Shown here: one piece after another, positions 1 to 64,000 of the stretch
How the letters are laid out: each line of letters begins with the position of its first letter
How positions within the stretch are numbered: position 1 is the stretch's first letter
Source of the DNA: Methanothrix soehngenii GP6
GTDB lineage: Archaea > Halobacteriota > Methanosarcinia > Methanotrichales > Methanotrichaceae
Direction: 5' to 3'
Assembly (NCBI RefSeq): GCF_000204415.1
Contig: NC_015416.1
Span: 1,736,001-1,800,000 of the forward strand
Length of the DNA stretch: 64,000 nucleotides
Made by a program: the position numbers and the translations under genes
The notes under the pieces: model-generated
Seen by the model: only the letters and a program-made list of their open reading frames with translations
Database searches by the model: none
What the model was told of the DNA's origin: nothing

Positions 1-1
1 G

Positions 2-331
2 ATGAGGTTCTCCCCGGAGAGGTACTATATCGGCACGATGGACCCGGATGAGGTCTTCACCATCAGTTTTGGTGTGGAGTACACCGATCTGGGGAAGACT
101 GCCCGAAATCCCTCCAATGTCAGCTTTGTGGCTGAGTTCAAGAACGGCGATACCTGGCATGAGTCAGAGCCTTACATCGCCACTTACACCCCGCCTCTGC
201 AAGCTGACCGGCCGAACAACAATCTCCTGCTCATGGCCATTGGCGCCCTGGTCCTTTTGGCTGCTGGGGGCTACCTCTACCGAAAAAAGAGGCTCTCGAA
301 GAATGGCGATGGGGGAAAGGGGTCATCTTGA
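2..331 (+). CDS. C-terminal end of a membrane-anchored S-layer-type (COG1361-like) protein, 5' truncated by the window
   Basis: The reading frame is open to the left edge, so only the last 109 residues are seen. They are a beta-rich extracellular segment, then one hydrophobic helix (about residues 75-93) and a basic tail with YRKKR, which is the usual C-terminal anchor of COG1361-like extracellular proteins. A macB-like permease gene follows within 40 bp. The second locus at 28.6-31.7 kb also pairs a COG1361-like protein with an ABC exporter, so I infer this is the extracellular partner of an ABC export system. The ATPase gene is not visible. Confidence 0.7.
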   Translation: MRFSPERYYIGTMDPDEVFTISFGVEYTDLGKTARNPSNVSFVAEFKNGDTWHESEPYIATYTPPLQADRPNNNLLLMAIGALVLLAAGGYLYRKKRLSKNGDGGKGSS

Positions 332-370
332 AGGATCTGAAATGAGCCTGAGCCTTGTTGGGTGGCGAGA

Positions 371-1600
371 ATGAGATTGCAGGATATGCTGGAGTTCATC
401 TCCCTGGGATTCAAGAGCGATCGCTTCAAGACGCTCATGTCCTCCCTGGGAATAATCATCGGCGTCTTGGCGATTGTGGTGATGCTCTCCGTGGGGGAGG
501 GGCTATACTCTGGTGTCTCCAGCCAGTTCTCCACCTTGGACCTGGATGTGATCCATGTAATTCCAGGCAGCGCTCGCTTTGGCGGGCCGGACGGGGAGCC
601 AGGAAGCCGAAATGCTGCTGAGCCCGCTAAGTTCACTGATAAGGACACCAAGGTTTTAGAGAACGTTGTGGGGGTCAAGAACGTCGCACCACAGACCGGG
701 GCCAGCGTGGTGATCTCCTTCAGAAATACCAATAGCTCCGGCAGCCTCACCGGGGTGGACCCGGACAAAGAGCAGGATCTGAAGGAAAAGGTGGCACAGG
801 GCAGGTGGCTCTCGGGCTCGGATTACAGGTCGATAGTGATAGGCAATGGCATATCCCAGGAGACGTTTCGCATGAAGGTCACTCCGGGAAACAAGATCCG
901 ACTGTACTATCGTGACCAGCCCATGGACTTCACTGTGGTAGGGGTGCTGGAGGAAGAGGAGGAGTCGGGCTTTGGCGGCGGTATGGGAGATAGCGCTGAC
1001 AATGCCATGTATGTCACTCATAAAGCCATGGAAGAGCTCTTGGATGAGGAGAACTACTACTATCAGACCTTTCAGGTCACAGTCTCCGATCCCGATCAGG
1101 TGGATTATATAATCGAGAGGATCATAAACGACCTTCGTCGCTACCATAAGGACGAGGCCTATGATGCCACCACCGCCCGGGATATGCTCAGCACCCTGAT
1201 GAGCACCCTCTCCATGATCAAGTACGCCCTGGCGGGAATCGGGGCCATATCACTGCTGGTGGGGGGAATCGGCATCGCCAATGTGATGATGCTCACCGTA
1301 AAGGAGAGGATCAGGGAGATTGGGACCATGCTCGCCCTGGGGGCGACGGTAGAGGACATTCGCAGGCAGTATCTGCTGGAGGCAGGGGTCTTAGGAATGG
1401 TCTCAAGCCTGATAGGCATAATACTAGGGGTGGGAACCTCTCTTCTCATAGGCTCTCTGGCCGGGCTGCCATCGTCCATAACCCCCGAGTCGATAGTATT
1501 GGGCGTTCTGTTCGGCGTCCTAACCACCACCATTGCCGGTTATTATCCGGCGAATAAAGCGGCAAAGCTCGATCCTATCGAGGCGCTCAGAGCAGAATGA
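371..1600 (+). CDS. ABC transporter permease, MacB/FtsX family
   Basis: About 409 residues with the MacB layout: one N-terminal membrane helix (IIIGVLAIVVML), a periplasmic-type MacB_PCD domain of about 220 residues, and a C-terminal FtsX domain with three helices. The IANVMMLTVKERIREIG segment after helix 2 is the FtsX signature. This family couples to a LolD/MacB-type ATPase and works in lipoprotein or peptide export or mechanotransmission; the substrate is unknown here. I prefer the ATG at 371 because a GGTGG lies about 6 bases upstream; a GTG three codons earlier (362) is also possible. Confidence 0.85.
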   Translation: MRLQDMLEFISLGFKSDRFKTLMSSLGIIIGVLAIVVMLSVGEGLYSGVSSQFSTLDLDVIHVIPGSARFGGPDGEPGSRNAAEPAKFTDKDTKVLENVVGVKNVAPQTGASVVISFRNTNSSGSLTGVDPDKEQDLKEKVAQGRWLSGSDYRSIVIGNGISQETFRMKVTPGNKIRLYYRDQPMDFTVVGVLEEEEESGFGGGMGDSADNAMYVTHKAMEELLDEENYYYQTFQVTVSDPDQVDYIIERIINDLRRYHKDEAYDATTARDMLSTLMSTLSMIKYALAGIGAISLLVGGIGIANVMMLTVKERIREIGTMLALGATVEDIRRQYLLEAGVLGMVSSLIGIILGVGTSLLIGSLAGLPSSITPESIVLGVLFGVLTTTIAGYYPANKAAKLDPIEALRAE

Positions 1601-1635
1601 GCGCCTCCGAGGCCGAACGATGAGGTGTGGTTGAT

Positions 1636-1959
1636 ATGAAAAAACTGGTGATATACTTGTTGGCTTTCCTGCTTTTAGGTGCGGGCTGCCTGGCAGCTCC
1701 CATGAAGCTGGATGGAAGCGCGGGCAAAGCGATACTGGATGGCATGAACAGCAGGACAGAGAATCAGACGGTGGCAAATCTAACCATTGACCAGACCAGT
1801 AGCGAGAATGAATCGCTGGATCAGGTTAGAGGACAGAACGGAGGGCTATGGAGCTGGGGCGGCGTGCCTTCAGGCTACGCCTTAAACAAATCAACTGGAG
1901 AGCTGGAGCCGGTTCCTGCTGGCGGAGCGGACTGGCTCACAGCGCTGATCGATCTCTAG
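1636..1959 (+). CDS. Small secreted protein, unknown function
   Basis: 107 residues starting MKKLVIYLL, with a classic signal peptide (lysines, hydrophobic core, AGCLAAP). The cysteine could allow lipid attachment, but that is only a possibility. The mature part is polar, has two N-x-T/S sequons and ends in a Trp/Gly-rich patch; I recognise no family. The ATG at 1636 is chosen because GAGGTG lies 7 bases upstream; a GTG at 1627 is in frame. It lies 36 bp after the permease gene and probably belongs to that operon. Its stop overlaps that of the convergent DUF166 gene. Confidence 0.6.
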   Translation: MKKLVIYLLAFLLLGAGCLAAPMKLDGSAGKAILDGMNSRTENQTVANLTIDQTSSENESLDQVRGQNGGLWSWGGVPSGYALNKSTGELEPVPAGGADWLTALIDL

Positions 1960-2780
1960 ATTACAATTGAGCTGCCTGGCTTGGGCAGCTTGGATCTAGG
2001 CAGCTTGCTTGCCTTCTTCAGCCCCCCCTCCACTGCATCGCGTATGATATAGCCGCCCACATGCAGCACAGTGTCTCCAAGTTCTGCATCCCTCTCCATA
2101 GAGCCGGTGCAGGGATAGGAATGGTGAGCCTCGGATATCCTCTCCCTCAGGTCGGGCTGATCGGTCTCCAGGCCCAGCATCTTCTTGGCCACAAACCAGG
2201 TGGATCCGCAGGGGGCGCTTCGCACGACATTAGCCCCCATGATCACCTCCTTTCCCTCTCTGCTGCCCTGGACGGTGAACTCTATCACCGGATTGCCAAT
2301 TCTCGCCTCTTTCAGGAACTGAGCGATGATGGGCTTATTTGGATCGGGGGCGAGAGCGCAAAACGGCTTGGCAAAGGCCGCCTCCATCCCCAGCTCCGCT
2401 GCCTTCTCCTCCACCTGTCTTCTCTGCCCCAAAGGCATCTCCTTCGGAGATTCCGATCCGCCGATGATCGCTTTGACCCCAGCCTCTTTGAACTTGGGGA
2501 GCAGGCCGTAGAGGATATCGGGATGGACATTGATCACAATGACCAGATCCACCTTGGGTATATCTTGAGGGAGCAAGGGCTCTACATCATCTATGAAATC
2601 CCCATAAGTCGATGGATCTGGCATCTCCACCAATGCCACAATATCTTTTGCCAGGTCCGGGGCAACGTTCCGGCATTCGGTGCAGGCGTCTGCGCAGGAG
2701 ATGCAGAACCCTGAGAAGTTCACCAGGTTTCCAACCACCCGGCTGCCGAAGTCGCCACTGTAGTATACCGCCAGCTTCAT
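1956..2780 (-). CDS. DUF166 family protein (DfsP-like)
   Basis: 274 residues from MKLAVYYSG, with GGTGAG just upstream. The family (PF02593) is nearly confined to methanogens and some anaerobic bacteria; its biochemistry is not settled and some members carry selenocysteine. Visible features are a Rossmann-like start, a cysteine cluster CISCADACTEC near residues 26-36, a conserved GGSESP segment and a SAPCGST motif where a redox residue could sit. The start overlaps the stop of the upstream ferredoxin-like gene as ATGA, so translation is probably coupled. Being third in an hcp operon, it probably works in redox or nitrosative stress chemistry; that is inference. Confidence 0.8.
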   Translation of the reverse strand: MKLAVYYSGDFGSRVVGNLVNFSGFCISCADACTECRNVAPDLAKDIVALVEMPDPSTYGDFIDDVEPLLPQDIPKVDLVIVINVHPDILYGLLPKFKEAGVKAIIGGSESPKEMPLGQRRQVEEKAAELGMEAAFAKPFCALAPDPNKPIIAQFLKEARIGNPVIEFTVQGSREGKEVIMGANVVRSAPCGSTWFVAKKMLGLETDQPDLRERISEAHHSYPCTGSMERDAELGDTVLHVGGYIIRDAVEGGLKKASKLPRSKLPKPGSSIVI

Positions 2781-3559
2781 CTTCTCACCATTCCTGTATC
2801 GTTTACTACCTTCCCGTCGATCATGCATATGAAATGATCGAGGGGGATATTCTTTCCTGACCTCTTCATTGCCTGCTCCACCAGGTTAATGATATGGTAG
2901 CAGCAGGGAACCTCCATCCTGAGGACGGCTATATCCCGGATCTCATTCGAATTGAGGATCTCCGCCAATTTAGAGATGAAGGTCTCGCTCTGATCCAGCT
3001 TCGGGCAGCCGATGAGAACCACCCTTTTTCGGATGAACTCGGAGATGACGGGACAGGCAAATGCCGAGCAGTCCGCGGCTATCAGCAGACTGGCGTCCTT
3101 GAAGTAGGGGGCATCGGTGTGGGCCAGACGCATCTGGATAGGCCAGCTGGAGAGCTGGGAGGAGGGGCCGAGCTTGTTTGAATGCTGTCCTGGTCCCTCT
3201 CCTGCCCCCATACTCGATCTCTGTGGTTGATGAATTGGGAGGACGCAGGGGGCTACTGGACCCGATTCGCCCTCTTGTTTTGCCCTATTTTCGGCGAGAG
3301 CGCTGCCAGCAGCTTTGGATTGCTGCAGATGCTCCACGGCTGCCTTCTCATCGAATGCTTCTGCATCTCTTCGCTCAATGGTCAAAGCCCCGGTTGGACA
3401 CTCGCCAATGCATGCCCCCAGGCCGTCGCAAAACGATTCTCTTACCACCCGCGCTTTGCCATCCACCATTTCTATCGCTCCCTCTGAGCAGGCGATAACG
3501 CAGCTGCCGCAGCCATTGCAGAGGGACTCATCGATCTTGATGATATTTCTCTTTACCAT
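2777..3559 (-). CDS. 2x[4Fe-4S] ferredoxin-domain protein of the hcp operon
   Basis: 260 residues. The N-terminal 60 hold two clusters, CNGCGSCVIAC and a second site with CDGLGACIGEC followed by PTGAL. A low-complexity linker (about 75-150) leads to a C-terminal domain with ADCSAFACP, IGCPKLDQ and VPCCYH cysteine motifs. Proteins of this layout accompany hybrid-cluster proteins in anaerobes and are likely to pass electrons to Hcp. It lies 16 bp after hcp and overlaps the DUF166 gene by 4 bp, so the three are one transcription unit. Confidence 0.85.
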   Translation of the reverse strand: MVKRNIIKIDESLCNGCGSCVIACSEGAIEMVDGKARVVRESFCDGLGACIGECPTGALTIERRDAEAFDEKAAVEHLQQSKAAGSALAENRAKQEGESGPVAPCVLPIHQPQRSSMGAGEGPGQHSNKLGPSSQLSSWPIQMRLAHTDAPYFKDASLLIAADCSAFACPVISEFIRKRVVLIGCPKLDQSETFISKLAEILNSNEIRDIAVLRMEVPCCYHIINLVEQAMKRSGKNIPLDHFICMIDGKVVNDTGMVRR

Positions 3560-3575
3560 TGCGACTCCCGATCAT

Positions 3576-4886
3576 CTACCCCATCATCTTCTTAATGTCC
3601 TCATCCGGAGTGCTGATCAGCCGGATGTCGTACTGGTCCACCAGGATCTTGAGCATATCATCATTGATCCATCCGGGGACGATGGGGCCCAACCAGATCC
3701 CTTTGATTCCCAATGCCAGCAAGGACCAGAGAATGGCCACAGCCTTCTGCTCCATCCAGCTTATCACCAGTGTCAAGGGCAGATCATTAACTCCCACCCC
3801 GAACAGGTCGGCCAGAGCTCCGGCCACCTCCAGGGCGACGATGGCATCGTTGCACTGACCCAGGTCGATCAGGCGGGGGATGCCCTCGATGTCCCCTAAA
3901 TCCAGGTCATTGAAGCGGAACTTGCCGCAGGCTAAGGTGAGGACCACTACGTCCTGGGGCAGCTTTTGCACGAACTCCCGGTAGTAGTCGGACTTCTTCA
4001 GAGGGGCATCACAGCCGCCCACTAAGAAGAACCTCTTGATCTTGCCTTTCTCTACCAGCTCCTTGATCTTGGCGGCATGGGAGAGGAGAACGGAGGTGGA
4101 AAAGCCGGTGGTCAGCTCATACTCTCCCGGAGCGTCTGGGAGCTCCGGCAGCTCTCGAGCTCGAGCGATAACCTCGGAGTAGTCGTATCCATCGATGTGC
4201 TTGACCCCTGGCAGGTAGACCGGCCCGGTGGAGAACATGCGGTCGATGTACTCCTCACGCGGAGGAAGGAAGCAGTTGGAGGTGCCCAGGAGGGCCATGG
4301 GATACTGGGCGAAGAGCTTCTTTTGGTCAAACCAGGCTTTGCCCAGATTGCCTGCCAGGTTCTTGTACTTTCTCAAGCCCGGATAGCCGTGGGCGGGGAG
4401 CATCTCGGAGTGGGTGTAGACGAATACATCTGTGCCCTCCACCTGCTGCAAGAGCTTATCCAGGGCGTTCATGTCGTGGCCGGTGATAATGATGCCGTGG
4501 CCCTTTACCGTTCCCGTCCTCACCTTGGTGGGCGTGGGCTCGCCGAACCTCTCGATGTGCGCCTGCTTGAGCAGCTTCATGGTCCTGATATTCATCTCCC
4601 CCGCTTTCACTGCCAGGTTGAGGAACTCCTCGGGGTCGAAGTTCACATTGGTCAGGGTGGAGAAAAAGCCCCTCTCGATGAATGCGTCCACCTCCGGGTC
4701 GCTGTAGCCCAGTTCCCGGGCATGATAGAGATAGGCGCTGATGCCCTTGATGGCGAAGAGCAGGTTATCCTGCAGCCGGGCGACGATCGGTTCCTTTCCA
4801 CATACTCCTTTCACTGTGCAGCCGGTGCCCCGGGCGGTCTGGGAGCACTGGTAGCAGAACATGTCCAATTTTTCAGTAGCTGCCAT
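3576..4886 (-). CDS. hcp: Hybrid-cluster protein (hydroxylamine reductase/NO-reducing), short class
   Basis: 436 residues, about 110 shorter than the E. coli type, as in class III Hcps that lack part of the N-terminal helical domain. The proximal cluster ligands are C11-x2-C14-x8-C23-x5-C29. The C-terminal part carries the hybrid-cluster surroundings [22 protein letters not shown] and LGQCNDA. The protein reduces hydroxylamine in vitro and is thought to remove NO in the cytoplasm. It is the first gene of an operon with the ferredoxin-like and DUF166 genes, and diverges from an HxlR regulator with palindromic sites at the presumed transcription start. Confidence 0.95.
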
Positions 4887-4904
4887 TTTTTATTGCCTCA
4901 CAAC

Positions 4905-4958
4905 TAGTATACTATTGATACCAAAGTATATAACCTCGAAAGTTTCCCTGAGTATACC
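4905..4958. promoter_or_regulatory. Shared hcp/hxlR promoter with GTATAC operator boxes
   Basis: The 72-bp divergent gap contains a central AT-rich TATA-like element (AAGTATATAAC, about 4924-4934) usable on both strands. A perfect 10-bp palindrome TAGTATACTA lies at 4905-4914, about 10-20 bases from the TATA on the hcp side. GAGTATACC at 4950-4958 touches the hxlR ATG. So an AGTATAC box sits near each presumed transcription start, with one more half-copy over the TATA. This is the layout expected if the HxlR protein represses both its own gene and hcp. hxlR would be nearly leaderless. Confidence 0.6.
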
Positions 4959-5318
4959 ATGTATGAAGGATGCACAGTAAACCTGACTGTGAAGTATATT
5001 GCCAGAAAATGGACCATGCTAATACTCTTGGAGCTCTACAAGGGAGTGGGGCACACCAGGCGGTTCTCTGAGTTGAAGGGCTGTCTGGCAGGGATCACCC
5101 AGAAGGTTCTATCCGTTCGGCTCAAGGAATTGGAGCGGGAGGGGCTGGTGGAGAAGAAGATGGACAGCGAGGCCTTTCCCCTGAAGAGCGAGTACACCCT
5201 CACCGAGAGCGGCTTAGAGATGATCGAGGTCATCAAGAGCATAAAGCTGTGGGCCTTGCGCTGGAAGATAAAGAACATCGAGTGCGGCAGCCAGGATTGC
5301 GGGCAGTGCGTTCTGTAA
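4959..5318 (+). CDS. HxlR-family winged-helix transcriptional regulator
   Basis: 119 residues with the typical MarR/HxlR wing: GKKW-like start (ARKWTMLILLELYKG), RRFSELK, ITQKVLSVRLKELEREGLV and a YTLTESG wing. Members sense redox state, aldehydes or thiol stress, often through an N-terminal cysteine; here C5 is present, and the C-terminus has a cluster ECGSQDCGQCVL. Divergent orientation to hcp suggests control of that operon. The last codon and stop (CTG TAA) coincide with the end of the adjacent TnpB element, so the natural C-terminus may have been changed by that insertion. Confidence 0.9.
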   Translation: MYEGCTVNLTVKYIARKWTMLILLELYKGVGHTRRFSELKGCLAGITQKVLSVRLKELEREGLVEKKMDSEAFPLKSEYTLTESGLEMIEVIKSIKLWALRWKIKNIECGSQDCGQCVL

Positions 5319-6583
5319 ACTACTCCGGCCTAAAGACCGGAGCTTTCAGTAGCCCTGAAAGGACTGCCTTGATACTTGGAAGTCCTTCCGAGCCTCCAGG
5401 CCGGTCTACATAGCGGCCCAAGAAAGCTATATTCTTAGCACCATTGAAATCAGCATCGCCAGACCAACCACACACAGGACACTTGAAGCTCTTGCTATTC
5501 CTGATTCCATGCTCACCGCACTGATGGCACGTCGGCTGGTGTATGCGGGGTCCACCAGAACCAGAGGAACACCAGCCGCGAGAGCCTTATAGCTAAGGAA
5601 CTCCTTAAGCTGGCAGAAGGCCCAACCATTGACTCTTCGTCTATGGTTTTTTCCTGCTTTCTGGTTGATGCCTTCTCTGATTCCAGTTAAGTCTTCCAGA
5701 GCAATTTTGGCAGGAATCTCCTGGGCTCTGGTCACAATGGCTTTGCTGATTTCGTGGTTGATCTGCCGTTGGTAGCGTGCTTCTTTGCCTGATAGTCGTT
5801 GCTGAAGCTCTCGGCATCTTCGCCTTGAACTCCTTGTACCTTTCACGGCTTTCTGTTGAAGAACAGCACGCATAGACGCATAATGATTCTTGATTAGCTT
5901 GATAGTCTTTCCGCCAAACTTCTGGCCTTCGGAGGTCACAGCTATATCAGTTATACCAAGATCGACACCTAGAACTGTATCAACATGTATCTGCTCCGGT
6001 GCTTCGCTTTTAACCTGGATGTTGATATAGTATTCAGATCCTTTCTTACAAAGCGTTGCGCTTGTCGGTTTAGAATCCTTGAGTCTGGTTCGCTGATAGT
6101 CGCCTAGAACCAACTTGATTCGTTGTCTCGATCTAAGAAGAGTCACGCTGATTTCTTCGTCTTTCTCTCTGAAAGCAAAGATCCTAGTATCATAATCTAT
6201 ACTGGTTGGTTCAAAGTTCTTAACTGATGAATGATCCTTCATGGCAGTCTTACGGTTAGATGCAACGCGATTGATAGCCCTGATTGCCAGATTGGCAGAA
6301 AGACCAAACTTAGCTCGAACATCTTGGTATACAATGCCCTGAATACGGACCTTATTTCTGAGCTTAGCAGGCGTATTCTGGTTTATCCAATTGCAGGCAT
6401 CCGCAAAGGCTTTCAGAGTATCCTCCATCTCTTCGGCCTGGGAGTCTGTTGGACTTAACTTGCATCGGACGGTTAACACCTGCTCAGTCATCAGTAGGCA
6501 GTATAGTCACTAAGTGATATAAAGGTTTTGGTGGGCTACTTACGGCTTTCCTCCCTGCCCTGAAGAGCGGGGCTTCCAGCCTG
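5315..6583 (-). mobile_element. IS200/IS605-type element carrying only tnpB (IS1341 group)
   Basis: The minus-strand element has a subterminal hairpin at its right end (CTCCGG...CCGGAG, 5323-5342) followed by TAGTTTAC, and an imperfect hairpin at its left end (6545-6582) of the common form CCCCGCTCTTCAGGGCAGGG. No tnpA is present. Right-end hairpins of this kind form part of the TnpB guide RNA; the guide would read into the 3' end of hxlR. The gene it carries is frameshifted, so the copy is probably inactive. Boundaries are estimated from the hairpins. Confidence 0.65.
5320..6491 (-). pseudogene. tnpB: tnpB RNA-guided nuclease gene with a frameshift before the zinc ribbon
   Basis: The frame from 6491 to 5427 shows the TnpB RuvC core: LGVDLGITDIAV (first Asp), ALEDLTGIREG (Glu), then LVDPAYTS. 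Just after YTS (near 5532) the frame is lost. Reading the -1 frame restores TCHQCG, KCPVCGWSGDADFNGAKNI, i.e. both CxxC knuckles and the last catalytic Asp, and runs to a TAG at 5320-5322. One missing base therefore explains the defect. Without the shift the product ends in an unrelated hydrophobic tail and lacks the third acidic residue. Confidence 0.85.
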
Positions 6584-6767
6584 TGTTTATGTGAGTTGCT
6601 GGGCTGTCCTGGGCGGGCTCTGTCGATCTTGACATGAGGAACTCCTCCACATCTATCATCTGCATGACCCTGGGTTTCAATTCCAGGGATTGGCAGGTGG
6701 ACAATTTTATCTCGCCACTATTGGATACTTTTAGACCGCCATTGACACCTTCCAGCATGACTGCATG

Positions 6768-7493
6768 TCAACGAGATTTCCTGGGAGCGAGACAGTACAT
6801 GGCCCAACCCATATATTGGCGCTGGAACTGTAAATAGTCATCCTGGTCAGCACGGAAATGCTTGAATACCTGTTCATAGTCCGCGTGGGTGGGATTATCT
6901 TCCAGCCACCGTACAAGTCCATACCAACCATCTGAAATGTACCTGTCCCAGTCGTCGTAGCTGGCACGAATGATGTATTCGAGTTCAAGGCCTTCATCCC
7001 GGGCAAATTGAGTTAGTTCCGTTTCTGTATGGGTAGTGGTCTGCTTTTGGGCGTATTCCGGATGTACCTGATTGCTAAGCCAGTGGGTTTCACCGATACC
7101 AAGGCGTCCATTCTGCCGAATTGCTCGTTTCAGTACTTGGAGTGTCTGCTGCCAGCCGCCAAAAATAAACGTTGACCCTATACATGTTGCGGCATCGAAA
7201 GCCCCTTCTTCGAATATGTAATCAGCCCCATTGGAGCAAACGATTTCGATTCGGTCCGACAAACCACTCGATGCCAGTTTTTGCCTGGCCCTGTCGCAGA
7301 AATCCTCGGATATATCTATTCCAATACCAGTAATACCGAATTCCTCAGCCCAGAGAGTAAGGGGTTCGGCACAACCACAACCGAAGTCAATGACCCGTTT
7401 TCCTTCTTCCAATTTGAGCAATTTGCCAAGTTTGATGATCTTTTCAGGCGTGGAAGGGTTTAGTATCTCCATATAGCGGTGTGAGATGCTCAT
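6768..7493 (-). CDS. Class I SAM-dependent methyltransferase
   Basis: 241 residues. Motif I is VIDFGCGCAEPL (about 35-46), motif II has GIDIS, and the post-motif DAATCIGSTFIFGGW segment fits a small-molecule methyltransferase. The C-terminal half is rich in aromatic residues (DDWDRYISDGWYGLVRW), perhaps a substrate lid. The substrate cannot be told from sequence. It stands alone in the accessory island between the TnpB element and the restriction operon, and is less GC-rich than core genes nearby, so it may have been acquired laterally. Confidence 0.8.
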   Translation of the reverse strand: MSISHRYMEILNPSTPEKIIKLGKLLKLEEGKRVIDFGCGCAEPLTLWAEEFGITGIGIDISEDFCDRARQKLASSGLSDRIEIVCSNGADYIFEEGAFDAATCIGSTFIFGGWQQTLQVLKRAIRQNGRLGIGETHWLSNQVHPEYAQKQTTTHTETELTQFARDEGLELEYIIRASYDDWDRYISDGWYGLVRWLEDNPTHADYEQVFKHFRADQDDYLQFQRQYMGWAMYCLAPRKSR

Positions 7494-7594
7494 AATGTCA
7501 AGGAATTCAATAATTTATGCCTCCTTCTGGAAATTGCGGCTTGATTAATAAAGGTGTTGGGAGACCTAATACGAATCTCGTTGATGACGTCCTA

Positions 7595-7789
7595 TCAGAG
7601 ACTACTGCGAGCTACCTGGCACTTCATGCTGCAGTATATGGAACGGCATATACGAGTGCGGTGATTCCTCAGTCTGCTCCTATCCATCTTGCCGCCTCTG
7701 TTGGCAAGTATCCACAAGACGCGATCTCTCGGAGACTGTGACGGACCGTCTCGGAGCCCTTTGGGTCGTGTCATTTCCATAGCTTCCAT
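7595..7789 (-). pseudogene. Possible remnant of a small winged-helix gene
   Basis: The 64-codon frame contains RDRVLWILANRGGKMDRSRLR, which resembles the first two helices of small archaeal wHTH proteins, but then loses sense (RSIYCSMKCQ) where the recognition helix should be. It overlaps the 3' end of the next gene by 19 bp. I take it as a decayed fragment; it could also be chance. The rest of 7494-7770 shows nothing I can name. Confidence 0.25.
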
Positions 7790-8403
7790 AAATCTGGAGG
7801 ATCATACTTCCTCCTGTGCCACCGTCGGACTGTCTCTTTAATCTTATCTAATCGGCCCATCGGTGTTTTCATCCCTAGTTCCTCACGAGTCCATATTTTT
7901 TTACCCTTCGTGCCTTTTAGCGCTTGATCTATGTCAAATTCGAATGGGTCAGATTTATACCATCTCCCACTTTCATCTATTAGACAAGCAATTATTTTTA
8001 TGGTTCCAGACCTCGGTTGTAAGACTTTTGCTATCTTATCCGAGTACTCCCATCTTTCGCAATAAGCGCCTGGCAAAACTCTCGTTGAATATGGTTTTCC
8101 GATAGAATGACCGATTTTTTTACTTGGTATAAAAAATGAATATGAGCTAATGGTTATAGGAATTTGGCCACTGTTATAGCCTCTGATGGTAATTACCCTC
8201 TCGGGGTCGCTTGTTAGAGAATGCGCAGAGTCTACAAATTCGTATGCATCTAATTTTATATTTGGCTGTTTATCCTTCCAATGAAAATATGCGTTAGCTA
8301 TACCGAGAACCAAAGCACAGAGGGCAATGATAGCTGATATTACTTGAAAATCGCTCATTCCGGATGGAGTTGACGAGTTTACTATTGTCAGATTGAGGGA
8401 CAT
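7771..8403 (-). CDS. Membrane-anchored hypothetical protein at the end of the restriction operon
   Basis: 210 residues. One hydrophobic helix (about 20-38, VISAIIALCALVLGIANAYF) is followed by HWKD, so the rest is probably cytoplasmic or lumenal with a single anchor. The middle (70-150) looks like a beta-sandwich; the C-terminal 50 residues are basic and Trp-rich. I recognise no family. It follows a 34-codon ORF by 3 bp and the TPR gene by about 110 bp on the same strand, so it may be the last member of the mod-res-EVE/TPR operon. It is AT-rich relative to core genes. Confidence 0.6.
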   Translation of the reverse strand: MSLNLTIVNSSTPSGMSDFQVISAIIALCALVLGIANAYFHWKDKQPNIKLDAYEFVDSAHSLTSDPERVITIRGYNSGQIPITISSYSFFIPSKKIGHSIGKPYSTRVLPGAYCERWEYSDKIAKVLQPRSGTIKIIACLIDESGRWYKSDPFEFDIDQALKGTKGKKIWTREELGMKTPMGRLDKIKETVRRWHRRKYDPPDLWKLWK

Positions 8404-8406
8404 TAT

Positions 8407-8511
8407 CTATCCCCTCCTCCAGAATTTCCACCAGCCTTTCTTCTTGATCTCCTCTTCTCCGGGCTTCAGGGATAGCTGGCAGATGAGCTGTGCGAGGTGG
8501 CCGCAATTCAT
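8407..8511 (-). CDS. Very short ORF between the TPR and membrane-protein genes
   Basis: 34 codons from ATG at 8511 to TAG at 8407-8409. The C-terminus has a lysine-rich stretch then GWWKFWRRG, an amphipathic basic/aromatic tail that could bind membrane. It starts 7 bp after the TPR stop and ends 3 bp before the next start, so it fits the spacing of an operon gene. No strong ribosome site is seen. It could be a small accessory peptide or spacer sequence. Confidence 0.35.
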   Translation of the reverse strand: MNCGHLAQLICQLSLKPGEEEIKKKGWWKFWRRG

Positions 8512-8515
8512 GACT

Positions 8516-9625
8516 TCATTCTTCCCTATATCCCAGCTCTTTTGCCTTGGCAAAGGCGGAATCTGACTCTTCTGTTCGATTAAGTGCCTTCAGGGTTTCA
8601 CCTTTGAAATGCCAAATAAGTGCCTCTTGCGGATCAATTTCAATAGCCTTGTTGAAGGCTTCAAGGGCCTCTTCGTACCTGCTAAGGCCATAAAAGGCAG
8701 CGCCCTTGTTATTCCAGAGTATCGCATCTTTTGGATCTAGCTCAATGGCTCTTCCATATGCCTTGACCGCTTCGTCATGCTTTCCAAGATCCGCCAGTGC
8801 ATTTCCTTTGCAATTCCAGGAGCTTGGATCTTTAGAATTTATCGATATTGCTTTATTATAAGCCTGGATAGCTTCCTCTTTCTTGCCTAGGCCAGATAAA
8901 GCCCATCCCTTATTATTCCATGCAATAGCGAACTTAGGTCTTATTGCTATGGCCCGATCATAGGCTTGAATGGCTTCATCATGCTTTCCCGAATTGTCTA
9001 GAGCTATTCCCTTGCCATTCCAAGCATCAGCGGATCTGGGATTTATATCGATGGCATTATTAAAAGCGATTATGGCTTCATCAAACCTATCCAATCTATT
9101 TAGAGCATATCCTTTTTCATTCCATGCTTCAGCGGATTTGGGATATAGCTCTGTGGCTTTATCAAAGCAGGAGATGGCCTCATCAGACTTCATCAGCTCT
9201 AATAAGGCAGCTCCTTTATTCACCCATGCCAATTTGTTCTTGGGATCTTTTCCTATGGCATTATCATAGCATGAAATGGCTTCATCAAATTTTCCTTGAT
9301 CATATAGATCATCCCCTTTCTTGAGCCATTTACTTGCTTCGCGAGATTTCGGGATTCTCATTCTTGGTTCATCGGAATCCTTGAAATCAACAACACTCTG
9401 CGCTTTCTCTGAAGGGGCAACTGAGAATCCAAGCTCCTCTACATTAATGTGGCTTATTCTATCCGTTATCTTGAGAGCAGACTCAAATCGAGTATCATAG
9501 CCTCTGCTTATCACAAGCCCTTTGACGGGAACACTCTTGGCAATCCTTTCTTGCACCCACCCCATATAATTCGAGATTTGCCCGAATGTATTTTGGCTAG
9601 CTCTGACATTTTTTAGCTCTATCAC
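8516..9625 (-). CDS. Downstream part of a split EVE/NucS-like nuclease/TPR protein
   Basis: 369 codons from a GTG at 9625. Residues 1-68 are the second half of a NucS/DUF91-like PD-(D/E)XK domain: IELK at the very start holds the catalytic E-x-K, followed by GQISNYMGWV and PVKGLVIS. After a linker come eight 34-residue tetratricopeptide repeats (about 97-369) with the W-N-x-K-G...A pattern. The Asp and first strands of the nuclease are in the preceding ORF, so this frame alone cannot be a working nuclease. The GTG overlaps the upstream stop as GTGA. See the heptamer at 9634-9640. Confidence 0.8.
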   Translation of the reverse strand: MIELKNVRASQNTFGQISNYMGWVQERIAKSVPVKGLVISRGYDTRFESALKITDRISHINVEELGFSVAPSEKAQSVVDFKDSDEPRMRIPKSREASKWLKKGDDLYDQGKFDEAISCYDNAIGKDPKNKLAWVNKGAALLELMKSDEAISCFDKATELYPKSAEAWNEKGYALNRLDRFDEAIIAFNNAIDINPRSADAWNGKGIALDNSGKHDEAIQAYDRAIAIRPKFAIAWNNKGWALSGLGKKEEAIQAYNKAISINSKDPSSWNCKGNALADLGKHDEAVKAYGRAIELDPKDAILWNNKGAAFYGLSRYEEALEAFNKAIEIDPQEALIWHFKGETLKALNRTEESDSAFAKAKELGYREE

Positions 9626-10311
9626 TGTAAATCGTTTTTTATCCGGTTATAACAGAGAAGATCAATTCGCCCGCCATTCCCTTTGCATATAAATTGCCTT
9701 ACGGTTTGATTTGAGATCGGGTCATTATATAATTCTAGATTATATTCAAACCTTTTTAGAATATCCAAATTAGCTACCAATGCATCTTCCAGATCTTTTT
9801 CCAATCCTATACTTTCCGCTATAGGCAGTCGTTGAGTATTCTCGATGAAATCTTTATATCCTGGATTATTTAAAGCAAGCAAATTATTAAGCTTGTTCCA
9901 GTATTCTAGCGATATTTTAAAATTGCTTCCTTGAAAACTGCATCGGAGAGGCCCCCACTCATCAAAATACGGATTCTGTCGCAGGTCCTTTGCATGAAGG
10001 GATTGCTCGAACTTATAGAGGACTTCGTAATCGCAGCCATAATCCCATCCCTTATCATTGTCATCTGCAATAGAATATGCATCGCTCTCTGCTTGAATCA
10101 AATAGCGGATGTCTTTTTTGGGTGATGTTCTCCATAAAAGAACAAGGTCACCCTCTTTGGTTGCTTTATTGCAGGTCCACCAGCCATCTGAGTCAGCCCC
10201 CAATGTGGGATCAAGATCTTCCCGATCGCAACCATCTTCATCCAGATAGTAATCAGGACGAGTCACCCAAAGCCAGTATTGGCGCTCGTTAGATTCTGAA
10301 ATGTCTAACAC
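9622..10311 (-). CDS. Upstream part of the split protein: EVE domain plus N-half of a NucS-like nuclease
   Basis: 229 codons from a GTG at 10311 (start uncertain). Residues 9-125 look like an EVE domain: YWLWVTRPDYY at the start, then KEGDLVLLWRTSPKKDIRYLIQAESDA. EVE domains relate to PUA/YTH folds and read modified bases in DNA or RNA. Residues 165-229 begin a NucS/DUF91-type PD-(D/E)XK fold (LEKDLEDALVANLDIL, GRIDLLCY with D217). The frame stops one strand before the E-x-K motif. It begins 34 bp after res, so it belongs to the restriction operon. Confidence 0.75.
   Translation of the reverse strand: MLDISESNERQYWLWVTRPDYYLDEDGCDREDLDPTLGADSDGWWTCNKATKEGDLVLLWRTSPKKDIRYLIQAESDAYSIADDNDKGWDYGCDYEVLYKFEQSLHAKDLRQNPYFDEWGPLRCSFQGSNFKISLEYWNKLNNLLALNNPGYKDFIENTQRLPIAESIGLEKDLEDALVANLDILKRFEYNLELYNDPISNQTVRQFICKGNGGRIDLLCYNRIKNDLQ
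9634..9640 (-). promoter_or_regulatory. Candidate -1 ribosomal frameshift heptamer A AAA AAC
   Basis: On the minus strand the EVE frame reads ATA AAA AAC GAT TTA CAG TGA. The AAA and AAC codons plus the preceding A form A_AAA_AAC, a classic X_XXY_YYZ slippery site in the correct phase. Slipping back one base gives K-N-R-F-T-V-I-E-L-K and enters the nuclease/TPR frame, making one protein of about 598 residues with an intact D...ExK core. I see no strong stem downstream. A plain one-base loss is the main alternative. Confidence 0.35.
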
Positions 10312-10345
10312 CCCTAAGATCCGAATTTCCTGATTGGAAGTTGCT

Positions 10346-13300
10346 TCATTCGATCGACCCTGATATCTGTATTAGTCCCTTTATCCAATCATCAATGGCC
10401 TCTTTTGCGGTATTCATGTCATCCAGCTCTTTTTCCTGATGGGCAATATACTCATTTCTGAAGGAATAAATTTTATCGATAGTATCCAATATATCCTTCT
10501 TCTCTGCACCCGCAAATTTGCTTTTGATCGCAGAGAAGATCCCACCGGGCGGAACCCGAGGGCTTTTTGCATACTCCAGACACCATTTCAATAGCCCTAT
10601 GGGCATTATCCCATCGTTCTCCAGAAGAGTCCGGCGCAAGTTGAACGCTTGCCTCTTATGAAAGCTCTCGTCTCTTGGATGCAGGACGCTCAAATCAGGC
10701 TCAAAGAACCTCTGCCTCTTATTGGGATCATCGGGAATGGCACCTTTTAGAGTTGAGATAATGTATCCTTTGGCGGCTTCATCCACTGCTCCCAGAAGCG
10801 GAGCGAAGACCGGAGAATAGGAGACTCCTGTCTTGTTCTCCAAGAATTTGAAGAGGGCTATCGCCTCCTGAACGCCCTTTCTCGCTTTCAAGGGCAGGCG
10901 ATCGAAATCCTCATCGCTAATGAATTCATCCAGTGCTATCTTCTCCAGGTTGCCCTTCTCCAGGCTCAAGGGAGCTTCTATCTTCTCCCGGATGAGGTTC
11001 TGCTTGGCTGGTTCGCATAAGGAAAACAGTATCTCAACCTTATTATCATCGATCTGGGAGAAGGTCTCCTGGGGAACATAGAGGTACTCCCATTTGATTC
11101 CGCTATCTGAGGCGGCCTGACACCAGGCCATCGCCGCCCGGATCTTGAGGGGAACGTCTATGTCCACCCTTCCCTTGGTCTCAAGCATGACATAGCTGCC
11201 TCTATCGTTCAGGATTATGAAATCAGGAGTATAATGAGCCAGCCTGCCGGTATGGGTCTGATAATCGATCCTGATCGCCTCCGGCCCGGCATTTCTGAAG
11301 AAGGCCTTGACATCGGGAGCCCGGTCTAAGAACAGGGCCATATCCCTCTCGAAGGCGTTGGTACATGGAACCAGGTTGAAGACGGTCTTGGTGGCCTCAA
11401 TGGTGGGATGGCGCTCGGAGTGGTTGGCCTGGTAGGGCTTCCATTGAACCACCGATCTGCCGCTGCCAATTGCTCTCTCCTCCAGTTTGATGGTGCTCTT
11501 GCTCAGGATGAGTGGCACGAATACGCCCCGAATATGCTCCCTGACATCGTGATCCGCCAGGCGGTTGATCAGGCGCTGGTCGAAGAGGGACACTCTCTCC
11601 CCAAAGAGCATGTCAGTCAGGAATATCTCCAGCAGGGGGGCGAGAGAGGAGTGAAGACCATGCAGGCCGGTGATATGCTCCAGCTCGCTGCGGTAGAAGG
11701 ATATGGCTCCCACTCCGCTCTCCAGCAGGGGGAGCTTGATGTTCATCTCCTCCACGATTTCATTGGTGATGAGCGTTCTTCCTTCGTAGTGGATCTCGTC
11801 GGAGGACTGCTCTTTGAGCTTTAAATGTTTAAGGGCTGAGAACTGCTTCTTCACATCCTCAATGGTCAGCCCTTCCAGCTTGGGAATGCGGGTGTAGGCG
11901 GGGGAGATGGAAGGGACGAGCATATCCAGTTGATTTAGGTCCTTGTGCTCACCATCGGGAAAGATGCTCACAGTGATCTTGGGAATTTTATCAGGACCTA
12001 CAATCGTTGGATAAACGCCTTCTTCGCCCAACTGGTCTTGATACAATTCAACGAATTTCCAATGTTCTATGACGGTTAAGATCTCATGAGGGCCGCCGGG
12101 GTAGGTCATGCGCCGCAGACCCCGGCCCAGGGTCTGCTCAGGAAGGATGTTGGCATCAGAAGTAAATGGTCGGAGGGGAACAATGGTGGTAACGTTTCGG
12201 ACGTCCCAGCCCTCCCTGAGCATCAGGACGGATACGATGCATTGATAGGGGCTGGTTCCCTGGTCAAGTTCGCGGGAGAGTTTTCTTAATTCCCTCAGAT
12301 CCTCGTCTTTGATATCCTTCTCGCTTTCCTCGAATACCGGTATACCGCTCTTCTTTCCGCCCATCCATTTGATCTTGCCTTTGAGGCGGGTGTGGAGGTT
12401 TATGGTCCGGCCATTAAGCTCTGAATACAATGAGGAGCTATTCAATTCCCGGGCGATCTGATCTGCGGCCTCGGTATTCTCAGCCATGATGAAGAGCAAC
12501 GCCTTCTTGCCGCTCTTCTCCCATTCCTCTCTGGAGAGAAGCCAGCGCTTGTATCCGATCATCAGGTGCTGCTGGAATCGGTCTGCCGCATTCTCGCTGG
12601 GGCGCTCCACCAGCCCCTCGCCCCGCCCTATAACCGGGATCTTGACTATGCCCGCGTCCACTGCTTCGCCCAGGGGGGTATCGCAGATCACATGCTGGAA
12701 GATTCTGCCGTGGTTGTCCTTGGGAGTGGCGGAGAAGTCCAGCTGGGAGACGATCTCTCCTCCGGTTCGATCATGGATGGTCTGGTGGACATATTCAATG
12801 GCATCATTCCAGGCACTGTCCGGGTCCCAGAGATGATGGGCCTCATCGTTCAGGACCATAATTTTACGGTGGGAGGTCACCCGCTCCCTCAATGCCTCTC
12901 CGGTATCAAGGGCTCTGGACCTGGAGACGGCAGGGCCTAGCCAGTCGTGGCTTTCCATCAGGCTCTTTGACCTGCGTTTTGAGGTGTCATAGAGGCGGTG
13001 AATGTTGGTCAGGTAGATCCTGCCCCCGGTGGCAGCTCCGCTGGCCTCGTCCTGGAGGACAACGGAGATGTTCCAGTCCCCTCTCCAGGCTTCGGGGATG
13101 AGTGGGTCTGCTTCGAAGACCTTGCCGTCCCCGAAGTCCTCCTTGAGTCGCTCGAAGACGGTGATATTGGGGGCGATGATGAGAAAGTCCCTGGCCAGAA
13201 TAGAGTCCTCCTCTCGCAGGGAGTGAAAGTAGCTCCAGACTATGGCCAGGCTCATCACTTTGGTCTTGCCCGAGCCGGTGGCCATCTTGAAGGCGTATTT

Positions 13301-13780
13301 GGGCCAGCGGTCGTCGTCGGGATTCACACCCAGGGCGGTGTCGTAGGAGTCTTCCCCCAGAAATTCGGCGGTGATGGTGGAGAGGGTGCGAATGCCCCGC
13401 ACTTCGTAGAGGTAGATGAATGTCTCTATGGCTTCTCTTTGGCAGAAGTAGTAGCGGAATGGGATCTGCTGCCCATCATTCTCTTTTAGGTGCTCTTCGC
13501 CAAACCAGAAATGGAGCAGGTCTCTGGTGGTCTGGGATGCGCCGGGATAGTCGCTATCTCGCCAGTCTTTAACGAAGCGGCGCAGGTTCTGAGCTATGGG
13601 GATATATGAGGGACGGCGGCCTGATATGATCTGGGCGGGATCGCCCTTCCCTTCGCCTGGGGCGCGATATCTGCAGGGCTCTTCAAATGTCTGGTAGAGA
13701 GGTTCCAGGGCGGCCAGATTGACCACCGGGCTGGCACCGTTGCTCCGGGCGGTGCCTCTGCTCTCATCGGCTTCAGTCAT
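10346..13780 (-). CDS. res: Type III-like restriction enzyme Res subunit (SF2 helicase/nuclease)
   Basis: 1144 residues. The helicase core has motif I MATGSGKT (166-173), motif II DEAHH (312-316), motif III SATP, and motif VI with [12 protein letters not shown]-(D/E)XK nuclease site sits near residues 849-866 (TPDFII...LETKGR). The C-terminal 250 residues are helical and end in a coiled-coil-like [10 protein letters not shown] segment. Res subunits translocate or switch on DNA using ATP and cut when Mod meets unmodified sites. Its ATG overlaps the mod stop by 8 bp, so Mod and Res are coupled. Confidence 0.92.
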
Positions 13781-15836
13781 AGCGGACCTCCACTACGGTG
13801 CTGGTATCGCAGCCGAAGATGTCGACCACCTTGATGCAGGCTTTGTAGACACCTTTGCCCGGATAGCCATCAAAGAAGGCATCGCTTGTGGTCTTGAGGC
13901 TGCGGTCCCTGCGGGTGCGGTAATCCTGCCACTGGTGCTCGAAGGGCTTGCCCTCCTGCCAGTTGAAGTCCACCGCCCAGAAGTCGATGAAGTCGAAGCC
14001 GTCCTTTGCCGCCCGATCCTTGAGAGCAGCCAGCTCCTTGCTGGGGACCTCCGCCAGGGAGGGAATGAACTTCTTGAGAATGATATCCACCTTCTTCTTC
14101 CCGGAGACCTTTTTGATTACCGGCTCGGCCTCCAGCACTGCCACCTCAAAGAAGGGTGGTGGAGCGGTCCGGTTCTTCTCCATGATCTCTCTGGGGATGG
14201 TGATCAGCCTGATCCGGACCTCTTCGGAGGCCTCGATCTCCTGGCAGACCATCCTCAGATCCATCTCGAACTCCCAGGCCAGGCAGTGGACCTCCTTGCC
14301 ACCTGCCTCGCGGGCGGCGCGAGCTACGGCCCTGACCTCTTCCCTGGTCAGGAGAGAGTCGATGCTGTCCACATAGACGAAGGCCCCGCCCTTTCTGCCG
14401 TGCAGCCATGCTGTCGGATTCGCCAGTGGATCGGCGCGGTAGAATCCCAAGACAACCCGACGGTGATCACGGTCGAAGCCCTGCAGGCGCTCTCTCTGCC
14501 ACCACTGCCGTTCATATCGGCCCAGGTTGTAGACGTCGAAGGCCCGGTAGGGCTGGCCATCCGCCTGGAGCCTGCGCTGAAGGTCGATCAGCCGCTTTCT
14601 GCTGGTGTGGATGGCGAAGCGGCCCAGGTCGCACATGATCCAGCGCCGGCCCAGCCGCTCCGCAACGGCACCGGTGGTGCCAGAGCCGCAGAAGAAGTCG
14701 GCGACCAGGTCGCCCTCTTTTGTTAGAGCCTCAATAATTCTTGAGACCAGCTTTTCTGGCTTTTGAGTTGGATAGCCTTGTGCCTCTTTGGAGTACCCCA
14801 ATGCATTGCCACTAATATCCGTCCAAATATTGGGTAATTGTGAACCTAATTCTTCCCGTTCCTGCAAATAATATTTTTCTCGAATAACATCTGTGAATAC
14901 GAGTCGGTTGTCATTTTCTAATTTGTGCATACGGCTTTCATTAAAACGCCAGCCCTTTTTTGGGCATGGCCATACTCTTCCACGATTATCTGTGTAATCA
15001 TAAGTTGTTTGGGGGCCTGGATTCGAAGTTTTGATTATGGGTTGTGTCGTATATGCACCACGTCCATCTCCATCATCTTTATTATATAATTTTCTCATTT
15101 CATCTGACAATTCACCACGAAAACCAAAGAACTGATAGGTATCTGACTTAGTGCACCAAATAATATAGTCAGAATTCTTGGGCAAATTACCCGAAACGGT
15201 TTTTCCAGCAGAAGTTCGCTGCCATACTATTTCATTTAGAAAATGTTCTTCTCCAAAAACTTCATGCAGCAATAACCGTATATAGACATTGACTCTCTGG
15301 TCACAGTGAACGAGGATGTGACCACTTTCAGCCAATAAATCATGCATCAATACCAATCGCTCGTATATCATATTGAGATATGAATCAGTGCCATTTCCCC
15401 ACATATCTCGATAGGCCACCATTTCTAGGAGTGATTGGTCTTTTTCTGCAACATCATCAAAATCACCCAAAGGCACCTGCATCGTAAAGTCCGCCCCCAC
15501 ATCGAAGGGCGGATCGATGTAGATCAGGTCGATCTTGCCCCGGAAGTCCTTCAGGAGCGAGGCCATCACCAGCTTGTTATCGCCCCAGATGAGCATGTTT
15601 CGAAAGTCATACTGCCGGGTGGTCTTCAGCTCTCCCAGGGTGGTCTGACCCCCGGCCAGGGCCTCGCTCCTGGGCATGTCCACGGTCTCAATCTTCTGCA
15701 TGGGCATGGCACTGCCTGCAACGTCCACCGGGCGGCGAAGACCGTACTCATCATACTTGCCGTCCCAGACCAGCTCGGTCTTCCTCCCACAGAGCGGATG
15801 GAGGTTGTCAGGCCCCCGGCGGACGGGCTCAGTCAA
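13773..15836 (-). CDS. mod: Type III-like site-specific DNA methyltransferase Mod (beta-class adenine-N6)
   Basis: 687 residues from a TTG at 15836 with GGGAGG 9 bases upstream. Motif IV DPPF (108-111) precedes motif [11 protein letters not shown] (about 378), the beta-class order used by Type III Mod proteins; the target-recognition part lies between them. That middle part (about 14720-15480) is clearly AT-richer than the GC-rich ends, suggesting an exchanged recognition domain. The C-terminal 200 residues probably contact Res. The first ~80 codons and the upstream region are copied again at 16.8-17.1 kb. Confidence 0.9.
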
Positions 15837-15970
15837 GGCAGAAGGCCTCCCGGAGGGGAGCGATGACGGGAAATAACTGTGCAGCAGGCTTTGCAGACGT
15901 GGGGCAGATCGTCAATTATTATAATCCTCCTGGCGACGGCTTTGCCCTGGCGGACGAAAAAGCTTTTGCA
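15641..15970. repeat. Direct repeat copy 1 (mod 5' end plus upstream region)
   Basis: About 330 bp matching 16831-17160 at a constant offset of 1190 bp with roughly 20 mismatches; weaker similarity extends left to about 15595. It includes the mod start, its ribosome site and about 130 bp upstream. A 36-codon ORF (15863-15973, plus strand) is a shortened version of the ORF in copy 2. The remaining gap to 16075 has no gene that I can identify. Confidence 0.9.
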
Positions 15971-16075
15971 TGAACGATATTCTGTACGAAAAGCATTTAT
16001 GCCCGAAGGGTATTATTTAATTAGTTACCCATTGGGATGTGCGCTTTGCGCATAGATGACCGATGGGAGTGATCT

Positions 16076-16702
16076 TTATACTTTTCCGAAGAGATAATCT
16101 CTAGCGATGATGAAATTGGGCTTGATTACGTCATAATACCTGCTATCGTTCTTCTCGAATTTCCTATATACGCTGCCACAGATGGAATCTGCACACTGTA
16201 TGCCTCTGCTGTTATGCGACCGCTCCCATTTAACGTAAAGCCTTCTGTCCTTGAGCAACGGATTGACTTTCATGGGAAGGTACCTGGCCAAATCCCGCTT
16301 TATTGCCCTATCAGTTGAGCGCTGATCAACATAAACAGTGATATGCTCCGCTGAGTATCCGCTCTTAACAAGATTTTCGATCAAATAAAATAACATTAAG
16401 TTATATATTAAGTTATTATCGGGATGGTTTTGGAATTCCTTATCGATTTTTTCCTTCTGAACATGGATATATCCAAACCTTCCTTTCAGCTCAGCCAGGC
16501 AAGTTAAGAACTCCATTTTTATTTCAGGACTCATATCATGAAAATGCAACTCTCTAGGTTCTTTTCCTTTAAGCCCTTTTATCTCAGACTTCATATTATC
16601 TACACAAAGTTTATAATTTTTGTTTGAGAAAAATGCAAAGCCGATAATGAAGTTTTGGGTAGTGCCAGCAACACCAGCTTCATCAATAAAAATGTGTAGC
16701 AT
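16076..16702 (-). CDS. DUF3800 domain protein
   Basis: 208 residues. The start FIDEAGVAG gives the family's IDE(S/A)G motif with acidic D7/E8; GIQCADSICGSVYRKFE near 168 matches the conserved Q-x-A-D...G C-terminal motif. DUF3800 is predicted to have an RNase H-like fold and is often found in defence islands and beside methyltransferases; no member's activity is firmly known. The gene is AT-rich and sits between two direct repeats of the mod 5' region, suggesting that it came in with a duplication. Confidence 0.85.
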   Translation of the reverse strand: MLHIFIDEAGVAGTTQNFIIGFAFFSNKNYKLCVDNMKSEIKGLKGKEPRELHFHDMSPEIKMEFLTCLAELKGRFGYIHVQKEKIDKEFQNHPDNNLIYNLMLFYLIENLVKSGYSAEHITVYVDQRSTDRAIKRDLARYLPMKVNPLLKDRRLYVKWERSHNSRGIQCADSICGSVYRKFEKNDSRYYDVIKPNFIIARDYLFGKV

Positions 16703-16783
16703 GCGCCTTTTGCCCCCAATTATGAATGCAGGCTAAATAGGCATCCGCTCAAACTGGAGAAAGCCTGGAGGATAAATCTGCAT

Positions 16784-17086
16784 CTATATCCTGAATATCG
16801 TTCTGCATGATGCTTTGCAGCTCCCCCAGGTGGTCTGGCCTCCGGCCAGGGCCTCGCTCCTGGGGATATTCACGGTCTCGATCTTCTGCATGGGCATGGC
16901 GCTGCCTGCAACGTCCACCGGGCGGCGAAGACCGTACTCATCATACTTGCCGTCCCAGACCAGCTCGGTCTTCCTCCCACAGAGCGGATGGGGGTTGTCA
17001 GGCCCCAAGCGGACGGGCTCAGTCAAGGCAGAAGGCCTCCCGGAGGGGAGCGATGACGGGAGATAACTGTGCAGCAGGCTTTGCAT
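16784..17086 (-). pseudogene. Duplicated 5' fragment of mod
   Basis: The frame reproduces about the first 75 residues of the Mod protein at high identity (TEPVRLGPDNPHPLCG..., [24 protein letters not shown]) and then loses similarity near the FRNM position. It ends without any catalytic motif. In this copy an ATG lies upstream at 17086 where copy 1 has CTG. It is a truncated duplicate, not a working methyltransferase. Confidence 0.85.
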
Positions 17087-17160
17087 GCGTGGGGCAGATC
17101 GTCAATTATTATAATCCTCCTGGCGACGGCTTTGTCCTGGCAGACGAAAAAGCTTTTGCA
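16831..17160. repeat. Direct repeat copy 2
   Basis: Partner of 15641-15970, same orientation. It runs up to ...AAAAGCTTTTGCA and then diverges, 38 bp before the Fic gene. The weaker left extension reaches about 16795. Recombination between the two copies would remove the DUF3800 gene and leave mod directly facing the Fic module, so one copy may show the ancestral mod/fic junction. Confidence 0.9.
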
Positions 17161-17202
17161 TTGGAAGCTTATTTAGCCTGCATCCCACAGTTAGGTATAT
17201 GA
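17053..17202 (+). CDS. Small ORF overlapping the Fic/Doc start; possible antitoxin
   Basis: 49 codons from ATG at 17053, ending ...ACIPQLGI with TGA overlapping the Fic ATG (ATGATG). The overlap and position are those of an antitoxin, but the sequence matches no antitoxin family that I know. Most of it lies inside the direct repeat, where it is antisense to the mod leader. The copy-1 version ends early. It may simply be the open strand of a promoter region. Confidence 0.3.
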   Translation: MTGDNCAAGFACVGQIVNYYNPPGDGFVLADEKAFALEAYLACIPQLGI

Positions 17203-17588
17203 TGGCCAAGCTAACCGCAATGATGGTTATCGAGATGCATGATTATCTCATAGAGACCGACGGCGGAGAACCTGGCATCCGTGATATAGGAACACTAGAA
17301 TATTTAGTCGATAGTATTAATCTTGAGGCGGAGCTTTTCAGAAAAGCTGCATGGGCGCTATATCTAGCAGATCGTCATCCTTTTTGGGACGGGCAGAAGA
17401 GGACAGCTTTCCAGCTTTCGGATTTCATATTAAGGGATGCTGGCTATCATATCCATGCAGAAGATGAAGAGATAATTCAAGCCTTAATCAAAATAGCGGA
17501 ATATAAATGCGATGTTGAGAAGATAGCAAGATGGGTTCGCAGGAAGGCCCGCCGGCTGGAAGGCGGCAGGCAGCTACATCTTGGATAG
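17199..17588 (+). CDS. Fic/Doc family protein (death-on-curing-like toxin)
   Basis: 129 residues with the Fic core motif HPFWDGQKRTA (H60 onward), matching HxFx(D/N)GNKRTA with Q for N. Its short length and all-helical makeup fit Doc, which inactivates EF-Tu-type factors by phosphorylation; other Fic proteins add AMP. Catalytic His and the anion-holding loop are intact. ATG codons at 17199 and 17202 are both possible. No Phd-like antitoxin is recognisable; the small ORFs on either side are candidates. Confidence 0.85.
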   Translation: MMAKLTAMMVIEMHDYLIETDGGEPGIRDIGTLEYLVDSINLEAELFRKAAWALYLADRHPFWDGQKRTAFQLSDFILRDAGYHIHAEDEEIIQALIKIAEYKCDVEKIARWVRRKARRLEGGRQLHLG

Positions 17589-17717
17589 CTTCTTTAGTAC
17601 CCGGCGATTGTGGTACGTGCTCTCTTTAAAGTGCTCACGCTGCTCAGGAGAAAATGACTTAAGCCTTTCGTCCACTAAATCCCGGTCGGCTTGTCGATGT
17701 CTCATCATCATGGCCAT
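17574..17717 (-). CDS. Small basic ORF convergent to the Fic gene
   Basis: 47 residues, MAMMMRHRQADRDLVDE at the start, then a charged helix with SPEQREHFKES and a basic end. It overlaps the last 15 bp of the Fic gene on the other strand. No family recognised. The start ATG is the first of several; the ribosome site is weak. Nothing else is visible in 17589-17812. Confidence 0.4.
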   Translation of the reverse strand: MAMMMRHRQADRDLVDERLKSFSPEQREHFKESTYHNRRVLKKLSKM

Positions 17718-17827
17718 AATATCCACTCATCTCGTAGGAGAGATATAGGTTTCGATGTGGCCTGCATCACACCGCCAGGGATATGATCAAACTTCAAATC
17801 CCTTAAGGGCGCATGAGGAATAGTGCT

Positions 17828-18033
17828 ATGTTCGCTGAGTATATCCAAGCGGCTTTATCAAAGGCAACTCATGAGATCATCGAAGACCAAGAGCTTTTCT
17901 ACGGCGAGATCACCGAACTTCGAGGAGTGTGGGCTACAGGAAAAACCCTGGAAGAATGTGGTGAGAACTTGAAGGGCGTCATCGAAGGCTGGATAGCCTT
18001 AAGACTGCGATTGGGTTTAGCCATACCTCCTAT
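17828..18033 (+). pseudogene. hicB-like antitoxin gene cut by an IS element
   Basis: From MFAEYIQAALSKA, with GAGGA 8 bases upstream (an ATG five codons earlier has no such site). The sequence ELFYGEITELRGVWATGKTLEECGENLK...VIEGWIALRLRLGLAIPPI is the partial RNase H-like fold of HicB. After PPI the frame enters the IS and ends at 18082 in foreign codons. Across the insertion the original frame reads on to N-G-Q-G-I-stop, so the gene had lost its C-terminal DNA-binding part, and most of hicA, before the insertion. Confidence 0.85.
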
Positions 18034-19740
18034 CCCACATCCCGCATGTCTCTCATCCGATATAGCATTTTTCACATCCTAGGCCGAACAACTTGATAAT
18101 TTTAATTTGTTCTTCATTTAGATTAATGACCTCTCGATGAACCGATCCCTTCAGTTCAATAATTGCCTCATTTATATTCCTGAACTTTTGGAATATCCAT
18201 TTCAACGTAGGACATTGCGTGGGTTTCCCTAGCTGGTTTAACACAGTTTCTCCTGATTCTTTCAGCCTCTTCCGAATCATCCATTCTGCAATCGAATAGA
18301 TCAACAGAGATAGAACCATTATCATGGATAGAGCTTCGATCCTTTCCTCTTTCTTGAGATAGACTTCTGCCACTCGGAAGCTTTTGTCTTTTAGGAATCG
18401 AAAGCCTTTCTCGACAGCGTTTTGGCCTTTGTAATATTGAAGCATCAATTCCCCCTCGAGAGTCTTATCGTTACTCGCCAGGACGAATCTGCCAAGTCTA
18501 GATCTCTCGTTAGCGATCGTTGCCTCATTTCGCTGAACTTCTCCTTCAATGAGATAGCCTTTCTCAAGCTGCTCATCCTTCTTTGGACGGCCTCTCTTTG
18601 AGTCGATGCGTTTGGAGATTTCACATATACTTAAGCCAGTTAGTGTGAAATGAGGATTTTCCGATATCCATCGATCTGCAGCCTTTCTGGCATCAGCTTC
18701 ACACGCAAAAACTATATATCCCAGTTTCTTAAGCGATTTTCGCGCTTCAGTGAACTCTTTGCCGATCCGTCTATCGAAAGTCTTTGCCTTACTAGCATGC
18801 ATTTCTCTGGAATCGACCACAACCCACTTCTGATCTATTCCTCCATAGTTAATTTCCGTCTCAAAGATACTATATCGATCATCAGAGCATGTTTTCATCT
18901 CTAGATCTAGTCTCTGAAGATCTTTAACCTCACGAACGGTTGTTGGAACGCGAGTTATCCATAGAGTGCTATCGCCAAGAAGACGAATATTCTCGGAACT
19001 GAAGAGGGCGCTATCTGCCGCAAAGTAGTTCTTTCCGGAGAAGTCCAGATTAGACTTGAACATCTGAATCGTCTCAATAAGAGTTTTCTTATCCGATTTA
19101 TTTCCTGAATGGGCCTGGACAAAGAGAGGAATACCGCATTGATTGGTCACCATGCTCACAATGAACTGTTTTAGATCCCAGCGACCGTCTTTAGGATGAC
19201 CAAGAGTTATCTCCATAGCAGGATTGCAGTCCAGTCCTTCGTAATCGCCATGAACACCAAAACTCGTGGTATCAACATGGTAGATATTAGTGCCAAAAGC
19301 GAGCTGTTGCATGCATTTCATGGCTATATTATTGAAAAGAGCCGTCGAGCCAAATTTATTGATCCGGTCGAGGGTTCTGCCGACAACATCCTCGTTAAAA
19401 TCTTCTGGGACAACACCAGGATTAAAAAGACGTTCTAGCGCTAAATTTTCAAAGTAGCTGGGAAATATATACAGTCTGCGTTCCGCGAAACCCAATCCGT
19501 TGATCACCATTGCTTTTATTATCGCAGAATGGCTCAGTTTGCAGTTACGAGTCTTAGGAATCGATTCATCAATCACCTCTGAAATTCCCAAAGCATCGAA
19601 TATCGCGGCAACTAAACCTAAGTGGTCAAGCGATAGCGTTGATAATTTCATTTCAAGCCCCTTCATATCCCTTTTCCACTTAAAAGATCATGTCAACATA
19701 AAAATGTTTCATAAAAGAAATGCCACCTGCGGGATGTGGG
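18034..19740 (-). mobile_element. IS1634-type (IS4 superfamily) insertion with 6-bp target duplication
   Basis: The element is 1707 bp. Its ends are inverted copies of CCCACATCCCGCA (18034-18046 and 19728-19740). The flanks are identical: TCCTAT at 18028-18033 and TCCTAT at 19741-19746, a perfect target duplication. It carries one intact transposase gene and lies in a hicBA remnant. Sharp ends, an exact duplication and an intact gene point to a recent insertion. Confidence 0.93.
18053..19651 (-). CDS. IS1634-family transposase
   Basis: 532 residues from MKLSTLSLDHLG, with AAGGGG 6 bases upstream (an ATG five codons earlier, 19666, is also open). DDE landmarks are HVDTTSFGVHGDY, AADSALFSSENI and the C-terminal YYKGQNAVEKGFRFLKD with the catalytic Glu of the Y-(2)-R/K-(3)-E-(6)-K signature. 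An N-terminal DUF4277-like domain (GLGFAERRLY) is typical. The frame is intact and ends 7 bp inside the left repeat, so it is probably active. Confidence 0.93.
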   Translation of the reverse strand: MKLSTLSLDHLGLVAAIFDALGISEVIDESIPKTRNCKLSHSAIIKAMVINGLGFAERRLYIFPSYFENLALERLFNPGVVPEDFNEDVVGRTLDRINKFGSTALFNNIAMKCMQQLAFGTNIYHVDTTSFGVHGDYEGLDCNPAMEITLGHPKDGRWDLKQFIVSMVTNQCGIPLFVQAHSGNKSDKKTLIETIQMFKSNLDFSGKNYFAADSALFSSENIRLLGDSTLWITRVPTTVREVKDLQRLDLEMKTCSDDRYSIFETEINYGGIDQKWVVVDSREMHASKAKTFDRRIGKEFTEARKSLKKLGYIVFACEADARKAADRWISENPHFTLTGLSICEISKRIDSKRGRPKKDEQLEKGYLIEGEVQRNEATIANERSRLGRFVLASNDKTLEGELMLQYYKGQNAVEKGFRFLKDKSFRVAEVYLKKEERIEALSMIMVLSLLIYSIAEWMIRKRLKESGETVLNQLGKPTQCPTLKWIFQKFRNINEAIIELKGSVHREVINLNEEQIKIIKLFGLGCEKCYIG

Positions 19741-19749
19741 TCCTATTAA

Positions 19750-19872
19750 CGGGCAGGGGATTTAACTGTTGATTTGCCGAATCCGCATAAACAGGATATT
19801 GGTGTTGGCCTGCTCAAGAAGATCCTGAAGCAGGCCGAGATAAGCCGCGATGAATGGCTTTCATCAATCTGA
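19750..19872 (+). pseudogene. C-terminal remnant of a hicA-like toxin gene
   Basis: Directly after the target duplication the plus strand encodes R-A-G-D-L-T-V-D-L-P-N-P-H-K-Q-D-I-G, then VGLLKKILKQAEISRDEWLSSI and TGA. This is the end of HicA (beta-strand, PNPHK..., helix LLKKILKQA). The catalytic His and the first ~40 residues are missing, and no start is available. Together with truncated hicB it shows a collapsed toxin-antitoxin pair. Confidence 0.8.
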
Positions 19873-19950
19873 GTCTCTGTAAACTTGCACCTTTCATTCA
19901 TTAAATCAAATATTAACGGACAAAATAGTATCAAAAAATTGGAAATTCAT

Positions 19951-20024
19951 GCTCCGGTTGGGATTTGAACCCAAGTCGAAGGAGTGAGAGTCCTACATGA
20001 TTGGCCGAGCTACACTACCGGAGC
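19951..20024 (-). tRNA. tRNA-Glu (CTC)
   Basis: The cloverleaf reads: acceptor GCTCCGG/CCGGAGC, T-arm TTGGG-TTCAAAT-CCCAA, anticodon loop CTCTCAC with anticodon CTC. The bottom anticodon-stem pair is a T-T mismatch. Discriminator A follows, with no encoded CCA. It marks the right edge of the accessory island. Confidence 0.93.
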
Positions 20025-20052
20025 GCGGATGGGGGGTAGTTGTTACTATCAT

Positions 20053-20727
20053 TTAAGGCTTTTGGCCCTGTAGAAAGCAGTCGCAACACTCCTTCAGTGC
20101 GCACTCCTCATGCTTCGGCCCACGGGCTCGGCAGATCTGCCTCCCGTGGCGGATCAGGTTCAGGTGAAAGGAGTGGTAGCATTCGGGGGGGACTATCCTC
20201 TCCAGGGCTTTTTGCGCCTTCTCCGGCGATAGGTTTTCAGGAACAAGGCCCAGCCGCTGCGAGACCCGGAATACGTGGGTGTCCACGGGCATGAACGGCA
20301 TGCCAAAGGCAAAGAGCAGGACAATAGACGCCGTCTTCGGCCCAACGCCTGGCAAGTCCAGGAGGTAGCTCATGGCCTCGTCCTTATCCATCCCCTCCAG
20401 AAAGCCGATATCCATCGCCCCCCGGTCCCTCTTTATACTGAGGAGGACCTCCTGTATCCGCAGGGCCTTGATATTCGCCAGACCCCCCTCCCGGATGCAG
20501 TCCGCCACCTCTTCCGTTGGGGCCAAAAGGAGCGACTCATAATTCCCGTAGTCCCTCTTCAGATTGGCGAACGCCCGCAGGCTGTTGATATCGCTGGTAT
20601 TCTGTGAGAGTATGGTCATCACCAAAAGGTCCAGAGGATCGATATGATCCTGCAGGGGAACGCCATACTCCTCCTCCAGAATACGAATGCAAGCTAGAAC
20701 CTTATCGCCGACCTTCTGCTTTGCCAT
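20053..20727 (-). CDS. nth: Endonuclease III-like DNA glycosylase/AP lyase
   Basis: 224 residues. The helix-hairpin-helix LPGVGPKTAS carries catalytic K131 and the GPD segment gives D149 (MPVDTHVFRVSQRLGL). The C-terminal cysteine cluster (C199, C209, C214/C215, C217) probably holds a [4Fe-4S] cluster, although its spacing departs from the usual C-x6-C-x2-C-x5-C. It removes oxidised pyrimidines in base-excision repair. It diverges from the MgtC-like gene and lies 28 bp from tRNA-Glu. Confidence 0.92.
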   Translation of the reverse strand: MAKQKVGDKVLACIRILEEEYGVPLQDHIDPLDLLVMTILSQNTSDINSLRAFANLKRDYGNYESLLLAPTEEVADCIREGGLANIKALRIQEVLLSIKRDRGAMDIGFLEGMDKDEAMSYLLDLPGVGPKTASIVLLFAFGMPFMPVDTHVFRVSQRLGLVPENLSPEKAQKALERIVPPECYHSFHLNLIRHGRQICRARGPKHEECALKECCDCFLQGQKP

Positions 20728-20818
20728 CCCTGCGGAGACTGGCTCCTTTTGCCTTAAAGCTTATTGCGAACAACCAGTCAGCAAAAATTTATCAACCTGT
20801 GAATTAAATAGAGAGCAA

Positions 20819-22063
20819 ATGGATTTTGTGGACATCTACCCCTTTCTAGTGGCCATGCTAATTGGAGCTCTCATCGGCACTGAGCGCCAGCGCCGTCTGG
20901 CGGAGGAGAAGGTCCGGGGCGTAGCAGGCCTGAGGACCTTCATCCTGATCTCCCTGTTAGGCGCCCTGTCCGCCACCCTGGCCGCCCACTATGGATCCCT
21001 CTTTGCCGTCGGCGCTCTCTCCTCATTTATCATTCTGGTGGCGGTGGGCTACGCCTCCGCCGTCAGCTCCCTGGGAAGGATAGATCTCACAGCCGCCGTG
21101 GCCGCAGTGGTTGCATTCGTCCTGGGAATGCTGGCCAATGATCCTGATAAGATCGCCCTGGCCGTCTCCCTGGCAATCATCACCACCTGGATCCTGGCCA
21201 CCCGGACGGTCACACACCGCTACGTCGAGGCCTTGAACGAGGCGGACCTGCTCGACACCCTCAAGATGGGAATAATCGCCCTGGTGATCTATCCCATACT
21301 GCCCCTGGAGGCCGTCGACCCCTGGAGGGTGATCAACCTCCGCCAGATCTGGCTCTTCGTGATCCTGGTCAGCCTGATAGGCTACACCGGCTACATCCTC
21401 ATCCGCATCCTGGGGGCGGAGAGAGGCCTTACACTGACCGGCATCCTGGGAGGCCTGGCCTCGAGCATCGCCGTCACCACCTCCCTGGCGGAGGAGTCGA
21501 AGATCAATCCCCAGCTACTATCCTCCGCCGTCTTCGCCACGGCCATCGCCAGCAGCACTGTCTTTCCCCGAGTCTTTTTCATCGCCGCAATAGTAAACAA
21601 GGAAGTTTTGCCAGACCTTTTCATACCCCTCCTGACCATGACCGCTGTAGGCGTTGCCCTTGCCTACATATCTCACCGCAAAAGCCCGCCCCAGGGGGGC
21701 GAGGTGAAGGTCTCCGATCCCTTCCGCATCCTCCCCGCCCTCAAGCTGGGCTCGCTCTTCGCCCTGGTCCTGATCATCTCCCGCCTTGCCGGCCTGTACT
21801 TTGGGGATACGGGAATCTATGCAGCCAGCATACTCTCAGGTCTCGTGGATGTCGATGCCATCACCCTGAGCATGGCCACCTTAGCCCGGTCGACCCTTAC
21901 TCCCAGCATGGCTGCCACCTCCATCACCCTGGCGGTGATCGCCAACACCCTGGTGAAACTGGGAATGGCTTATCTCCTGGGGAGCAGAGAATTCGGCAAC
22001 CGGACAGCGGCAATCCTTCTGCCCATGGCCCTGGCTGGAATCCTCTCAATGCTCCTGATCTAA
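20819..22063 (+). CDS. MgtC/DUF4010-like integral membrane protein
   Basis: 414 residues from MDFVDIYPFLVAMLIGALIGTERQRR, the MgtC N-terminal signature. About eleven to twelve membrane helices follow, and the C-terminal half matches DUF4010. Function in archaea is unknown; bacterial MgtC affects Mg2+ starvation and ATP synthase. The ATG at 20819 is used because the frame upstream overlaps nth and is not hydrophobic. AAATTTATC about 35 bases upstream is a likely TATA box, so the leader is short. Confidence 0.85.
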   Translation: MDFVDIYPFLVAMLIGALIGTERQRRLAEEKVRGVAGLRTFILISLLGALSATLAAHYGSLFAVGALSSFIILVAVGYASAVSSLGRIDLTAAVAAVVAFVLGMLANDPDKIALAVSLAIITTWILATRTVTHRYVEALNEADLLDTLKMGIIALVIYPILPLEAVDPWRVINLRQIWLFVILVSLIGYTGYILIRILGAERGLTLTGILGGLASSIAVTTSLAEESKINPQLLSSAVFATAIASSTVFPRVFFIAAIVNKEVLPDLFIPLLTMTAVGVALAYISHRKSPPQGGEVKVSDPFRILPALKLGSLFALVLIISRLAGLYFGDTGIYAASILSGLVDVDAITLSMATLARSTLTPSMAATSITLAVIANTLVKLGMAYLLGSREFGNRTAAILLPMALAGILSMLLI

Positions 22064-22098
22064 AGAGATCTTGATATAATATAGGAAAAAGAAAAGAT

Positions 22099-22171
22099 GG
22101 GCCCGACGCGGTTCGAACGCGTGATCCCCGCCGTGTAAGGGCGATGTCATAACCAGCTAGACCACGGGCCC
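22099..22171 (-). tRNA. tRNA-Val (TAC)
   Basis: Acceptor GGGCCCG/CGGGCCC, T-arm ACGCG-TTCGAAC-CGCGT, anticodon loop CTTACAC with anticodon TAC. There is no intron and no encoded CCA. Confidence 0.95.
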
Positions 22172-22293
22172 TGCCCCTTTACTATCTGCTCGTCATATTA
22201 GATCTTATCGCTTAGCCCGGGCGAACAAGCCCGGCCGGCTGCCGGGCAGCTCGCGACCTTTTGGGCTATTCTGAGTTTTCTCAACTGCATAAT

Positions 22294-23844
22294 TCAGGAC
22301 CTGGTTTTTCGCTCCTCCTCTCCGCGGATGAACATTCCCGTCCGGGTCTCATCCAGCAGCTTTTTCGAGGGCTTGGCCGTGGCCAGGCTGACCACGATCA
22401 TCGCTGCCACTGAGATGACAAATCCGTACATGCTGGGGTGCATGGGCATGGGGGCGATGAACTTGGCATAATAGCTGAAGGCGAACGTCCCCACCAGTCC
22501 CAGGATCATCGAGGCCAGAGCCCCCTCCCGAGTGGCCCGCCGCCAGTACAGCCCGGCGAACAGCGGTGTTACAAAGCAGGCCAGCATCACTCCGATGGCC
22601 ATCCAGATCAGCCAGGCCAATAGCTCCGGGGGATTGGACCAGGCCAGGTACAGAGTGATAACCGTAGAGGCGACTATCGCCGCCCGGCTGAGCAGGGTGA
22701 TCGACTTCTCCGAGGCCTCCTTGTTGATGAACTGCCGGTATATGTCCCAGCTGACATAGCTTCCTATGGTCAGCATCAAGCGGTCGGTTGTGGACATCAC
22801 AGCGGATAGGACTATCACCGCCACCAGAGGGGCGAATATCCCCGGAAAGACATACTCCGAGGCCACAATGAAAGAGTAGTCTGCAGGATTGGAGACCCCG
22901 GTAGGCATGGCAATCATCCCCTCCTCGGCCATCGATCGGGCAGCAAACCCGGTGATCTTGCAAATGTACATGATCACCGCATAGATGACGAAAGCGGCAA
23001 GGGGGGCCCACTTGAAGTACCGGTCCTCTCTTGCGGCCAGCACATTGTTTACCACATGAGGAGCTGCTGCCAGGCCGAAGGTGAGCAGGAAGAAGAAGGA
23101 GACCAGGTACATGGGGGTCATGAAGGCATAGCCGGCATAGGGCGGGTGGACCTGGGGATACCACAGGTGGGTCATATTGACATCCATCTCCGCTAAGACG
23201 GTATTAACATGGGTCAATCCGCCGGCAGCATCGATCACCGCCGGACCGACGAGCAGCACCCCCAAGAGAATCATCATCCCCTGGATCAATGAGGCCATGC
23301 CGATGGCATACAGCCCTCCCAGGATGGTGTAGCCCATGACGATGACCGCACCGATCACCAGAGCCCACTGATAGGGTATCTTGAAAAGCCATGACAAGAC
23401 CATGCTGATGGAGATGTACTGGCCCACCAGATAGATGATGGAGATGAAAACCCCGATTATGGCGGATGTTCCTCTGATCCCCCGGGGGCTGTAGAAGCGG
23501 TGGGCAAAATAATCCTGCATGGTCACATAACCGGTCTTGGCGGCGACCGCGTGAAGCTTCGAGCCGAAGAACAGTATGCACACCGCAGCGCAGAGGGGGA
23601 CGAATATCTGCTCCCAGATGCTCGGCCAGCCGGTGGCATATCCCAGACCCGCCACCCCCAGGATGGTCATGCCGCTGCAGATGCTGGATACCACGAGAAG
23701 AGTGAAGGTCCAGAATCCCAGGTTCCTTCCCGCCACCAAGAAGTCCTCGGAGTTTTTAATCTTCTTGGAAGCGAAAGCTCCAATGGCGATGAGCCCTATG
23801 AAATAGACAGCAACAACAACCAACGTGGTAATATCCATATCCAT
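22294..23844 (-). CDS. Sodium:solute symporter (SSS family), candidate acetate permease
   Basis: 516 residues, 13 predicted membrane helices. Recognisable SSS segments are SEDFLVAGRNLGFW, the helix-breaking SSICSGMTILGVAGLGYATGW, and SAVMSTTDRLMLTIGSYVSWDIYR, the family's Na+-site helix. Acetate-using methanogens carry such proteins as presumed acetate importers; the substrate is inferred. The ATG at 23844 shares its A with the TGA of a tiny upstream membrane ORF (TGATG), which fixes the start. Confidence 0.88.
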   Translation of the reverse strand: MDMDITTLVVVAVYFIGLIAIGAFASKKIKNSEDFLVAGRNLGFWTFTLLVVSSICSGMTILGVAGLGYATGWPSIWEQIFVPLCAAVCILFFGSKLHAVAAKTGYVTMQDYFAHRFYSPRGIRGTSAIIGVFISIIYLVGQYISISMVLSWLFKIPYQWALVIGAVIVMGYTILGGLYAIGMASLIQGMMILLGVLLVGPAVIDAAGGLTHVNTVLAEMDVNMTHLWYPQVHPPYAGYAFMTPMYLVSFFFLLTFGLAAAPHVVNNVLAAREDRYFKWAPLAAFVIYAVIMYICKITGFAARSMAEEGMIAMPTGVSNPADYSFIVASEYVFPGIFAPLVAVIVLSAVMSTTDRLMLTIGSYVSWDIYRQFINKEASEKSITLLSRAAIVASTVITLYLAWSNPPELLAWLIWMAIGVMLACFVTPLFAGLYWRRATREGALASMILGLVGTFAFSYYAKFIAPMPMHPSMYGFVISVAAMIVVSLATAKPSKKLLDETRTGMFIRGEEERKTRS

Positions 23845-23945
23845 CACCACCTCAAAGCCCATATCAGGAGCAGAATCGAGATGAATACTGGTACAATGAT
23901 GATTCCTATGAACGTCTCTGTCGGTAGTCCTAAGATCAGATTAAT
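23844..23945 (-). CDS. Tiny membrane ORF upstream of the symporter (small accessory-type protein)
   Basis: About 33 codons: NLILGLPTETF, then one continuous hydrophobic helix, ending IWALRW. The stop overlaps the symporter start as TGATG. Small one-helix proteins directly before SSS transporters are known in archaea (symporter small accessory protein). There is no ATG, GTG or TTG in frame after the upstream stop; GGAGGG at 23946-23951 points to a non-standard start, either CTG at 23939 or the adjacent ATT. Confidence 0.5.
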   Translation of the reverse strand: MNLILGLPTETFIGIIIVPVFISILLLIWALRW

Positions 23946-24031
23946 CCCTCCATAGTGTTACGTGTGAGCATGGTTCAGATTGAGGATCTAATAAAGCTAA
24001 CCGTTCTGAACTGAGGGTGTTCAACTTCATA

Positions 24032-24106
24032 GCAGCGCGGAGTCCCCATCGTTCACGGTGGGGAGGAGCGCGTGCGAATATCCTCACCTACAATAACTTT
24101 ATATGG
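24032..24106 (+). mobile_element. Left end of the second TnpB element, cut off by the IS110-type insertion
   Basis: An imperfect hairpin CCCCATCGTTCACGGTGGGG (24043-24062) in a GCGC-rich frame is followed by GAGG and then CTTTATATGG. The TnpB element at 5.3 kb has the same order before its gene: hairpin, GGGAGG, about 28 bases, CTTTATATCA. This indicates that the left end belongs to the tnpB at 25.65 kb and was parted from it by the IS110-type element. The right limit is approximate. 23946-24031 shows nothing. Confidence 0.5.
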
Positions 24107-24110
24107 CATT

Positions 24111-24300
24111 GAGTGAAACCGTCATGCCTGGCCAGGCACCCATGAGGCATGAAAATGTGGGTTTAGGTTTATATCCAGGAATGATCATCAGCCTAAATTA
24201 TGAGACAGGTAATCAAAGGCGAAGCGTTTCTGGAGGATTCATAAGTCCCCGTGAGTGAAACTGCCTTGAGCAACAGTTAGTACCCATGAATGTCGCCATA
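24111..24300 (+). ncRNA. Candidate IS110 bridge RNA
   Basis: IS110-group elements encode a structured RNA of about 150-250 nt upstream of the transposase, with two loops pairing to target and donor DNA. This leader contains two related blocks: GAGTGAAACCGTC...ACCCATGAGG (24111-24147) and GAGTGAAACTGCC...ACCCATGAAT (24253-24291), with the two motifs 27 and 29 bases apart. Two similar modules are what a two-loop guide would look like. The RNA limits are guesses. Confidence 0.4.
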
Positions 24301-24363
24301 CAGGCACGCGTATCAAATTTAAAGAAATAACATGTTGCTCTGCCCATCTCAAGGAGATTTAGC

Positions 24364-25611
24364 ATGGAGCCGGTTCTGGATAGTTGCGCTGGAATGGATG
24401 TTCACGAGAAGAAAGTAGACGTATGCATTGCTCATGGCCCTCTTGAGAAATCTCCGAAGTTCGAGATCAGGACCTTCTCAACCATGACCTCAGATCTCGA
24501 AGACCTGAAATCCTGGCTGAAGAAATATAATGTCACAACAATCGGCATGGAAAGCACCGGCGTCTATTGGAAACCGATCTTCAATATAATGGAAGGAGAG
24601 TTCACAATAGTTCTTGCCAATGCTCAGCGCCTCAAGGCCATTCCTCGAAAGAAAACCGACATCATGGATTGCAAGAGAATCGCCAAATTGCTGAGATATG
24701 GACTGCTTCCCAACAGCTTCATTCCGCCAAGAGAAATCAGAGAGTTGCGTGATCTCAATCGCACTCGAAGAAAGCTGGTTGGAATGATGACCTCAGAGAA
24801 GAATCGACTGACAAAAGTGTTAGAATCATCGAATATCAAGCTCAGCTCGGTTGTATCCAAGATCTCTGGCGTTTCATCAATGGCTATGATTCGATCTCTT
24901 CTGGAAAAGGATAGGCTTTCCAAAGAGGAAATCTCTCAGTTGGCTAAAGGCTCACTCAAGAAGAAAGTTGATCTGCTGGAGAAAGCCCTTGATGGAAAAT
25001 TAACTGATCATCACAGGTTCCTCCTAAAAATGCATATGGAGAATCTCGATCATCTTGCCAGGCAAATCGCAAAAATCGATGAACAGATCGAGAGAAAAAT
25101 GATCCCTTTTCAAAAGGAGTCTAACCTGATCCAATCGATTCCAGGAATCAGTAAGGTCAGCGCATCTGCCATCCTGGCAGAAATCGGGACAGACATGTCT
25201 CAGTTCCCTGACGAAGCACATCTTTCTTCTTGGGCGGGAGTTTGTCCAGGCAATAATGAAAGTGCTGGCAAGAAAAAGAGCGGAAAAACCCAAAAAGGAA
25301 ATTCTTTTTTGAAAGGAACGTTGGCTGAGGCCGCATGGGCTGCCTCAAAGGTCAAACGCTCCACCTATAACGCTTTCTATCAAAATATTGTCAGACGGAG
25401 AGGCAAGAAAAGAGCTCTTGTGGCTCTAGCGCATCGCATGCTCATGGACATCTACCGTGTTCTCAAAACTGGAGCACCTTATCAAGATACAGGCGCCGAG
25501 GAAGCTAATGAACGAGCGACGAAGAGAAAAGAACGGTCGATGATCAGATTACTTGAAAAGGCAGGATACGAGGTCGTAAGGACATGCACCTCAGAAATAG
25601 CGGCTGCATAG
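24364..25611 (+). CDS. IS110-family transposase (DEDD recombinase)
   Basis: 415 residues with GGAG 8 bases before the ATG. The N-terminal RuvC-like domain has GMDVHEKKVDV (D12), GMESTGVYWKPI (Glu near 62) and RKKTDIMDCKRIAKL (two Asp near 98-102). The C-terminal Tnp domain has IPGISKVSASAILAEIG and SSWAGVCPGNNESAGKKKSGKT...GNSFLK with the family's conserved serine. Full length with no breaks, so probably active. Confidence 0.95.
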   Translation: MEPVLDSCAGMDVHEKKVDVCIAHGPLEKSPKFEIRTFSTMTSDLEDLKSWLKKYNVTTIGMESTGVYWKPIFNIMEGEFTIVLANAQRLKAIPRKKTDIMDCKRIAKLLRYGLLPNSFIPPREIRELRDLNRTRRKLVGMMTSEKNRLTKVLESSNIKLSSVVSKISGVSSMAMIRSLLEKDRLSKEEISQLAKGSLKKKVDLLEKALDGKLTDHHRFLLKMHMENLDHLARQIAKIDEQIERKMIPFQKESNLIQSIPGISKVSASAILAEIGTDMSQFPDEAHLSSWAGVCPGNNESAGKKKSGKTQKGNSFLKGTLAEAAWAASKVKRSTYNAFYQNIVRRRGKKRALVALAHRMLMDIYRVLKTGAPYQDTGAEEANERATKRKERSMIRLLEKAGYEVVRTCTSEIAAA

Positions 25612-25651
25612 GTATGCGTAAGGCCCATTTTCATATCAAACATACCTGATA

Positions 25652-26839
25652 ATGCAGCTCATAAAGACCATTGTCCTGAAGCTAGATGTGCCAGATAATG
25701 ATCTAGCCGAGCTGCTAGCAACTTTCTCTCGCGGCATGAATTATGCCTCACAAATTGCGTTCGACATCGGTAAGCCCATTGGAAGTGGACAGCTCCAAAA
25801 AGCGACTTACAAGCATCTACGGAACAATCTTAACCTGAAATCGCAAATGGCTTGCAACGTGGCCCGCCAGGTATCAGGAGCTTACAAGACACTTCAGAGT
25901 CAGATCGACAAAAAGGAGTCTGAATGGCAACTCCTGGATTTCGATCCAACATCCGCAACATTCTCGTTTGAACGCGATTTCGGCATATCTGGAGATACAT
26001 TGAGCATAACCACACTGGCAGGGCGCAGGAGATACAAACTCCTGAACTATCGATATGCTCAGAGATACTTCGACGGGTCCTGGAAATATCTAGCATCCAA
26101 GCTTTGTTTACACAAAAACGGAGCTTACTTTTTCCATTTGGCCTGTGCGAAGGATATTCCAGACAGGAATATAGTCGATGCATCCACTTTCATGGGGGTA
26201 GATGTTGGCATTAATTGCCTGGCGGTTGCATCTACCACAGACAAGCAATGCAAGTTCTTCGCAGGTGGTGAGATCAAGAACCACAGGAACATCCGATCCA
26301 AGGAACGCCGGAGATTACAGAAGGCAGGTGGTCGTTATTTGGGCACTCGGTCCTCTATGAGAACTCTCAAAAAAATAGCGGGCCGAGAGACACGGTTCAT
26401 GACCGCCGTTAATCATAAGGTATCCAAGGACCTGGTGAAATTCGCTACAGATAACGGTGTTTCGGCAATCGGTATGGAAGATCTGACGGATATCAGAAAG
26501 AGAACGGAAAACAAGGTCTCTACAGAATTCAGGTACGAGCATAGCAGTTGGGCATTCAGGCAACTACAGGCTTTTGTGGAATATAAAGCCAAAGAAGCCG
26601 GGATAGCTGTAATTTACATAAATCCTGAATATACTTCCCAAACCTGCCCCAGATGTAACCACATCAGCCGAAATAACCGCCGTGGTGTAGCCTTCCGATG
26701 CGAAAAATGCGGTTACGAGACCCATGCCGATAGAGTTGGTGCTATGAACATCGAGCACCGAACACGAGATTTGAGGTATATCCTTGAGTCTCAGGGTGGT
26801 TTAGTCAGCCCACCAGACGCGACACGACTTTTTGCGTAG
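25652..26839 (+). CDS. tnpB: TnpB RNA-guided nuclease, intact
   Basis: 395 residues. Catalytic triad intact: MGVDVGINCLAV (Asp near 184), IGMEDLTDIRKR (Glu near 274) and THADRVGAMNI (Asp near 358). The zinc ribbon CPRCNH...FRCEKCGY is complete. TnpB uses a right-end RNA to cut DNA, keeping its element in the population. Only distantly like the 5.3-kb copy. Its own leader seems to be displaced by the IS110-type insertion just upstream, so its expression may have changed. Confidence 0.92.
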   Translation: MQLIKTIVLKLDVPDNDLAELLATFSRGMNYASQIAFDIGKPIGSGQLQKATYKHLRNNLNLKSQMACNVARQVSGAYKTLQSQIDKKESEWQLLDFDPTSATFSFERDFGISGDTLSITTLAGRRRYKLLNYRYAQRYFDGSWKYLASKLCLHKNGAYFFHLACAKDIPDRNIVDASTFMGVDVGINCLAVASTTDKQCKFFAGGEIKNHRNIRSKERRRLQKAGGRYLGTRSSMRTLKKIAGRETRFMTAVNHKVSKDLVKFATDNGVSAIGMEDLTDIRKRTENKVSTEFRYEHSSWAFRQLQAFVEYKAKEAGIAVIYINPEYTSQTCPRCNHISRNNRRGVAFRCEKCGYETHADRVGAMNIEHRTRDLRYILESQGGLVSPPDATRLFA

Positions 26840-26846
26840 TCGCAAG

Positions 26847-26874
26847 CCGCGCCCTTCAGGACGCGGTAGTTGAC
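26847..26874 (+). other. Right end of the second TnpB element (guide-RNA hairpin)
   Basis: Hairpin CCGCG-CCCTTCAGGA-CGCGG (26847-26866) then TAGTTGAC. The 5.3-kb copy ends the same way, with hairpin then TAGTTTAC. In TnpB systems the guide RNA ends here and the guide is read from the flank, which begins CTGAGAGCTTTTATAG. Confidence 0.6.
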
Positions 26875-26912
26875 CTGAGAGCTTTTATAGTGATCTCGCC
26901 ACATCTTGAGGG

Positions 26913-27731
26913 ATGAGCGAGCTACTTTCCACCTCCGGCAACAGACTTCTGGGGCTTTGCGATGACGCCTCTAGAGCTGTGGCCTCCTCTATCCGGGATA
27001 TGATCGGCACCGCGTCCGGCGGGCAGATGGTGAACATGGGTGCAGACGGCACTCCCACCAAGGTGATCGACCGCGCAGCAGAGAATGCGGTCCTGGATGT
27101 GTTGCAGTCGTCGGGCATGGGCTTTTTGGTGCTGAGCGAGGAGAGGGGAGAGGTGAGGATAGGCGAAAATCCCGACCATTTCCTTCATCTCGATCCCCTG
27201 GATGGGACATTCAACGCCATTTCTGGCATACCATTCTACGCCCTGTCAATCTACATCAGCGGGGATGATTGCCGGCTGGGATACATTTATGATCTCGCCC
27301 GAGGGCAGAGATTCTATGCTGAAGCGGGCAGAGGGGCTTATGCCGGATCGGGAGAGAGGATATGCGTATCCCGGAATGAGGACTTCAAGAATTTCAGCAT
27401 CTCTGCCTATACCATCAGGCCTAACACCGGCCGCATAACTGGAATAGGAAACAGGGTTAGGAGGATTCGAACCTTGGGGAGCGCTTCCCTGGAGATGGCG
27501 CTGGTCGCCAGGGGAATGCTGGATGCATTTGTCGATTTGCGGGGGATGATGAGGGTGGTGGATGTGGCTGCTGGTATCCTGATCATCGAGGAGGCGGGTG
27601 GAAGGGTATCCGATTCAGATGGAAACCAGCTCCATATGGCAGGAGACATGTGGCAGAAGAGGTGTCTCGTCGGCTCCAATGGCCTGCGGCATGAGGATCT
27701 GCTTAAGCTAATAGACGGTGGTTGCGATTAG
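26913..27731 (+). CDS. Inositol monophosphatase/fructose-1,6-bisphosphatase family phosphatase
   Basis: 272 residues. Metal-site motifs are SEERG (about 75-79), LDPLDGTFN (92-100) and VVDVAAGILIIEEAGG (about 209-224). Archaeal members hydrolyse inositol-1-phosphate and fructose-1,6-bisphosphate, and some act as NADP phosphatase. It overlaps the NAD kinase gene by 14 bp. In Methanocaldococcus an IMPase-like domain is fused to NAD kinase (MJ0917), so an NADP phosphatase role alongside the kinase is likely but not proven. Confidence 0.9.
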   Translation: MSELLSTSGNRLLGLCDDASRAVASSIRDMIGTASGGQMVNMGADGTPTKVIDRAAENAVLDVLQSSGMGFLVLSEERGEVRIGENPDHFLHLDPLDGTFNAISGIPFYALSIYISGDDCRLGYIYDLARGQRFYAEAGRGAYAGSGERICVSRNEDFKNFSISAYTIRPNTGRITGIGNRVRRIRTLGSASLEMALVARGMLDAFVDLRGMMRVVDVAAGILIIEEAGGRVSDSDGNQLHMAGDMWQKRCLVGSNGLRHEDLLKLIDGGCD

Positions 27732-28551
27732 GATCGGATTTGTCTCCCGCAGGGAGGAGGAGTCTGTCTTGCTGGCAGAGAGGCTCATGGATGAGATCGA
27801 GTCCTGGAATAGCGGTGTACAGATCCTGGCAGACGGGGATCTCGCCCTAACGATTGGAAGGCCGCCCTCATCCGTTCAGGAGATGGAACGGCTGAAAGTG
27901 GATTTTATTGTCTCCATAGGAGGAGACGGCACCATACTCAGGACTATTCATAAGATGGCAGATCCGGTGCCAATACTGGGGATAAACATGGGCACCCTGG
28001 GCTTTCTAGTGGATGTGGAGCCTGCGGATGCTCTGGAGACTATAAAGCGCCTGCTTTCGGGATTCGTGGTGGACGAGCGTTCCCGGCTGAAGCTGCTTTT
28101 GAACGGGGTCTGCATGCCCCGTGCCACCAATGAGATCGCCTTTTTAACCGCCAGCCCGGCCAAGATGATCGAGTTCGAGATCCTGGTTGACGGCTCCCTG
28201 ATGGAGGACTTCCGGGCGGATGGGGTGATCATAGCCACTGCCACCGGCTCCACCGCTTATGCCATGTCCGCCGGAGGGCCCATCGTCGACCCCCGGGTGG
28301 ATGCCATCGTCCTGGTTCCCATGGCCCCCTTCAAGCTCTCCAGCCGCCCCTGGGTGATGCCCGGGAACAGCGTCATCGAGGTCCGGCTCAAGCTGCCTGA
28401 GAAGGAGGCGCTGGTGGTGGTTGACGGCCAGAGCTCGACGAACATATCCACTAAGGATTCAATAGTGATAAGCAAAGCCAAGACCCCGGCCAGGTTTGTG
28501 AAGGCTGCAAAGGACGGCTTTTACGCCAAGGTGAAAAGCAAGCTGGCCTAG
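27718..28551 (+). CDS. nadK: NAD kinase
   Basis: 277 residues from GTG at 27718. It has the GGDGT motif (about 67-71), ATNEIAF, and a glycine/serine-rich ATGSTAYAMSAGGPIVDP segment: the complete NADK fold. It phosphorylates NAD+ to NADP+. It overlaps the phosphatase gene, so kinase and likely phosphatase would be made together, perhaps to set the NAD/NADP balance. Confidence 0.95.
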   Translation: MVAIRIGFVSRREEESVLLAERLMDEIESWNSGVQILADGDLALTIGRPPSSVQEMERLKVDFIVSIGGDGTILRTIHKMADPVPILGINMGTLGFLVDVEPADALETIKRLLSGFVVDERSRLKLLLNGVCMPRATNEIAFLTASPAKMIEFEILVDGSLMEDFRADGVIIATATGSTAYAMSAGGPIVDPRVDAIVLVPMAPFKLSSRPWVMPGNSVIEVRLKLPEKEALVVVDGQSSTNISTKDSIVISKAKTPARFVKAAKDGFYAKVKSKLA

Positions 28552-28609
28552 GCAATCAGGCAATCGAGCTGGCTCTCAATTCGCCATATCATGCTAATGC
28601 CGCCAGCCT

Positions 28610-29668
28610 TCAGCCCACCTCTCTTTTAAGCATCAGCGTGGCAGCGATGAACATCAGCATGAAGAAGGCTCCCAAAAAGATGAGATCCGGCAAGATCTGA
28701 TACAACGATGCTCCCTTGAGCATTATCGCCCTCAGGGCGTCGCTGGCATAGGTCAGGGGCAGAATGTTGGAGATGGGGCGGAGGAAACCCGGAACGGACT
28801 GAACCGGCCAGAACACCCCGCACAGCACTATCTGAGGAATGATTACAATGGGGATGAACTGCACCACCTGAAACTCGCTTCTAGCGAAGTTGGATACGAA
28901 CGAGCCCAGAGCAAGTGCGCCTGCGCCCAGCAAGAGGATTATGGCGAAAGCATCCAGAGGGCTTCCCTTCATTGGCACGCCGAATAAATAGATCACGATC
29001 AAAAGAGTGGTTGCCGACTGGATAATGGCCACCAGGCTGAAGCCCAGGATGTAGCCGGAGACGATCTCCACCCGGCTCAGGGGCGAGACCATGAACTTCT
29101 CCAGCGTCCCCAAGGTCCTCTCCCGGAGAAAGGATATGGCGGCGATGATGAATGCGAAGAAGAATGCCACCAGGCCTAAAATCGCCGGGCCGATGGTATC
29201 GATCATCTCCAGGTCGTAGCCGAAGATGTAGCGAGTGATGATGGGCGGATATGAATCGGTCCGGATCGACACCTCCCTGCTCACTCCGGTCTGCACCGCA
29301 GCCATAACCCTCTCCGAGATCTGCAGGCTGCTGGAGTCAAGCAAAACCCCCACCTCTTCTGGCTGGATGACTACCGCACCATCCAGCCTGCCCTCAGAGA
29401 TGAGCTTCTCTGCGTCCGACTGCGAGCCAAGATAGAGGATATCGAAGTCGTCTAAGGATGCGATGTAGTCACGCAACGGTTCATGGCCTCCGCCGTCCAC
29501 CAGACCCAGCTGAACCCCTGTCATCTCTCCGGAGAGGGCATAGCCGAAGAGTATCATCAGGACGACAGGAGCGAACAGGATCAGGCCGATGGTGCGCCGG
29601 TCTCTTTTAAGCTGACGGACGACCCTCAGGGCAACAACGCCCACACGCTCCGGTTTTGGCCTTTTCAT
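28610..29668 (-). CDS. ABC-2 type transporter permease
   Basis: 352 residues with an N-terminal helix (IGLILFAPVVLMILFGYALSG), an extracytoplasmic domain of about 130 residues, and five C-terminal helices including FLRERTLGTLEKFMVSPLSR, the ABC-2 signature. This is the YhhJ/NatB exporter layout. Its ATG overlaps the ATPase stop (ATGA). Substrate unknown. Confidence 0.92.
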   Translation of the reverse strand: MKRPKPERVGVVALRVVRQLKRDRRTIGLILFAPVVLMILFGYALSGEMTGVQLGLVDGGGHEPLRDYIASLDDFDILYLGSQSDAEKLISEGRLDGAVVIQPEEVGVLLDSSSLQISERVMAAVQTGVSREVSIRTDSYPPIITRYIFGYDLEMIDTIGPAILGLVAFFFAFIIAAISFLRERTLGTLEKFMVSPLSRVEIVSGYILGFSLVAIIQSATTLLIVIYLFGVPMKGSPLDAFAIILLLGAGALALGSFVSNFARSEFQVVQFIPIVIIPQIVLCGVFWPVQSVPGFLRPISNILPLTYASDALRAIMLKGASLYQILPDLIFLGAFFMLMFIAATLMLKREVG

Positions 29669-30573
29669 GCCCCCTCCGAGAGGCGCAAGAAAGCCTCCTC
29701 CAGCCTGGGCTCAGAAAGCCTGATATCCCGGGGAGATATCTGGGCCAAGACATCTTTGATCTGAGCATGGCTCTTGAGGGTGACCGTCACCACCCCACCA
29801 TCGATCTCTGCCTCAAATCCCAGCGACTGCAGCAGAATAGCATCATCCTCCGGCTGGGCCAGCCAGAGACGGAGCCTGGGCCCCAGGCCTGCCTGGTTCA
29901 AAATCTCCTCCGGGCTGCCCTGGGCGGCCATCCTTCCCGCCCGCATGTAGCCCACCATCTGGCACCGTTCCGCCTCATCCATGAGGTGGGTGGTGATGAT
30001 CACCGTCTTTCCCGCCTCGGCCATGCTCTGGAAATACTCCCAGAAGGTCTTCCTCAGGCGGGGGTCTATCCCTACAGTGGGCTCGTCAAGCAAGAGCAGC
30101 TCAGGCCGGTGGACGAGGGTACAGGCCAGTGAGAGCCTCTGGTACATCCCGCCGGAGAGGGCTCCTGCCAGGCGTTTGCGGTGTTCGGAGAGGTCGACCA
30201 TTCTCAGCAGCTCTTCAATCCTGTCCTCTCGATCCTGGCCCTTTATGCCATAGAGCCCGGAATAAAACTGCATGTTCTCCTCCACCGTCAGGTCGGGATA
30301 GAGGGCCTTATGCTGGGTCATATAGCCGATCCGGGAGTAGATCTCCTCCACATCAGAGACTGGCCGATCCAGAACCCTCAGCTCTCCAGAGTCCAGGCGG
30401 AGCAACCGGACTATCGCCCGGATGAATGTGGTCTTGCCCGAGCCGTTGGGCCCCAGGAGGCAGTAGGTCACCCCGCGGGGAATGTCCACATCCAGCCCGT
30501 CCAATACCCTCAACTGTCCGAAGCTCTTGGTCGCGCCGCGGGCCGAGACGGCCGGGCTTTTATCGACTGCCAT
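29665..30573 (-). CDS. ABC-2 exporter ATP-binding protein
   Basis: 302 residues. Walker A GPNGSGKT, signature LSGGMYQR (a change from LSGGQ), Walker B LLLLDEPTVGIDPR and switch His in ITTHLMDEAERC. ATG at 30573 lies 5 bp after the upstream gene's stop, and is preferred to an in-frame start inside that gene. It powers the permease encoded next. Confidence 0.94.
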   Translation of the reverse strand: MAVDKSPAVSARGATKSFGQLRVLDGLDVDIPRGVTYCLLGPNGSGKTTFIRAIVRLLRLDSGELRVLDRPVSDVEEIYSRIGYMTQHKALYPDLTVEENMQFYSGLYGIKGQDREDRIEELLRMVDLSEHRKRLAGALSGGMYQRLSLACTLVHRPELLLLDEPTVGIDPRLRKTFWEYFQSMAEAGKTVIITTHLMDEAERCQMVGYMRAGRMAAQGSPEEILNQAGLGPRLRLWLAQPEDDAILLQSLGFEAEIDGGVVTVTLKSHAQIKDVLAQISPRDIRLSEPRLEEAFLRLSEGA

Positions 30574-30578
30574 GAACC

Positions 30579-31694
30579 TCAGACCCTCTTTTTTCTGCGG
30601 ATGAATATTATCAGCACCGCAGCCAGCAGGGCGAGAAAAAGTAGAATAGCCAGCGCCCATTCCCTGCCCTCCTCCTCGATTCTCACATAGGCGTTCTCCC
30701 AGTCGGTCAGGCCCTCCCTGCGGCTGTCGGAGAACTGGAAGAGGATTTTTAGCTGGTAGTTCTTGCCGGGAAGGGCGTCCTTGGAGACATCCAGCTTATA
30801 GAGAAGCTCTGCCTCCTCCTGGGGTGCAAGGGTGGGGATGGGAGACTCGTCAACGCTCACATACAGGCCGCTTTCCGGACGGAGACGGGCGACGAGGTCG
30901 GACGCCCGGTCGTCCCCCACATTCTTCACCCTTATCCGGATCACATTCCCCTCCGAGCCCGGACGGAGAGAGGTGGGTGTGACATTGAGGACCTGAAACT
31001 GAGCCCCGCTTCTCCTCTCCACAATCAGTTCGATGGGAATGGTCTGGCTGAGGGAATCGTACCAGTAATAGACATCCGGGTTCTCCGGCCGGTCTTCATC
31101 CTCTTTCGCCGCCACGTCCTTCTGATAGGTGTAGTTGACCTGGGCCAGCAAGCGGTAGCTGCCGGGGAGGGCGTTCTCATAGGCCTCCAGGGGGAACTCC
31201 AGCCGGGATGAGGTCTGGCCCTCGCGGATGTTGCCGGGAAAGGCCACCGAGCGCTTGATATCTATTGCGCTCTGGTTCTCCGCCCGGAGGAGGACGGAGA
31301 CATCCTGGGCCACAGTCCTCTGCTTTTCCAACTCCAGTTCCCTTTGGGCTGCCAGGATCTCCTCTCTTTTGTTGGCTGCCGGCTCCTCGTTTATCTGAAA
31401 GGAGGTTATGCGCCCCCGGTTGGTCAGGGTCATGGTGAGGGCGGTCTCCTCCCCCTGATAGATGCGAGACCTGTCCAGGGATGCGGTCAGATTGGGGGTG
31501 CCGTAGACCTTGTAGTAGTCGGCTGAGAACCTCTCCGGCGGGATGGGGGCTCCGCTCTCGGCGGCCAGCCCGAGGAGGACCGAGGATAAGGATAGAATCA
31601 GAGATGCAACGAATACGAACCTGGCAAGGTGCAGGGCGGCGTACTTCTCTGAGTCGTCAATTGATCTTTTGTTTTTTGACCATTTGTCAATCAT
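30579..31694 (-). CDS. COG1361-like extracellular protein, first gene of the ABC-2 operon
   Basis: 371 residues: an N-terminal hydrophobic signal/anchor (about 29-45), two or three beta-sandwich CARDB-like domains (TLTNRGRI..., VKNVGDDRASD...), and a C-terminal helix followed by IRRKKRV. It probably works outside the membrane with the ABC-2 pair. The same kind of protein precedes the MacB-like permease at the left edge, so the genome uses this partnership at least twice in 32 kb. Confidence 0.82.
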   Translation of the reverse strand: MIDKWSKNKRSIDDSEKYAALHLARFVFVASLILSLSSVLLGLAAESGAPIPPERFSADYYKVYGTPNLTASLDRSRIYQGEETALTMTLTNRGRITSFQINEEPAANKREEILAAQRELELEKQRTVAQDVSVLLRAENQSAIDIKRSVAFPGNIREGQTSSRLEFPLEAYENALPGSYRLLAQVNYTYQKDVAAKEDEDRPENPDVYYWYDSLSQTIPIELIVERRSGAQFQVLNVTPTSLRPGSEGNVIRIRVKNVGDDRASDLVARLRPESGLYVSVDESPIPTLAPQEEAELLYKLDVSKDALPGKNYQLKILFQFSDSRREGLTDWENAYVRIEEEGREWALAILLFLALLAAVLIIFIRRKKRV

Positions 31695-31793
31695 GGACCA
31701 ATCCTCCTTCAGCCGGCGTGACCGGGCATGACAAAAATCCGAATAAGAATATGGTGCTTTTGCTATTTAGAGATTCCCATTTCTACTGGCCCC

Positions 31794-32390
31794 TCAATCC
31801 TTGCAGCCAAGTCGTGGCAGGAACATGGGCACCCTCAGCCGATACTCCTCGTATGCCTTTCCGAACTCCTCTTTCAGGGATCGCTCCTCATGGAGGGCAC
31901 CGAGATAAAAGTAGAATGTGGCCATGATATTGAAGGTCAGAAGATTCATGGTCATGATCGGGCTGGTCCAGAGGAAGAGAATGGCAAACAGGAAGAGTGG
32001 GTTTCTCAGGTGGCAGTAAAGGCCGCCGGTCACTAGAGCTCGCTCCCGGCCCGGACGGGGCCGCCCCTCTAGCCCCAGGAAGTCCAGAACGCCTGTCTGG
32101 AAAAGGGTGATCAGCAGCATGGCAGCCGCCAGGAGCTGGGCGGCGGCCATCAGCCCAAAAGCCGGCCAGGGAGCGATGTAGATGACCTCATCCGGTAGAT
32201 AGAGGAGGATAAAGATGAAAGGCAGCAGCATAATCAGGGCCAGCAGATTGAAGGCCAGCCGCCCCCAGCGGTCCAACGCCCCGCACGCCCTCTCCTTTGC
32301 CCATCTCTTGAACCGGGGATCGGCCAGGAGGCTATGAACAGAGGCAAAAACCAGAAAATAAGCCGCCATGGCCAATGCACCCGATCCCAT
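31794..32390 (-). CDS. Isoprenylcysteine/phospholipid methyltransferase-like (ICMT/NnrU type) membrane protein
   Basis: 198 residues, about five to six helices. The C-terminal SAM-site pattern is present: LVTGGLYCHLRNPLFL, then LHEERSLKEEFGKAYEEYRLRVPMFLP, as in ICMT and PEMT families. It probably methylates a lipid or lipid-linked group; the substrate is unknown. 31695-31793 is a short gap. Confidence 0.8.
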   Translation of the reverse strand: MGSGALAMAAYFLVFASVHSLLADPRFKRWAKERACGALDRWGRLAFNLLALIMLLPFIFILLYLPDEVIYIAPWPAFGLMAAAQLLAAAMLLITLFQTGVLDFLGLEGRPRPGRERALVTGGLYCHLRNPLFLFAILFLWTSPIMTMNLLTFNIMATFYFYLGALHEERSLKEEFGKAYEEYRLRVPMFLPRLGCKD

Positions 32391-32425
32391 ATCTGCTCGA
32401 ACTCCGGAAGGATCTCTTTAGCCCC

Positions 32426-32917
32426 TCATTTCAGGGGGAGGTAGAATAAGACATCCTCGTCGGGAATGCAGGCCACGGACAGGCCCCGCCTCTGCAAAAG
32501 CACAGATACAGCCTCCATCAGCTCCAGGATGCATTGGTTGTGCCTTTCCACGCATATGCCCTTGAAGTCCTCAAAGCCTCCGGTGACCAGGTCCTCACCG
32601 AACTCCATCTGGGGGAGGTTCACCTCCAGCTCCGTCAGCTCCTCAATACACAGGCCGCTATTCGTGGCCACCTGATCCAGCATCTCCATATACTGATCAT
32701 AATCCATGGCATAGACCACTCCCCGCACCCGGCCGGATTGGTCCTCCTTCGACCGGGCCATATAGAGGGGCAGGCCCGATATGTCTATCTCCTCAGGCGG
32801 CTTGCCGATTGCGATCTCTTCTGCCGCCCTCTGCATCACCCTGAGGACGTCATCCAGGCCCTCCAGAACCTTAGAGGCTACGGTTTCCAGCATATATTTG
32901 CCATTAGCGGTAGTCAT
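32426..32917 (-). CDS. Hypothetical protein, about 163 residues
   Basis: Acidic, soluble, with no signal or membrane helix. It is mainly helical, with paired segments KVLEGLDDVLRVMQRAAEEIAIG and ILELMEAVSVLLQRRGLS. I recognise no family. The ATG at 32917 is chosen over the in-frame start at 32926 because GGAG lies about 8 bases upstream. It stands 35 bp from the ICMT-like gene and may be cotranscribed with it. Confidence 0.65.
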   Translation of the reverse strand: MTTANGKYMLETVASKVLEGLDDVLRVMQRAAEEIAIGKPPEEIDISGLPLYMARSKEDQSGRVRGVVYAMDYDQYMEMLDQVATNSGLCIEELTELEVNLPQMEFGEDLVTGGFEDFKGICVERHNQCILELMEAVSVLLQRRGLSVACIPDEDVLFYLPLK

Positions 32918-33054
32918 TTGGCCCACTCCGTCCAGCTAAGTCGGATCTGGTCCTGCCCGGGAACCCGGGCGGGAATCGTCCGGCAGCAGATCCTCGTCAA
33001 AGCGCTGCTCACGGCGTCATTAGTATCTAGGAGCTAATAGAATTTACGTTTAAT

Positions 33055-33213
33055 ATCATTCCCGCCAGCAATGCCTATGATCTGGTGCTCCTCTCGGAGT
33101 TCATAAGCCCCGAGGAGCTGGTAAGCTATCAGAAGCATCCGGAGCATGTCAGGGTGGCGGAGGTGGCGGGTCAGGTCTGCGAGTCCAGGATCGTGGTGGA
33201 CTATGCCTGCTAA
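33055..33213 (+). pseudogene. Remnant of a stress-responsive A/B-barrel (Dabb) gene
   Basis: The plus strand encodes ASNAYDLVLLSEFISPEEL and SYQKHPEHVRVAEVAGQVCE, ending VVDYAC and TAA. These match the C-terminal half of Dabb proteins (PF07876). The N-terminal half is absent; a stop lies just before at 33052. Convergent with the U32 gene, with 1 bp between stops. Confidence 0.7.
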
Positions 33214-33214
33214 T

Positions 33215-35749
33215 TCAGTCCTTCAGCCCTCTGAGAAAGTGGCCATGGGTAATTCCCCCCAGGGCCAGGGGCTGAATCCTCGCCTTCAAATCCAGAAGCC
33301 CTTCCTTTAAAGGCGCGGGATCAGTGGCCAATAGCTTTTCGGTCCGCTCTATCGCCTGATTATAAGCCCCTGTCACCTGCCGAGCATAGCTTTCCGTCCG
33401 CCCTCTGGCGTCCAGGGATATCCCGTCCAGTCCTATCCGGCAGATCTCAGGCAAGAGGTCGATCAGACAGGTCTCGGCGGAGTTGAAGATATGGGTCCTG
33501 CCCTCGTCATCCACCTTCAAAGGAAAGATGTGCTTGAAATCCTGCAGGCCCCAGAACTCCTCCGAAGATCTTCCTTTGGCCAGTTGGGGGACGGAGTCCT
33601 CGGCCACCATCACTTCCAGGCTGCCCTGGACGACTAGCTCCAGCTTCGGGTTTCCGTCCCGGCCGGGCAGAGCTCGGAGGGCGGAGGCGGCATCCTTCAG
33701 CTGGTGGCTGGACAGCTCCGGGGAGAGGGTGAGCCAGCTGAACTGGGGTGCAAGGGCCTGGGCAGTCAGGTGGTTCCAGACGTTCAGCCCGGATCCGCCA
33801 TAAATAGGCATTTCGGGCATCTTCTCTTTGATCGCCCAGGCAGGGCCGACGTTCTCCACCATGATCCCGTTCACCTGGACCTGGGAGAGCAGGGGCAGGG
33901 CAAGGTCAATGAAATCATCCCGAGTGATTCGCGGCCACTTCCAGATCAGCTCTGCCTTGCCGCATAGCTTTTTTGCCTCCAGAAGCTGGGCCAGGATCGT
34001 CTCTATTCTGTCCCGATCTTTTCGCCCTTTTTCCATCAGGGGCTCGAAGTATATCCGACGAGATCCGCCCTCAACCGCTCCCTTCAATATATCCAGGCGG
34101 TCGGCATAGACGGACAATTTGGGCCTGCTCCATTCCTCCCCAGCCCTTCTCGCCGGAAGCTCGAGCTTCTGGAGGCGATCCTTCGCCTCCCTGATCCGGT
34201 CCGATGCCGGGCGGCGGCCTTCCAGCACAGCCTTCTCCAGCCCGGCCAGAAGATCGCGGCGCAGCTGGTTTAAGGCACCCGGAGGGGAGAAGAGCCCTCC
34301 TGGATAGTCCATCTCAACCTTTCTGACCACAAAGGGGGTGCCTCCGGTCTTTCTCATCTGGGATTCGATCTGCTCCGGGGTCTGGGGCCTATTTACGGCC
34401 TCCTCCATCCTGGATTCCCCTCGGGCCACTGCCAGCTCGCCGCTATCCAGCCGGCCTTCGGCAACTGGAAATCCATCCTCCCAGGTGAGGGTGATGTCCA
34501 CGGGAATAGAAGCCCTCTCCCTGGCTGCGATCTCCTCTGCCCTTCTGGCCAGGGCAGTGCTGCCGGTGAGAAATACTCTGGCCCCGGGACGGACTCTATC
34601 CGGGGTCCTGAGTCGTACCAGGCCATCCTTTTCGATGGCCTTCTGCACCACAAGACCCATCTCCTGGCCAGGAGACTGGAATACCAGGCCGTCCCCTTTC
34701 TCTGGCACAAGTGAAGCGCAAAGACGGACTGCTGCCTCGCCTCTCTGGGGATCATAGGAGGCCACGCTTCCTATGAGGAGCCCCTGATTGTCCGACATCC
34801 CTCTGCCCATGACATCCTTTGCCCCCAGCAGGTGGCCTGATGTGAAGTCGCGGTTGAAGGCCAGGGCTAAGTCCCTCTCCTCCTCTTTCGAGGGCGACCA
34901 GCTTCCGCGGGCGATGCCGTCCAGTGCCCTCCGGTAGATGCTGGTGACGATGGCCACATACTGGTGGGACTTCATCCTCCCTTCGATCTTCAGGGACTGC
35001 ACAGGCGAGCGGACTATCTTATCCAGATGCCTGTAGACGGAAAGGTCGCGAGTGGAGATGATATAGCTCTCCTTTTGGGCCACAGCCTGCAGGCCCACTG
35101 GCCGGCCGTATTCGTCCTTTCTGCCATGCATCAGGACATACGGTTTCCTGCAGGGTTGGGCGCACATCCCCCTGTTGCCGCTCCGCCCGCCGATGGCCGA
35201 GGAGAGAAGACACTGGCCAGAGTAAGAGTAGCAGAGGGCACCGTGCACGAATACCTCCAGGCCCAGTCCCGCCTTTTCCATCTTCTGTCCCCATCTTTCA
35301 ATCTCTTCTATAGTGACCTCTCTGGCCAGGACGACCCTATTGAAGCCACCCTGGGCAGCATAGAGAGCACCAGGGAGATTGTGGATGGTCATCTGGGTGG
35401 AGGCATGCCTCTCCAGGTCTGGAACAAGCTGGCGGGCCAGTGAGGCTGCGCCCAGGTCCTGGAGAAGAATGGCATCCGCACCCAGATCGTACAGCTGAAC
35501 GAGGTACTCGGCTAAATCGAGCAGCTCCTCCTCCCTGATCAGGGTATTGACGGTAACGTAAACTTTCACCCCACGCAGGTGGGCGTAGTCTATGGCCTCC
35601 GTCAGGGCGGTGTGGTCGAAGTTTGCAGCGAACTTCCTTGCCCCAAACCTCTTGCCGCTCAGGTACACCGCATCCGCACCTGCCGCTATGGCAGAGTGCA
35701 GGGCCTGGGGCGAGCCAGCAGGGGCGAGGAGTTCAGGCAGTCTTATCAA
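33215..35749 (-). CDS. Peptidase U32 family protein (RlhA/TrhP-like, with DUF3656)
   Basis: 844 residues from a TTG at 35749. The U32 core starts LPELLAPAGSPQALHSAIAAGADAVYLSG and includes FVHGALCYSYSGQCLLSS and GNRGMCAQPCRKPY, the cysteines that hold an iron-sulfur cluster in RlhA/TrhP. The later part holds DUF3656 and a second barrel-like half. Bacterial relatives hydroxylate 23S rRNA or tRNA uridine from prephenate-derived groups; RNA modification is the best guess. Despite its name, protease activity is doubtful. Confidence 0.88.
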   Translation of the reverse strand: MIRLPELLAPAGSPQALHSAIAAGADAVYLSGKRFGARKFAANFDHTALTEAIDYAHLRGVKVYVTVNTLIREEELLDLAEYLVQLYDLGADAILLQDLGAASLARQLVPDLERHASTQMTIHNLPGALYAAQGGFNRVVLAREVTIEEIERWGQKMEKAGLGLEVFVHGALCYSYSGQCLLSSAIGGRSGNRGMCAQPCRKPYVLMHGRKDEYGRPVGLQAVAQKESYIISTRDLSVYRHLDKIVRSPVQSLKIEGRMKSHQYVAIVTSIYRRALDGIARGSWSPSKEEERDLALAFNRDFTSGHLLGAKDVMGRGMSDNQGLLIGSVASYDPQRGEAAVRLCASLVPEKGDGLVFQSPGQEMGLVVQKAIEKDGLVRLRTPDRVRPGARVFLTGSTALARRAEEIAARERASIPVDITLTWEDGFPVAEGRLDSGELAVARGESRMEEAVNRPQTPEQIESQMRKTGGTPFVVRKVEMDYPGGLFSPPGALNQLRRDLLAGLEKAVLEGRRPASDRIREAKDRLQKLELPARRAGEEWSRPKLSVYADRLDILKGAVEGGSRRIYFEPLMEKGRKDRDRIETILAQLLEAKKLCGKAELIWKWPRITRDDFIDLALPLLSQVQVNGIMVENVGPAWAIKEKMPEMPIYGGSGLNVWNHLTAQALAPQFSWLTLSPELSSHQLKDAASALRALPGRDGNPKLELVVQGSLEVMVAEDSVPQLAKGRSSEEFWGLQDFKHIFPLKVDDEGRTHIFNSAETCLIDLLPEICRIGLDGISLDARGRTESYARQVTGAYNQAIERTEKLLATDPAPLKEGLLDLKARIQPLALGGITHGHFLRGLKD

Positions 35750-35914
35750 TGTCAGTCAGAATGACTGTTGCCCCTGAGTTGATAAGCCCTATCCTTACCG
35801 TAAAAGAGGAGCCTCAATGATCATCTGGATTTTTATTCATCTGCCTGAAGATGACGATGTCTTAAGCGGGTTATTTATCTGATGAATTGCATTTACATAG
35901 TTCTGGTGGATGTG

Positions 35915-36940
35915 ATGAATCATTCCAGTGCAGTAATAGTTCTGATGGCCCTTTTATTCCTCTCCACCAGTGGGGAGGCATTGAGGACCTTTTCTGGCGA
36001 TACGATATCCATAGTCAATCCCGTAGAGGATGATATCTTTGCCGCAGGAAACATAGTGAATATCAACGCTCCAGTTGATTCGGCTGTAGTCGCCGGAGGC
36101 ACAGTGAACATCAACGCGCCAGTAAAGGGAGACGTCATTGCTGCTGGCGGCCAGGTCTATGTGAACTCCGATGTGGGTGGAAAGGTGGTGGCTGTCGGGG
36201 GTACCATCGATTTGAGAGGAGATGTCGGCACCAATCTGGTGGCAGCAGGAGGCCAGGTGAGCATACTTCCGGGCAGGACAGTGGGCAGAGATGCCCTCAT
36301 CAGCGCCGGCAATGCGGTGAACTCCGGCCGGATCAATGGCACAATGACCGTTTATGCGAGCGACTTCAACAACACCGGCTCGGCAGGCAAGGTCGACTTC
36401 TATCAGACGGAGAGGACAGAGGATAAGGCCCCGCCAAGAGAGGATAAATGGGGCGGCTTTGATCTCTTCAGCCTGATAAGCATCATCGGATACTTCATCC
36501 TGGGACTGATCCTGGTAAAGCATATTCCCGTCATCTTCCGGACTGTGGACGAGGAGATTCGCACCTCCACCCTGCTCAGGACCGTACTGGGATTCATCAT
36601 CATCATCGCCTCATTCATCGCTCTCTTGCTGGTGGCCATCACCGTGGTGGGCCTGCCGATAGCAGTGGTATCTACGTTCCTCGTGATCGTCGGCCTGATG
36701 CTCAGCGGGACATTTGTGGCCTATAGCCTGGGCCGGTGGATCTGCCTGCAGGGCAAGCTGAAACAGGGGGATCTGGTATGCTTTACCATTGGATTTGTCA
36801 TCCTCAATCTTCTATTCCTCATCCCCTACCTGGGCGGCCTGGTGTCCATTGTATCCATGAGCCTGGGCTTCGCTGCCCTTCTGTATGCCGCCCGGCGCCT
36901 GATTATGGCAAGCAACAATAAGGCGGAGGCGTTGGAATAA
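35915..36940 (+). CDS. Bactofilin-like (polymer-forming) membrane protein
   Basis: About 341 residues. A signal/anchor helix leads to a right-handed beta-helix of short repeats (FAAGNIVNINAPV, VAGGTVNINAPV, IAAGGQVYVNSDV...) at about 40-140, as in bactofilins. Four C-terminal helices follow. The hydrophobic C-terminus resembles archaeal DUF8173-type proteins; function unknown, perhaps envelope shape. The ATG at 35915 has GGTGG 5 bases upstream; an ATG at 35882 is in frame. Confidence 0.8.
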   Translation: MNHSSAVIVLMALLFLSTSGEALRTFSGDTISIVNPVEDDIFAAGNIVNINAPVDSAVVAGGTVNINAPVKGDVIAAGGQVYVNSDVGGKVVAVGGTIDLRGDVGTNLVAAGGQVSILPGRTVGRDALISAGNAVNSGRINGTMTVYASDFNNTGSAGKVDFYQTERTEDKAPPREDKWGGFDLFSLISIIGYFILGLILVKHIPVIFRTVDEEIRTSTLLRTVLGFIIIIASFIALLLVAITVVGLPIAVVSTFLVIVGLMLSGTFVAYSLGRWICLQGKLKQGDLVCFTIGFVILNLLFLIPYLGGLVSIVSMSLGFAALLYAARRLIMASNNKAEALE

Positions 36941-36957
36941 AAAAAAAGGAGAGATCA

Positions 36958-37003
36958 ACTTTTTTTCTGGCAACCTTTTTTCAGCCGGCCAGAATTATTT
37001 TTT
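36958..37003 (+). terminator. T-tract terminator after the bactofilin-like gene
   Basis: Three runs of six to seven T lie within 46 bases (about 36959-36966, 36976-36982 and 36998-37004), just after the stop. Archaeal RNA polymerase ends transcription at such T-tracts without a hairpin. Confidence 0.6.
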
Positions 37004-37741
37004 TCAATCTCGATCTGAGCCCTTCTGGCCATGGCTTATCCTCCAGCGGATCCTTTTTATGATCCCCAGAAGCGCTCGAGCCTCTCTCTCCGTCAGCTCC
37101 GCCCGACCGAAGATCCGCCGCAGCATAAGCAGGGTATAGTCCTCCTTATGCTCGGGATATGCGATATCCGCAAGAAGATCTCCCGCCCTCTCCTGCAACA
37201 GATTCAACGTCTCTTTTCTGGCCATCTGGACACTGCTCGAGCTATTGCTTCCAATCCCGGAGAGCTCATAGAACAGAATCGCTGCCGAGTGGGAGAGGTT
37301 CATCACCGGGTACTCCTCGGAGGTGGGAATGGAGACGATCATATCGCACAGGGAGATCTCATCGCTGTTCAGGCCGCAGTCCTCTCTCCCCAGGAGCAGG
37401 GCTACCATCCCCTCCTTATCCCGGAGCTTTTCCGCCAGACCGGCTGGGGTCAGGCAGGGCACCCTTAGGTGCAGCCGCAGGTGGTGCTGCTCATGCTCCA
37501 GCCTCTTGCCGGTTGTGCCCACCACCAGGTTCGCCCCCTCCAGGGCCTCGGCCAGAGTTGAGAAGCTCCGGGACATCTGCAGAACGTCCCGGGCATGAGA
37601 GGCCATGGCACAACCATAGTCCTCGATCTTGCAGGGGTTGACCAGGGCCAGGTCATGAAAGCCGAAGTTCTTCATCGCCCGGGCCACAGAGCCCACATTG
37701 CCCTCATAGAGGGGCTCGACCAAAACCACTCTCAGGTTCAT
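37004..37741 (-). CDS. trmJ: tRNA/rRNA methyltransferase TrmJ-like (SPOUT)
   Basis: 245 residues. SPOUT knot motifs: VLVEPLYEGNVGSVARAMKNFG at the start, ALLLGREDCGLNSDEI, and VSIPTSEEYPVMNLSHSAAILFYEL. TrmJ methylates the 2'-O of tRNA position 32. The C-terminal 80 residues form an archaeal helical extension. It begins 5 bp after rtcB, so tRNA splicing and modification are coupled in one operon. Confidence 0.92.
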   Translation of the reverse strand: MNLRVVLVEPLYEGNVGSVARAMKNFGFHDLALVNPCKIEDYGCAMASHARDVLQMSRSFSTLAEALEGANLVVGTTGKRLEHEQHHLRLHLRVPCLTPAGLAEKLRDKEGMVALLLGREDCGLNSDEISLCDMIVSIPTSEEYPVMNLSHSAAILFYELSGIGSNSSSSVQMARKETLNLLQERAGDLLADIAYPEHKEDYTLLMLRRIFGRAELTEREARALLGIIKRIRWRISHGQKGSDRD

Positions 37742-37746
37742 GGGAG

Positions 37747-39171
37747 CTATCCTTTTGAGACCCCCAGGGGAACCAGCCTGGCTACCCTGGTGGCTATGCC
37801 CAGGTTGTGCACCACATCCACCACATCGCCAGAGGGTTTGTAGACCTGGGGAGCTTCCTCTGCCAGCATTCCAGGGGAGGTGGAGCGAACGGCGATTCCG
37901 TCCCGGTTGAGGGCGGCCTTCACCTCTTTGCCTGTGAACTGCCTCAGGGCCTGGCTTCTGCTCATCACCCGGCCTGAGCCGTGGCAGGCGGAGCCGAAGG
38001 TCAGATCAAGGGCCTTGTCCTGGCCGCAGAGAACGTATGAGGCCGTGCCCATGCTCCCCGGTATCAGCACCGGCTGGCCCAGGCCCTCATAAGCAGCGGG
38101 AATCTCCGTTCTTGAGGGACCGAAGGCCCGAGTGGCCCCCTTGCGGTGGACATAGAGCCTCTCCTTCTTGCCCTCCACCCGATGCTCCTCGATCTTGGCC
38201 ACGTTATGGGCCACATCGTAGAGCAGCTGCAGCTGGGAGCCGGGGAAGTAGCGGTCGAAGACCTCCCTCGTCCAGTGGGCGATGATATGCCGGTTGGCCC
38301 AGGCATAGTTGGCGGCGCAGACCATGGCCCCGAAGTAGTGATCTGCCTCGGGAGTGCCCAGAGGAGCGCAGGCCAGCTGCTTATCAGGGATGTCGATATT
38401 GTACTTTCTCACCGCTTTGGACAGGACGTCCAGGTGATCGGTGCAGATCTGGTGGCCCGCCCCCCGTGAGCCGCAGTGGATCATCACTGTGATCTGGCCC
38501 TTGAAAAGGCCGAACCTTTTTGCAATCTCCGGGTTATAGATCTCCTCGACCCTCTGAATCTCCAGGAAGTGGTTGCCGCTGCCCAGGGTACCAAGCTGGG
38601 GGCGGCCCCGTTTTCTCGCTTTGACCCCCACCTGGGAGGGGTCCGCTCCGGGCATGGAGCCATTCTCCTCGCAGAAATCCAGGTCCGACTCCACTCCATA
38701 GCCCTCCTCTACTGCCCACTCCGCTCCCCGGAGAAAGGATTCGGTCAATTGCCGATCGGTGGCATGAAGCCTGCCTGTGGATCCCAGGCCCGAGGGCACC
38801 GCCTGAAAGAGGGCATCGAGGAGGGTGTTGATGAGCGGCTGCACGTCCCTGGCCTGCAGGTCCGAGCGGAGCAGGCGCACCCCGCAGTTGATGTCAAAGC
38901 CCACCCCGCCGGGACTGATGATCCCACCCTGCTCTTTGAAGGCGGCCACCCCGCCGATGGGAAAGCCGTAGCCCAGGTGGGCATCGGGCATGGCCATGGA
39001 GTGTCCGACGATTCCGGGAAGGGTGGCGACATTGGCCACCTGGTCGACCGTCCCCGGCTCGACCATCTCCCGCAGGGCGGCTGAGACGAATATCCTGCCC
39101 GGCACCCGCATTCCCGGCCGGTAGCCGATTGGCACCTCGTAGATGTTATCATCGATCTTCTCAATTTCCAT
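37747..39171 (-). CDS. rtcB: RNA-splicing ligase RtcB
   Basis: 474 residues, no intein. Conserved motifs: MPDAHLGYGFPIGGV, GVGFDINCGVRLLRS (metal-binding Cys), GSGNHFLEIQ, HCGSRGAGHQ, and a C-terminal GSACHGSGRVMSR with the histidine that is guanylylated. It joins tRNA exon halves with GTP and Mn2+. It is encoded between trmJ and archease, its activator. Confidence 0.97.
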   Translation of the reverse strand: MEIEKIDDNIYEVPIGYRPGMRVPGRIFVSAALREMVEPGTVDQVANVATLPGIVGHSMAMPDAHLGYGFPIGGVAAFKEQGGIISPGGVGFDINCGVRLLRSDLQARDVQPLINTLLDALFQAVPSGLGSTGRLHATDRQLTESFLRGAEWAVEEGYGVESDLDFCEENGSMPGADPSQVGVKARKRGRPQLGTLGSGNHFLEIQRVEEIYNPEIAKRFGLFKGQITVMIHCGSRGAGHQICTDHLDVLSKAVRKYNIDIPDKQLACAPLGTPEADHYFGAMVCAANYAWANRHIIAHWTREVFDRYFPGSQLQLLYDVAHNVAKIEEHRVEGKKERLYVHRKGATRAFGPSRTEIPAAYEGLGQPVLIPGSMGTASYVLCGQDKALDLTFGSACHGSGRVMSRSQALRQFTGKEVKAALNRDGIAVRSTSPGMLAEEAPQVYKPSGDVVDVVHNLGIATRVARLVPLGVSKG

Positions 39172-39210
39172 ATATCACACGTCCACAATTATCACACATA
39201 GAACATCATC

Positions 39211-39246
39211 AGACATAGAGCCATCAGACATAGAGCCATCAGACAT
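39211..39246. repeat. 15-bp tandem repeat, 2.4 copies
   Basis: AGACATAGAGCCATC occurs at 39211-39225 and 39226-39240, followed by AGACAT. The repeat begins at the archease stop codon and fills half the short gap to rtcB. It probably arose by slippage from the end of the archease gene. Confidence 0.85.
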
Positions 39247-39670
39247 CAAGCACCACCTGAATGCACCACCGCTCGTTCTTCTCGATGGCGAACTTGTGCC
39301 TGGTGACCGCTTTCACCTCAGCGAGGAACGAGTGCCTCTCCGGGTCCATCCTCTCCCCGCCGATCTCCGCCCGGAGCTTCCATCCCTTGCCATCTTGAAA
39401 CTCTTCCAGTGCCACCTGGAAGCGGGAGAAGACCGCAGACTCGGTCTCGAAGAGAAAGACGATCTCAGAGAGCCACTGGTAGGCCAGGTCCTCCAGATCC
39501 TCCGCCTCAAGCTCCACTTGCCAGCTCTCCTCAACCTTAACCTGGCCGGGGGAGATCATGGCGCCAAATAGGGCGGCGGCGGCATTGGAGAGCATCTGGT
39601 CAGGAGTCGTGCCATAGGCGCGGAACTTGACATCTGCGGTATGCTCCAGATATTCGAATGGAATCATCAT
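39239..39670 (-). CDS. Archease
   Basis: 143 residues with the typical start PFEYLEHTADVKFRAYG, central LEDLAYQWLSEIVFLFE, and C-terminal AVTRHKFAIEKNERWCIQVVLDV. Archease speeds the guanylylation of RtcB and gives multiple turnover. Conserved Asp in HTAD and the C-terminal Asp bind metal. It lies 67 bp before rtcB on the same strand. Confidence 0.95.
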   Translation of the reverse strand: MMIPFEYLEHTADVKFRAYGTTPDQMLSNAAAALFGAMISPGQVKVEESWQVELEAEDLEDLAYQWLSEIVFLFETESAVFSRFQVALEEFQDGKGWKLRAEIGGERMDPERHSFLAEVKAVTRHKFAIEKNERWCIQVVLDV

Positions 39671-39692
39671 ATATTAGTGAGAGCCGCAGGCA

Positions 39693-40595
39693 TTAAAGCA
39701 TTGCCAGCCCGCGGACCAGGCCCGCCTTTTCGGCCAGATGCAGGGCCTGGGCGTACTCGCGGGCGGTTATGGCGCGGGAAAGCTCGGGGTAGCGGCAGGC
39801 CTGGTACTCCGGATGGTACTGGGCCATGACATTCAGATAGGTGTGCACGGATATCTCCTGGGAGATGAAGCGCACCACCTCCTCCGTCCCCGCTGCGTCC
39901 GCAGGCAGGACCAGGTGGCGGACGAGGAGCCCCTGCAGGGCGATGCCCTCCTCGTCCATCTGCAGGTCGCCCACCTGGCGGTGCATCTCTTTCAGTGCCG
40001 CTTTATTAACGGTGGTGTAGCCGGGCGCTGCAGAGTACTTCTGGGCAGGGCCGTCCTGGCCGTATTTAGCATCGGGCATGTAGATGTCGATGATGCCATC
40101 CAATAGAAGCAGGGCCTCTGCGGAGTCGTAGCCGCCGCTGTTGTATACCAGAGGGACAGAAAGGCCCTCTTCTCGGGCCAGGACCAGAGCCTCCAGGATC
40201 TGAGGGACGACGTGGGTGGGTGTCACGAGGTTGATGTTATGGCAGCCACTATCTTCCAGGGCGAGCATCATCTTGGCCAGCTCCTCTGCCTTCACCTCAT
40301 GGCCAAGATCCTCCTGGCTGATATCCCAGTTCTGGCAGAAGACGCAGGAGAGGTTGCAGCCGGAAAAGAAGATGGTGCCCGAGCCCGAGTGGCCCACCAG
40401 GGGCGGCTCCTCCCCAAAGTGAGGAGCATAGCTGGCCACCCGGGCCCACCGACCGGTGCGGCAGTAGCCCCTCTCATCTTCCAGGCGGTTTGCCTGGCAG
40501 CGGCGGGGGCAGATCTTGCAGGATGCGAGGCGTGCAAGAGCCTCTTGCGCGCGCTTCTCCAAAATTTCCGGGGGCATCTTGTTGTAGCGGGCCAT
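39693..40595 (-). CDS. PflX-like radical SAM protein (COG1313)
   Basis: About 300 residues. Extra cysteines at the N-terminus (CKICPRRCQANR, GYCRTG) precede the radical SAM triad CNLSCVFCQNW. This matches the COG1313/PflX group, close to the RadiSam partner of AMMECR1 and Memo. Its substrate is unknown. AMMECR1 is encoded 13 kb away. The start is uncertain: ATGs at 40610, 40595 and 40577 are in frame and none has a clear ribosome site. Confidence 0.87.
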   Translation of the reverse strand: MARYNKMPPEILEKRAQEALARLASCKICPRRCQANRLEDERGYCRTGRWARVASYAPHFGEEPPLVGHSGSGTIFFSGCNLSCVFCQNWDISQEDLGHEVKAEELAKMMLALEDSGCHNINLVTPTHVVPQILEALVLAREEGLSVPLVYNSGGYDSAEALLLLDGIIDIYMPDAKYGQDGPAQKYSAAPGYTTVNKAALKEMHRQVGDLQMDEEGIALQGLLVRHLVLPADAAGTEEVVRFISQEISVHTYLNVMAQYHPEYQACRYPELSRAITAREYAQALHLAEKAGLVRGLAML

Positions 40596-40703
40596 AGAGC
40601 ACAACAGCATAATTTGGGATCGGATCTTTGAAGAGCCTTTCGGCGTCAATTGTCCTTTTCAAAGCCGGTTTTTGTCAGGATGGAAAACTATATATATCGT
40701 CGA

Positions 40704-40719
40704 TTGTCTATATAGACAA
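40704..40719. promoter_or_regulatory. 16-bp perfect palindrome, likely operator
   Basis: TTGTCTATATAGACAA lies about 110 bp upstream of the radical SAM gene, next to an AT-rich CTATATATATCG (40688-40699) that could be its TATA box on the minus strand. The regulator is unknown. The rest of 40650-40831 holds nothing I can identify. Confidence 0.45.
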
Positions 40720-40831
40720 AGGCGAAAGTCGATAGAGTTTTCTTCCTCCTTTACCCCTTTCGGCTTTCCCTCTTCTATTCTATTCACCACCGATCATTAG
40801 GGCAATTGCCGACTTGAACTCTCTCCGGGAA

Positions 40832-40963
40832 TGCACATTATCGATCCATTCAAGTCCGGGTATGGAATTCCGCCCCGGGCAGCATTCGTCACCGCCGGGC
40901 AGACGATCGGCCTGGATTTCATCGCCAAAGGGGTGGTAGCCCTGGGGAGAGGGAAAATGTGAT
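40832..40963 (+). pseudogene. Possible gene remnant, 43 codons
   Basis: ATG to TGA reading MHIIDPFKSGYGIPPRA, then AFVTAGQTIGLDFIAKGVVALG. The sequence looks protein-like, and the frame just upstream, offset by one base, continues with AIADLNSLRE, suggesting a broken longer gene. I cannot name the family. There is no ribosome site. Confidence 0.3.
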
Positions 40964-40969
40964 TGAAAA

Positions 40970-41152
40970 TCACGGGCTTTGCCCGCACCATCTACCTTTT
41001 CTATCGATTATTGCCAGGGCATTTTCTGTCAAGACTATCCGCTGGGCCTTGTGCCTGGCACTCTTTACTATGACCACGGGATCGCTCACTCGTCTCGCCT
41101 CAGCTATGATCCTGTGACCGTGAATCGAGTCGCCGACCTCATGGCCCTTCAT
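40970..41152 (-). CDS. Small protein after the RHH gene (possible toxin)
   Basis: 60 residues: MKGHEVGDSIHGHRIIAEA at the start, then VVIVKSARHKAQRIVLTENALAIIDRKGRW. It is short and basic, and its ATG overlaps the upstream stop (ATGA). No family recognised. The gene order, RHH regulator then small basic protein, is that of a toxin-antitoxin pair; this is inferred from layout only. Confidence 0.5.
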   Translation of the reverse strand: MKGHEVGDSIHGHRIIAEARRVSDPVVIVKSARHKAQRIVLTENALAIIDRKGRWCGQSP

Positions 41153-41499
41153 TTTACTGGCTCCATCTTGCCTTCCTTTTCCAGGTCATCCATGATCTTG
41201 CATACCAGCTCATAATCCAGCTGTAGGTCGGTGCTGGCATCAGATGCATATGCCTCGCCCTTCATCTGGAAATACCCGGCAACTTCCTTTTTGGCAGTCT
41301 CATAGTCTACATCATGGTATTCGATGACCTTGATTGCAGCAAGCTTTTCCCGGACAGCATCGCGAATGAAGTCCGAGGGATTGAGGTACAGACCGGCATC
41401 TACAAGCCCGTTGATCTGCAAAATCTCATTTCGGGTCAGCTTGGCCCCAACTACTTTTCCCACATTTCCAGTACTGGCGATATCTGCGCCCATGCCCAT
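41149..41499 (-). CDS. Ribbon-helix-helix (CopG-type) protein, likely antitoxin/autorepressor
   Basis: 116 residues. KVVGAKLTRNEILQINGLVDAGLYLNPSDFIRDAVREKL (in two parts, about 15-53) is an RHH fold with the N-terminal strand, two helices and the SDFIRDA turn. The C-terminal 60 residues are acidic and helical, as in antitoxin toxin-binding tails. A 16-bp inverted repeat lies directly before the start, and a small ORF overlaps its end. Confidence 0.75.
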   Translation of the reverse strand: MGMGADIASTGNVGKVVGAKLTRNEILQINGLVDAGLYLNPSDFIRDAVREKLAAIKVIEYHDVDYETAKKEVAGYFQMKGEAYASDASTDLQLDYELVCKIMDDLEKEGKMEPVK

Positions 41500-41502
41500 T
41501 TT

Positions 41503-41525
41503 ATTAGTTAAAACTAATTTATAGG
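41503..41525 (-). promoter_or_regulatory. RHH promoter with inverted-repeat operator
   Basis: ATTAGTT-AA-AACTAAT (41503-41518) has two perfect 7-bp arms. It lies between a TATA box (CTATAAAT on the minus strand, about 41518-41525) and the ATG 4 bases away. The leader would be very short, and RHH binding here would block its own promoter. Confidence 0.6.
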
Positions 41526-41591
41526 TTTATCGGTCTGGTGCTTGCCAGTACCATCCAACTTTTCAAGCCTAATAAAATGATAAAAGGGAGA

Positions 41592-43094
41592 TCAGAGGAA
41601 CCTGATCCCTTTGGGCATCTCCCCGAAGCGCCGGCGGAACTCCTCCGGCCAGTTGGATGGATCCAGCCCCTTCTGGCTCAGGAAGGCACTGGCCCAGCGC
41701 TCCAGGCCCACTCCGCTGCATCCTGACCAGAGGGCTTCGCCGCTTTGGGCCTTCACTGTGAAGCCCTTGGGGTACTTCTCCCCGTTCACAGACAGATTCT
41801 GAAACTCTATCCAGTTTCCGTTATAGGGCAGGATGGCCTCATAGTCCACTGTGCCCGCTCCGGTCATCTCTGATAGGCCGGTCTTGCCCTCCTGGGCCAT
41901 GAACCAGGGAGTAACCCAGGCCGTCCTCCAGGTAAGCTCCAGGATATCCTCGAAGATGTGCTTGTAGCAGCCCTTCAGCTTCTCTGCCTCCTCAAGGGTA
42001 TGCTCCTTCGTCCCCAGCCAGACGATCTCTATACGGTGGAACTCGTCCACCCTCTCGATGCCATGAATCCCGCCGGACTCATAGCGGTGGCTGGTGCCGG
42101 ACCGGTCGAAGACCCTCATGGGCAGCTCGCCATTTGGAAGGGTCATCCCCTGCAGAAATCCCCAGAAGGTGGGGCACTGGGCATAGCACATCCCGCCTAT
42201 GGGCAGGTCGATCTTCTCTTTGACCAGCTCCAGGGGAACCTCATGGGTGACCTTGTAATAGTCCATGACCTCCTCCCAGAAGGCTGGATCGCGGGTCTTG
42301 GGCGGACAGACGAAGTAGATCTCCGGGTAGACCCCCTGAGCGTGTCCGCTCTTCTTCCAGACGTCCCAGGTGTCAAGCTTTGGAAATATCATCTCCTGGT
42401 AGCCCAAAGGCCCTATGATCTCCTCTAAGACGATAGCCTCGAATGTGCGGAAAAGATGTGTGGCCTGGGGCCCGTAGATCCACTGGCCACGGGCAGAGCC
42501 GTGCTTGATCCAGCCCGCCTTTTGCATCTCCTCAGTGGGATCGGCTCTGAATTTGGGCTCTCTTTTCTCGCTCTCCCAGAGAAGCTCCCAGTGCTCAGTC
42601 TTCCCTCCGTAGCCCTTCTCCAGCTTCTCCTCCAGAAGGCTGACGATCCTGTCGGGAATGCGGTTCTCAATCTCCGACTGACCTAATGTGCCGCCCTCGC
42701 CTACATCCAGAATAAGGCGCAGCCGTCCTCCTTCATGCCTCATCTCCCGCACATAAGGGATACGATGGGCGATCTCCCTGTCGGACTCGACCTCGATCTC
42801 AAAAGCGGTCACATCCATGCCCCGCACGCCAATCCGGTACTGCTTTCCTAAAAGCTCAGAGAGAGGCCGGCGCAGCCTGAGCAGGGCATCATGAGCCCGA
42901 ACATATCGGTCGCTGTCGATGACCAGATCGATTCTGTTTTTGGCCAGACGCCATTCGGTGATCTTTGCCCCCTGGCCCTCAGGAGCGCCTTTCTCCAATA
43001 TCGGCCCAGCGTCCCTTATAAAATCGGAAATGGCTTTCTCGGCTGCGCCGGCATCAGCGCTCAGCCGAAGGCTTGCCTCTAAATGAAATCTCAT
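41592..43094 (-). CDS. serS: Type-2 (methanogen-type) seryl-tRNA synthetase
   Basis: 500 residues with the atypical N-terminal domain of methanogen SerRS, then class II motifs: [45 protein letters not shown], and a final [15 protein letters not shown]. The zinc site uses CYAQCP and SGCSG cysteines and a Glu, as known for this class. It charges tRNA-Ser. It is last in a four-gene cascade and its ATG overlaps the pcc1 stop. Confidence 0.97.
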
Positions 43095-43321
43095 CTATCC
43101 TCCGCAACAGATAGCGTCTCTTTTGCTATTTTAATGTTCATTAATAGGTCATCCATGGTGGTGAGCAGAGTGCCGGGCTTCTCGATTGAGAACTGCAGGG
43201 AGAGGCTTCTCTTATCGATCAACAGATTCATATTGGGCAGGTTGTCCGGCTCAATCGATCTGCCGACCATCTCCATATCCTCTCCCGCCTCTGCCAAGAG
43301 GACCAGCCGGGCATGAATCAT
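43091..43321 (-). CDS. pcc1: KEOPS complex subunit Pcc1
   Basis: 76 residues: [20 protein letters not shown] near 21-40, with two beta-strand pairs and two helices, is the Pcc1 fold. It forms the dimer base of KEOPS, which makes t6A37 in ANN-reading tRNAs. Both ends overlap neighbours by 4 bp (ATGA), between the RecJ-like and SerRS genes. Confidence 0.88.
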
Positions 43322-44640
43322 GCCGTGTCCATAGCGGTCTGGCCGGAGGGATCGGTCCTTTTGTTCAGCTGCTCGTCCAGGATCTCGTCTAACAGGGCCA
43401 GGAACTCATCCTCTCTGCCTGGGGGTATAGAGGCGCCGCTGGCTATGGTATGGCCCCCACCGTTTCCTCCCACTGCCTCCGCTGCCCTTCGCAGGGCCAC
43501 AGACAGGTCCAGTCCCCGGGCGATGAGGGGCTTGTTCCCTCGGGCAGATATCTTGATCATATCATCCTTGTGATTCAATGTCACTAAAGGCAGATCGGAG
43601 TAAAGATATCGAATCCCCAGGCCCGAGACGATCGCCCCCGCCTCCATATTCACCCTCTTTAGGTAGCGAAGGTTCTTCATCTGTCTGCTCTGCTCTCGAA
43701 GGAGGCTAATCTCTCGCAGGATGTGTTCTTTGTACTCATCCGCCAGCCTCTCGGCCTCGAGGAGCGCGCAGTGATCCCGCAGGCATAATGTGAGCCCAAT
43801 TCCGGGAAGATCTCTATTGCCGCAGGCATTGAGCAGCTGCACCATATGCAGGGAGTTTTCCACCACCTCATGGCGGAGGCGGATCACCTCTCCTAAAATC
43901 GAATCCGCAGCAAAGCTGCCCTGCATGATCAGCTTGAGGGTTAATGCTGTAGCCAGCCTGGTCAGATCATCCCCCGCCAGGGACTGGACATTGCCCTTTA
44001 TATTCAGATCATCCAGGAACTTCTTGATCTTCTCCCGGTCGCCGGTGAAGTCCAGGAGCGGCTCTATGCTCCTTGCCAGGACATCCACCAACTGTCCATC
44101 TTCTGAGAGCTTCAGACCGGCCCTGACCTGCACTGCGCCGCTGGCCACCGCCTCTTCCAGGATGGATCTGTTCGCCCCGATCATGGCCTGGCGGTCGCCC
44201 ATCGCTCCCACCAGGGCGAGGCCTGCCAGATCGGCATTGTCGCCCATATGACGGACCACAGAATAGACGGTGCCCGCTGCAGACAGCTCAAAAGCCCCAT
44301 CTATTCCGAAGAGATGGGGGTTGTGGTGCATACAGTCCAGCGTTCCCACCGGTCGGTGATGGTCTAAAACGAAACACTCGCCTTGCACCCGGGAGATCAG
44401 ATCCGGCTTTCCGCTCCCCATATCGCAGAAGACCACCGGCCCGGTCAGGCCGTCGATCACAGACCGGTCCAGCCGGTTGACCAATGTGGCCTGGAAGGGA
44501 ATGCCTGCGCGCATAAGGGCATGGCAGATCAGCCCGGCGGATGTGATGCCGTCGGCATCGTTATGAGAGATCACCCGCATGTGCTCGCACTGCCGGATGG
44601 ACCGGGCGATGGCTTCTGCCGCTTTGTCCAGCCGCTTCAT
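43318..44640 (-). CDS. DHH-family RecJ-like phosphoesterase
   Basis: 440 residues. The DHH domain has ISHNDADGITSAG, VFCDMGSGKPD and FVLDHHRPVG. The C-terminal DHHA1 domain ends with GGNGGGHTIASGASIPPG. Archaeal homologues (GAN/RecJ1 type) bind GINS at replication forks or act as RNA exonucleases. The gene overlaps rps15 and pcc1 by 4 bp each; the link of S15 with a RecJ-like gene is common in Euryarchaeota. Confidence 0.92.
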   Translation of the reverse strand: MKRLDKAAEAIARSIRQCEHMRVISHNDADGITSAGLICHALMRAGIPFQATLVNRLDRSVIDGLTGPVVFCDMGSGKPDLISRVQGECFVLDHHRPVGTLDCMHHNPHLFGIDGAFELSAAGTVYSVVRHMGDNADLAGLALVGAMGDRQAMIGANRSILEEAVASGAVQVRAGLKLSEDGQLVDVLARSIEPLLDFTGDREKIKKFLDDLNIKGNVQSLAGDDLTRLATALTLKLIMQGSFAADSILGEVIRLRHEVVENSLHMVQLLNACGNRDLPGIGLTLCLRDHCALLEAERLADEYKEHILREISLLREQSRQMKNLRYLKRVNMEAGAIVSGLGIRYLYSDLPLVTLNHKDDMIKISARGNKPLIARGLDLSVALRRAAEAVGGNGGGHTIASGASIPPGREDEFLALLDEILDEQLNKRTDPSGQTAMDTA

Positions 44641-45092
44641 GAGATGAGAATCTCAGCGGTCTCGGGCGAATAGGTCCAGTCCGGAGCCAGACGCCCGGAG
44701 TCGTGATAGTATTTCACCATTCTTCTTATCTTGTTCTCAGTGAGCTGCAGAGCCCTCTTGTTGTGAACGTCTTTCTTATTGGCTTTGATGTGCTTTCTCA
44801 CATGGAGCGCTTTTCTCATCAGATTTGTCAGGTCCTCTGGAATATCCGCCAGAGCATTGTTGTCCCTCAGAAAGCCGGTTATGCTATTTCCTATTACCAG
44901 CTTGACGTTCGGTACTCCATACTGATCTCTCAGAGTGAGGCCGATGCGGCTGGGGGACATGCCTGTATCGTGCAGCTTCATGATTGTCTTTTCCAGCTCC
45001 TCCTTGGACACGTCAGACCACTCTGGCGCTTTGGTCACCATGGGCGGTCGGGAACGAGAGGAGCCCCCTTTTCGGCTATGCATTTTTGCCAT
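44637..45092 (-). CDS. rps15: 30S ribosomal protein S15 (S13e type)
   Basis: 151 residues starting MAKMHSRKGGSSRS, as in archaeal/eukaryal S15. The core KTIM-like helices, KALHVRKHIKANKKDVHNKRALQLTE and KIRRMVKYYHDSGRLAPDW, match. It binds 16S rRNA near the central junction. It is the first gene of the operon rps15-recJ-pcc1-serS. Confidence 0.97.
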   Translation of the reverse strand: MAKMHSRKGGSSRSRPPMVTKAPEWSDVSKEELEKTIMKLHDTGMSPSRIGLTLRDQYGVPNVKLVIGNSITGFLRDNNALADIPEDLTNLMRKALHVRKHIKANKKDVHNKRALQLTENKIRRMVKYYHDSGRLAPDWTYSPETAEILIS

Positions 45093-45226
45093 CTTTCAAT
45101 CCTCATTCAATCTCATAATGGCGAAGGTATAATTCTCACTGCCAGGTGAGATAAAAAACTTGCGCCGTTCTTCTGGCAACATATCCTGGTAGCAGGTTTA
45201 TAAGCCAGGGATTTGAAGATTAGTGC

Positions 45227-45901
45227 ATGCTTCCGGAGTACTTAAACCAGCTGTTCTATCTCATCGGCCAGGCGGTGGTCTTTCTTGCCGCGGCCGTCCT
45301 CCTCATCTCCGTACTGATAGCTCTGCTCATCCTCTACTCCTTTAAGACGGGCAACTTCTTCGCCGCCAGATACATGCTTTTGGGCATCATGCTTCTTGAG
45401 GACGTGATAAAGTCGCTCTTCTGGGTGGCGAGAGCTGATGACTCCATGGTGGATGATGTCGGCGTGCGCCTGAGAAATTATATTAATACAAAAAAGTTTT
45501 TAGAGACTCCCTATGAGAAACGCTTCATCTTCATGCCTCAATGTCTCCGTAGCGTCCAGTGCCCTGCCAAGCTCACCCCAGAAGGGATAATGTGCATCGA
45601 CTGCGGTCGCTGTGGTATCGGCGAGGCCAAGAAATACGCTGAAAGCCTGGGCTATAGGTTCTATGTGGTTCCTGGCTCCAGCTTCATAAAGAGGATCATA
45701 AAGAAAGGCCGACCAGGAGCAATTGTGGGAGTGGGGTGCTCAATGGAGATTAAGGAGGGACTGGATCTATGCCACAGCCACGGCATACCGGCCAGAGGGG
45801 TGCCGCTATCAACATCCGGCTGCGTTGCCACCAGCATCGACTGGGAGGCCTTCTATGAGGCCATTGCCGAAGTGCCATCGACGGAAAAGCAGGGCGCTTG
45901 A
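45227..45901 (+). CDS. DUF116 family membrane protein
   Basis: 224 residues. One or two N-terminal helices (15-60) are followed by the DUF116 domain with CLRSVQCPAKLTPEG, CIDCGRCGIGEAK and VGVGCSMEIKEG. The many cysteines suggest a metal centre. Its function is unknown; DUF116 proteins are widespread in methanogens and often stand next to radical SAM lipoate-like ligase genes, which are not seen here. It diverges from rps15. Confidence 0.87.
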   Translation: MLPEYLNQLFYLIGQAVVFLAAAVLLISVLIALLILYSFKTGNFFAARYMLLGIMLLEDVIKSLFWVARADDSMVDDVGVRLRNYINTKKFLETPYEKRFIFMPQCLRSVQCPAKLTPEGIMCIDCGRCGIGEAKKYAESLGYRFYVVPGSSFIKRIIKKGRPGAIVGVGCSMEIKEGLDLCHSHGIPARGVPLSTSGCVATSIDWEAFYEAIAEVPSTEKQGA

Positions 45902-46051
45902 GTTCGAAAGCAGCGTTGTTTCCAATAGCGTGCTATTTCCATATCATCTCAGCCATATTGAACGGTCGGGCATGGGATAATACAGCGTCAATAGAATGAA
46001 GAACTGCACTCGGGAAATGATACGCTTAAAAAAAATGAGATGGAGTTGCAC

Positions 46052-46228
46052 TCACTCCATGCTGATTGCTTCAGAGGGGCAAGCCTCAACACATGTCTTG
46101 CACTCAGTGCACTTTTCCTTATTTACGACTGCTATTTCCTCGTCGTCCAGGCTGATGGCCTCCTCCGGGCACTCCTCGACGCAGGTTCCACAGCTTACAC
46201 ATTCGTCTCTATTAACAACTGCGGGCAT
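46052..46228 (-). CDS. 2[4Fe-4S] ferredoxin
   Basis: 58 residues: [16 protein letters not shown] and [16 protein letters not shown] are two full CxxCxxCxxxCP motifs. ATG at 46228 has GGAGG 10 bases upstream. It is a small soluble electron carrier, probably for ferredoxin-dependent steps of methanogenesis or biosynthesis. nrdD lies 71 bp upstream on its strand's far side (46300 on), so it may be cotranscribed with nrdD. Confidence 0.93.
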
Positions 46229-46299
46229 TATTGAGTCCTCCAATTTGCCTCAAAGGCAAATCCACCTGCATGTATATCCGATATATACCTTTCGCAGAT

Positions 46300-48576
46300 C
46301 TAGGCCAGTTCATTGTATTTCTTCCTGTCTTTGAGCTCCTGCCTCTTGGCGCTGTTCCATCCGCTCACCGCCTGCAGGTAGCCGGTGATCCGGCTGATGT
46401 GGTCCACATTCTCCGATCCGCAGTTGGGGCACTTATCCTCCAATCCGCCCGAGACCTGGGAGCAGCCCAGGCAGACGGTCATGTCCTTGGTGAAGGTGAA
46501 GTAGCCGATCTGGGTCTCTCTTGCCAGGCGCAGGCCGAAGTCCATCAAGCCCTGGGGATCAGGGGTGGCCTCGCCTAAGAAGACGTGGAAGATGTTGCCG
46601 CCATCAACTATGGGGAAGAATACATGCTCGAGCTTTGCCCGCTCGAAGATTGTGACGTCCGCGCTGGGTGGCAGGTGGGTTCCATTGGTGTAGTAGACGG
46701 GCAAGTCGCGCGTCTTATGCAGATTCCTCCTCAACGCATCCAGGTCGCCCTTCACCACCCTCTCGGCACATTCTCTGAACTCCTCGTGGATGAGATCGGA
46801 TACAGCAAAACGCTGGGCCGTGGTCTCGGCTGGAGTGCGCGCGAGGGCAATGGTCATGCCATGCTGCTCTGAGAGCTTCCGGGCATAGATCTCCATCTCG
46901 GTCATGGCCCGAACCGCCAGCTTCCAGGCCTCTTTTGATTCATGCATCTGCTTTCCGGTATGGAACTGCACCATCTCATTGACGCCCACAACGCCTATGG
47001 TATAAACCAGGGCATCCAGGCCGACGGCGACGGAGCCCATCTCGCCGGTGATGGGATCCCTGGGCTGCTGGGTAGCAAATGGCATGCGATGGTTGTTGAT
47101 GATCTGGTTCATCCACTGCCGCTTCACCTTGAATATCTCAACCGATGTGTCCATCAATTCTCGCAGATACTCGAAGAGGAGATCGTCATCCCCCCGAGCG
47201 AGGTAAGCGGCACGAGGGCAGTTGAGGGAGACAACCTGCCAGGAGCCCATGGAGAAGTGCTTACCGTCCCGGAAGCGGAGCTTGTCGTCGAACTGATCGT
47301 CGCTACTGAATGTGGCTGCAAACTGATATGCGCAGCATTGATAGCATGATATTCCCTCCCCTGCACCCCGGTAGGCAGGAAGCTGGTTGTCAAAGTATGG
47401 TGTGCCATACTCCGCCGCCAGCTTGAATGTCTGGAGGTAGAGCTCCTGATAGGTGGGAAGATCGGGATGAGCGGCATTGAACTCTTCGTCCTCCTTCATG
47501 AAATCGGGCTCAATGCTGATCTCGGGCTTGGGAAAGTTGAAGGGCTTGCCCCAGTAGTCGCCCTGGAGCATGACCTCCATCAGGGCCTTGAAGGCCAGGC
47601 GCACCTCGCGCTCGAACTTGCCGTAGGTCTTGAGAGGCGCGTCGGGAGTAGAGCCGTCCCAGACCCTTCCCGCATAGACCGCAGGCTTGTCCCGCCAGAG
47701 CTTGGGGACGCCCGGGGTGAGCTGCACCGAGGAGAAGACCAGCTGGCCGCCGCGAGCGACCATCATCTGGGTCATCTCGTAGACGAACATCTGCATCAGC
47801 TGCACGATCTCTTCATAATTGCGGTTCTCGAAGTATGGAGCGATGAAGGTGAGGAAGTTGTAGAAGCCCTGCCCTCCCGCAAAGTTGGTCTGGGCGCTGC
47901 CCAGGGCCTTGACCGCATGCAGTATGGCCACCTCAGGCTTTTTGGCCGGGCCGGCAACGCTGGCCTTGGTGCCCAGGCCGTCGGGCATCAGGCCGTAGTA
48001 GAGGAAGTAGCGCAGATCCCAGTCCTGGCAGAACGGCCTGGTTCCGAAGTACTCCAGGTCATGGATATGCAGGTCTCCTGCCAGGTGGCGGTCGGCAAGG
48101 TATGGGGGCAGAAGCAAAAGGTACTGCTCTTTGCTTATTTTATCCGCCTTCTTCTTGTGGCTGGTCTCAGCGTTCTCCTGCAGGTTGGCGTTCTCCTTGG
48201 ATTCGAAGCCTGTGCCAATGTCGATGAGATGGGCATCGAAGACGGGCGTCCCCACCCTGGTGCAGATATTTCGCCACTCGGTATGATGCCTCTCCAGGAG
48301 GATCACATTCATGATCTCTCTGACCAGAGGGCCGCTCAGGTAGCGGACGTTCATCCACCTAACCCGGCGCTCTACCTCCTTGGCGATGTCCTCCGCCTCT
48401 TCTTCGGTTATGCCTGGCTCTTTATAGAATTGTTCAGATAGTTTGGTCTCTTTTAGAAGCTGCTTGGCTATGGCTTCTCTATCCCAGTCCAGCAGATGGC
48501 CGTCCGTGGTCCTGACTCTGGGCATAGACGAAACAGCCAGCCCTTCCAGGGTCTGTTGAACGATTCTGCTGCTCAA
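46300..48576 (-). CDS. nrdD: Anaerobic ribonucleoside-triphosphate reductase
   Basis: 758 residues from a TTG at 48576 with GAGGGG 7 bases upstream; an internal ATG at 48525 is also possible. An ATP-cone (VRTTDGHLLDWDREAI) precedes the glycyl-radical domain. The C-terminus has the zinc site CLGCSQ...KCPNCG and the radical-bearing SRITGYL, near residue 727. It makes dNTPs in strict anaerobes and needs an NrdG activase, not seen in the window. Confidence 0.96.
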   Translation of the reverse strand: MSSRIVQQTLEGLAVSSMPRVRTTDGHLLDWDREAIAKQLLKETKLSEQFYKEPGITEEEAEDIAKEVERRVRWMNVRYLSGPLVREIMNVILLERHHTEWRNICTRVGTPVFDAHLIDIGTGFESKENANLQENAETSHKKKADKISKEQYLLLLPPYLADRHLAGDLHIHDLEYFGTRPFCQDWDLRYFLYYGLMPDGLGTKASVAGPAKKPEVAILHAVKALGSAQTNFAGGQGFYNFLTFIAPYFENRNYEEIVQLMQMFVYEMTQMMVARGGQLVFSSVQLTPGVPKLWRDKPAVYAGRVWDGSTPDAPLKTYGKFEREVRLAFKALMEVMLQGDYWGKPFNFPKPEISIEPDFMKEDEEFNAAHPDLPTYQELYLQTFKLAAEYGTPYFDNQLPAYRGAGEGISCYQCCAYQFAATFSSDDQFDDKLRFRDGKHFSMGSWQVVSLNCPRAAYLARGDDDLLFEYLRELMDTSVEIFKVKRQWMNQIINNHRMPFATQQPRDPITGEMGSVAVGLDALVYTIGVVGVNEMVQFHTGKQMHESKEAWKLAVRAMTEMEIYARKLSEQHGMTIALARTPAETTAQRFAVSDLIHEEFRECAERVVKGDLDALRRNLHKTRDLPVYYTNGTHLPPSADVTIFERAKLEHVFFPIVDGGNIFHVFLGEATPDPQGLMDFGLRLARETQIGYFTFTKDMTVCLGCSQVSGGLEDKCPNCGSENVDHISRITGYLQAVSGWNSAKRQELKDRKKYNELA

Positions 48577-49033
48577 CGCCCATCCCCTCTACAATAAAGC
48601 AACATTATGCCTCCTCTCGACGATCGATCTATTAGACCAGTATTTCCACTCCAGTTTATTCCTTTTGCGCTCCAAACAGTCGCAAAATTTTTTAGCAAGT
48701 ATGTATCAACTCAGTTATAAAGTAAACGCTTAAGACTATCAGTATGCTTTATTATCAACCATATCCCTGCAGGACGAAAGTGAGCTGAAGATCTCCTTCG
48801 CCATCGCGACGGCCAGCGCAAGATGATGACCTTGCTCCTTAAGAGATGTAAAAGGGAATCTTTAGGCAACAATTGGCCGCATAATCTAATTTTTTCTCCT
48901 GCAACCCCGCTGGGGAGGAGATTGATGAGATGCTCAGCAGTTCTGATGGCTCAGCGGCCCGATCCTCATCTGGCCGCCTGCCCTCTTTCTACCGACATGT
49001 TTAAATGGAGTACTGCTCACCTTGTGGCTCGAA
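48577..49033. other. Long intergenic region between nrdD and tRNA-Ala
   Basis: 457 bp. CTTTATAA on the minus strand (about 48714-48721) is a possible distant nrdD TATA box, giving a leader of over 100 bases. TGTTTAAATGG at 48999-49009 is the likely tRNA-Ala TATA box, about 30 bases upstream of the tRNA. No protein-like ORF stands out. Confidence 0.5.
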
Positions 49034-49106
49034 GGGCAGGTAGATCAGCTGGAAGATCGCTACCTTGGCATGGTAGAGGCCTCGGGTTCAAATCCCGACC
49101 TGTCCA
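49034..49106 (+). tRNA. tRNA-Ala (GGC)
   Basis: Acceptor GGGCAGG/CCTGTCC with the G3-U70 pair that marks alanine tRNAs; D-arm GATC/GATC; anticodon loop TTGGCAT with anticodon GGC; T-arm TCGGG-TTCAAAT-CCCGA; discriminator A. No intron and no CCA. Confidence 0.95.
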
Positions 49107-49269
49107 TTAGCCTGTTGTACCTTTTGTCTGCATTCATCTGCTTCCACTCAAAAGTCATCGTTTTAACTGCTATAGTACATTAACACCCACGATCAGACAA
49201 AGGCTGCCGGCAGCAAACCTCTTTTACCTGCAGAGCAACAGTCTTATTCCCAAGAGTTCTGAGGCGAAG

Positions 49270-49935
49270 ATGTTAGATATCATTCAGGCTGCAGAGGCGC
49301 TGTCAGGATCAATAGCCACCATAGCCATGACCTTCTCCATAGGCCTGACCGTCGGCCTGACCGGGGCCATCGCCCCAGGACCTACCCTCCTGGCTACAGT
49401 CAACTCCTCACTCAAGGACGGCTGGCTGGCCGGCCCCAAGGTTGCTGCTGGCCATGCGCTAATCGAGATCGTGATATTTCTTTTAATTGTGAAAGGTCTG
49501 GCGGTGACTATGCAGCAGTACTCTCGCTCCATCGCCCTCATGGGCGGCCTGGCTCTGATCGCTTTTGGCATTCTGACCATGCGGGATAGCAAGAGCGCCA
49601 CCATGGCCTCCTCCGGTGACGGATCTTACACCAATCCATATCTAGCAGGATTTCTCACCAGCGCAGCCAACCCCTATTTCTGGATCTGGTGGCTCTCCAT
49701 AGGCAGCGTCCTTATCGTATCAGGTCTTGAGGCCGGTCTGATCGTGGCGGCAATATTCATGATCGGACACTGGAGCGCCGACTTCGGCTGGTATCTTCTC
49801 GTCTCCAGCAGCCTGGAGCGGGGAAGGGGTCTCCTCTCCCCAGAGAATTACAGAAGAATACTGGGGCTATGCGGCATCTTCCTGATCCTATTCGGCATTT
49901 ACTACCTGGGAAGCGGAATAGGAGTGGTTGGCTGA
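49270..49935 (+). CDS. LysE/RhtB-family exporter
   Basis: 221 residues with six helices; the family's start GLTGAIAPGPTLLATVNSSLKDG and central FLTSAANPYFWIWW (NP motif) are clear. These proteins export amino acids or related metabolites by exchange with protons. GAGGCG precedes the ATG. A BASS-type transporter gene follows 77 bp on. Confidence 0.87.
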   Translation: MLDIIQAAEALSGSIATIAMTFSIGLTVGLTGAIAPGPTLLATVNSSLKDGWLAGPKVAAGHALIEIVIFLLIVKGLAVTMQQYSRSIALMGGLALIAFGILTMRDSKSATMASSGDGSYTNPYLAGFLTSAANPYFWIWWLSIGSVLIVSGLEAGLIVAAIFMIGHWSADFGWYLLVSSSLERGRGLLSPENYRRILGLCGIFLILFGIYYLGSGIGVVG

Positions 49936-50012
49936 GGGTGCTCTCCAGCCCGAGGCCCCGGAGGCGACGGATGATTGGGCGGAACGGATCCTTTGATCTT
50001 CAGGAAGGATAG

Positions 50013-50903
50013 ATGAGCACGGGAAAGCGGATTGTCGATCTCATTCAGAACTCCACATCAGTCCTCATCCTCTCAGTCCTCTTAGGCCTGGTGCTGCCGG
50101 GTCCCGCAGGGGCGACAGAGGCTCTGGTCACCCCGGCGCTCATGGTTATGATGGCCTTCTCCCTGACCGAGGTCGATCTGGGAAGAGATATCAAATCCTC
50201 GGCCTCTCTGAAAAGAGGATTTCTCGGCATCATCATAAACTACGGCCTTTTGAGCGGATTGATTCTGCTTCTGAGCTACAGTCTGCCCGACGAATCGCTC
50301 AGGCATGGCTTTGTCATCATGGCCGCGGTCCCGCCGGCAGTGGCCGTACTGCCCATGACCCGCATCCTGAAAGGGGACATGAGCCTCTCTTTTGCCGGAG
50401 AGATACTCTCCTACCTGGCCTCGCTCCTGCTGATGCCCCTGATCATCTACCTCTTCGTTCACCAGACGGGAATAAGCCCCATCTATCTGCTCCAGATCTC
50501 CATTGTATTGATCCTCATCCCTGCTCTTGCCTCCAGGCTGGTGCGACTGCTTCCGATCAACCCCGTCCTTCCCATAAACCTGGGTTTCTTCCTGGTCACA
50601 TATACTGTGATCGGCCTGAACCAGGGAGCCCTCTGGACGGATGGGTGGAGCGTGGCCTGGATATCCATAGCCCGCACCTTCGCTGTGGGATTGGCAGTGT
50701 TTATCCTGGCCAGATCCGCTGGCTTGAAGAGCAGCCAGGCCATATCCCTTACCCTTCTGGGCTCCTTCAAGAACCTGGGACTTGCAGCAGCGGTATCCCT
50801 GCTCCTTGTCGGTCCGGCAGCAGGGCTCCCGGCGGCATTCTGCGTCCTCGCGGAGACCGCTTTTTTCATACTTCTCTCCTTCGCGAGATCACGGTATCCT
50901 TAA
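50013..50903 (+). CDS. Bile acid:sodium symporter (BASS)-like transporter
   Basis: 296 residues, nine to ten helices. FSLTEVDLG near 50 and LLGSFKNLGLAAAVSLLLVGP near 250 mirror the BASS crossover motifs (E and N residues for Na+). AGGAAGG lies before the ATG. Natural substrates of archaeal members are unknown; small organic anions are likely. Confidence 0.8.
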   Translation: MSTGKRIVDLIQNSTSVLILSVLLGLVLPGPAGATEALVTPALMVMMAFSLTEVDLGRDIKSSASLKRGFLGIIINYGLLSGLILLLSYSLPDESLRHGFVIMAAVPPAVAVLPMTRILKGDMSLSFAGEILSYLASLLLMPLIIYLFVHQTGISPIYLLQISIVLILIPALASRLVRLLPINPVLPINLGFFLVTYTVIGLNQGALWTDGWSVAWISIARTFAVGLAVFILARSAGLKSSQAISLTLLGSFKNLGLAAAVSLLLVGPAAGLPAAFCVLAETAFFILLSFARSRYP

Positions 50904-50926
50904 ATAAGGTAAAAAGGGTGATCTGA

Positions 50927-51523
50927 TTGGGAGATATCTTGTCCATCAAGGATGATGCCGCCTATCTGAGGTCGATCTACATCTATGTCGCTATCTCAGT
51001 ATTCCTCTTCGCTCTCACCGCCGTCATGGGCTATTATACTGCTCAGCTTGATCCAGAGTTCGCCGCCAGCTGGACAGAGGAGCTGGAGATGCTGGCATGG
51101 ATACTGGAGCAGCCGCCACTCATGATAATGATAATCATATTCCTCAAAAATCTCCTCGCTTCTGCCACGGCTATGCTCTTAGGATTAGGGCTGGGGATCG
51201 TTCCCATGATAGTCGCCACCACCAATGGCTTTCTTCTGGGAATAGTCGGCTATAGCGCGGTCGAACAGAAAGGATGGCTCTATCTGGCGGCAGGCATTCT
51301 GCCTCATGGAATCATCGAGCTTCCAGTCGTCCTCTTGAGCATCGCCATTGGCTTGCGGCTGGGCCATATGCTAGCCCTATCCCTATTAAAAGAGAGCTCA
51401 GACCTCTCCGGAGAGATGCGTGTAGCAATTCATTTCCTCCTCCGCTGGATAATGCCCCTGCTCCTTTTGGCCGCGGCCATTGAAACTTTTATCACCCCCT
51501 TTATCATATCGAGGGTCGCATGA
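50927..51523 (+). CDS. SpoIIM (DUF95) family membrane protein
   Basis: 198 residues from a TTG at 50927 with GGTG upstream. About five helices; [22 protein letters not shown] and the [24 protein letters not shown] segment are the SpoIIM signature. Archaea have no sporulation, so the role is unknown, perhaps membrane remodelling or peptidase partnership. Its stop overlaps the proS start (ATGA). Confidence 0.88.
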
Positions 51524-52983
51524 CATATCCAGATACTAAGAACAAAGGCAAAGGGGAATCCGGCGGGCAGAGCGCCAAGCTTTCCCCCAAAGAGGACTTC
51601 AGCCAGTGGTACCATGAGCTGCTGATGACAGGGGAGATCATCGATAACCGCTACCCTGTAAAGGGGATGTGCGTCTGGTTCCCCTTCGGCTTCGCCATCA
51701 AGAAGAACGTCTACGGCATCATCCGGCAGCTTCTGGATCCTGATCATCAGGAGACCCTCTTTCCCCTGATGATACCGGAGAACGAGTTCATGAAGGAGGC
51801 CCAGCATATCAAAGGCTTCGAGGAGGAGGTCTACTGGGTGACCTGCGGCGGTACCACTCCCCTGGAGGTCAAGCTCGCCCTCCGTCCTACCAGCGAGACG
51901 GCCATATACCCCATGTTCAAGCTCTGGATAAGGTCGCATGCCGATATGCCTCTGCGCATCTACCAGATAGTGAATACCTTCCGCTATGAGACCAAGCATA
52001 CCCGCCCTCTGATACGCCTGCGGGAGATCACCTCCTTCAAAGAGGCGCATACCGTACATGCTACCTGGGAGGAGGCGGCAGAGCAGGTGGAGGTGGCGAT
52101 CAAAAGGTACTCGGAGTTCTATCGCCGCCTGGCCATACCCTTCCTGGTGAGCCGCCGGCCCAGCTGGGACAAGTTCCCTGGTGCGGATTATACCACAGCC
52201 ATCGATGTGATCATGCCCGATGGCAAGACGCTGCAGGTGGGGACCGCCCATCATCTGGGCTCCACCTTTGCCAAGACCTATGAGATAACCTATGAGGCAG
52301 AGGATGGCGAGCAGAAGCTGGTCAATCAGACCTGCTACGGCATCTCTGAGCGCTGTATTGCCGCCCTCATATCCGTGCACGGGGACGATAAGGGGCTGGC
52401 ATTGCCCTGGGAGGTGGCTCCCGTCCAGGTGGTCATTGTGCCCATCCTCCTCGGCGACAAGGAGAAGGTGCTGGAGGTCTGCAGGGATCTGTTGAGGATC
52501 CTGCAGCAGGCAGGCATCCGGGTGGAGCTGGACACCAGCGACGAGCGGCCCGGTGCCAAGTTCTATAAGTGGGAGATGAAAGGGGTTCCCATCCGCCTGG
52601 AGGTCGGCCCCAGGGATATTGAGAAGGGAGTGGTGACGGTGGTGCGCCGGGATGCTGAGAAGCTCACCCTGCCCAGGGAAGGGCTGGCCCAAGCCCTGGT
52701 CAGGGAGGCGGAGAGGCTTCAGGCAGCGCTTTATCAGAGGGCAGAGGCATTTGCCAATTCCCGCATCCGGGAGGTGGCAAGCATAGATGAAGCCCGAGCC
52801 CAGACTGAGGCAGGGGTGGCTCTAGTCCCCTGGTGCGAGAAGGAGGAGTGCGGCCACCAGCTTGAGGACCTGGTTGAGGCGAACATGCTTGGCGAGCCTC
52901 AGTACAAGAGCTTCTCACCAGCAGCCTGCGCCGTCTGCGGCAAATTGACCGACAAGCGCACATACATGGCCAGACAATACTAA
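51520..52983 (+). CDS. proS: Prolyl-tRNA synthetase (archaeal/eukaryal type)
   Basis: 487 residues: class II motifs [38 protein letters not shown], and [26 protein letters not shown]. The C-terminal zinc domain has [12 protein letters not shown] and CAVCGK and ends in the family's terminal tyrosine (MARQY). It charges tRNA-Pro. Translationally coupled to the SpoIIM-like gene. Confidence 0.97.
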
Positions 52984-53010
52984 TCCGATTGCCTGGGAGG
53001 ATGAGAGAGG

Positions 53011-53673
53011 ATGAGGATACTGGGAATTTGCTCGAGCCCAAAAGGCTCGCGGAGCACCACTCTGCGGCTGGTTCAGGCTGCTTTAGAGGGTGCAGGAGAG
53101 AACGGGGCAGAGACTGAGCTGGTCGACCTGTGCCAGCTTGATATCAAGTACTGCAATGCCTGTCAGACCTGCTTTAAAACCGGCAAGTGCGTGCATAAAG
53201 ACGACTTTCAGGGGCTGTATGAGAAGATCCTTATGGCGGACGGTCTGATATTGGGCTCGCCCAACTACTTTCATACTGTGACCGCCCAGCTGAAGACTCT
53301 CATCGACCGGATGGCTGATGCCGTTCACTGCCAGCTCCTGACCGGCAAGTACTGCTGCAGCCTGGCCACCGGCGGCAGCAACTACGACCAGGTCACTGGC
53401 TATCTGGACAGCTTGATGGTCAACTTCGGCGCTTTTGTTACCGGCAGTGCAGGAGCTGAGATGAGCAAAGGCCCTCGTGCCCTGGAGGAGGGGGAGAGGA
53501 AGGCCCGCGATCTGGGCCGGGCCTTGGTCAAGGATATTCGCACCAAATGCGACTACGCTGAGCAGAGGAAGGTGCAGGAAGGCATCCGCTCTCACTTCAA
53601 AGAGCTGGTGCGCATGAACAAGGATAACTGGGAGCACGAGTACGAGCACTGGAACAGCATCAACTGGCGCTAG
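53011..53673 (+). CDS. Iron-sulfur flavoprotein (Isf-like)
   Basis: 220 residues. The flavodoxin-like fold starts LGICSSPKGSRSTTLRLVQAAL, with the compact cysteine motif CNACQTCFKTGKC (about 48-60) typical of Isf, and GSPNYFHTVTAQLKTLIDR for FMN. Isf proteins of methanogens move electrons from ferredoxin, some reducing O2 or peroxide. Strong GGAGGATGAGAGAGG leader. It starts 27 bp after proS. Confidence 0.9.
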   Translation: MRILGICSSPKGSRSTTLRLVQAALEGAGENGAETELVDLCQLDIKYCNACQTCFKTGKCVHKDDFQGLYEKILMADGLILGSPNYFHTVTAQLKTLIDRMADAVHCQLLTGKYCCSLATGGSNYDQVTGYLDSLMVNFGAFVTGSAGAEMSKGPRALEEGERKARDLGRALVKDIRTKCDYAEQRKVQEGIRSHFKELVRMNKDNWEHEYEHWNSINWR

Positions 53674-53730
53674 AGCGGGCGAGCTCCAACCCGCACAACT
53701 CTTTAATATCTTCCAGGCCTATTAATAATC

Positions 53731-54342
53731 ATGCTGACAGTGGATGAGGGAAGTGCAGCCGTCCGCCTGGCCAGGCGCGCCCTGGCACATTATATGGAAA
53801 CGAAGGAGGCCCTGGACCCAGAAGGGATGCAGCCAGTCTTTTCCCAGAAGCGTGGCGTCTTTGTAACTTTGCATGAGGATGGGGACCTGCGGGGATGCAT
53901 AGGCTATCCTCGGCCGGTCTTGCCCCTTGGTCGGGCCATTGTGGATTCAGCGATCAATGCCGGCTTTCGCGATCCGCGTTTCCCTGGCCTGCGGTCGGGC
54001 GAGCTGAAGAGGATTGAGCTGGAGGTCACCATCCTCACTGAGCCCCAGGCCTGCACCGGGCCCAAGAAGGACCTGCCTGAGAGGATTCAGGTGGGAAGGG
54101 ACGGCCTCATAGTCTCCAAAGGGCCGTTCACCGGTCTGCTGCTGCCCCAGGTGGCGATTGAATGGGGTTTTGATTCCCTGGAGTTTTTAGGCCAGACCTG
54201 CGTCAAAGCGGGCCTGCCGGCGGATGCCTGGCTGGATGAGGACACTCTGATAGAGCACTTCGAGGCGCAGATCTTCGCCGAGGTGGCGCCGGAGAGGGAG
54301 GTATTTGAGAAGAGCTTCACTGAGAGTCCCTGCGGTACATAA
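53731..54342 (+). CDS. AMMECR1 domain protein (AmmeMemoRadiSam system protein A)
   Basis: 203 residues, with GVFVTLHEDGDLRGCIGYPRPVLPLG (GCIG motif) and FRDPRFPGLRSGELKRIELEVTIL, the AMMECR1 hallmarks. It usually goes with Memo and a radical SAM protein; their joint reaction is unknown. A TATA-like TTTAATAT about 29 bases before the ATG suggests a leaderless message. Confidence 0.93.
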   Translation: MLTVDEGSAAVRLARRALAHYMETKEALDPEGMQPVFSQKRGVFVTLHEDGDLRGCIGYPRPVLPLGRAIVDSAINAGFRDPRFPGLRSGELKRIELEVTILTEPQACTGPKKDLPERIQVGRDGLIVSKGPFTGLLLPQVAIEWGFDSLEFLGQTCVKAGLPADAWLDEDTLIEHFEAQIFAEVAPEREVFEKSFTESPCGT

Positions 54343-54697
54343 CAATTAAGAGAAATGACTGCGCATCACTTGCCGCTGCAATGAGGGTAGGGTTCGGACT
54401 GATGATAACTATCATGCCCATTTTATTCTAATTTTATGGTTTTGACCGCAATATAGCCTGTCACTATGATTTGATCCTAGCGACGTTACCTCTCTGCCTG
54501 CACTTGCTTCAAAATTTAATATATCTGCAAAATGGCCTCATTATTATCGCTGGTGCATACCTATGGTAAAATTTTCTCGATAAGAATATCTCTATAAATC
54601 TAGCTTTTCATGAAAAAAACCACCAGAACGTATAAATATCATCGAGTGACTAATGGATTATATCCTAAAATGATGATGAGGTGAAATTATTAGGCAA
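54343..54697. promoter_or_regulatory. AT-rich intergenic region with promoter for the secreted-protein pair
   Basis: 355 bp without a protein-like ORF. GTATAAATATC (about 54630-54640) is a good TATA box, and GAGGTGA (54678-54684) a ribosome site, so the leader is about 30-40 bases. A second AT block TTTAATATATC lies near 54516. Confidence 0.55.
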
Positions 54698-55120
54698 ATG
54701 GGAGTACTTGTGGTATTGGCCGTAGTGATGCTATCGGTGCCTATTCTGGCACAGGGAATGAAGCCCTGTGGAGCGGTGGACGTTCTGGGGAGGGGCGGAG
54801 GCATATTTCAGTCAGAGGCATCTGCGTTCCAGTTCCCTGAGTTCGCAGATACAAACTTCGATCGCCTGACCGTCGGAAATGACAGGGCTTTGGCCTTTGG
54901 CGGCATCTGGCGGAGACCTCCTCTGGCCACAGCCACCAATAACCTGATGATCGAGAAGAATCAGGATTCAGGTGAGTGCGAATGCTGCGGTCCCGAATCC
55001 TGCCAGGAATGCTGCTTGAAGGTCAACATGGAGCAGATCCGGGTGGGAAATAGGGAGGCACTGGCCTTTGGAGCCGCTATTGCCACCAACAATGTGAAGA
55101 TCGTCACCAACCAGCAATAG
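54698..55120 (+). CDS. Small secreted protein with internal repeat and cysteine cluster
   Basis: 140 residues: signal peptide (VLVVLAVVMLSVPILAQG), then two related segments, VGNDRALAFGG...TATNNLMIEKNQ and VGNREALAFGA...IATNNVKIVTNQ, around a cluster CECCGPESCQECC. No family recognised. The ribosome site GAGGTGA is 13 bases before the ATG at 54698; an in-frame ATT 5 bases after it (54689) would add I-R-Q in front of the signal peptide and may be the true start. Confidence 0.6.
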   Translation: MGVLVVLAVVMLSVPILAQGMKPCGAVDVLGRGGGIFQSEASAFQFPEFADTNFDRLTVGNDRALAFGGIWRRPPLATATNNLMIEKNQDSGECECCGPESCQECCLKVNMEQIRVGNREALAFGAAIATNNVKIVTNQQ

Positions 55121-55149
55121 ATCGGGATCATCAGACCTGAAGGACGAAA

Positions 55150-55881
55150 ATGAAAAAAATGCTGAAGCCCACTGGCCTCTTGCTGGTGGGGGCCATTTTT
55201 ATCTTCTCATGCCTCATGCTCAATGCACTGGGATCAGAGGCGGGCCTCCCCGACCTGCAGAAAGAGATGAAAAAGACCCTCTCAGGCACTCTGGATAAAC
55301 CATATGGAAGCGCAATAGGGAAGTTCAAGGTAAATGGAGAGACGATCACTCTCCCCTGGTCAGTGCGAGGTACATCGGCGCTTCGGTCGAAAGCACTTTT
55401 TCTCTGGCCATTGCCTTCAAGAGAAGATATAGCGCTGAATGAAACCGACTCGAAGAGGGTGGTTTCAGACCTGACGGCAATCAATACCGACCGGGAGCGA
55501 GAGATTATCTACGACGGCAGCCAAGACTGTGATGCTGGGTCGGAGGACCTTTCCAATTCCCTGGAGATCAGCGTCACCGGCCAGGAGACCAATGATGGAT
55601 CGCTAAATTGGCACGATGGTCATGTTGCGGCAGATAGCATTGAGCGTGCTGTGGATAAAGCATTGAACAGGGATAAGAAAAACGACCTCAACTCGAACAA
55701 TGTGACCAGGAGCGGTTCGGCGGCGCTCTTGGGCAATAATATGATCATAGACGTCAGCGGGATATCAGTGAGTGCTATAAATTCGGTAAAAGGGGGAAGT
55801 GCCACCGCCACCTCCAACATCGTGATAAGGCCAGTGCAGATCATCGCCTGTCCATCTGAGGTGGAAGAGAAGCTGAGATAA
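55150..55881 (+). CDS. Secreted protein, unknown function
   Basis: 243 residues: MKKMLKPTG start and signal peptide ending near AGLP or LGSEAG. The mature part is acidic and polar; its C-terminal section has SGSAALLGNNMIIDVSG and GGSATATSNIVIRPV. The ATATSNIVI stretch recalls ATNNxxI in the previous protein, so the two may be related or work together outside the cell. It lies 29 bp after that gene. GAAGGAC precedes the ATG. Confidence 0.6.
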   Translation: MKKMLKPTGLLLVGAIFIFSCLMLNALGSEAGLPDLQKEMKKTLSGTLDKPYGSAIGKFKVNGETITLPWSVRGTSALRSKALFLWPLPSREDIALNETDSKRVVSDLTAINTDREREIIYDGSQDCDAGSEDLSNSLEISVTGQETNDGSLNWHDGHVAADSIERAVDKALNRDKKNDLNSNNVTRSGSAALLGNNMIIDVSGISVSAINSVKGGSATATSNIVIRPVQIIACPSEVEEKLR

Positions 55882-55947
55882 TTCCCATGATTTCTTCTTT
55901 TTGAATCACAAACTATAAGGGCATTTTGCGTCTACTCCTCTCTCGAT

Positions 55948-57309
55948 ATGACCATCATCAAGAGGCCGAGAGGCACGCGGGACTTCCTTCCCGAAGAGAT
56001 GCGGAAGCGGAGCCAGGCCCGAAAAGCGATGCAAGAAGTGCTTTGTCGCTGGGGCTACCAGGAGGTAGCCACACCCACATTTGAGCATCTTGAGCTATTC
56101 ACAGAGAAATCCGGTGCCTCAGTAATAGATGAGATCTACAGCTTCCAGGACAAAGGAGGTCGAGATCTTGCCCTCCGTCCGGAATTGACCGCTCCAGTGA
56201 TGCGCATGTTCGTCTCCGAGCTGCAAAACTCGCCCAAGCCTTTGAGGCTCTACTACTTTGGCAATTGCTTCCGCTACGAGCGCCCACAGAAAGGGCGCTT
56301 CAGGGAGTTCTGGCAGCTGGGTGCGGAGCTGATAGGAGGTGCCAGGCCGGATTCCGAGGCAGAGGCCATCGCTCTGGCAGATCAGTTGATCAGGAGCGCG
56401 GGAATCAGGGGAGATATTCACCTCGGCTATCTGGGTCTCATACGGGCTATTTTAGAGAGAATCGAGGGGGATAAAAGAGCGGCTGCGATGAGAATGATCG
56501 ACAAAAAGGAGCGGTCTGCTTTAAAGGAGCTGCTGGAGGATCTAGATCAAGGAGATCTGGGACTGCTGGAGCTGATCGATCTGAAGGGCAAAGCGTCTTT
56601 GGATAAGGCCCTGGAGATCGCCGGCGATCTGTTGCTCACTGAGACTCAAGAGGCCTCCACCGGGATCGGGGGTCCGAAAGCCTGTTCTGAGCCCAAGATG
56701 CAGTCAGAGGGCCGCGGGTCCGCTCGCAATGGAAGGGCGGTCAGCTCCCAACTCCACCTGGAGGAGTTCCAAGAGACGGTGGATCTTCTCGGAGCCTACG
56801 GGGTGGACTTCCAAATCGACTTTGAGATTGTGCGGGGCCTGGATTACTACTCAGGCACGGTCTTTGAGATCTATGCTGAGGGTCTGGGAGCACAGCGCCA
56901 GATATGCGGCGGAGGAACATATGAGCTCTCCAGCCTATTTGGAGGGAAAGAGACCTCATCAACCGGCTTCGGCCTGGGATTCGACCGCATAATGGAGATC
57001 GCCCATATAATGGAGGAGAGAAAGCCGCCGGTCTTCCTTGTATACACCCCCGACGTCAAGGTTGATGCTGCCAGGATCGCAGTATCTCTGCGAAGGTCAG
57101 TCCCTACGGTTCTGGACGTAATGGGCAGAAGCATGGGGGCGCAGCTCAAGGCCGCATCAGGAGCGGGTGCGAGGCATGCGGTGATCGTGGGCAGAGAGGA
57201 GCTGGATTCCGGCAGGCTGATCCTGAGAGACATGTCAGGGGGAGAGCAGGAGAATTTGACCTTAGAGGAGATAGTAGAACGGCTCAGCCGGATCTATTCA
57301 TCTGTTTGA
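55948..57309 (+). CDS. hisS: Histidyl-tRNA synthetase
   Basis: 453 residues. Class II core: PRGTRDFLPEEMRKR, RPELTAPVMRMF, FRYERPQKGRFREFWQLGAELIG, then the His-specific FEIVRGLDYYSGTVFEIYAEG and the final ETSSTGFGLGFDRIM. The C-terminal anticodon domain is complete. CTATAA about 38 bases upstream serves as TATA box. Confidence 0.96.
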   Translation: MTIIKRPRGTRDFLPEEMRKRSQARKAMQEVLCRWGYQEVATPTFEHLELFTEKSGASVIDEIYSFQDKGGRDLALRPELTAPVMRMFVSELQNSPKPLRLYYFGNCFRYERPQKGRFREFWQLGAELIGGARPDSEAEAIALADQLIRSAGIRGDIHLGYLGLIRAILERIEGDKRAAAMRMIDKKERSALKELLEDLDQGDLGLLELIDLKGKASLDKALEIAGDLLLTETQEASTGIGGPKACSEPKMQSEGRGSARNGRAVSSQLHLEEFQETVDLLGAYGVDFQIDFEIVRGLDYYSGTVFEIYAEGLGAQRQICGGGTYELSSLFGGKETSSTGFGLGFDRIMEIAHIMEERKPPVFLVYTPDVKVDAARIAVSLRRSVPTVLDVMGRSMGAQLKAASGAGARHAVIVGREELDSGRLILRDMSGGEQENLTLEEIVERLSRIYSSV

Positions 57310-57425
57310 ATCTGGTTTCGGGGGAAGAGCCGACTAGTATTTCTGATGAATGCTTCCACCAAAATTTTATAAAATATAAAAAGGTGGCCGGTCCTTGCTC
57401 GGAGTGCCAGCCCACCTCTCCTGAT

Positions 57426-58709
57426 TCAGCAGGCGACCTTGGCCGGATGTGATATGCGATGAGAAGTGGCCTGCTTGCCCGGGACCTTACCGCCGACCGG
57501 CCTCTGCTGAACCCGGGTGACCCTTGACCTGGCAGGGGATAAGGGCTTTGCATCCGCGCCAGTTGCCGCCTTTGCCCGGGGAGAATGATACTTATGCTCT
57601 CTTTCCTCTATCTTCTCCCGGGTAAGCCTCTCGATATCCTTCAAGAAGCTGCGCTCTTCTGCAGAGCAGAAAGAGAATGCATTGCCGCTAGCTCCCGCCC
57701 TGCCGGTGCGCCCGATGCGGTGGACGTAGCTCTCTGGCTCATTTGGCAGGTCATAGTTCACCACATGGGTGATATCATCGATATCTATGCCCCGGGCGGC
57801 GATGTCGGTCGCCACCAGCACCCTTATCCTGCCTGATCGGAACCTTTCCATAGTCTTAGTGCGCTGGTTTTGCGACTTGTTGCCATGAATGGCATCCGAC
57901 TGAATCCTGTTTTTGGACAGCATCTGCGCCACCTTATCCGCCCGGTGCTTGGTGCGGGCGAAGACCAGGACCCTCTTCATATCTTCTTTTAAGAGGAGAT
58001 CGAGCAGAAGGGAGTTCTTGGAGTTCTGATCGACAAAGAATACCTGCTGATCGATGGAGTCCAGAGTGCACGCCGAGGGAGAGGCCTGCACATGCACCGG
58101 ATCATTAAGAAGGCTCTGGGCAAGCTCGCCCGTCTCCCGGGTCAGAGTGGCAGAGAAGAAAAGGGAGCTGTGCTTCTCCGGCAGAGCCGAGACTATCCTC
58201 TTCACGTCTCTTATGAAGCCCATGTCAAGCATCCTGTCGATCTCATCCAGGACGAAGAACTCAACCCCTTTCAGCTCTATGTAGCCCTGGTTCATCAGGT
58301 CCAAGAGCCTGCCAGGAGTGGCGACTAGTATATCGACTCCTCGGGAGAGCATATTGACCTGCGGCCCCTGGCGGACGCCGCCGAATATGACCAGTTGTCT
58401 GAAGCGGAGAAACTTGCCATAGGTGGCAAAGCTCTGGCCGATCTGGGCAGCAAGCTCTCTGGTAGGAGCAAGCACCAGCACCCGCGGTGAGCCCGGCCGG
58501 CTGGCTCGCCGCTCGGCTGACATTCTCTGCAGTATGGGCAGCACAAATGCCGCCGTCTTTCCCGTTCCCGTCTGAGCGATCCCCAGCAGATCTTTTCCCT
58601 CGAGTAATGGGGGTATGGCCAGCATCTGTATCGGCGTGGGGGTGGTATATCCTTCTAGAGCAATCGCTCGCAAGAGCGGATCTATTATATTCAGATTTCC
58701 AAATGACAT
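57426..58709 (-). CDS. DEAD-box RNA helicase
   Basis: 427 residues: Q motif [15 protein letters not shown] (45-52), PTRELA, DEID in place of DEAD, SATL, and [10 protein letters not shown]. The C-terminal 60 residues are basic and disordered, as in cold-induced RhlE/CsdA-like helicases. It unwinds RNA, probably in ribosome assembly or decay. Convergent with hisS; the 116-bp gap holds an AT-rich stretch. Confidence 0.94.
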
Positions 58710-59097
58710 TTAATGCCTCTTCTTTGAATCTGAAAACAAGATGAAGTCCACGGCAATAGCTCGCAAGATATGCATGCCTGCCGGAAGCAGAGGCATTAAA
58801 CGACGATGGATGTCTCCCGAAGCGATTGATTTCATAATCAAAATCGTTCCAGAGCCATCCGTCTCTTTAAGGAAGCCTGATCCGACAGCCCGTTTTAGGG
58901 CCAGAGAAGAAGCTGCCTCTGCGGTTTCAAATCATTTCCATTATTTATTTGATTTCCTATCGATTCGCTGAACCGATATCAGCCTCAAAAACATCTCAAC
59001 AATTTATCGAATCAATGCAAATGGAGCGGTTGAGCATCTCCTCACCAGACTAAATATCTGTCGGTCCCATCTATCGGTCAATATGCCGATCCATAGT
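58710..59097. other. Intergenic region upstream of the helicase gene
   Basis: 388 bp with no convincing gene on either strand. A 76-codon plus-strand frame (58741-58971) starts well but looks compositionally random. The helicase promoter must lie in its left part; I cannot point to a clear TATA box. Confidence 0.4.
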
Positions 59098-59313
59098 TCA
59101 TCTCTTCTTCCTCGCCGCCTTATACTTGGGCCAGCTCTGGTGGGGCAGTCCCTTGCCGGAATAGCTCTCTCTCACGCTATCTGAGGCTGCCCTTTCCAGC
59201 CGCTCATCGCGCAACCTCCTCTCTGCGGCCATCTTCTTTACCAGGATGTAGTTGGCGGCGAGGAATAGGGGGAACAAGAGGATACAGAATGCTACTATAT
59301 GCCAGACTTCCAT
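59098..59313 (-). CDS. Small single-helix membrane protein
   Basis: 71 residues: an N-terminal helix (VAFCILLFPLFLAANYILV) followed by a strongly basic cytoplasmic tail with KMAAERRLRDERLERA and a KYKAARKKR end. No family recognised. It follows the MutS-like gene by 32 bp on the same strand. Confidence 0.6.
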   Translation of the reverse strand: MEVWHIVAFCILLFPLFLAANYILVKKMAAERRLRDERLERAASDSVRESYSGKGLPHQSWPKYKAARKKR

Positions 59314-59345
59314 ATATAACAGGTCAACTCATGAATATAAAAAGA

Positions 59346-61349
59346 TCACCTGAACTTCCCCAGGAGTCGGGAATAAAACTCCTTCTCCTGCCCTTTGGTG
59401 GTACGAACCAGCCGGTCCAGTATCAGCTCGGGAGTGCTCTTCGCCAGGTAGTTGTACCGCGGGCTGCGGCAGACCACAAGACAGTTGTTCTCATCCAGCC
59501 CCTCCGCCTCGATTCCGTCCACCCGAACCGGGGTCTCTGAGAAGCGACGCACATCCTCAGCCAGGTGGCTGACGAAGACCGCGGCTGAGCCCCTTCGGTT
59601 CAGCTCGTCGAGCATGCAAGCGATGATGCGCGCCGAGGCTCCGGGCTCGGTTATGGACTCCAGCTCATCGGCCAAGACCAGCTTTCTCTTCTCGTTCTCC
59701 ACCACAGCGAACTTTCTCATCGCCGTCTCAAAGGCTCCGGCGGAGAGGGTACCCCGGCTCTTGCTGAAGTAGTAAAGCTGCTCGAATAGGCCCATCCTGC
59801 AGCTATCGGCGGGCACGGGCAGACCCATCTGCGCCAGGATGACTATCTGAGAGATGAGGTCCAAAAGAGTGGTCTTGCCTCCGGAGTTAACTCCGCTGAG
59901 AAGGGCCACCATCTCTGGAGGCTCGCCCGGCCCTCCACCAAGGCAGTAGCTCACCTTTTCCGGCTGCTCCAATGAGAGGTTTCTTGCTCCCTGAAAACAC
60001 AGGCCGGTCTCTGATGCAATCTCCGGAAAGCTCAAACCCTCCTTCAGGGTGAATGAGCCCAGTGCATAGGAATAATCGAACTCCATCAGAATATGGACCA
60101 GCGTTTCCGCCCGATTTCTCTCGTCGGCCAGACCACGGGCCAGCTCTCTTTTTGCCTTCAGGCCCCTCTCCTCTTGTCGGCTGCGCAGCTCCTGCTCAAA
60201 GGATCGCAATGCTCCTCGGTCCAGCTCCAGAGGATAGCTGACGGCGGAGGAGAATATCTCATCCAGCCAGACCTCCTCCGCTCCTTTCAGATCCAGCTCC
60301 TCTCTGGCGCGCTCCTTGGCCTCTTTCAAGACCTCCTGATAGATCCCTTTCATCCGGATCTCGAAGAGCTCCCGGATGCCATCTCCCCGGCTCATCACCT
60401 GCAAGAGGTCCGTCCCATCCAGGGTGAGCGAGCTGTTCTCGATCCTTCTCTTCAGCTCCTCATTAGCTGTGGATGCTGCCTGGTCCACGCAACCCTCCAG
60501 CCGGGCGGCCAGCCTGCTCAACCGCTCCGCCTCAATGTCGCTCTTATCGCCAAGCCTGCTGATCCGGTCGAAGAAATCCTCCCAGCCCCGAAAGTCCTCT
60601 ACTCCCGCCGCCTGAAGCTTCGATGCCGCCTCCACCGCGGCAGCCAGGGTTTCCATATTCTCTCTGTAAAAGCCTAAAACCGCCTCAGGAACCAGGTACC
60701 AGTCTTCTAAAGATTCAGCCCTTTCCACCTCTTCCACGTCTACCATACCCCCGCCCACCAGGCTGACAACGCTATAGCTCCGGGCGAGGGCCAAGAGCTC
60801 CTGCGGACTTTCCGCCAGATGAAGATCGATAAATCTGTCCAGGCCGCGGGATTTCAGCCTCTGGAAGTCCTCAGCGTTGCTGGCAGCCACCGCCCTCTCC
60901 CTGACCCTTGAAGCTGACCTCTCCCGCAAAGGGCGGATGGAACGAAGCTGCTCCTCTATGCCCAGGCCTTCCATCCTCCGGGCCACCTCTAAAGAGCGGG
61001 AGGCAGCCAAGCGGTTCTCCTCTATCAGCTCCTGGGAGGAGGAGGGAAAGAGGGTGCCGATCTTCAGTCGGGCGTACTCGGTATGGGCAAAACCAGCCAG
61101 CCTGGAGATCAGCAGGGAATAGATCCTGACGGCCTCATCGGTGGCCAAGAACTCGTCTGGAGAGACCCGGAACTTCAGGGCGCGGGCATACTGGACCAGC
61201 TGCAGAGCCTGGCGTTCACTAAGGGTACTGCATAGGCCCAGCAGGTCCCCGTCTCGCACCGCCTGCAGAGCCTTCTCTTCATCCCCATAATGCTCTTTGA
61301 GGCGCTCTCTTAAGCGGGGGCCAACTCCTGGAAGATCCACCAGTTTCAA
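59346..61349 (-). CDS. MutS-related ATPase with N-terminal helix-hairpin-helix (archaeal MutS2-like)
   Basis: 667 residues. The start LPGVGPRLRERLKEHYG is a helix-hairpin-helix. A long helical lever region (about 150-440) leads to the MutS ATPase: GVNSGGKTTLLDLISQ (near 485), LADELESITEPGASA, and VFVSHLAEDVRRF. No mismatch-reading MutS-I domain and no C-terminal Smr nuclease domain are present. It probably acts on branched DNA or stalled ribosomes as MutS2 does; the role is unproven. Confidence 0.87.
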   Translation of the reverse strand: MKLVDLPGVGPRLRERLKEHYGDEEKALQAVRDGDLLGLCSTLSERQALQLVQYARALKFRVSPDEFLATDEAVRIYSLLISRLAGFAHTEYARLKIGTLFPSSSQELIEENRLAASRSLEVARRMEGLGIEEQLRSIRPLRERSASRVRERAVAASNAEDFQRLKSRGLDRFIDLHLAESPQELLALARSYSVVSLVGGGMVDVEEVERAESLEDWYLVPEAVLGFYRENMETLAAAVEAASKLQAAGVEDFRGWEDFFDRISRLGDKSDIEAERLSRLAARLEGCVDQAASTANEELKRRIENSSLTLDGTDLLQVMSRGDGIRELFEIRMKGIYQEVLKEAKERAREELDLKGAEEVWLDEIFSSAVSYPLELDRGALRSFEQELRSRQEERGLKAKRELARGLADERNRAETLVHILMEFDYSYALGSFTLKEGLSFPEIASETGLCFQGARNLSLEQPEKVSYCLGGGPGEPPEMVALLSGVNSGGKTTLLDLISQIVILAQMGLPVPADSCRMGLFEQLYYFSKSRGTLSAGAFETAMRKFAVVENEKRKLVLADELESITEPGASARIIACMLDELNRRGSAAVFVSHLAEDVRRFSETPVRVDGIEAEGLDENNCLVVCRSPRYNYLAKSTPELILDRLVRTTKGQEKEFYSRLLGKFR

Positions 61350-61478
61350 GCGCTGCCATTTTAACAGGAATATAATATATCTGTTCCGCCAGGCAGAAGG
61401 CTGTCAGGATCCGAACGATCGGGCCAGACAGGCCTGCACGGAGAAGATTAATATTCCAGAGGCAGAAGATCAAATCTC

Positions 61479-62363
61479 GTGCTGCTTAATGAATTACTTG
61501 ATCTGGGCGAGGAGGAGAGCATATTTTTGGCGGAAGAGTCCCTGCAGGACCTGCTCGACCTGCCTGTAACCCGACAGATAATGGAGGAAGGAGTGGATTG
61601 GGATCGCTCTATCCTTCTGGAGGACATCGGCATTGCACTTCACCTGGCCAGTCCGGAGGATTTCTGGCTGCTTTTAACAGACCGGTATTGCAGGGAGAGG
61701 ATCCTGATGAATGCTGCTGATCGGTTCGGATCGGAGGCGACAAAGAGAATCATGGTCGATGAGAGCGCCTTTCTCCGTGCCCTCGTCGAGTATTATGCCA
61801 TCTTCATGAAAGACGAGCTGCTATGCGAGAGCTGCGGCACTGCAGACGAGCTGCATTATGCTGAGGATAGAATAACGAGGCTGGTCGATCTATTGAAGCC
61901 CAACTTCTCCTGCTCTGATGAGCCTATTTTAGAGATCTGCTGCGGCAACGGACTGGCCACTCAGGCCCTCATTCGTCTGGATCTAGATCCCATGGCCATG
62001 GACTCCGATCGCTGTGAGCTCTGCATAGCCTTAAAGAATGGGCTGATGAACCCACAGAGGTCCTTCGTGCTGGATGCCAGGCTCCTGCCACGCTATTTTT
62101 CCGGCAGGCCGTTTCAAACCGTGCTCGGCTTCATGGTGGGTCTGATCGATGACTCCAACTGGCCCCTGTGGAGGGAGATACTTCTTGCTGCAGCCTCGCT
62201 CGCCGAAAAGAGGCTATTATTTACCGTCTACTCCCAAAAGGAAGCGGATCTCATCGCGAAGGAGATGGGGAAGGCGGGCTGGAGGGGTGAGGTAATCGAC
62301 AACCAGGACTCCAGGGGGATATACGACCAGTGGGTCTACAAGGGAAGTCGCCAGGCACTTTAA
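61479..62363 (+). CDS. Class I methyltransferase-like protein with helical N-terminus
   Basis: 294 residues from GTG at 61479. The first 130 are helical with a CESCG motif near 116; the second half is a Rossmann fold starting ILEICCGNGLATQALIRL and MAMDSDRCELC. It probably binds SAM. Found next to the MutS-like gene, from which it diverges over 129 bp. Substrate unknown. Confidence 0.72.
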   Translation: MLLNELLDLGEEESIFLAEESLQDLLDLPVTRQIMEEGVDWDRSILLEDIGIALHLASPEDFWLLLTDRYCRERILMNAADRFGSEATKRIMVDESAFLRALVEYYAIFMKDELLCESCGTADELHYAEDRITRLVDLLKPNFSCSDEPILEICCGNGLATQALIRLDLDPMAMDSDRCELCIALKNGLMNPQRSFVLDARLLPRYFSGRPFQTVLGFMVGLIDDSNWPLWREILLAAASLAEKRLLFTVYSQKEADLIAKEMGKAGWRGEVIDNQDSRGIYDQWVYKGSRQAL

Positions 62364-62408
62364 AAGAATGATGGAAAGCTTAATTATCCATACCATTCCT
62401 CTGTAGAA

Positions 62409-62543
62409 GTGGTGAGATTCTTGGCTGACTTTAAGAAGCGAAATGCGGAGAGAAAGGGCGGCAAAAAAGAAGAGATCAAAAGCAAGAAGCTCATGGAAGA
62501 GAACCTGGATGATTTAATAGGCAGAGGAGAAGTAGAGAAATAG
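62409..62543 (+). CDS. Small charged ORF
   Basis: About 44 codons from GTG at 62409 or 62412: VRFLADFKKRNAERKGGKK, then a lysine/glutamate-rich helix ending RGEVEK. The composition is that of a real small archaeal protein, but the ribosome site is weak. It follows the methyltransferase gene by 45 bp. Confidence 0.4.
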   Translation: MVRFLADFKKRNAERKGGKKEEIKSKKLMEENLDDLIGRGEVEK

Positions 62544-62867
62544 GCTTCTGCGGCGGAGCTTTGGGCCGAAGAGACCAAATGGCTTCATTTAACCCTTGAT
62601 CATCCTCCGGGAGGAAGATTTTTGTCTTCTGTGATCTCCGGTTTGCAGGTCTGAACGGTCCTCGAATAAGATTGTTGAATGCCAGAGAGGTGGGATGTCT
62701 AAATTGCCATCTCATCCCTTTTAAACGGCCTATCTGGGACAGAGCTCTTTTGGATGGCCGAATCTCGCAGAAAATAGTTTTTGCAGCTCCAATACAGTTT
62801 ATAAACGAATTCAGAGTTACAGCCAGATACACTGGCGACTTATCTGGCTGCAAATGGCATTTGGCCA
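62544..62867. other. Intergenic region with two hairpins beside the regulator stop
   Basis: No protein-like ORF. AGCCAGATA-(11 nt)-TATCTGGCT (62821-62849) and AATGGC-(5 nt)-GCCATT (62853-62869) form adjacent hairpins, the second touching the stop codon of the winged-helix gene. They may shield the 3' end of that message; no T-tract follows on the minus strand. Confidence 0.4.
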
Positions 62868-63260
62868 TTAAGGAGTGACGCTCAAGCTTCGGCTCAACTC
62901 TTTGAGCTTTTCGATGCTCTCCAGGGTCTTGACGGACTCTTTTCGCTTCTCATCCTCGAAATGCTTTATGATATCGCCCAGGGATATGGTCAGCCGGTAG
63001 ACCTTCATCGGCCTTCCTTTGCCATCCTTTTTGATCTCCCTCTCCTCCACCCAGTTATTATTGCGCAACGTGCGCATGGCAATGCTCACCTCGGGCTGGC
63101 GGAGGTTGGATCCGATCTCGATCTCCCTTGATGTGGCCTCCTCCACATTGGCCAGGTAGGTGATCATACTGGCCACATTTCTGGGAATGCCAAGCTCTCG
63201 GAGAACCTCTACGAACTCCCTGTCGGCATCATCCAAAACTTTTACTGAGAATTGTCTCAT
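62868..63260 (-). CDS. Winged-helix transcriptional regulator (ArsR/MarR-like)
   Basis: 130 residues. GIPRNVASMITYLANVEEATSREIEIG, LRQPEVSIAMRTLRNNNWVEEREI and KGRPMKVYRL give a helix-turn-helix with wing. The C-terminal 35 residues form a charged helix, probably for dimerising. This type is common in methanogens; the targets are not visible. It follows an AT-rich region with its own promoter. Confidence 0.85.
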   Translation of the reverse strand: MRQFSVKVLDDADREFVEVLRELGIPRNVASMITYLANVEEATSREIEIGSNLRQPEVSIAMRTLRNNNWVEEREIKKDGKGRPMKVYRLTISLGDIIKHFEDEKRKESVKTLESIEKLKELSRSLSVTP

Positions 63261-63557
63261 AATGACCTCATTCTATTTTTGTATATAACAAATACCTTAT
63301 GATATAAATAGTTTATTTCGAGGCGAGATATTCTTCTTTGACATAAGATTATACTATAGATATAAACCTCGGCTGCCATTGTTTTGCCATAGTCGTATAT
63401 TATATCCATCAAATCATAGATGCAACTCTATGGTAATCGCAATGCAACAGTCAAGGAAGGCGATTTATTTTAGCGCTTAAATTGTTGTTATACTGATGCA
63501 AGTAGATAAATATTATTGAGATATTACTATTTATAATAATACAGTTTTAATTTTGAT
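63261..63557. other. AT-rich intergenic region
   Basis: About 300 bp, strongly AT-rich, with many TATA-like stretches (e.g. TATATAAC on the plus strand near 63281 and TTATATCC near 63400). It contains the promoter of the winged-helix gene and the target of the TnpB remnant. No gene is visible. Confidence 0.4.
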
Positions 63558-64000
63558 TTCACCTCAATTCGGCAGGAGGCCCCATCCTTCAGGGTGGGGA
63601 GGAATGCCGAAAGTTCTATATGTATATGGATCGTTATTATCTATGCAATGATGTAAACCCTCAAAGCCGATCTTCAGAGCTGTGGAACAGATAGCGCAAA
63701 ACGTCATCTGAAGAAGCTTTCCGGTAAAGAAGCTAGGTTCCATAGAGACGTTAATCATTGCATCTCTAAGAAGCTGGTTGCGAAGGCCATAGACACAGTA
63801 TATCGACTACAAGGCTGCCATAGCTGGTGTGCCCGTGATCTGCATTGATCCTGCTTATACTTCCCAGGAATGCCCTATCTGTCATCTTATATCTCGATCC
63901 AACCGTCCTACAAGGGACGAATTTTCGTGTGTCTGCTGCGGCTTCTCTGGTCCGGCTGACACAATCGCAGCGCGGAATATTGCGGCAAGGGTCAAATCGA
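63558..64000 (+). mobile_element. Deletion remnant of a third TnpB element, cut by the window end
   Basis: A left-end hairpin CCCCATCCTTCAGGGTGGGG (63581-63600) follows TTGAT (63553-63557). Then come two TnpB fragments in different frames: from 63702, RHLKKLSGKEARFHRDVNH and ISKKLVAKAID; from 63799, YIDYKAAIAGVPVICIDPAYTS, ECPICH, CVCCGFSGPADTIAARNI. The first ~200 residues and the Glu motif between the fragments are lost. It is a non-working, internally deleted copy. Confidence 0.85.
63702..64000 (+). pseudogene. tnpB: tnpB fragment with internal deletion and frame change
   Basis: The two fragments join near 63798, where about 55 residues including the ALEDLT motif are missing and the frame changes. 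The zinc-ribbon cysteines (ECPIC...CVCC) and the last Asp (PAD) remain. Start codon and first catalytic Asp are absent. Confidence 0.85.

Follow-up and report, generated by a model that had tools for sequence, protein, structure and literature searches.

The window, a stretch of 64,000 nucleotides from the genome of Methanothrix soehngenii GP6 (3.03 Mb in two contigs and related to Methanosaeta/Methanothrix MAGs), contained two overlapping ORFs on the minus strand, which lay next to the genes of a type III restriction-modification system (Table 1). Pfam profile searches revealed an EVE domain in the upstream ORF (PF01878, E=1.5e-5, 25.5 bits against a cut-off of 23) and a TPR array of seven stretches in the downstream ORF (PF00515 TPR_1, E=1.2e-68). 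Together with the profile matches in the relatives, these results showed that the original prediction had read the EVE, PD-(D/E)XK and TPR domains correctly. The upstream ORF was 61-88% identical to its homologues, and the downstream ORF matched the C-terminal region of a single 597-codon frame in the nearest of them at 84% identity.

Table 1. Features of the split EVE-nuclease-TPR gene and its upstream neighbours (positions in the window)
Feature	Position	Strand	Evidence
Upstream ORF, 229 aa, from a GTG to the TGA at 9624-9622; encodes the EVE domain, a helical linker and the first half of the nuclease core, as far as the catalytic Asp (GRIDLL)	9622..10311	-	ORF + sequence
Heptamer A_AAA_AAC, phased with the upstream ORF and containing six A's; the frame breaks here by one base	9634..9640	-	sequence
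Part continued in the -1 frame, encoding the half of the nuclease core with E-x-K (RFTVIELK) and the TPR array	8516..9633	-	
Downstream ORF as listed, 369 aa, GTG at 9625-9623 overlapping the upstream TGA	9625-8516	-	
Type III restriction-enzyme-like (res) gene, open throughout, immediately upstream	10346..13780	-	PF04851 ResIII E=2.2e-16; PADLOC REase_III E=1.7e-20
mod gene (type III methyltransferase), frame uninterrupted	13773..15836	-	PF01555 E=2.9e-42; PADLOC MTase_III E=3.2e-221

The minus strand at the junction read GGC GGG CGA ATT GAT CTT CTC TGT TAT AAC CGG ATA AAA AAC GAT TTA CAG TGA. This sequence confirmed that the upstream frame broke at a phased A_AAA_AAC heptamer, and that the TGA, the fourth codon after the AAC, was overlapped by the GTG of the second frame, both as predicted. 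The junction also fell between GRIDLL and IELK, as had been claimed, so that the catalytic Asp was in one frame, E-x-K was in the other, and neither polypeptide contained an intact PD-(D/E)XK core. A -1 shift on the AAC produced I-K-N-R-F-T-V-I-E-L-K, in which the CGA codon of the R in RFTVIELK began with the C at 9634. After the shift, the span from GRIDLL to IELK was 21 residues long with none missing, the same as in the nearest homologues, which agreed with the predicted repair of the fold. An AlphaFold model of the N-terminal part of the fused protein from the nearest homologue had low confidence (pLDDT 53.5) and was used solely for the strand order around the nuclease core; in it, the break mapped to the turn joining strand 214-218 to strand 223-230. 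Translational coupling at the GTGA overlap was considered and rejected: no SD-like sequence preceded the GTG, and its Val was internal and conserved in the homologues L017, L019 and L020. Transcriptional slippage is unlikely on six A's and was also set aside.

The domain content of the unbroken protein was analyzed in the nearest homologue (L017 in genome G019, Methanosaeta sp. PtaU1.Bin112), which consisted of an EVE domain, a YhcG_C/NucS_C-like PD-(D/E)XK core and TPRs and matched the phage-defence candidate family PDC-S02. Its nuclease scored 36.6 bits with PF06250 YhcG_C and 24.7 bits with PF01939 NucS_C (cut-off 24), and by these profiles appeared nearer to YhcG_C than to NucS_C, both of which are PD-(D/E)XK families; the GRIDLL...IELK core is common to this branch of the nucleases. 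An intact PD-(D/E)XK core in an EVE-carrying polypeptide (PF06250) was present in both L017 and L019. With the NCBIfam equivalog NF003270, the L017 protein reached 25.2 bits against a cut-off of 216 and thus fell outside the NucS endonucleases. The likeness to NucS was confined to the C-terminal nuclease domain, whereas the NucS N-terminal domain was replaced here by EVE. A Foldseek search with the low-confidence L017 model gave weak matches, the best solved structure being NucS/EndoMS (E about 1e-3), and a PDB sequence search with A2 found nothing. EVE-PD-(D/E)XK proteins have already been described as predicted modification-dependent (type IV) restriction enzymes (PMC7641849), and the intact gene is predicted to belong to this known kind. 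Similar to those proteins, it combined an N-terminal EVE domain, the sensor of modified bases, with a PD-(D/E)XK nuclease in a restriction neighbourhood; unlike them, it carried an additional C-terminal TPR array, which the main text of that paper does not mention, and its nuclease core was broken in the window. Judged from its domains, the intact protein would have restriction activity, with the cutting of DNA containing modified bases as its likely function. In related genomes, the EVE type was also joined to another nuclease, in EVE-HNH-like proteins (L013:973-2616 and L016:1135-2355) whose HNH-type motif was recognized by eye.

The neighbourhood differed between the window and the nearest homologue. 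The upstream neighbour of the latter (L017:4048-4989) was an Mrr-type restriction endonuclease gene with an overlap of a few bases, in contrast to the type III restriction-modification genes in the window. The N-terminal 80-105 residues or so of the type III mod protein (window 13776-15836, minus strand) matched isolated short stretches of several related genomes and had a further match in the source genome (G000:C1:1752790-1753026), at a second place which lies some 1 kb upstream of mod, as if this piece were a mobile or recombining segment.

Four homologues crossed the junction (61-88% identical), and all four were in a single frame. The nearest, L017, had one frame of 597 codons, with 88% and 84% identity to the upstream and downstream halves, and its junction was ACA AAA AAA CGA, with seven A's in frame, whereas the window had ATA AAA AAC GA with six. 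The other junctions were ACC AAA AAG AGA in L019 (from a MAG labelled Bacteroidota; 71%/48%), AAC AAT AAT CGT in L011 (genome G034; 64%) and AGT CGG GGA CAG in L020 (genome G026; 61%), each in one frame. The G034 homologue stopped before any TPRs, and the G026 homologue, in frame at the junction, had a TAA within its EVE domain (L020:5214-5216), an independent and unrelated lesion of the same gene. G002/L018 (89% identical) was left out of this comparison because its sequence ended just short of the junction. Profile searches covering the phylum (393 genomes) and the family (50 genomes) yielded 19 further nuclease cores that covered GRIDLL to IELK; none of the 19 was split at the junction, and their A-runs were five or shorter. 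A comparable A-run was found only in L017, in which it was longer and in frame. The alignment of the four crossing homologues and the 19 distant cores thus revealed uninterrupted frames and no conserved heptamer, where programming would have called for the same split in several species, and this is an outcome that the original prediction had named as refuting it; the fused state was seen here in relatives of other species rather than in strains of the same species. No homologue of the upstream ORF was found in the plasmid records, and no relative was found in the viral contigs.

The heptamer itself was not a reserved signal in the source genome, since phased A_AAA_AAC was counted at 19 sites in ORFs of 200 aa or more totalling 1.06 Mb, a set that came from part of the genome and may include spurious ORFs. 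If the ancestral run was (A)AAA AAA C in frame, as in the nearest relative, the heptamer, its phase and the exact repair would all follow from the deletion of any single A. The phase would then be an automatic outcome and gives no independent evidence for programming. The alignment also permitted the lost base to lie immediately upstream of the A-run, in which case the same repair would follow. Stimulatory structures of archaeal -1 frameshifts are spaced 5-9 nt from the slippery site (PMC8211752). Folding of the 84 nt past the heptamer was no better than that of shuffled sequences (z -0.46; 65 of 200 shuffles as good) by a method that does not cover pseudoknots, and no structure was found by it at the 5-9 nt spacing. 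A local stretch with a z of about -2 started some 30-40 nt downstream, and its hairpin was lost in L017. No SD-like element was visible by eye upstream of the heptamer.

Analysis of selection showed that the window copy was not evolving in a relaxed manner. Between the window and L017, dN/dS was 0.084 for the part upstream of the junction and 0.151 for the part downstream of it, and when the amino-acid changes were polarised with L019 as the outgroup, 7 fell on the window and 8 on L017 in the upstream part, and 16 and 15, respectively, in the downstream part. Both halves were under purifying selection, without an excess of change in the window copy. Given the balanced changes and the low dN/dS, the downstream half has been selected as a protein until very recently, or still is. 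Such a pattern would be expected if the mutation is fresh, if the assembly is in error or if expression continues at a low level, and the break is probably either very recent or an error of the assembly.

The best explanation is that one EVE-PD-(D/E)XK nuclease-TPR gene was broken by the loss of one base, through a recent mutation or an assembly error, and not by a programmed switch (probability about 0.87). The base would have been lost in or right beside the short A-run, in the turn between the strand of the catalytic Asp and that of E-x-K, and the phased heptamer would be the mechanical residue of the loss of an A from an in-phase A7C run. Under standard decoding, the product would then be an EVE protein whose nuclease core stops halfway, while the E-x-K/TPR half would be untranslated or poorly started at its GTG, and nuclease function would presumably be lost. 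The single-frame homologues, the seven A's against six, the balanced changes, the lack of a fold at the heptamer and the survey of Antonov et al. (PMC3711429) argue for the one-gene explanation; on the other side, only L017 shares the A-run, and the lost base may lie just upstream of it. Of the two possibilities in the original prediction, the fresh one-base loss in the A-run was thus supported by the fused relatives and the longer run of L017, whereas the programmed -1 switch of nuclease production found no support in the homologues, in the heptamer or in the structure at the required spacing. Slippage of the ribosome by -1 at A_AAA_AAC, incidental or exploited, could nevertheless provide some full-length nuclease, as in fucA1 of Saccharolobus solfataricus, a -1 frameshifted alpha-L-fucosidase. 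This was the only archaeal case counted in a 2021 review (PMC8211752), which bears out the remark in the original prediction that hardly any archaeal cellular gene is known to use a programmed -1 shift. In both genes, a heptamer with an A-run separates two ORFs, the second of them in the -1 frame, and the full-length relatives are one A apart, so fused relatives exclude a conserved programme but not local slippage. In fucA1, the break is at strain level and slippage occurs at A-AAA-AAT, at about 5% in E. coli and at about 10% in vitro with an archaeal translation system; its full-length product was shown experimentally, and the gene also has tandem rare codons, a putative stem-loop and an identical break in a second strain (PMC8211752). 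The split in the window, in contrast, is known from the sequence of one strain and has no structure at the required spacing. Although the exact phase, the restoration of all conserved residues in the -1 product and the continued purifying selection on both halves favor slippage, the heptamer was common in ordinary ORFs, its phase was automatic after the loss of one A, it was not conserved, and the one relative with an A-run had a longer run in frame, without a stimulatory structure or a visible SD-like element in the window; slippage is therefore an improbable explanation. It is similarly doubtful that the break is real and that slippage is frequent enough to yield small amounts of the full EVE-nuclease-TPR protein, a potentially harmful nuclease that is kept scarce. 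A phase-variable A-tract, in which replication slippage turns the nuclease on and off, seems very improbable. Defence genes are often phase-variable, and six A's stood against seven in the nearest relative; however, the tract was short and absent from L019, L011 and L020, no variable repeat tract was found in the EVE-nuclease-TPR gene or the adjacent type III genes, and such a run was ordinary, with 573 six-base and 204 seven-base A/T runs in 1.2 Mb of the source genome.

Within the loss of a single base, a genuine strain-specific indel that recently inactivated the nuclease has a little better than an even chance, and an assembly or sequencing error, with the run called one A short and the gene intact in the living strain, is a substantial but lesser possibility. 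An error is suggested by the position of the break at a homopolymer and by the purifying selection in both halves without excess change in the window copy. Antonov et al. attributed unclustered frame breaks to sequencing errors or recent indels, and expected singleton breaks validated by BLASTp to stem from sequencing errors and not from genuine indels (PMC3711429). Against an error, a census of 1.2 Mb of the 3.03-Mb source genome and 0.64 Mb of G019 (156 orthologous ORFs, 44,276 aligned amino acids) revealed the EVE-nuclease-TPR break as the only frame break, which implied that homopolymer errors are infrequent in the assembly, although a single error could still have occurred. Real one-base breaks also seemed to exist in the genome. 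The TnpB gene (OrfB_IS605; window 5427-6491, minus strand) was frame-broken near 5534, before the zinc finger, and was one base short at a non-homopolymer site compared with six near-identical copies in the genome. Among seven other full-length TnpB copies (98-99% identical), five were open at this site, L175 had the same one-base break, and L171 had a different two-base break. The break shared by the two roughly 98%-identical copies suggests that it is real and was copied on. The nonsense codon in the EVE part of the G026 homologue indicates that the gene decays elsewhere too, and the low break rate across the assembly is likewise in favor of an indel, which would have to be very young since no relaxed selection was visible. 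The clean census tips the balance slightly towards mutation.

Where an A-run carries a one-base break, a phased slippery heptamer is weak evidence of recoding, since every in-phase A7C run that loses an A is left with one. Unless the break is both real and leaky, the annotation should be corrected to one broken defence gene instead of two genes; if it is real and leaky, the gene would be the second archaeal cellular case of a -1 frameshift beside fucA1.
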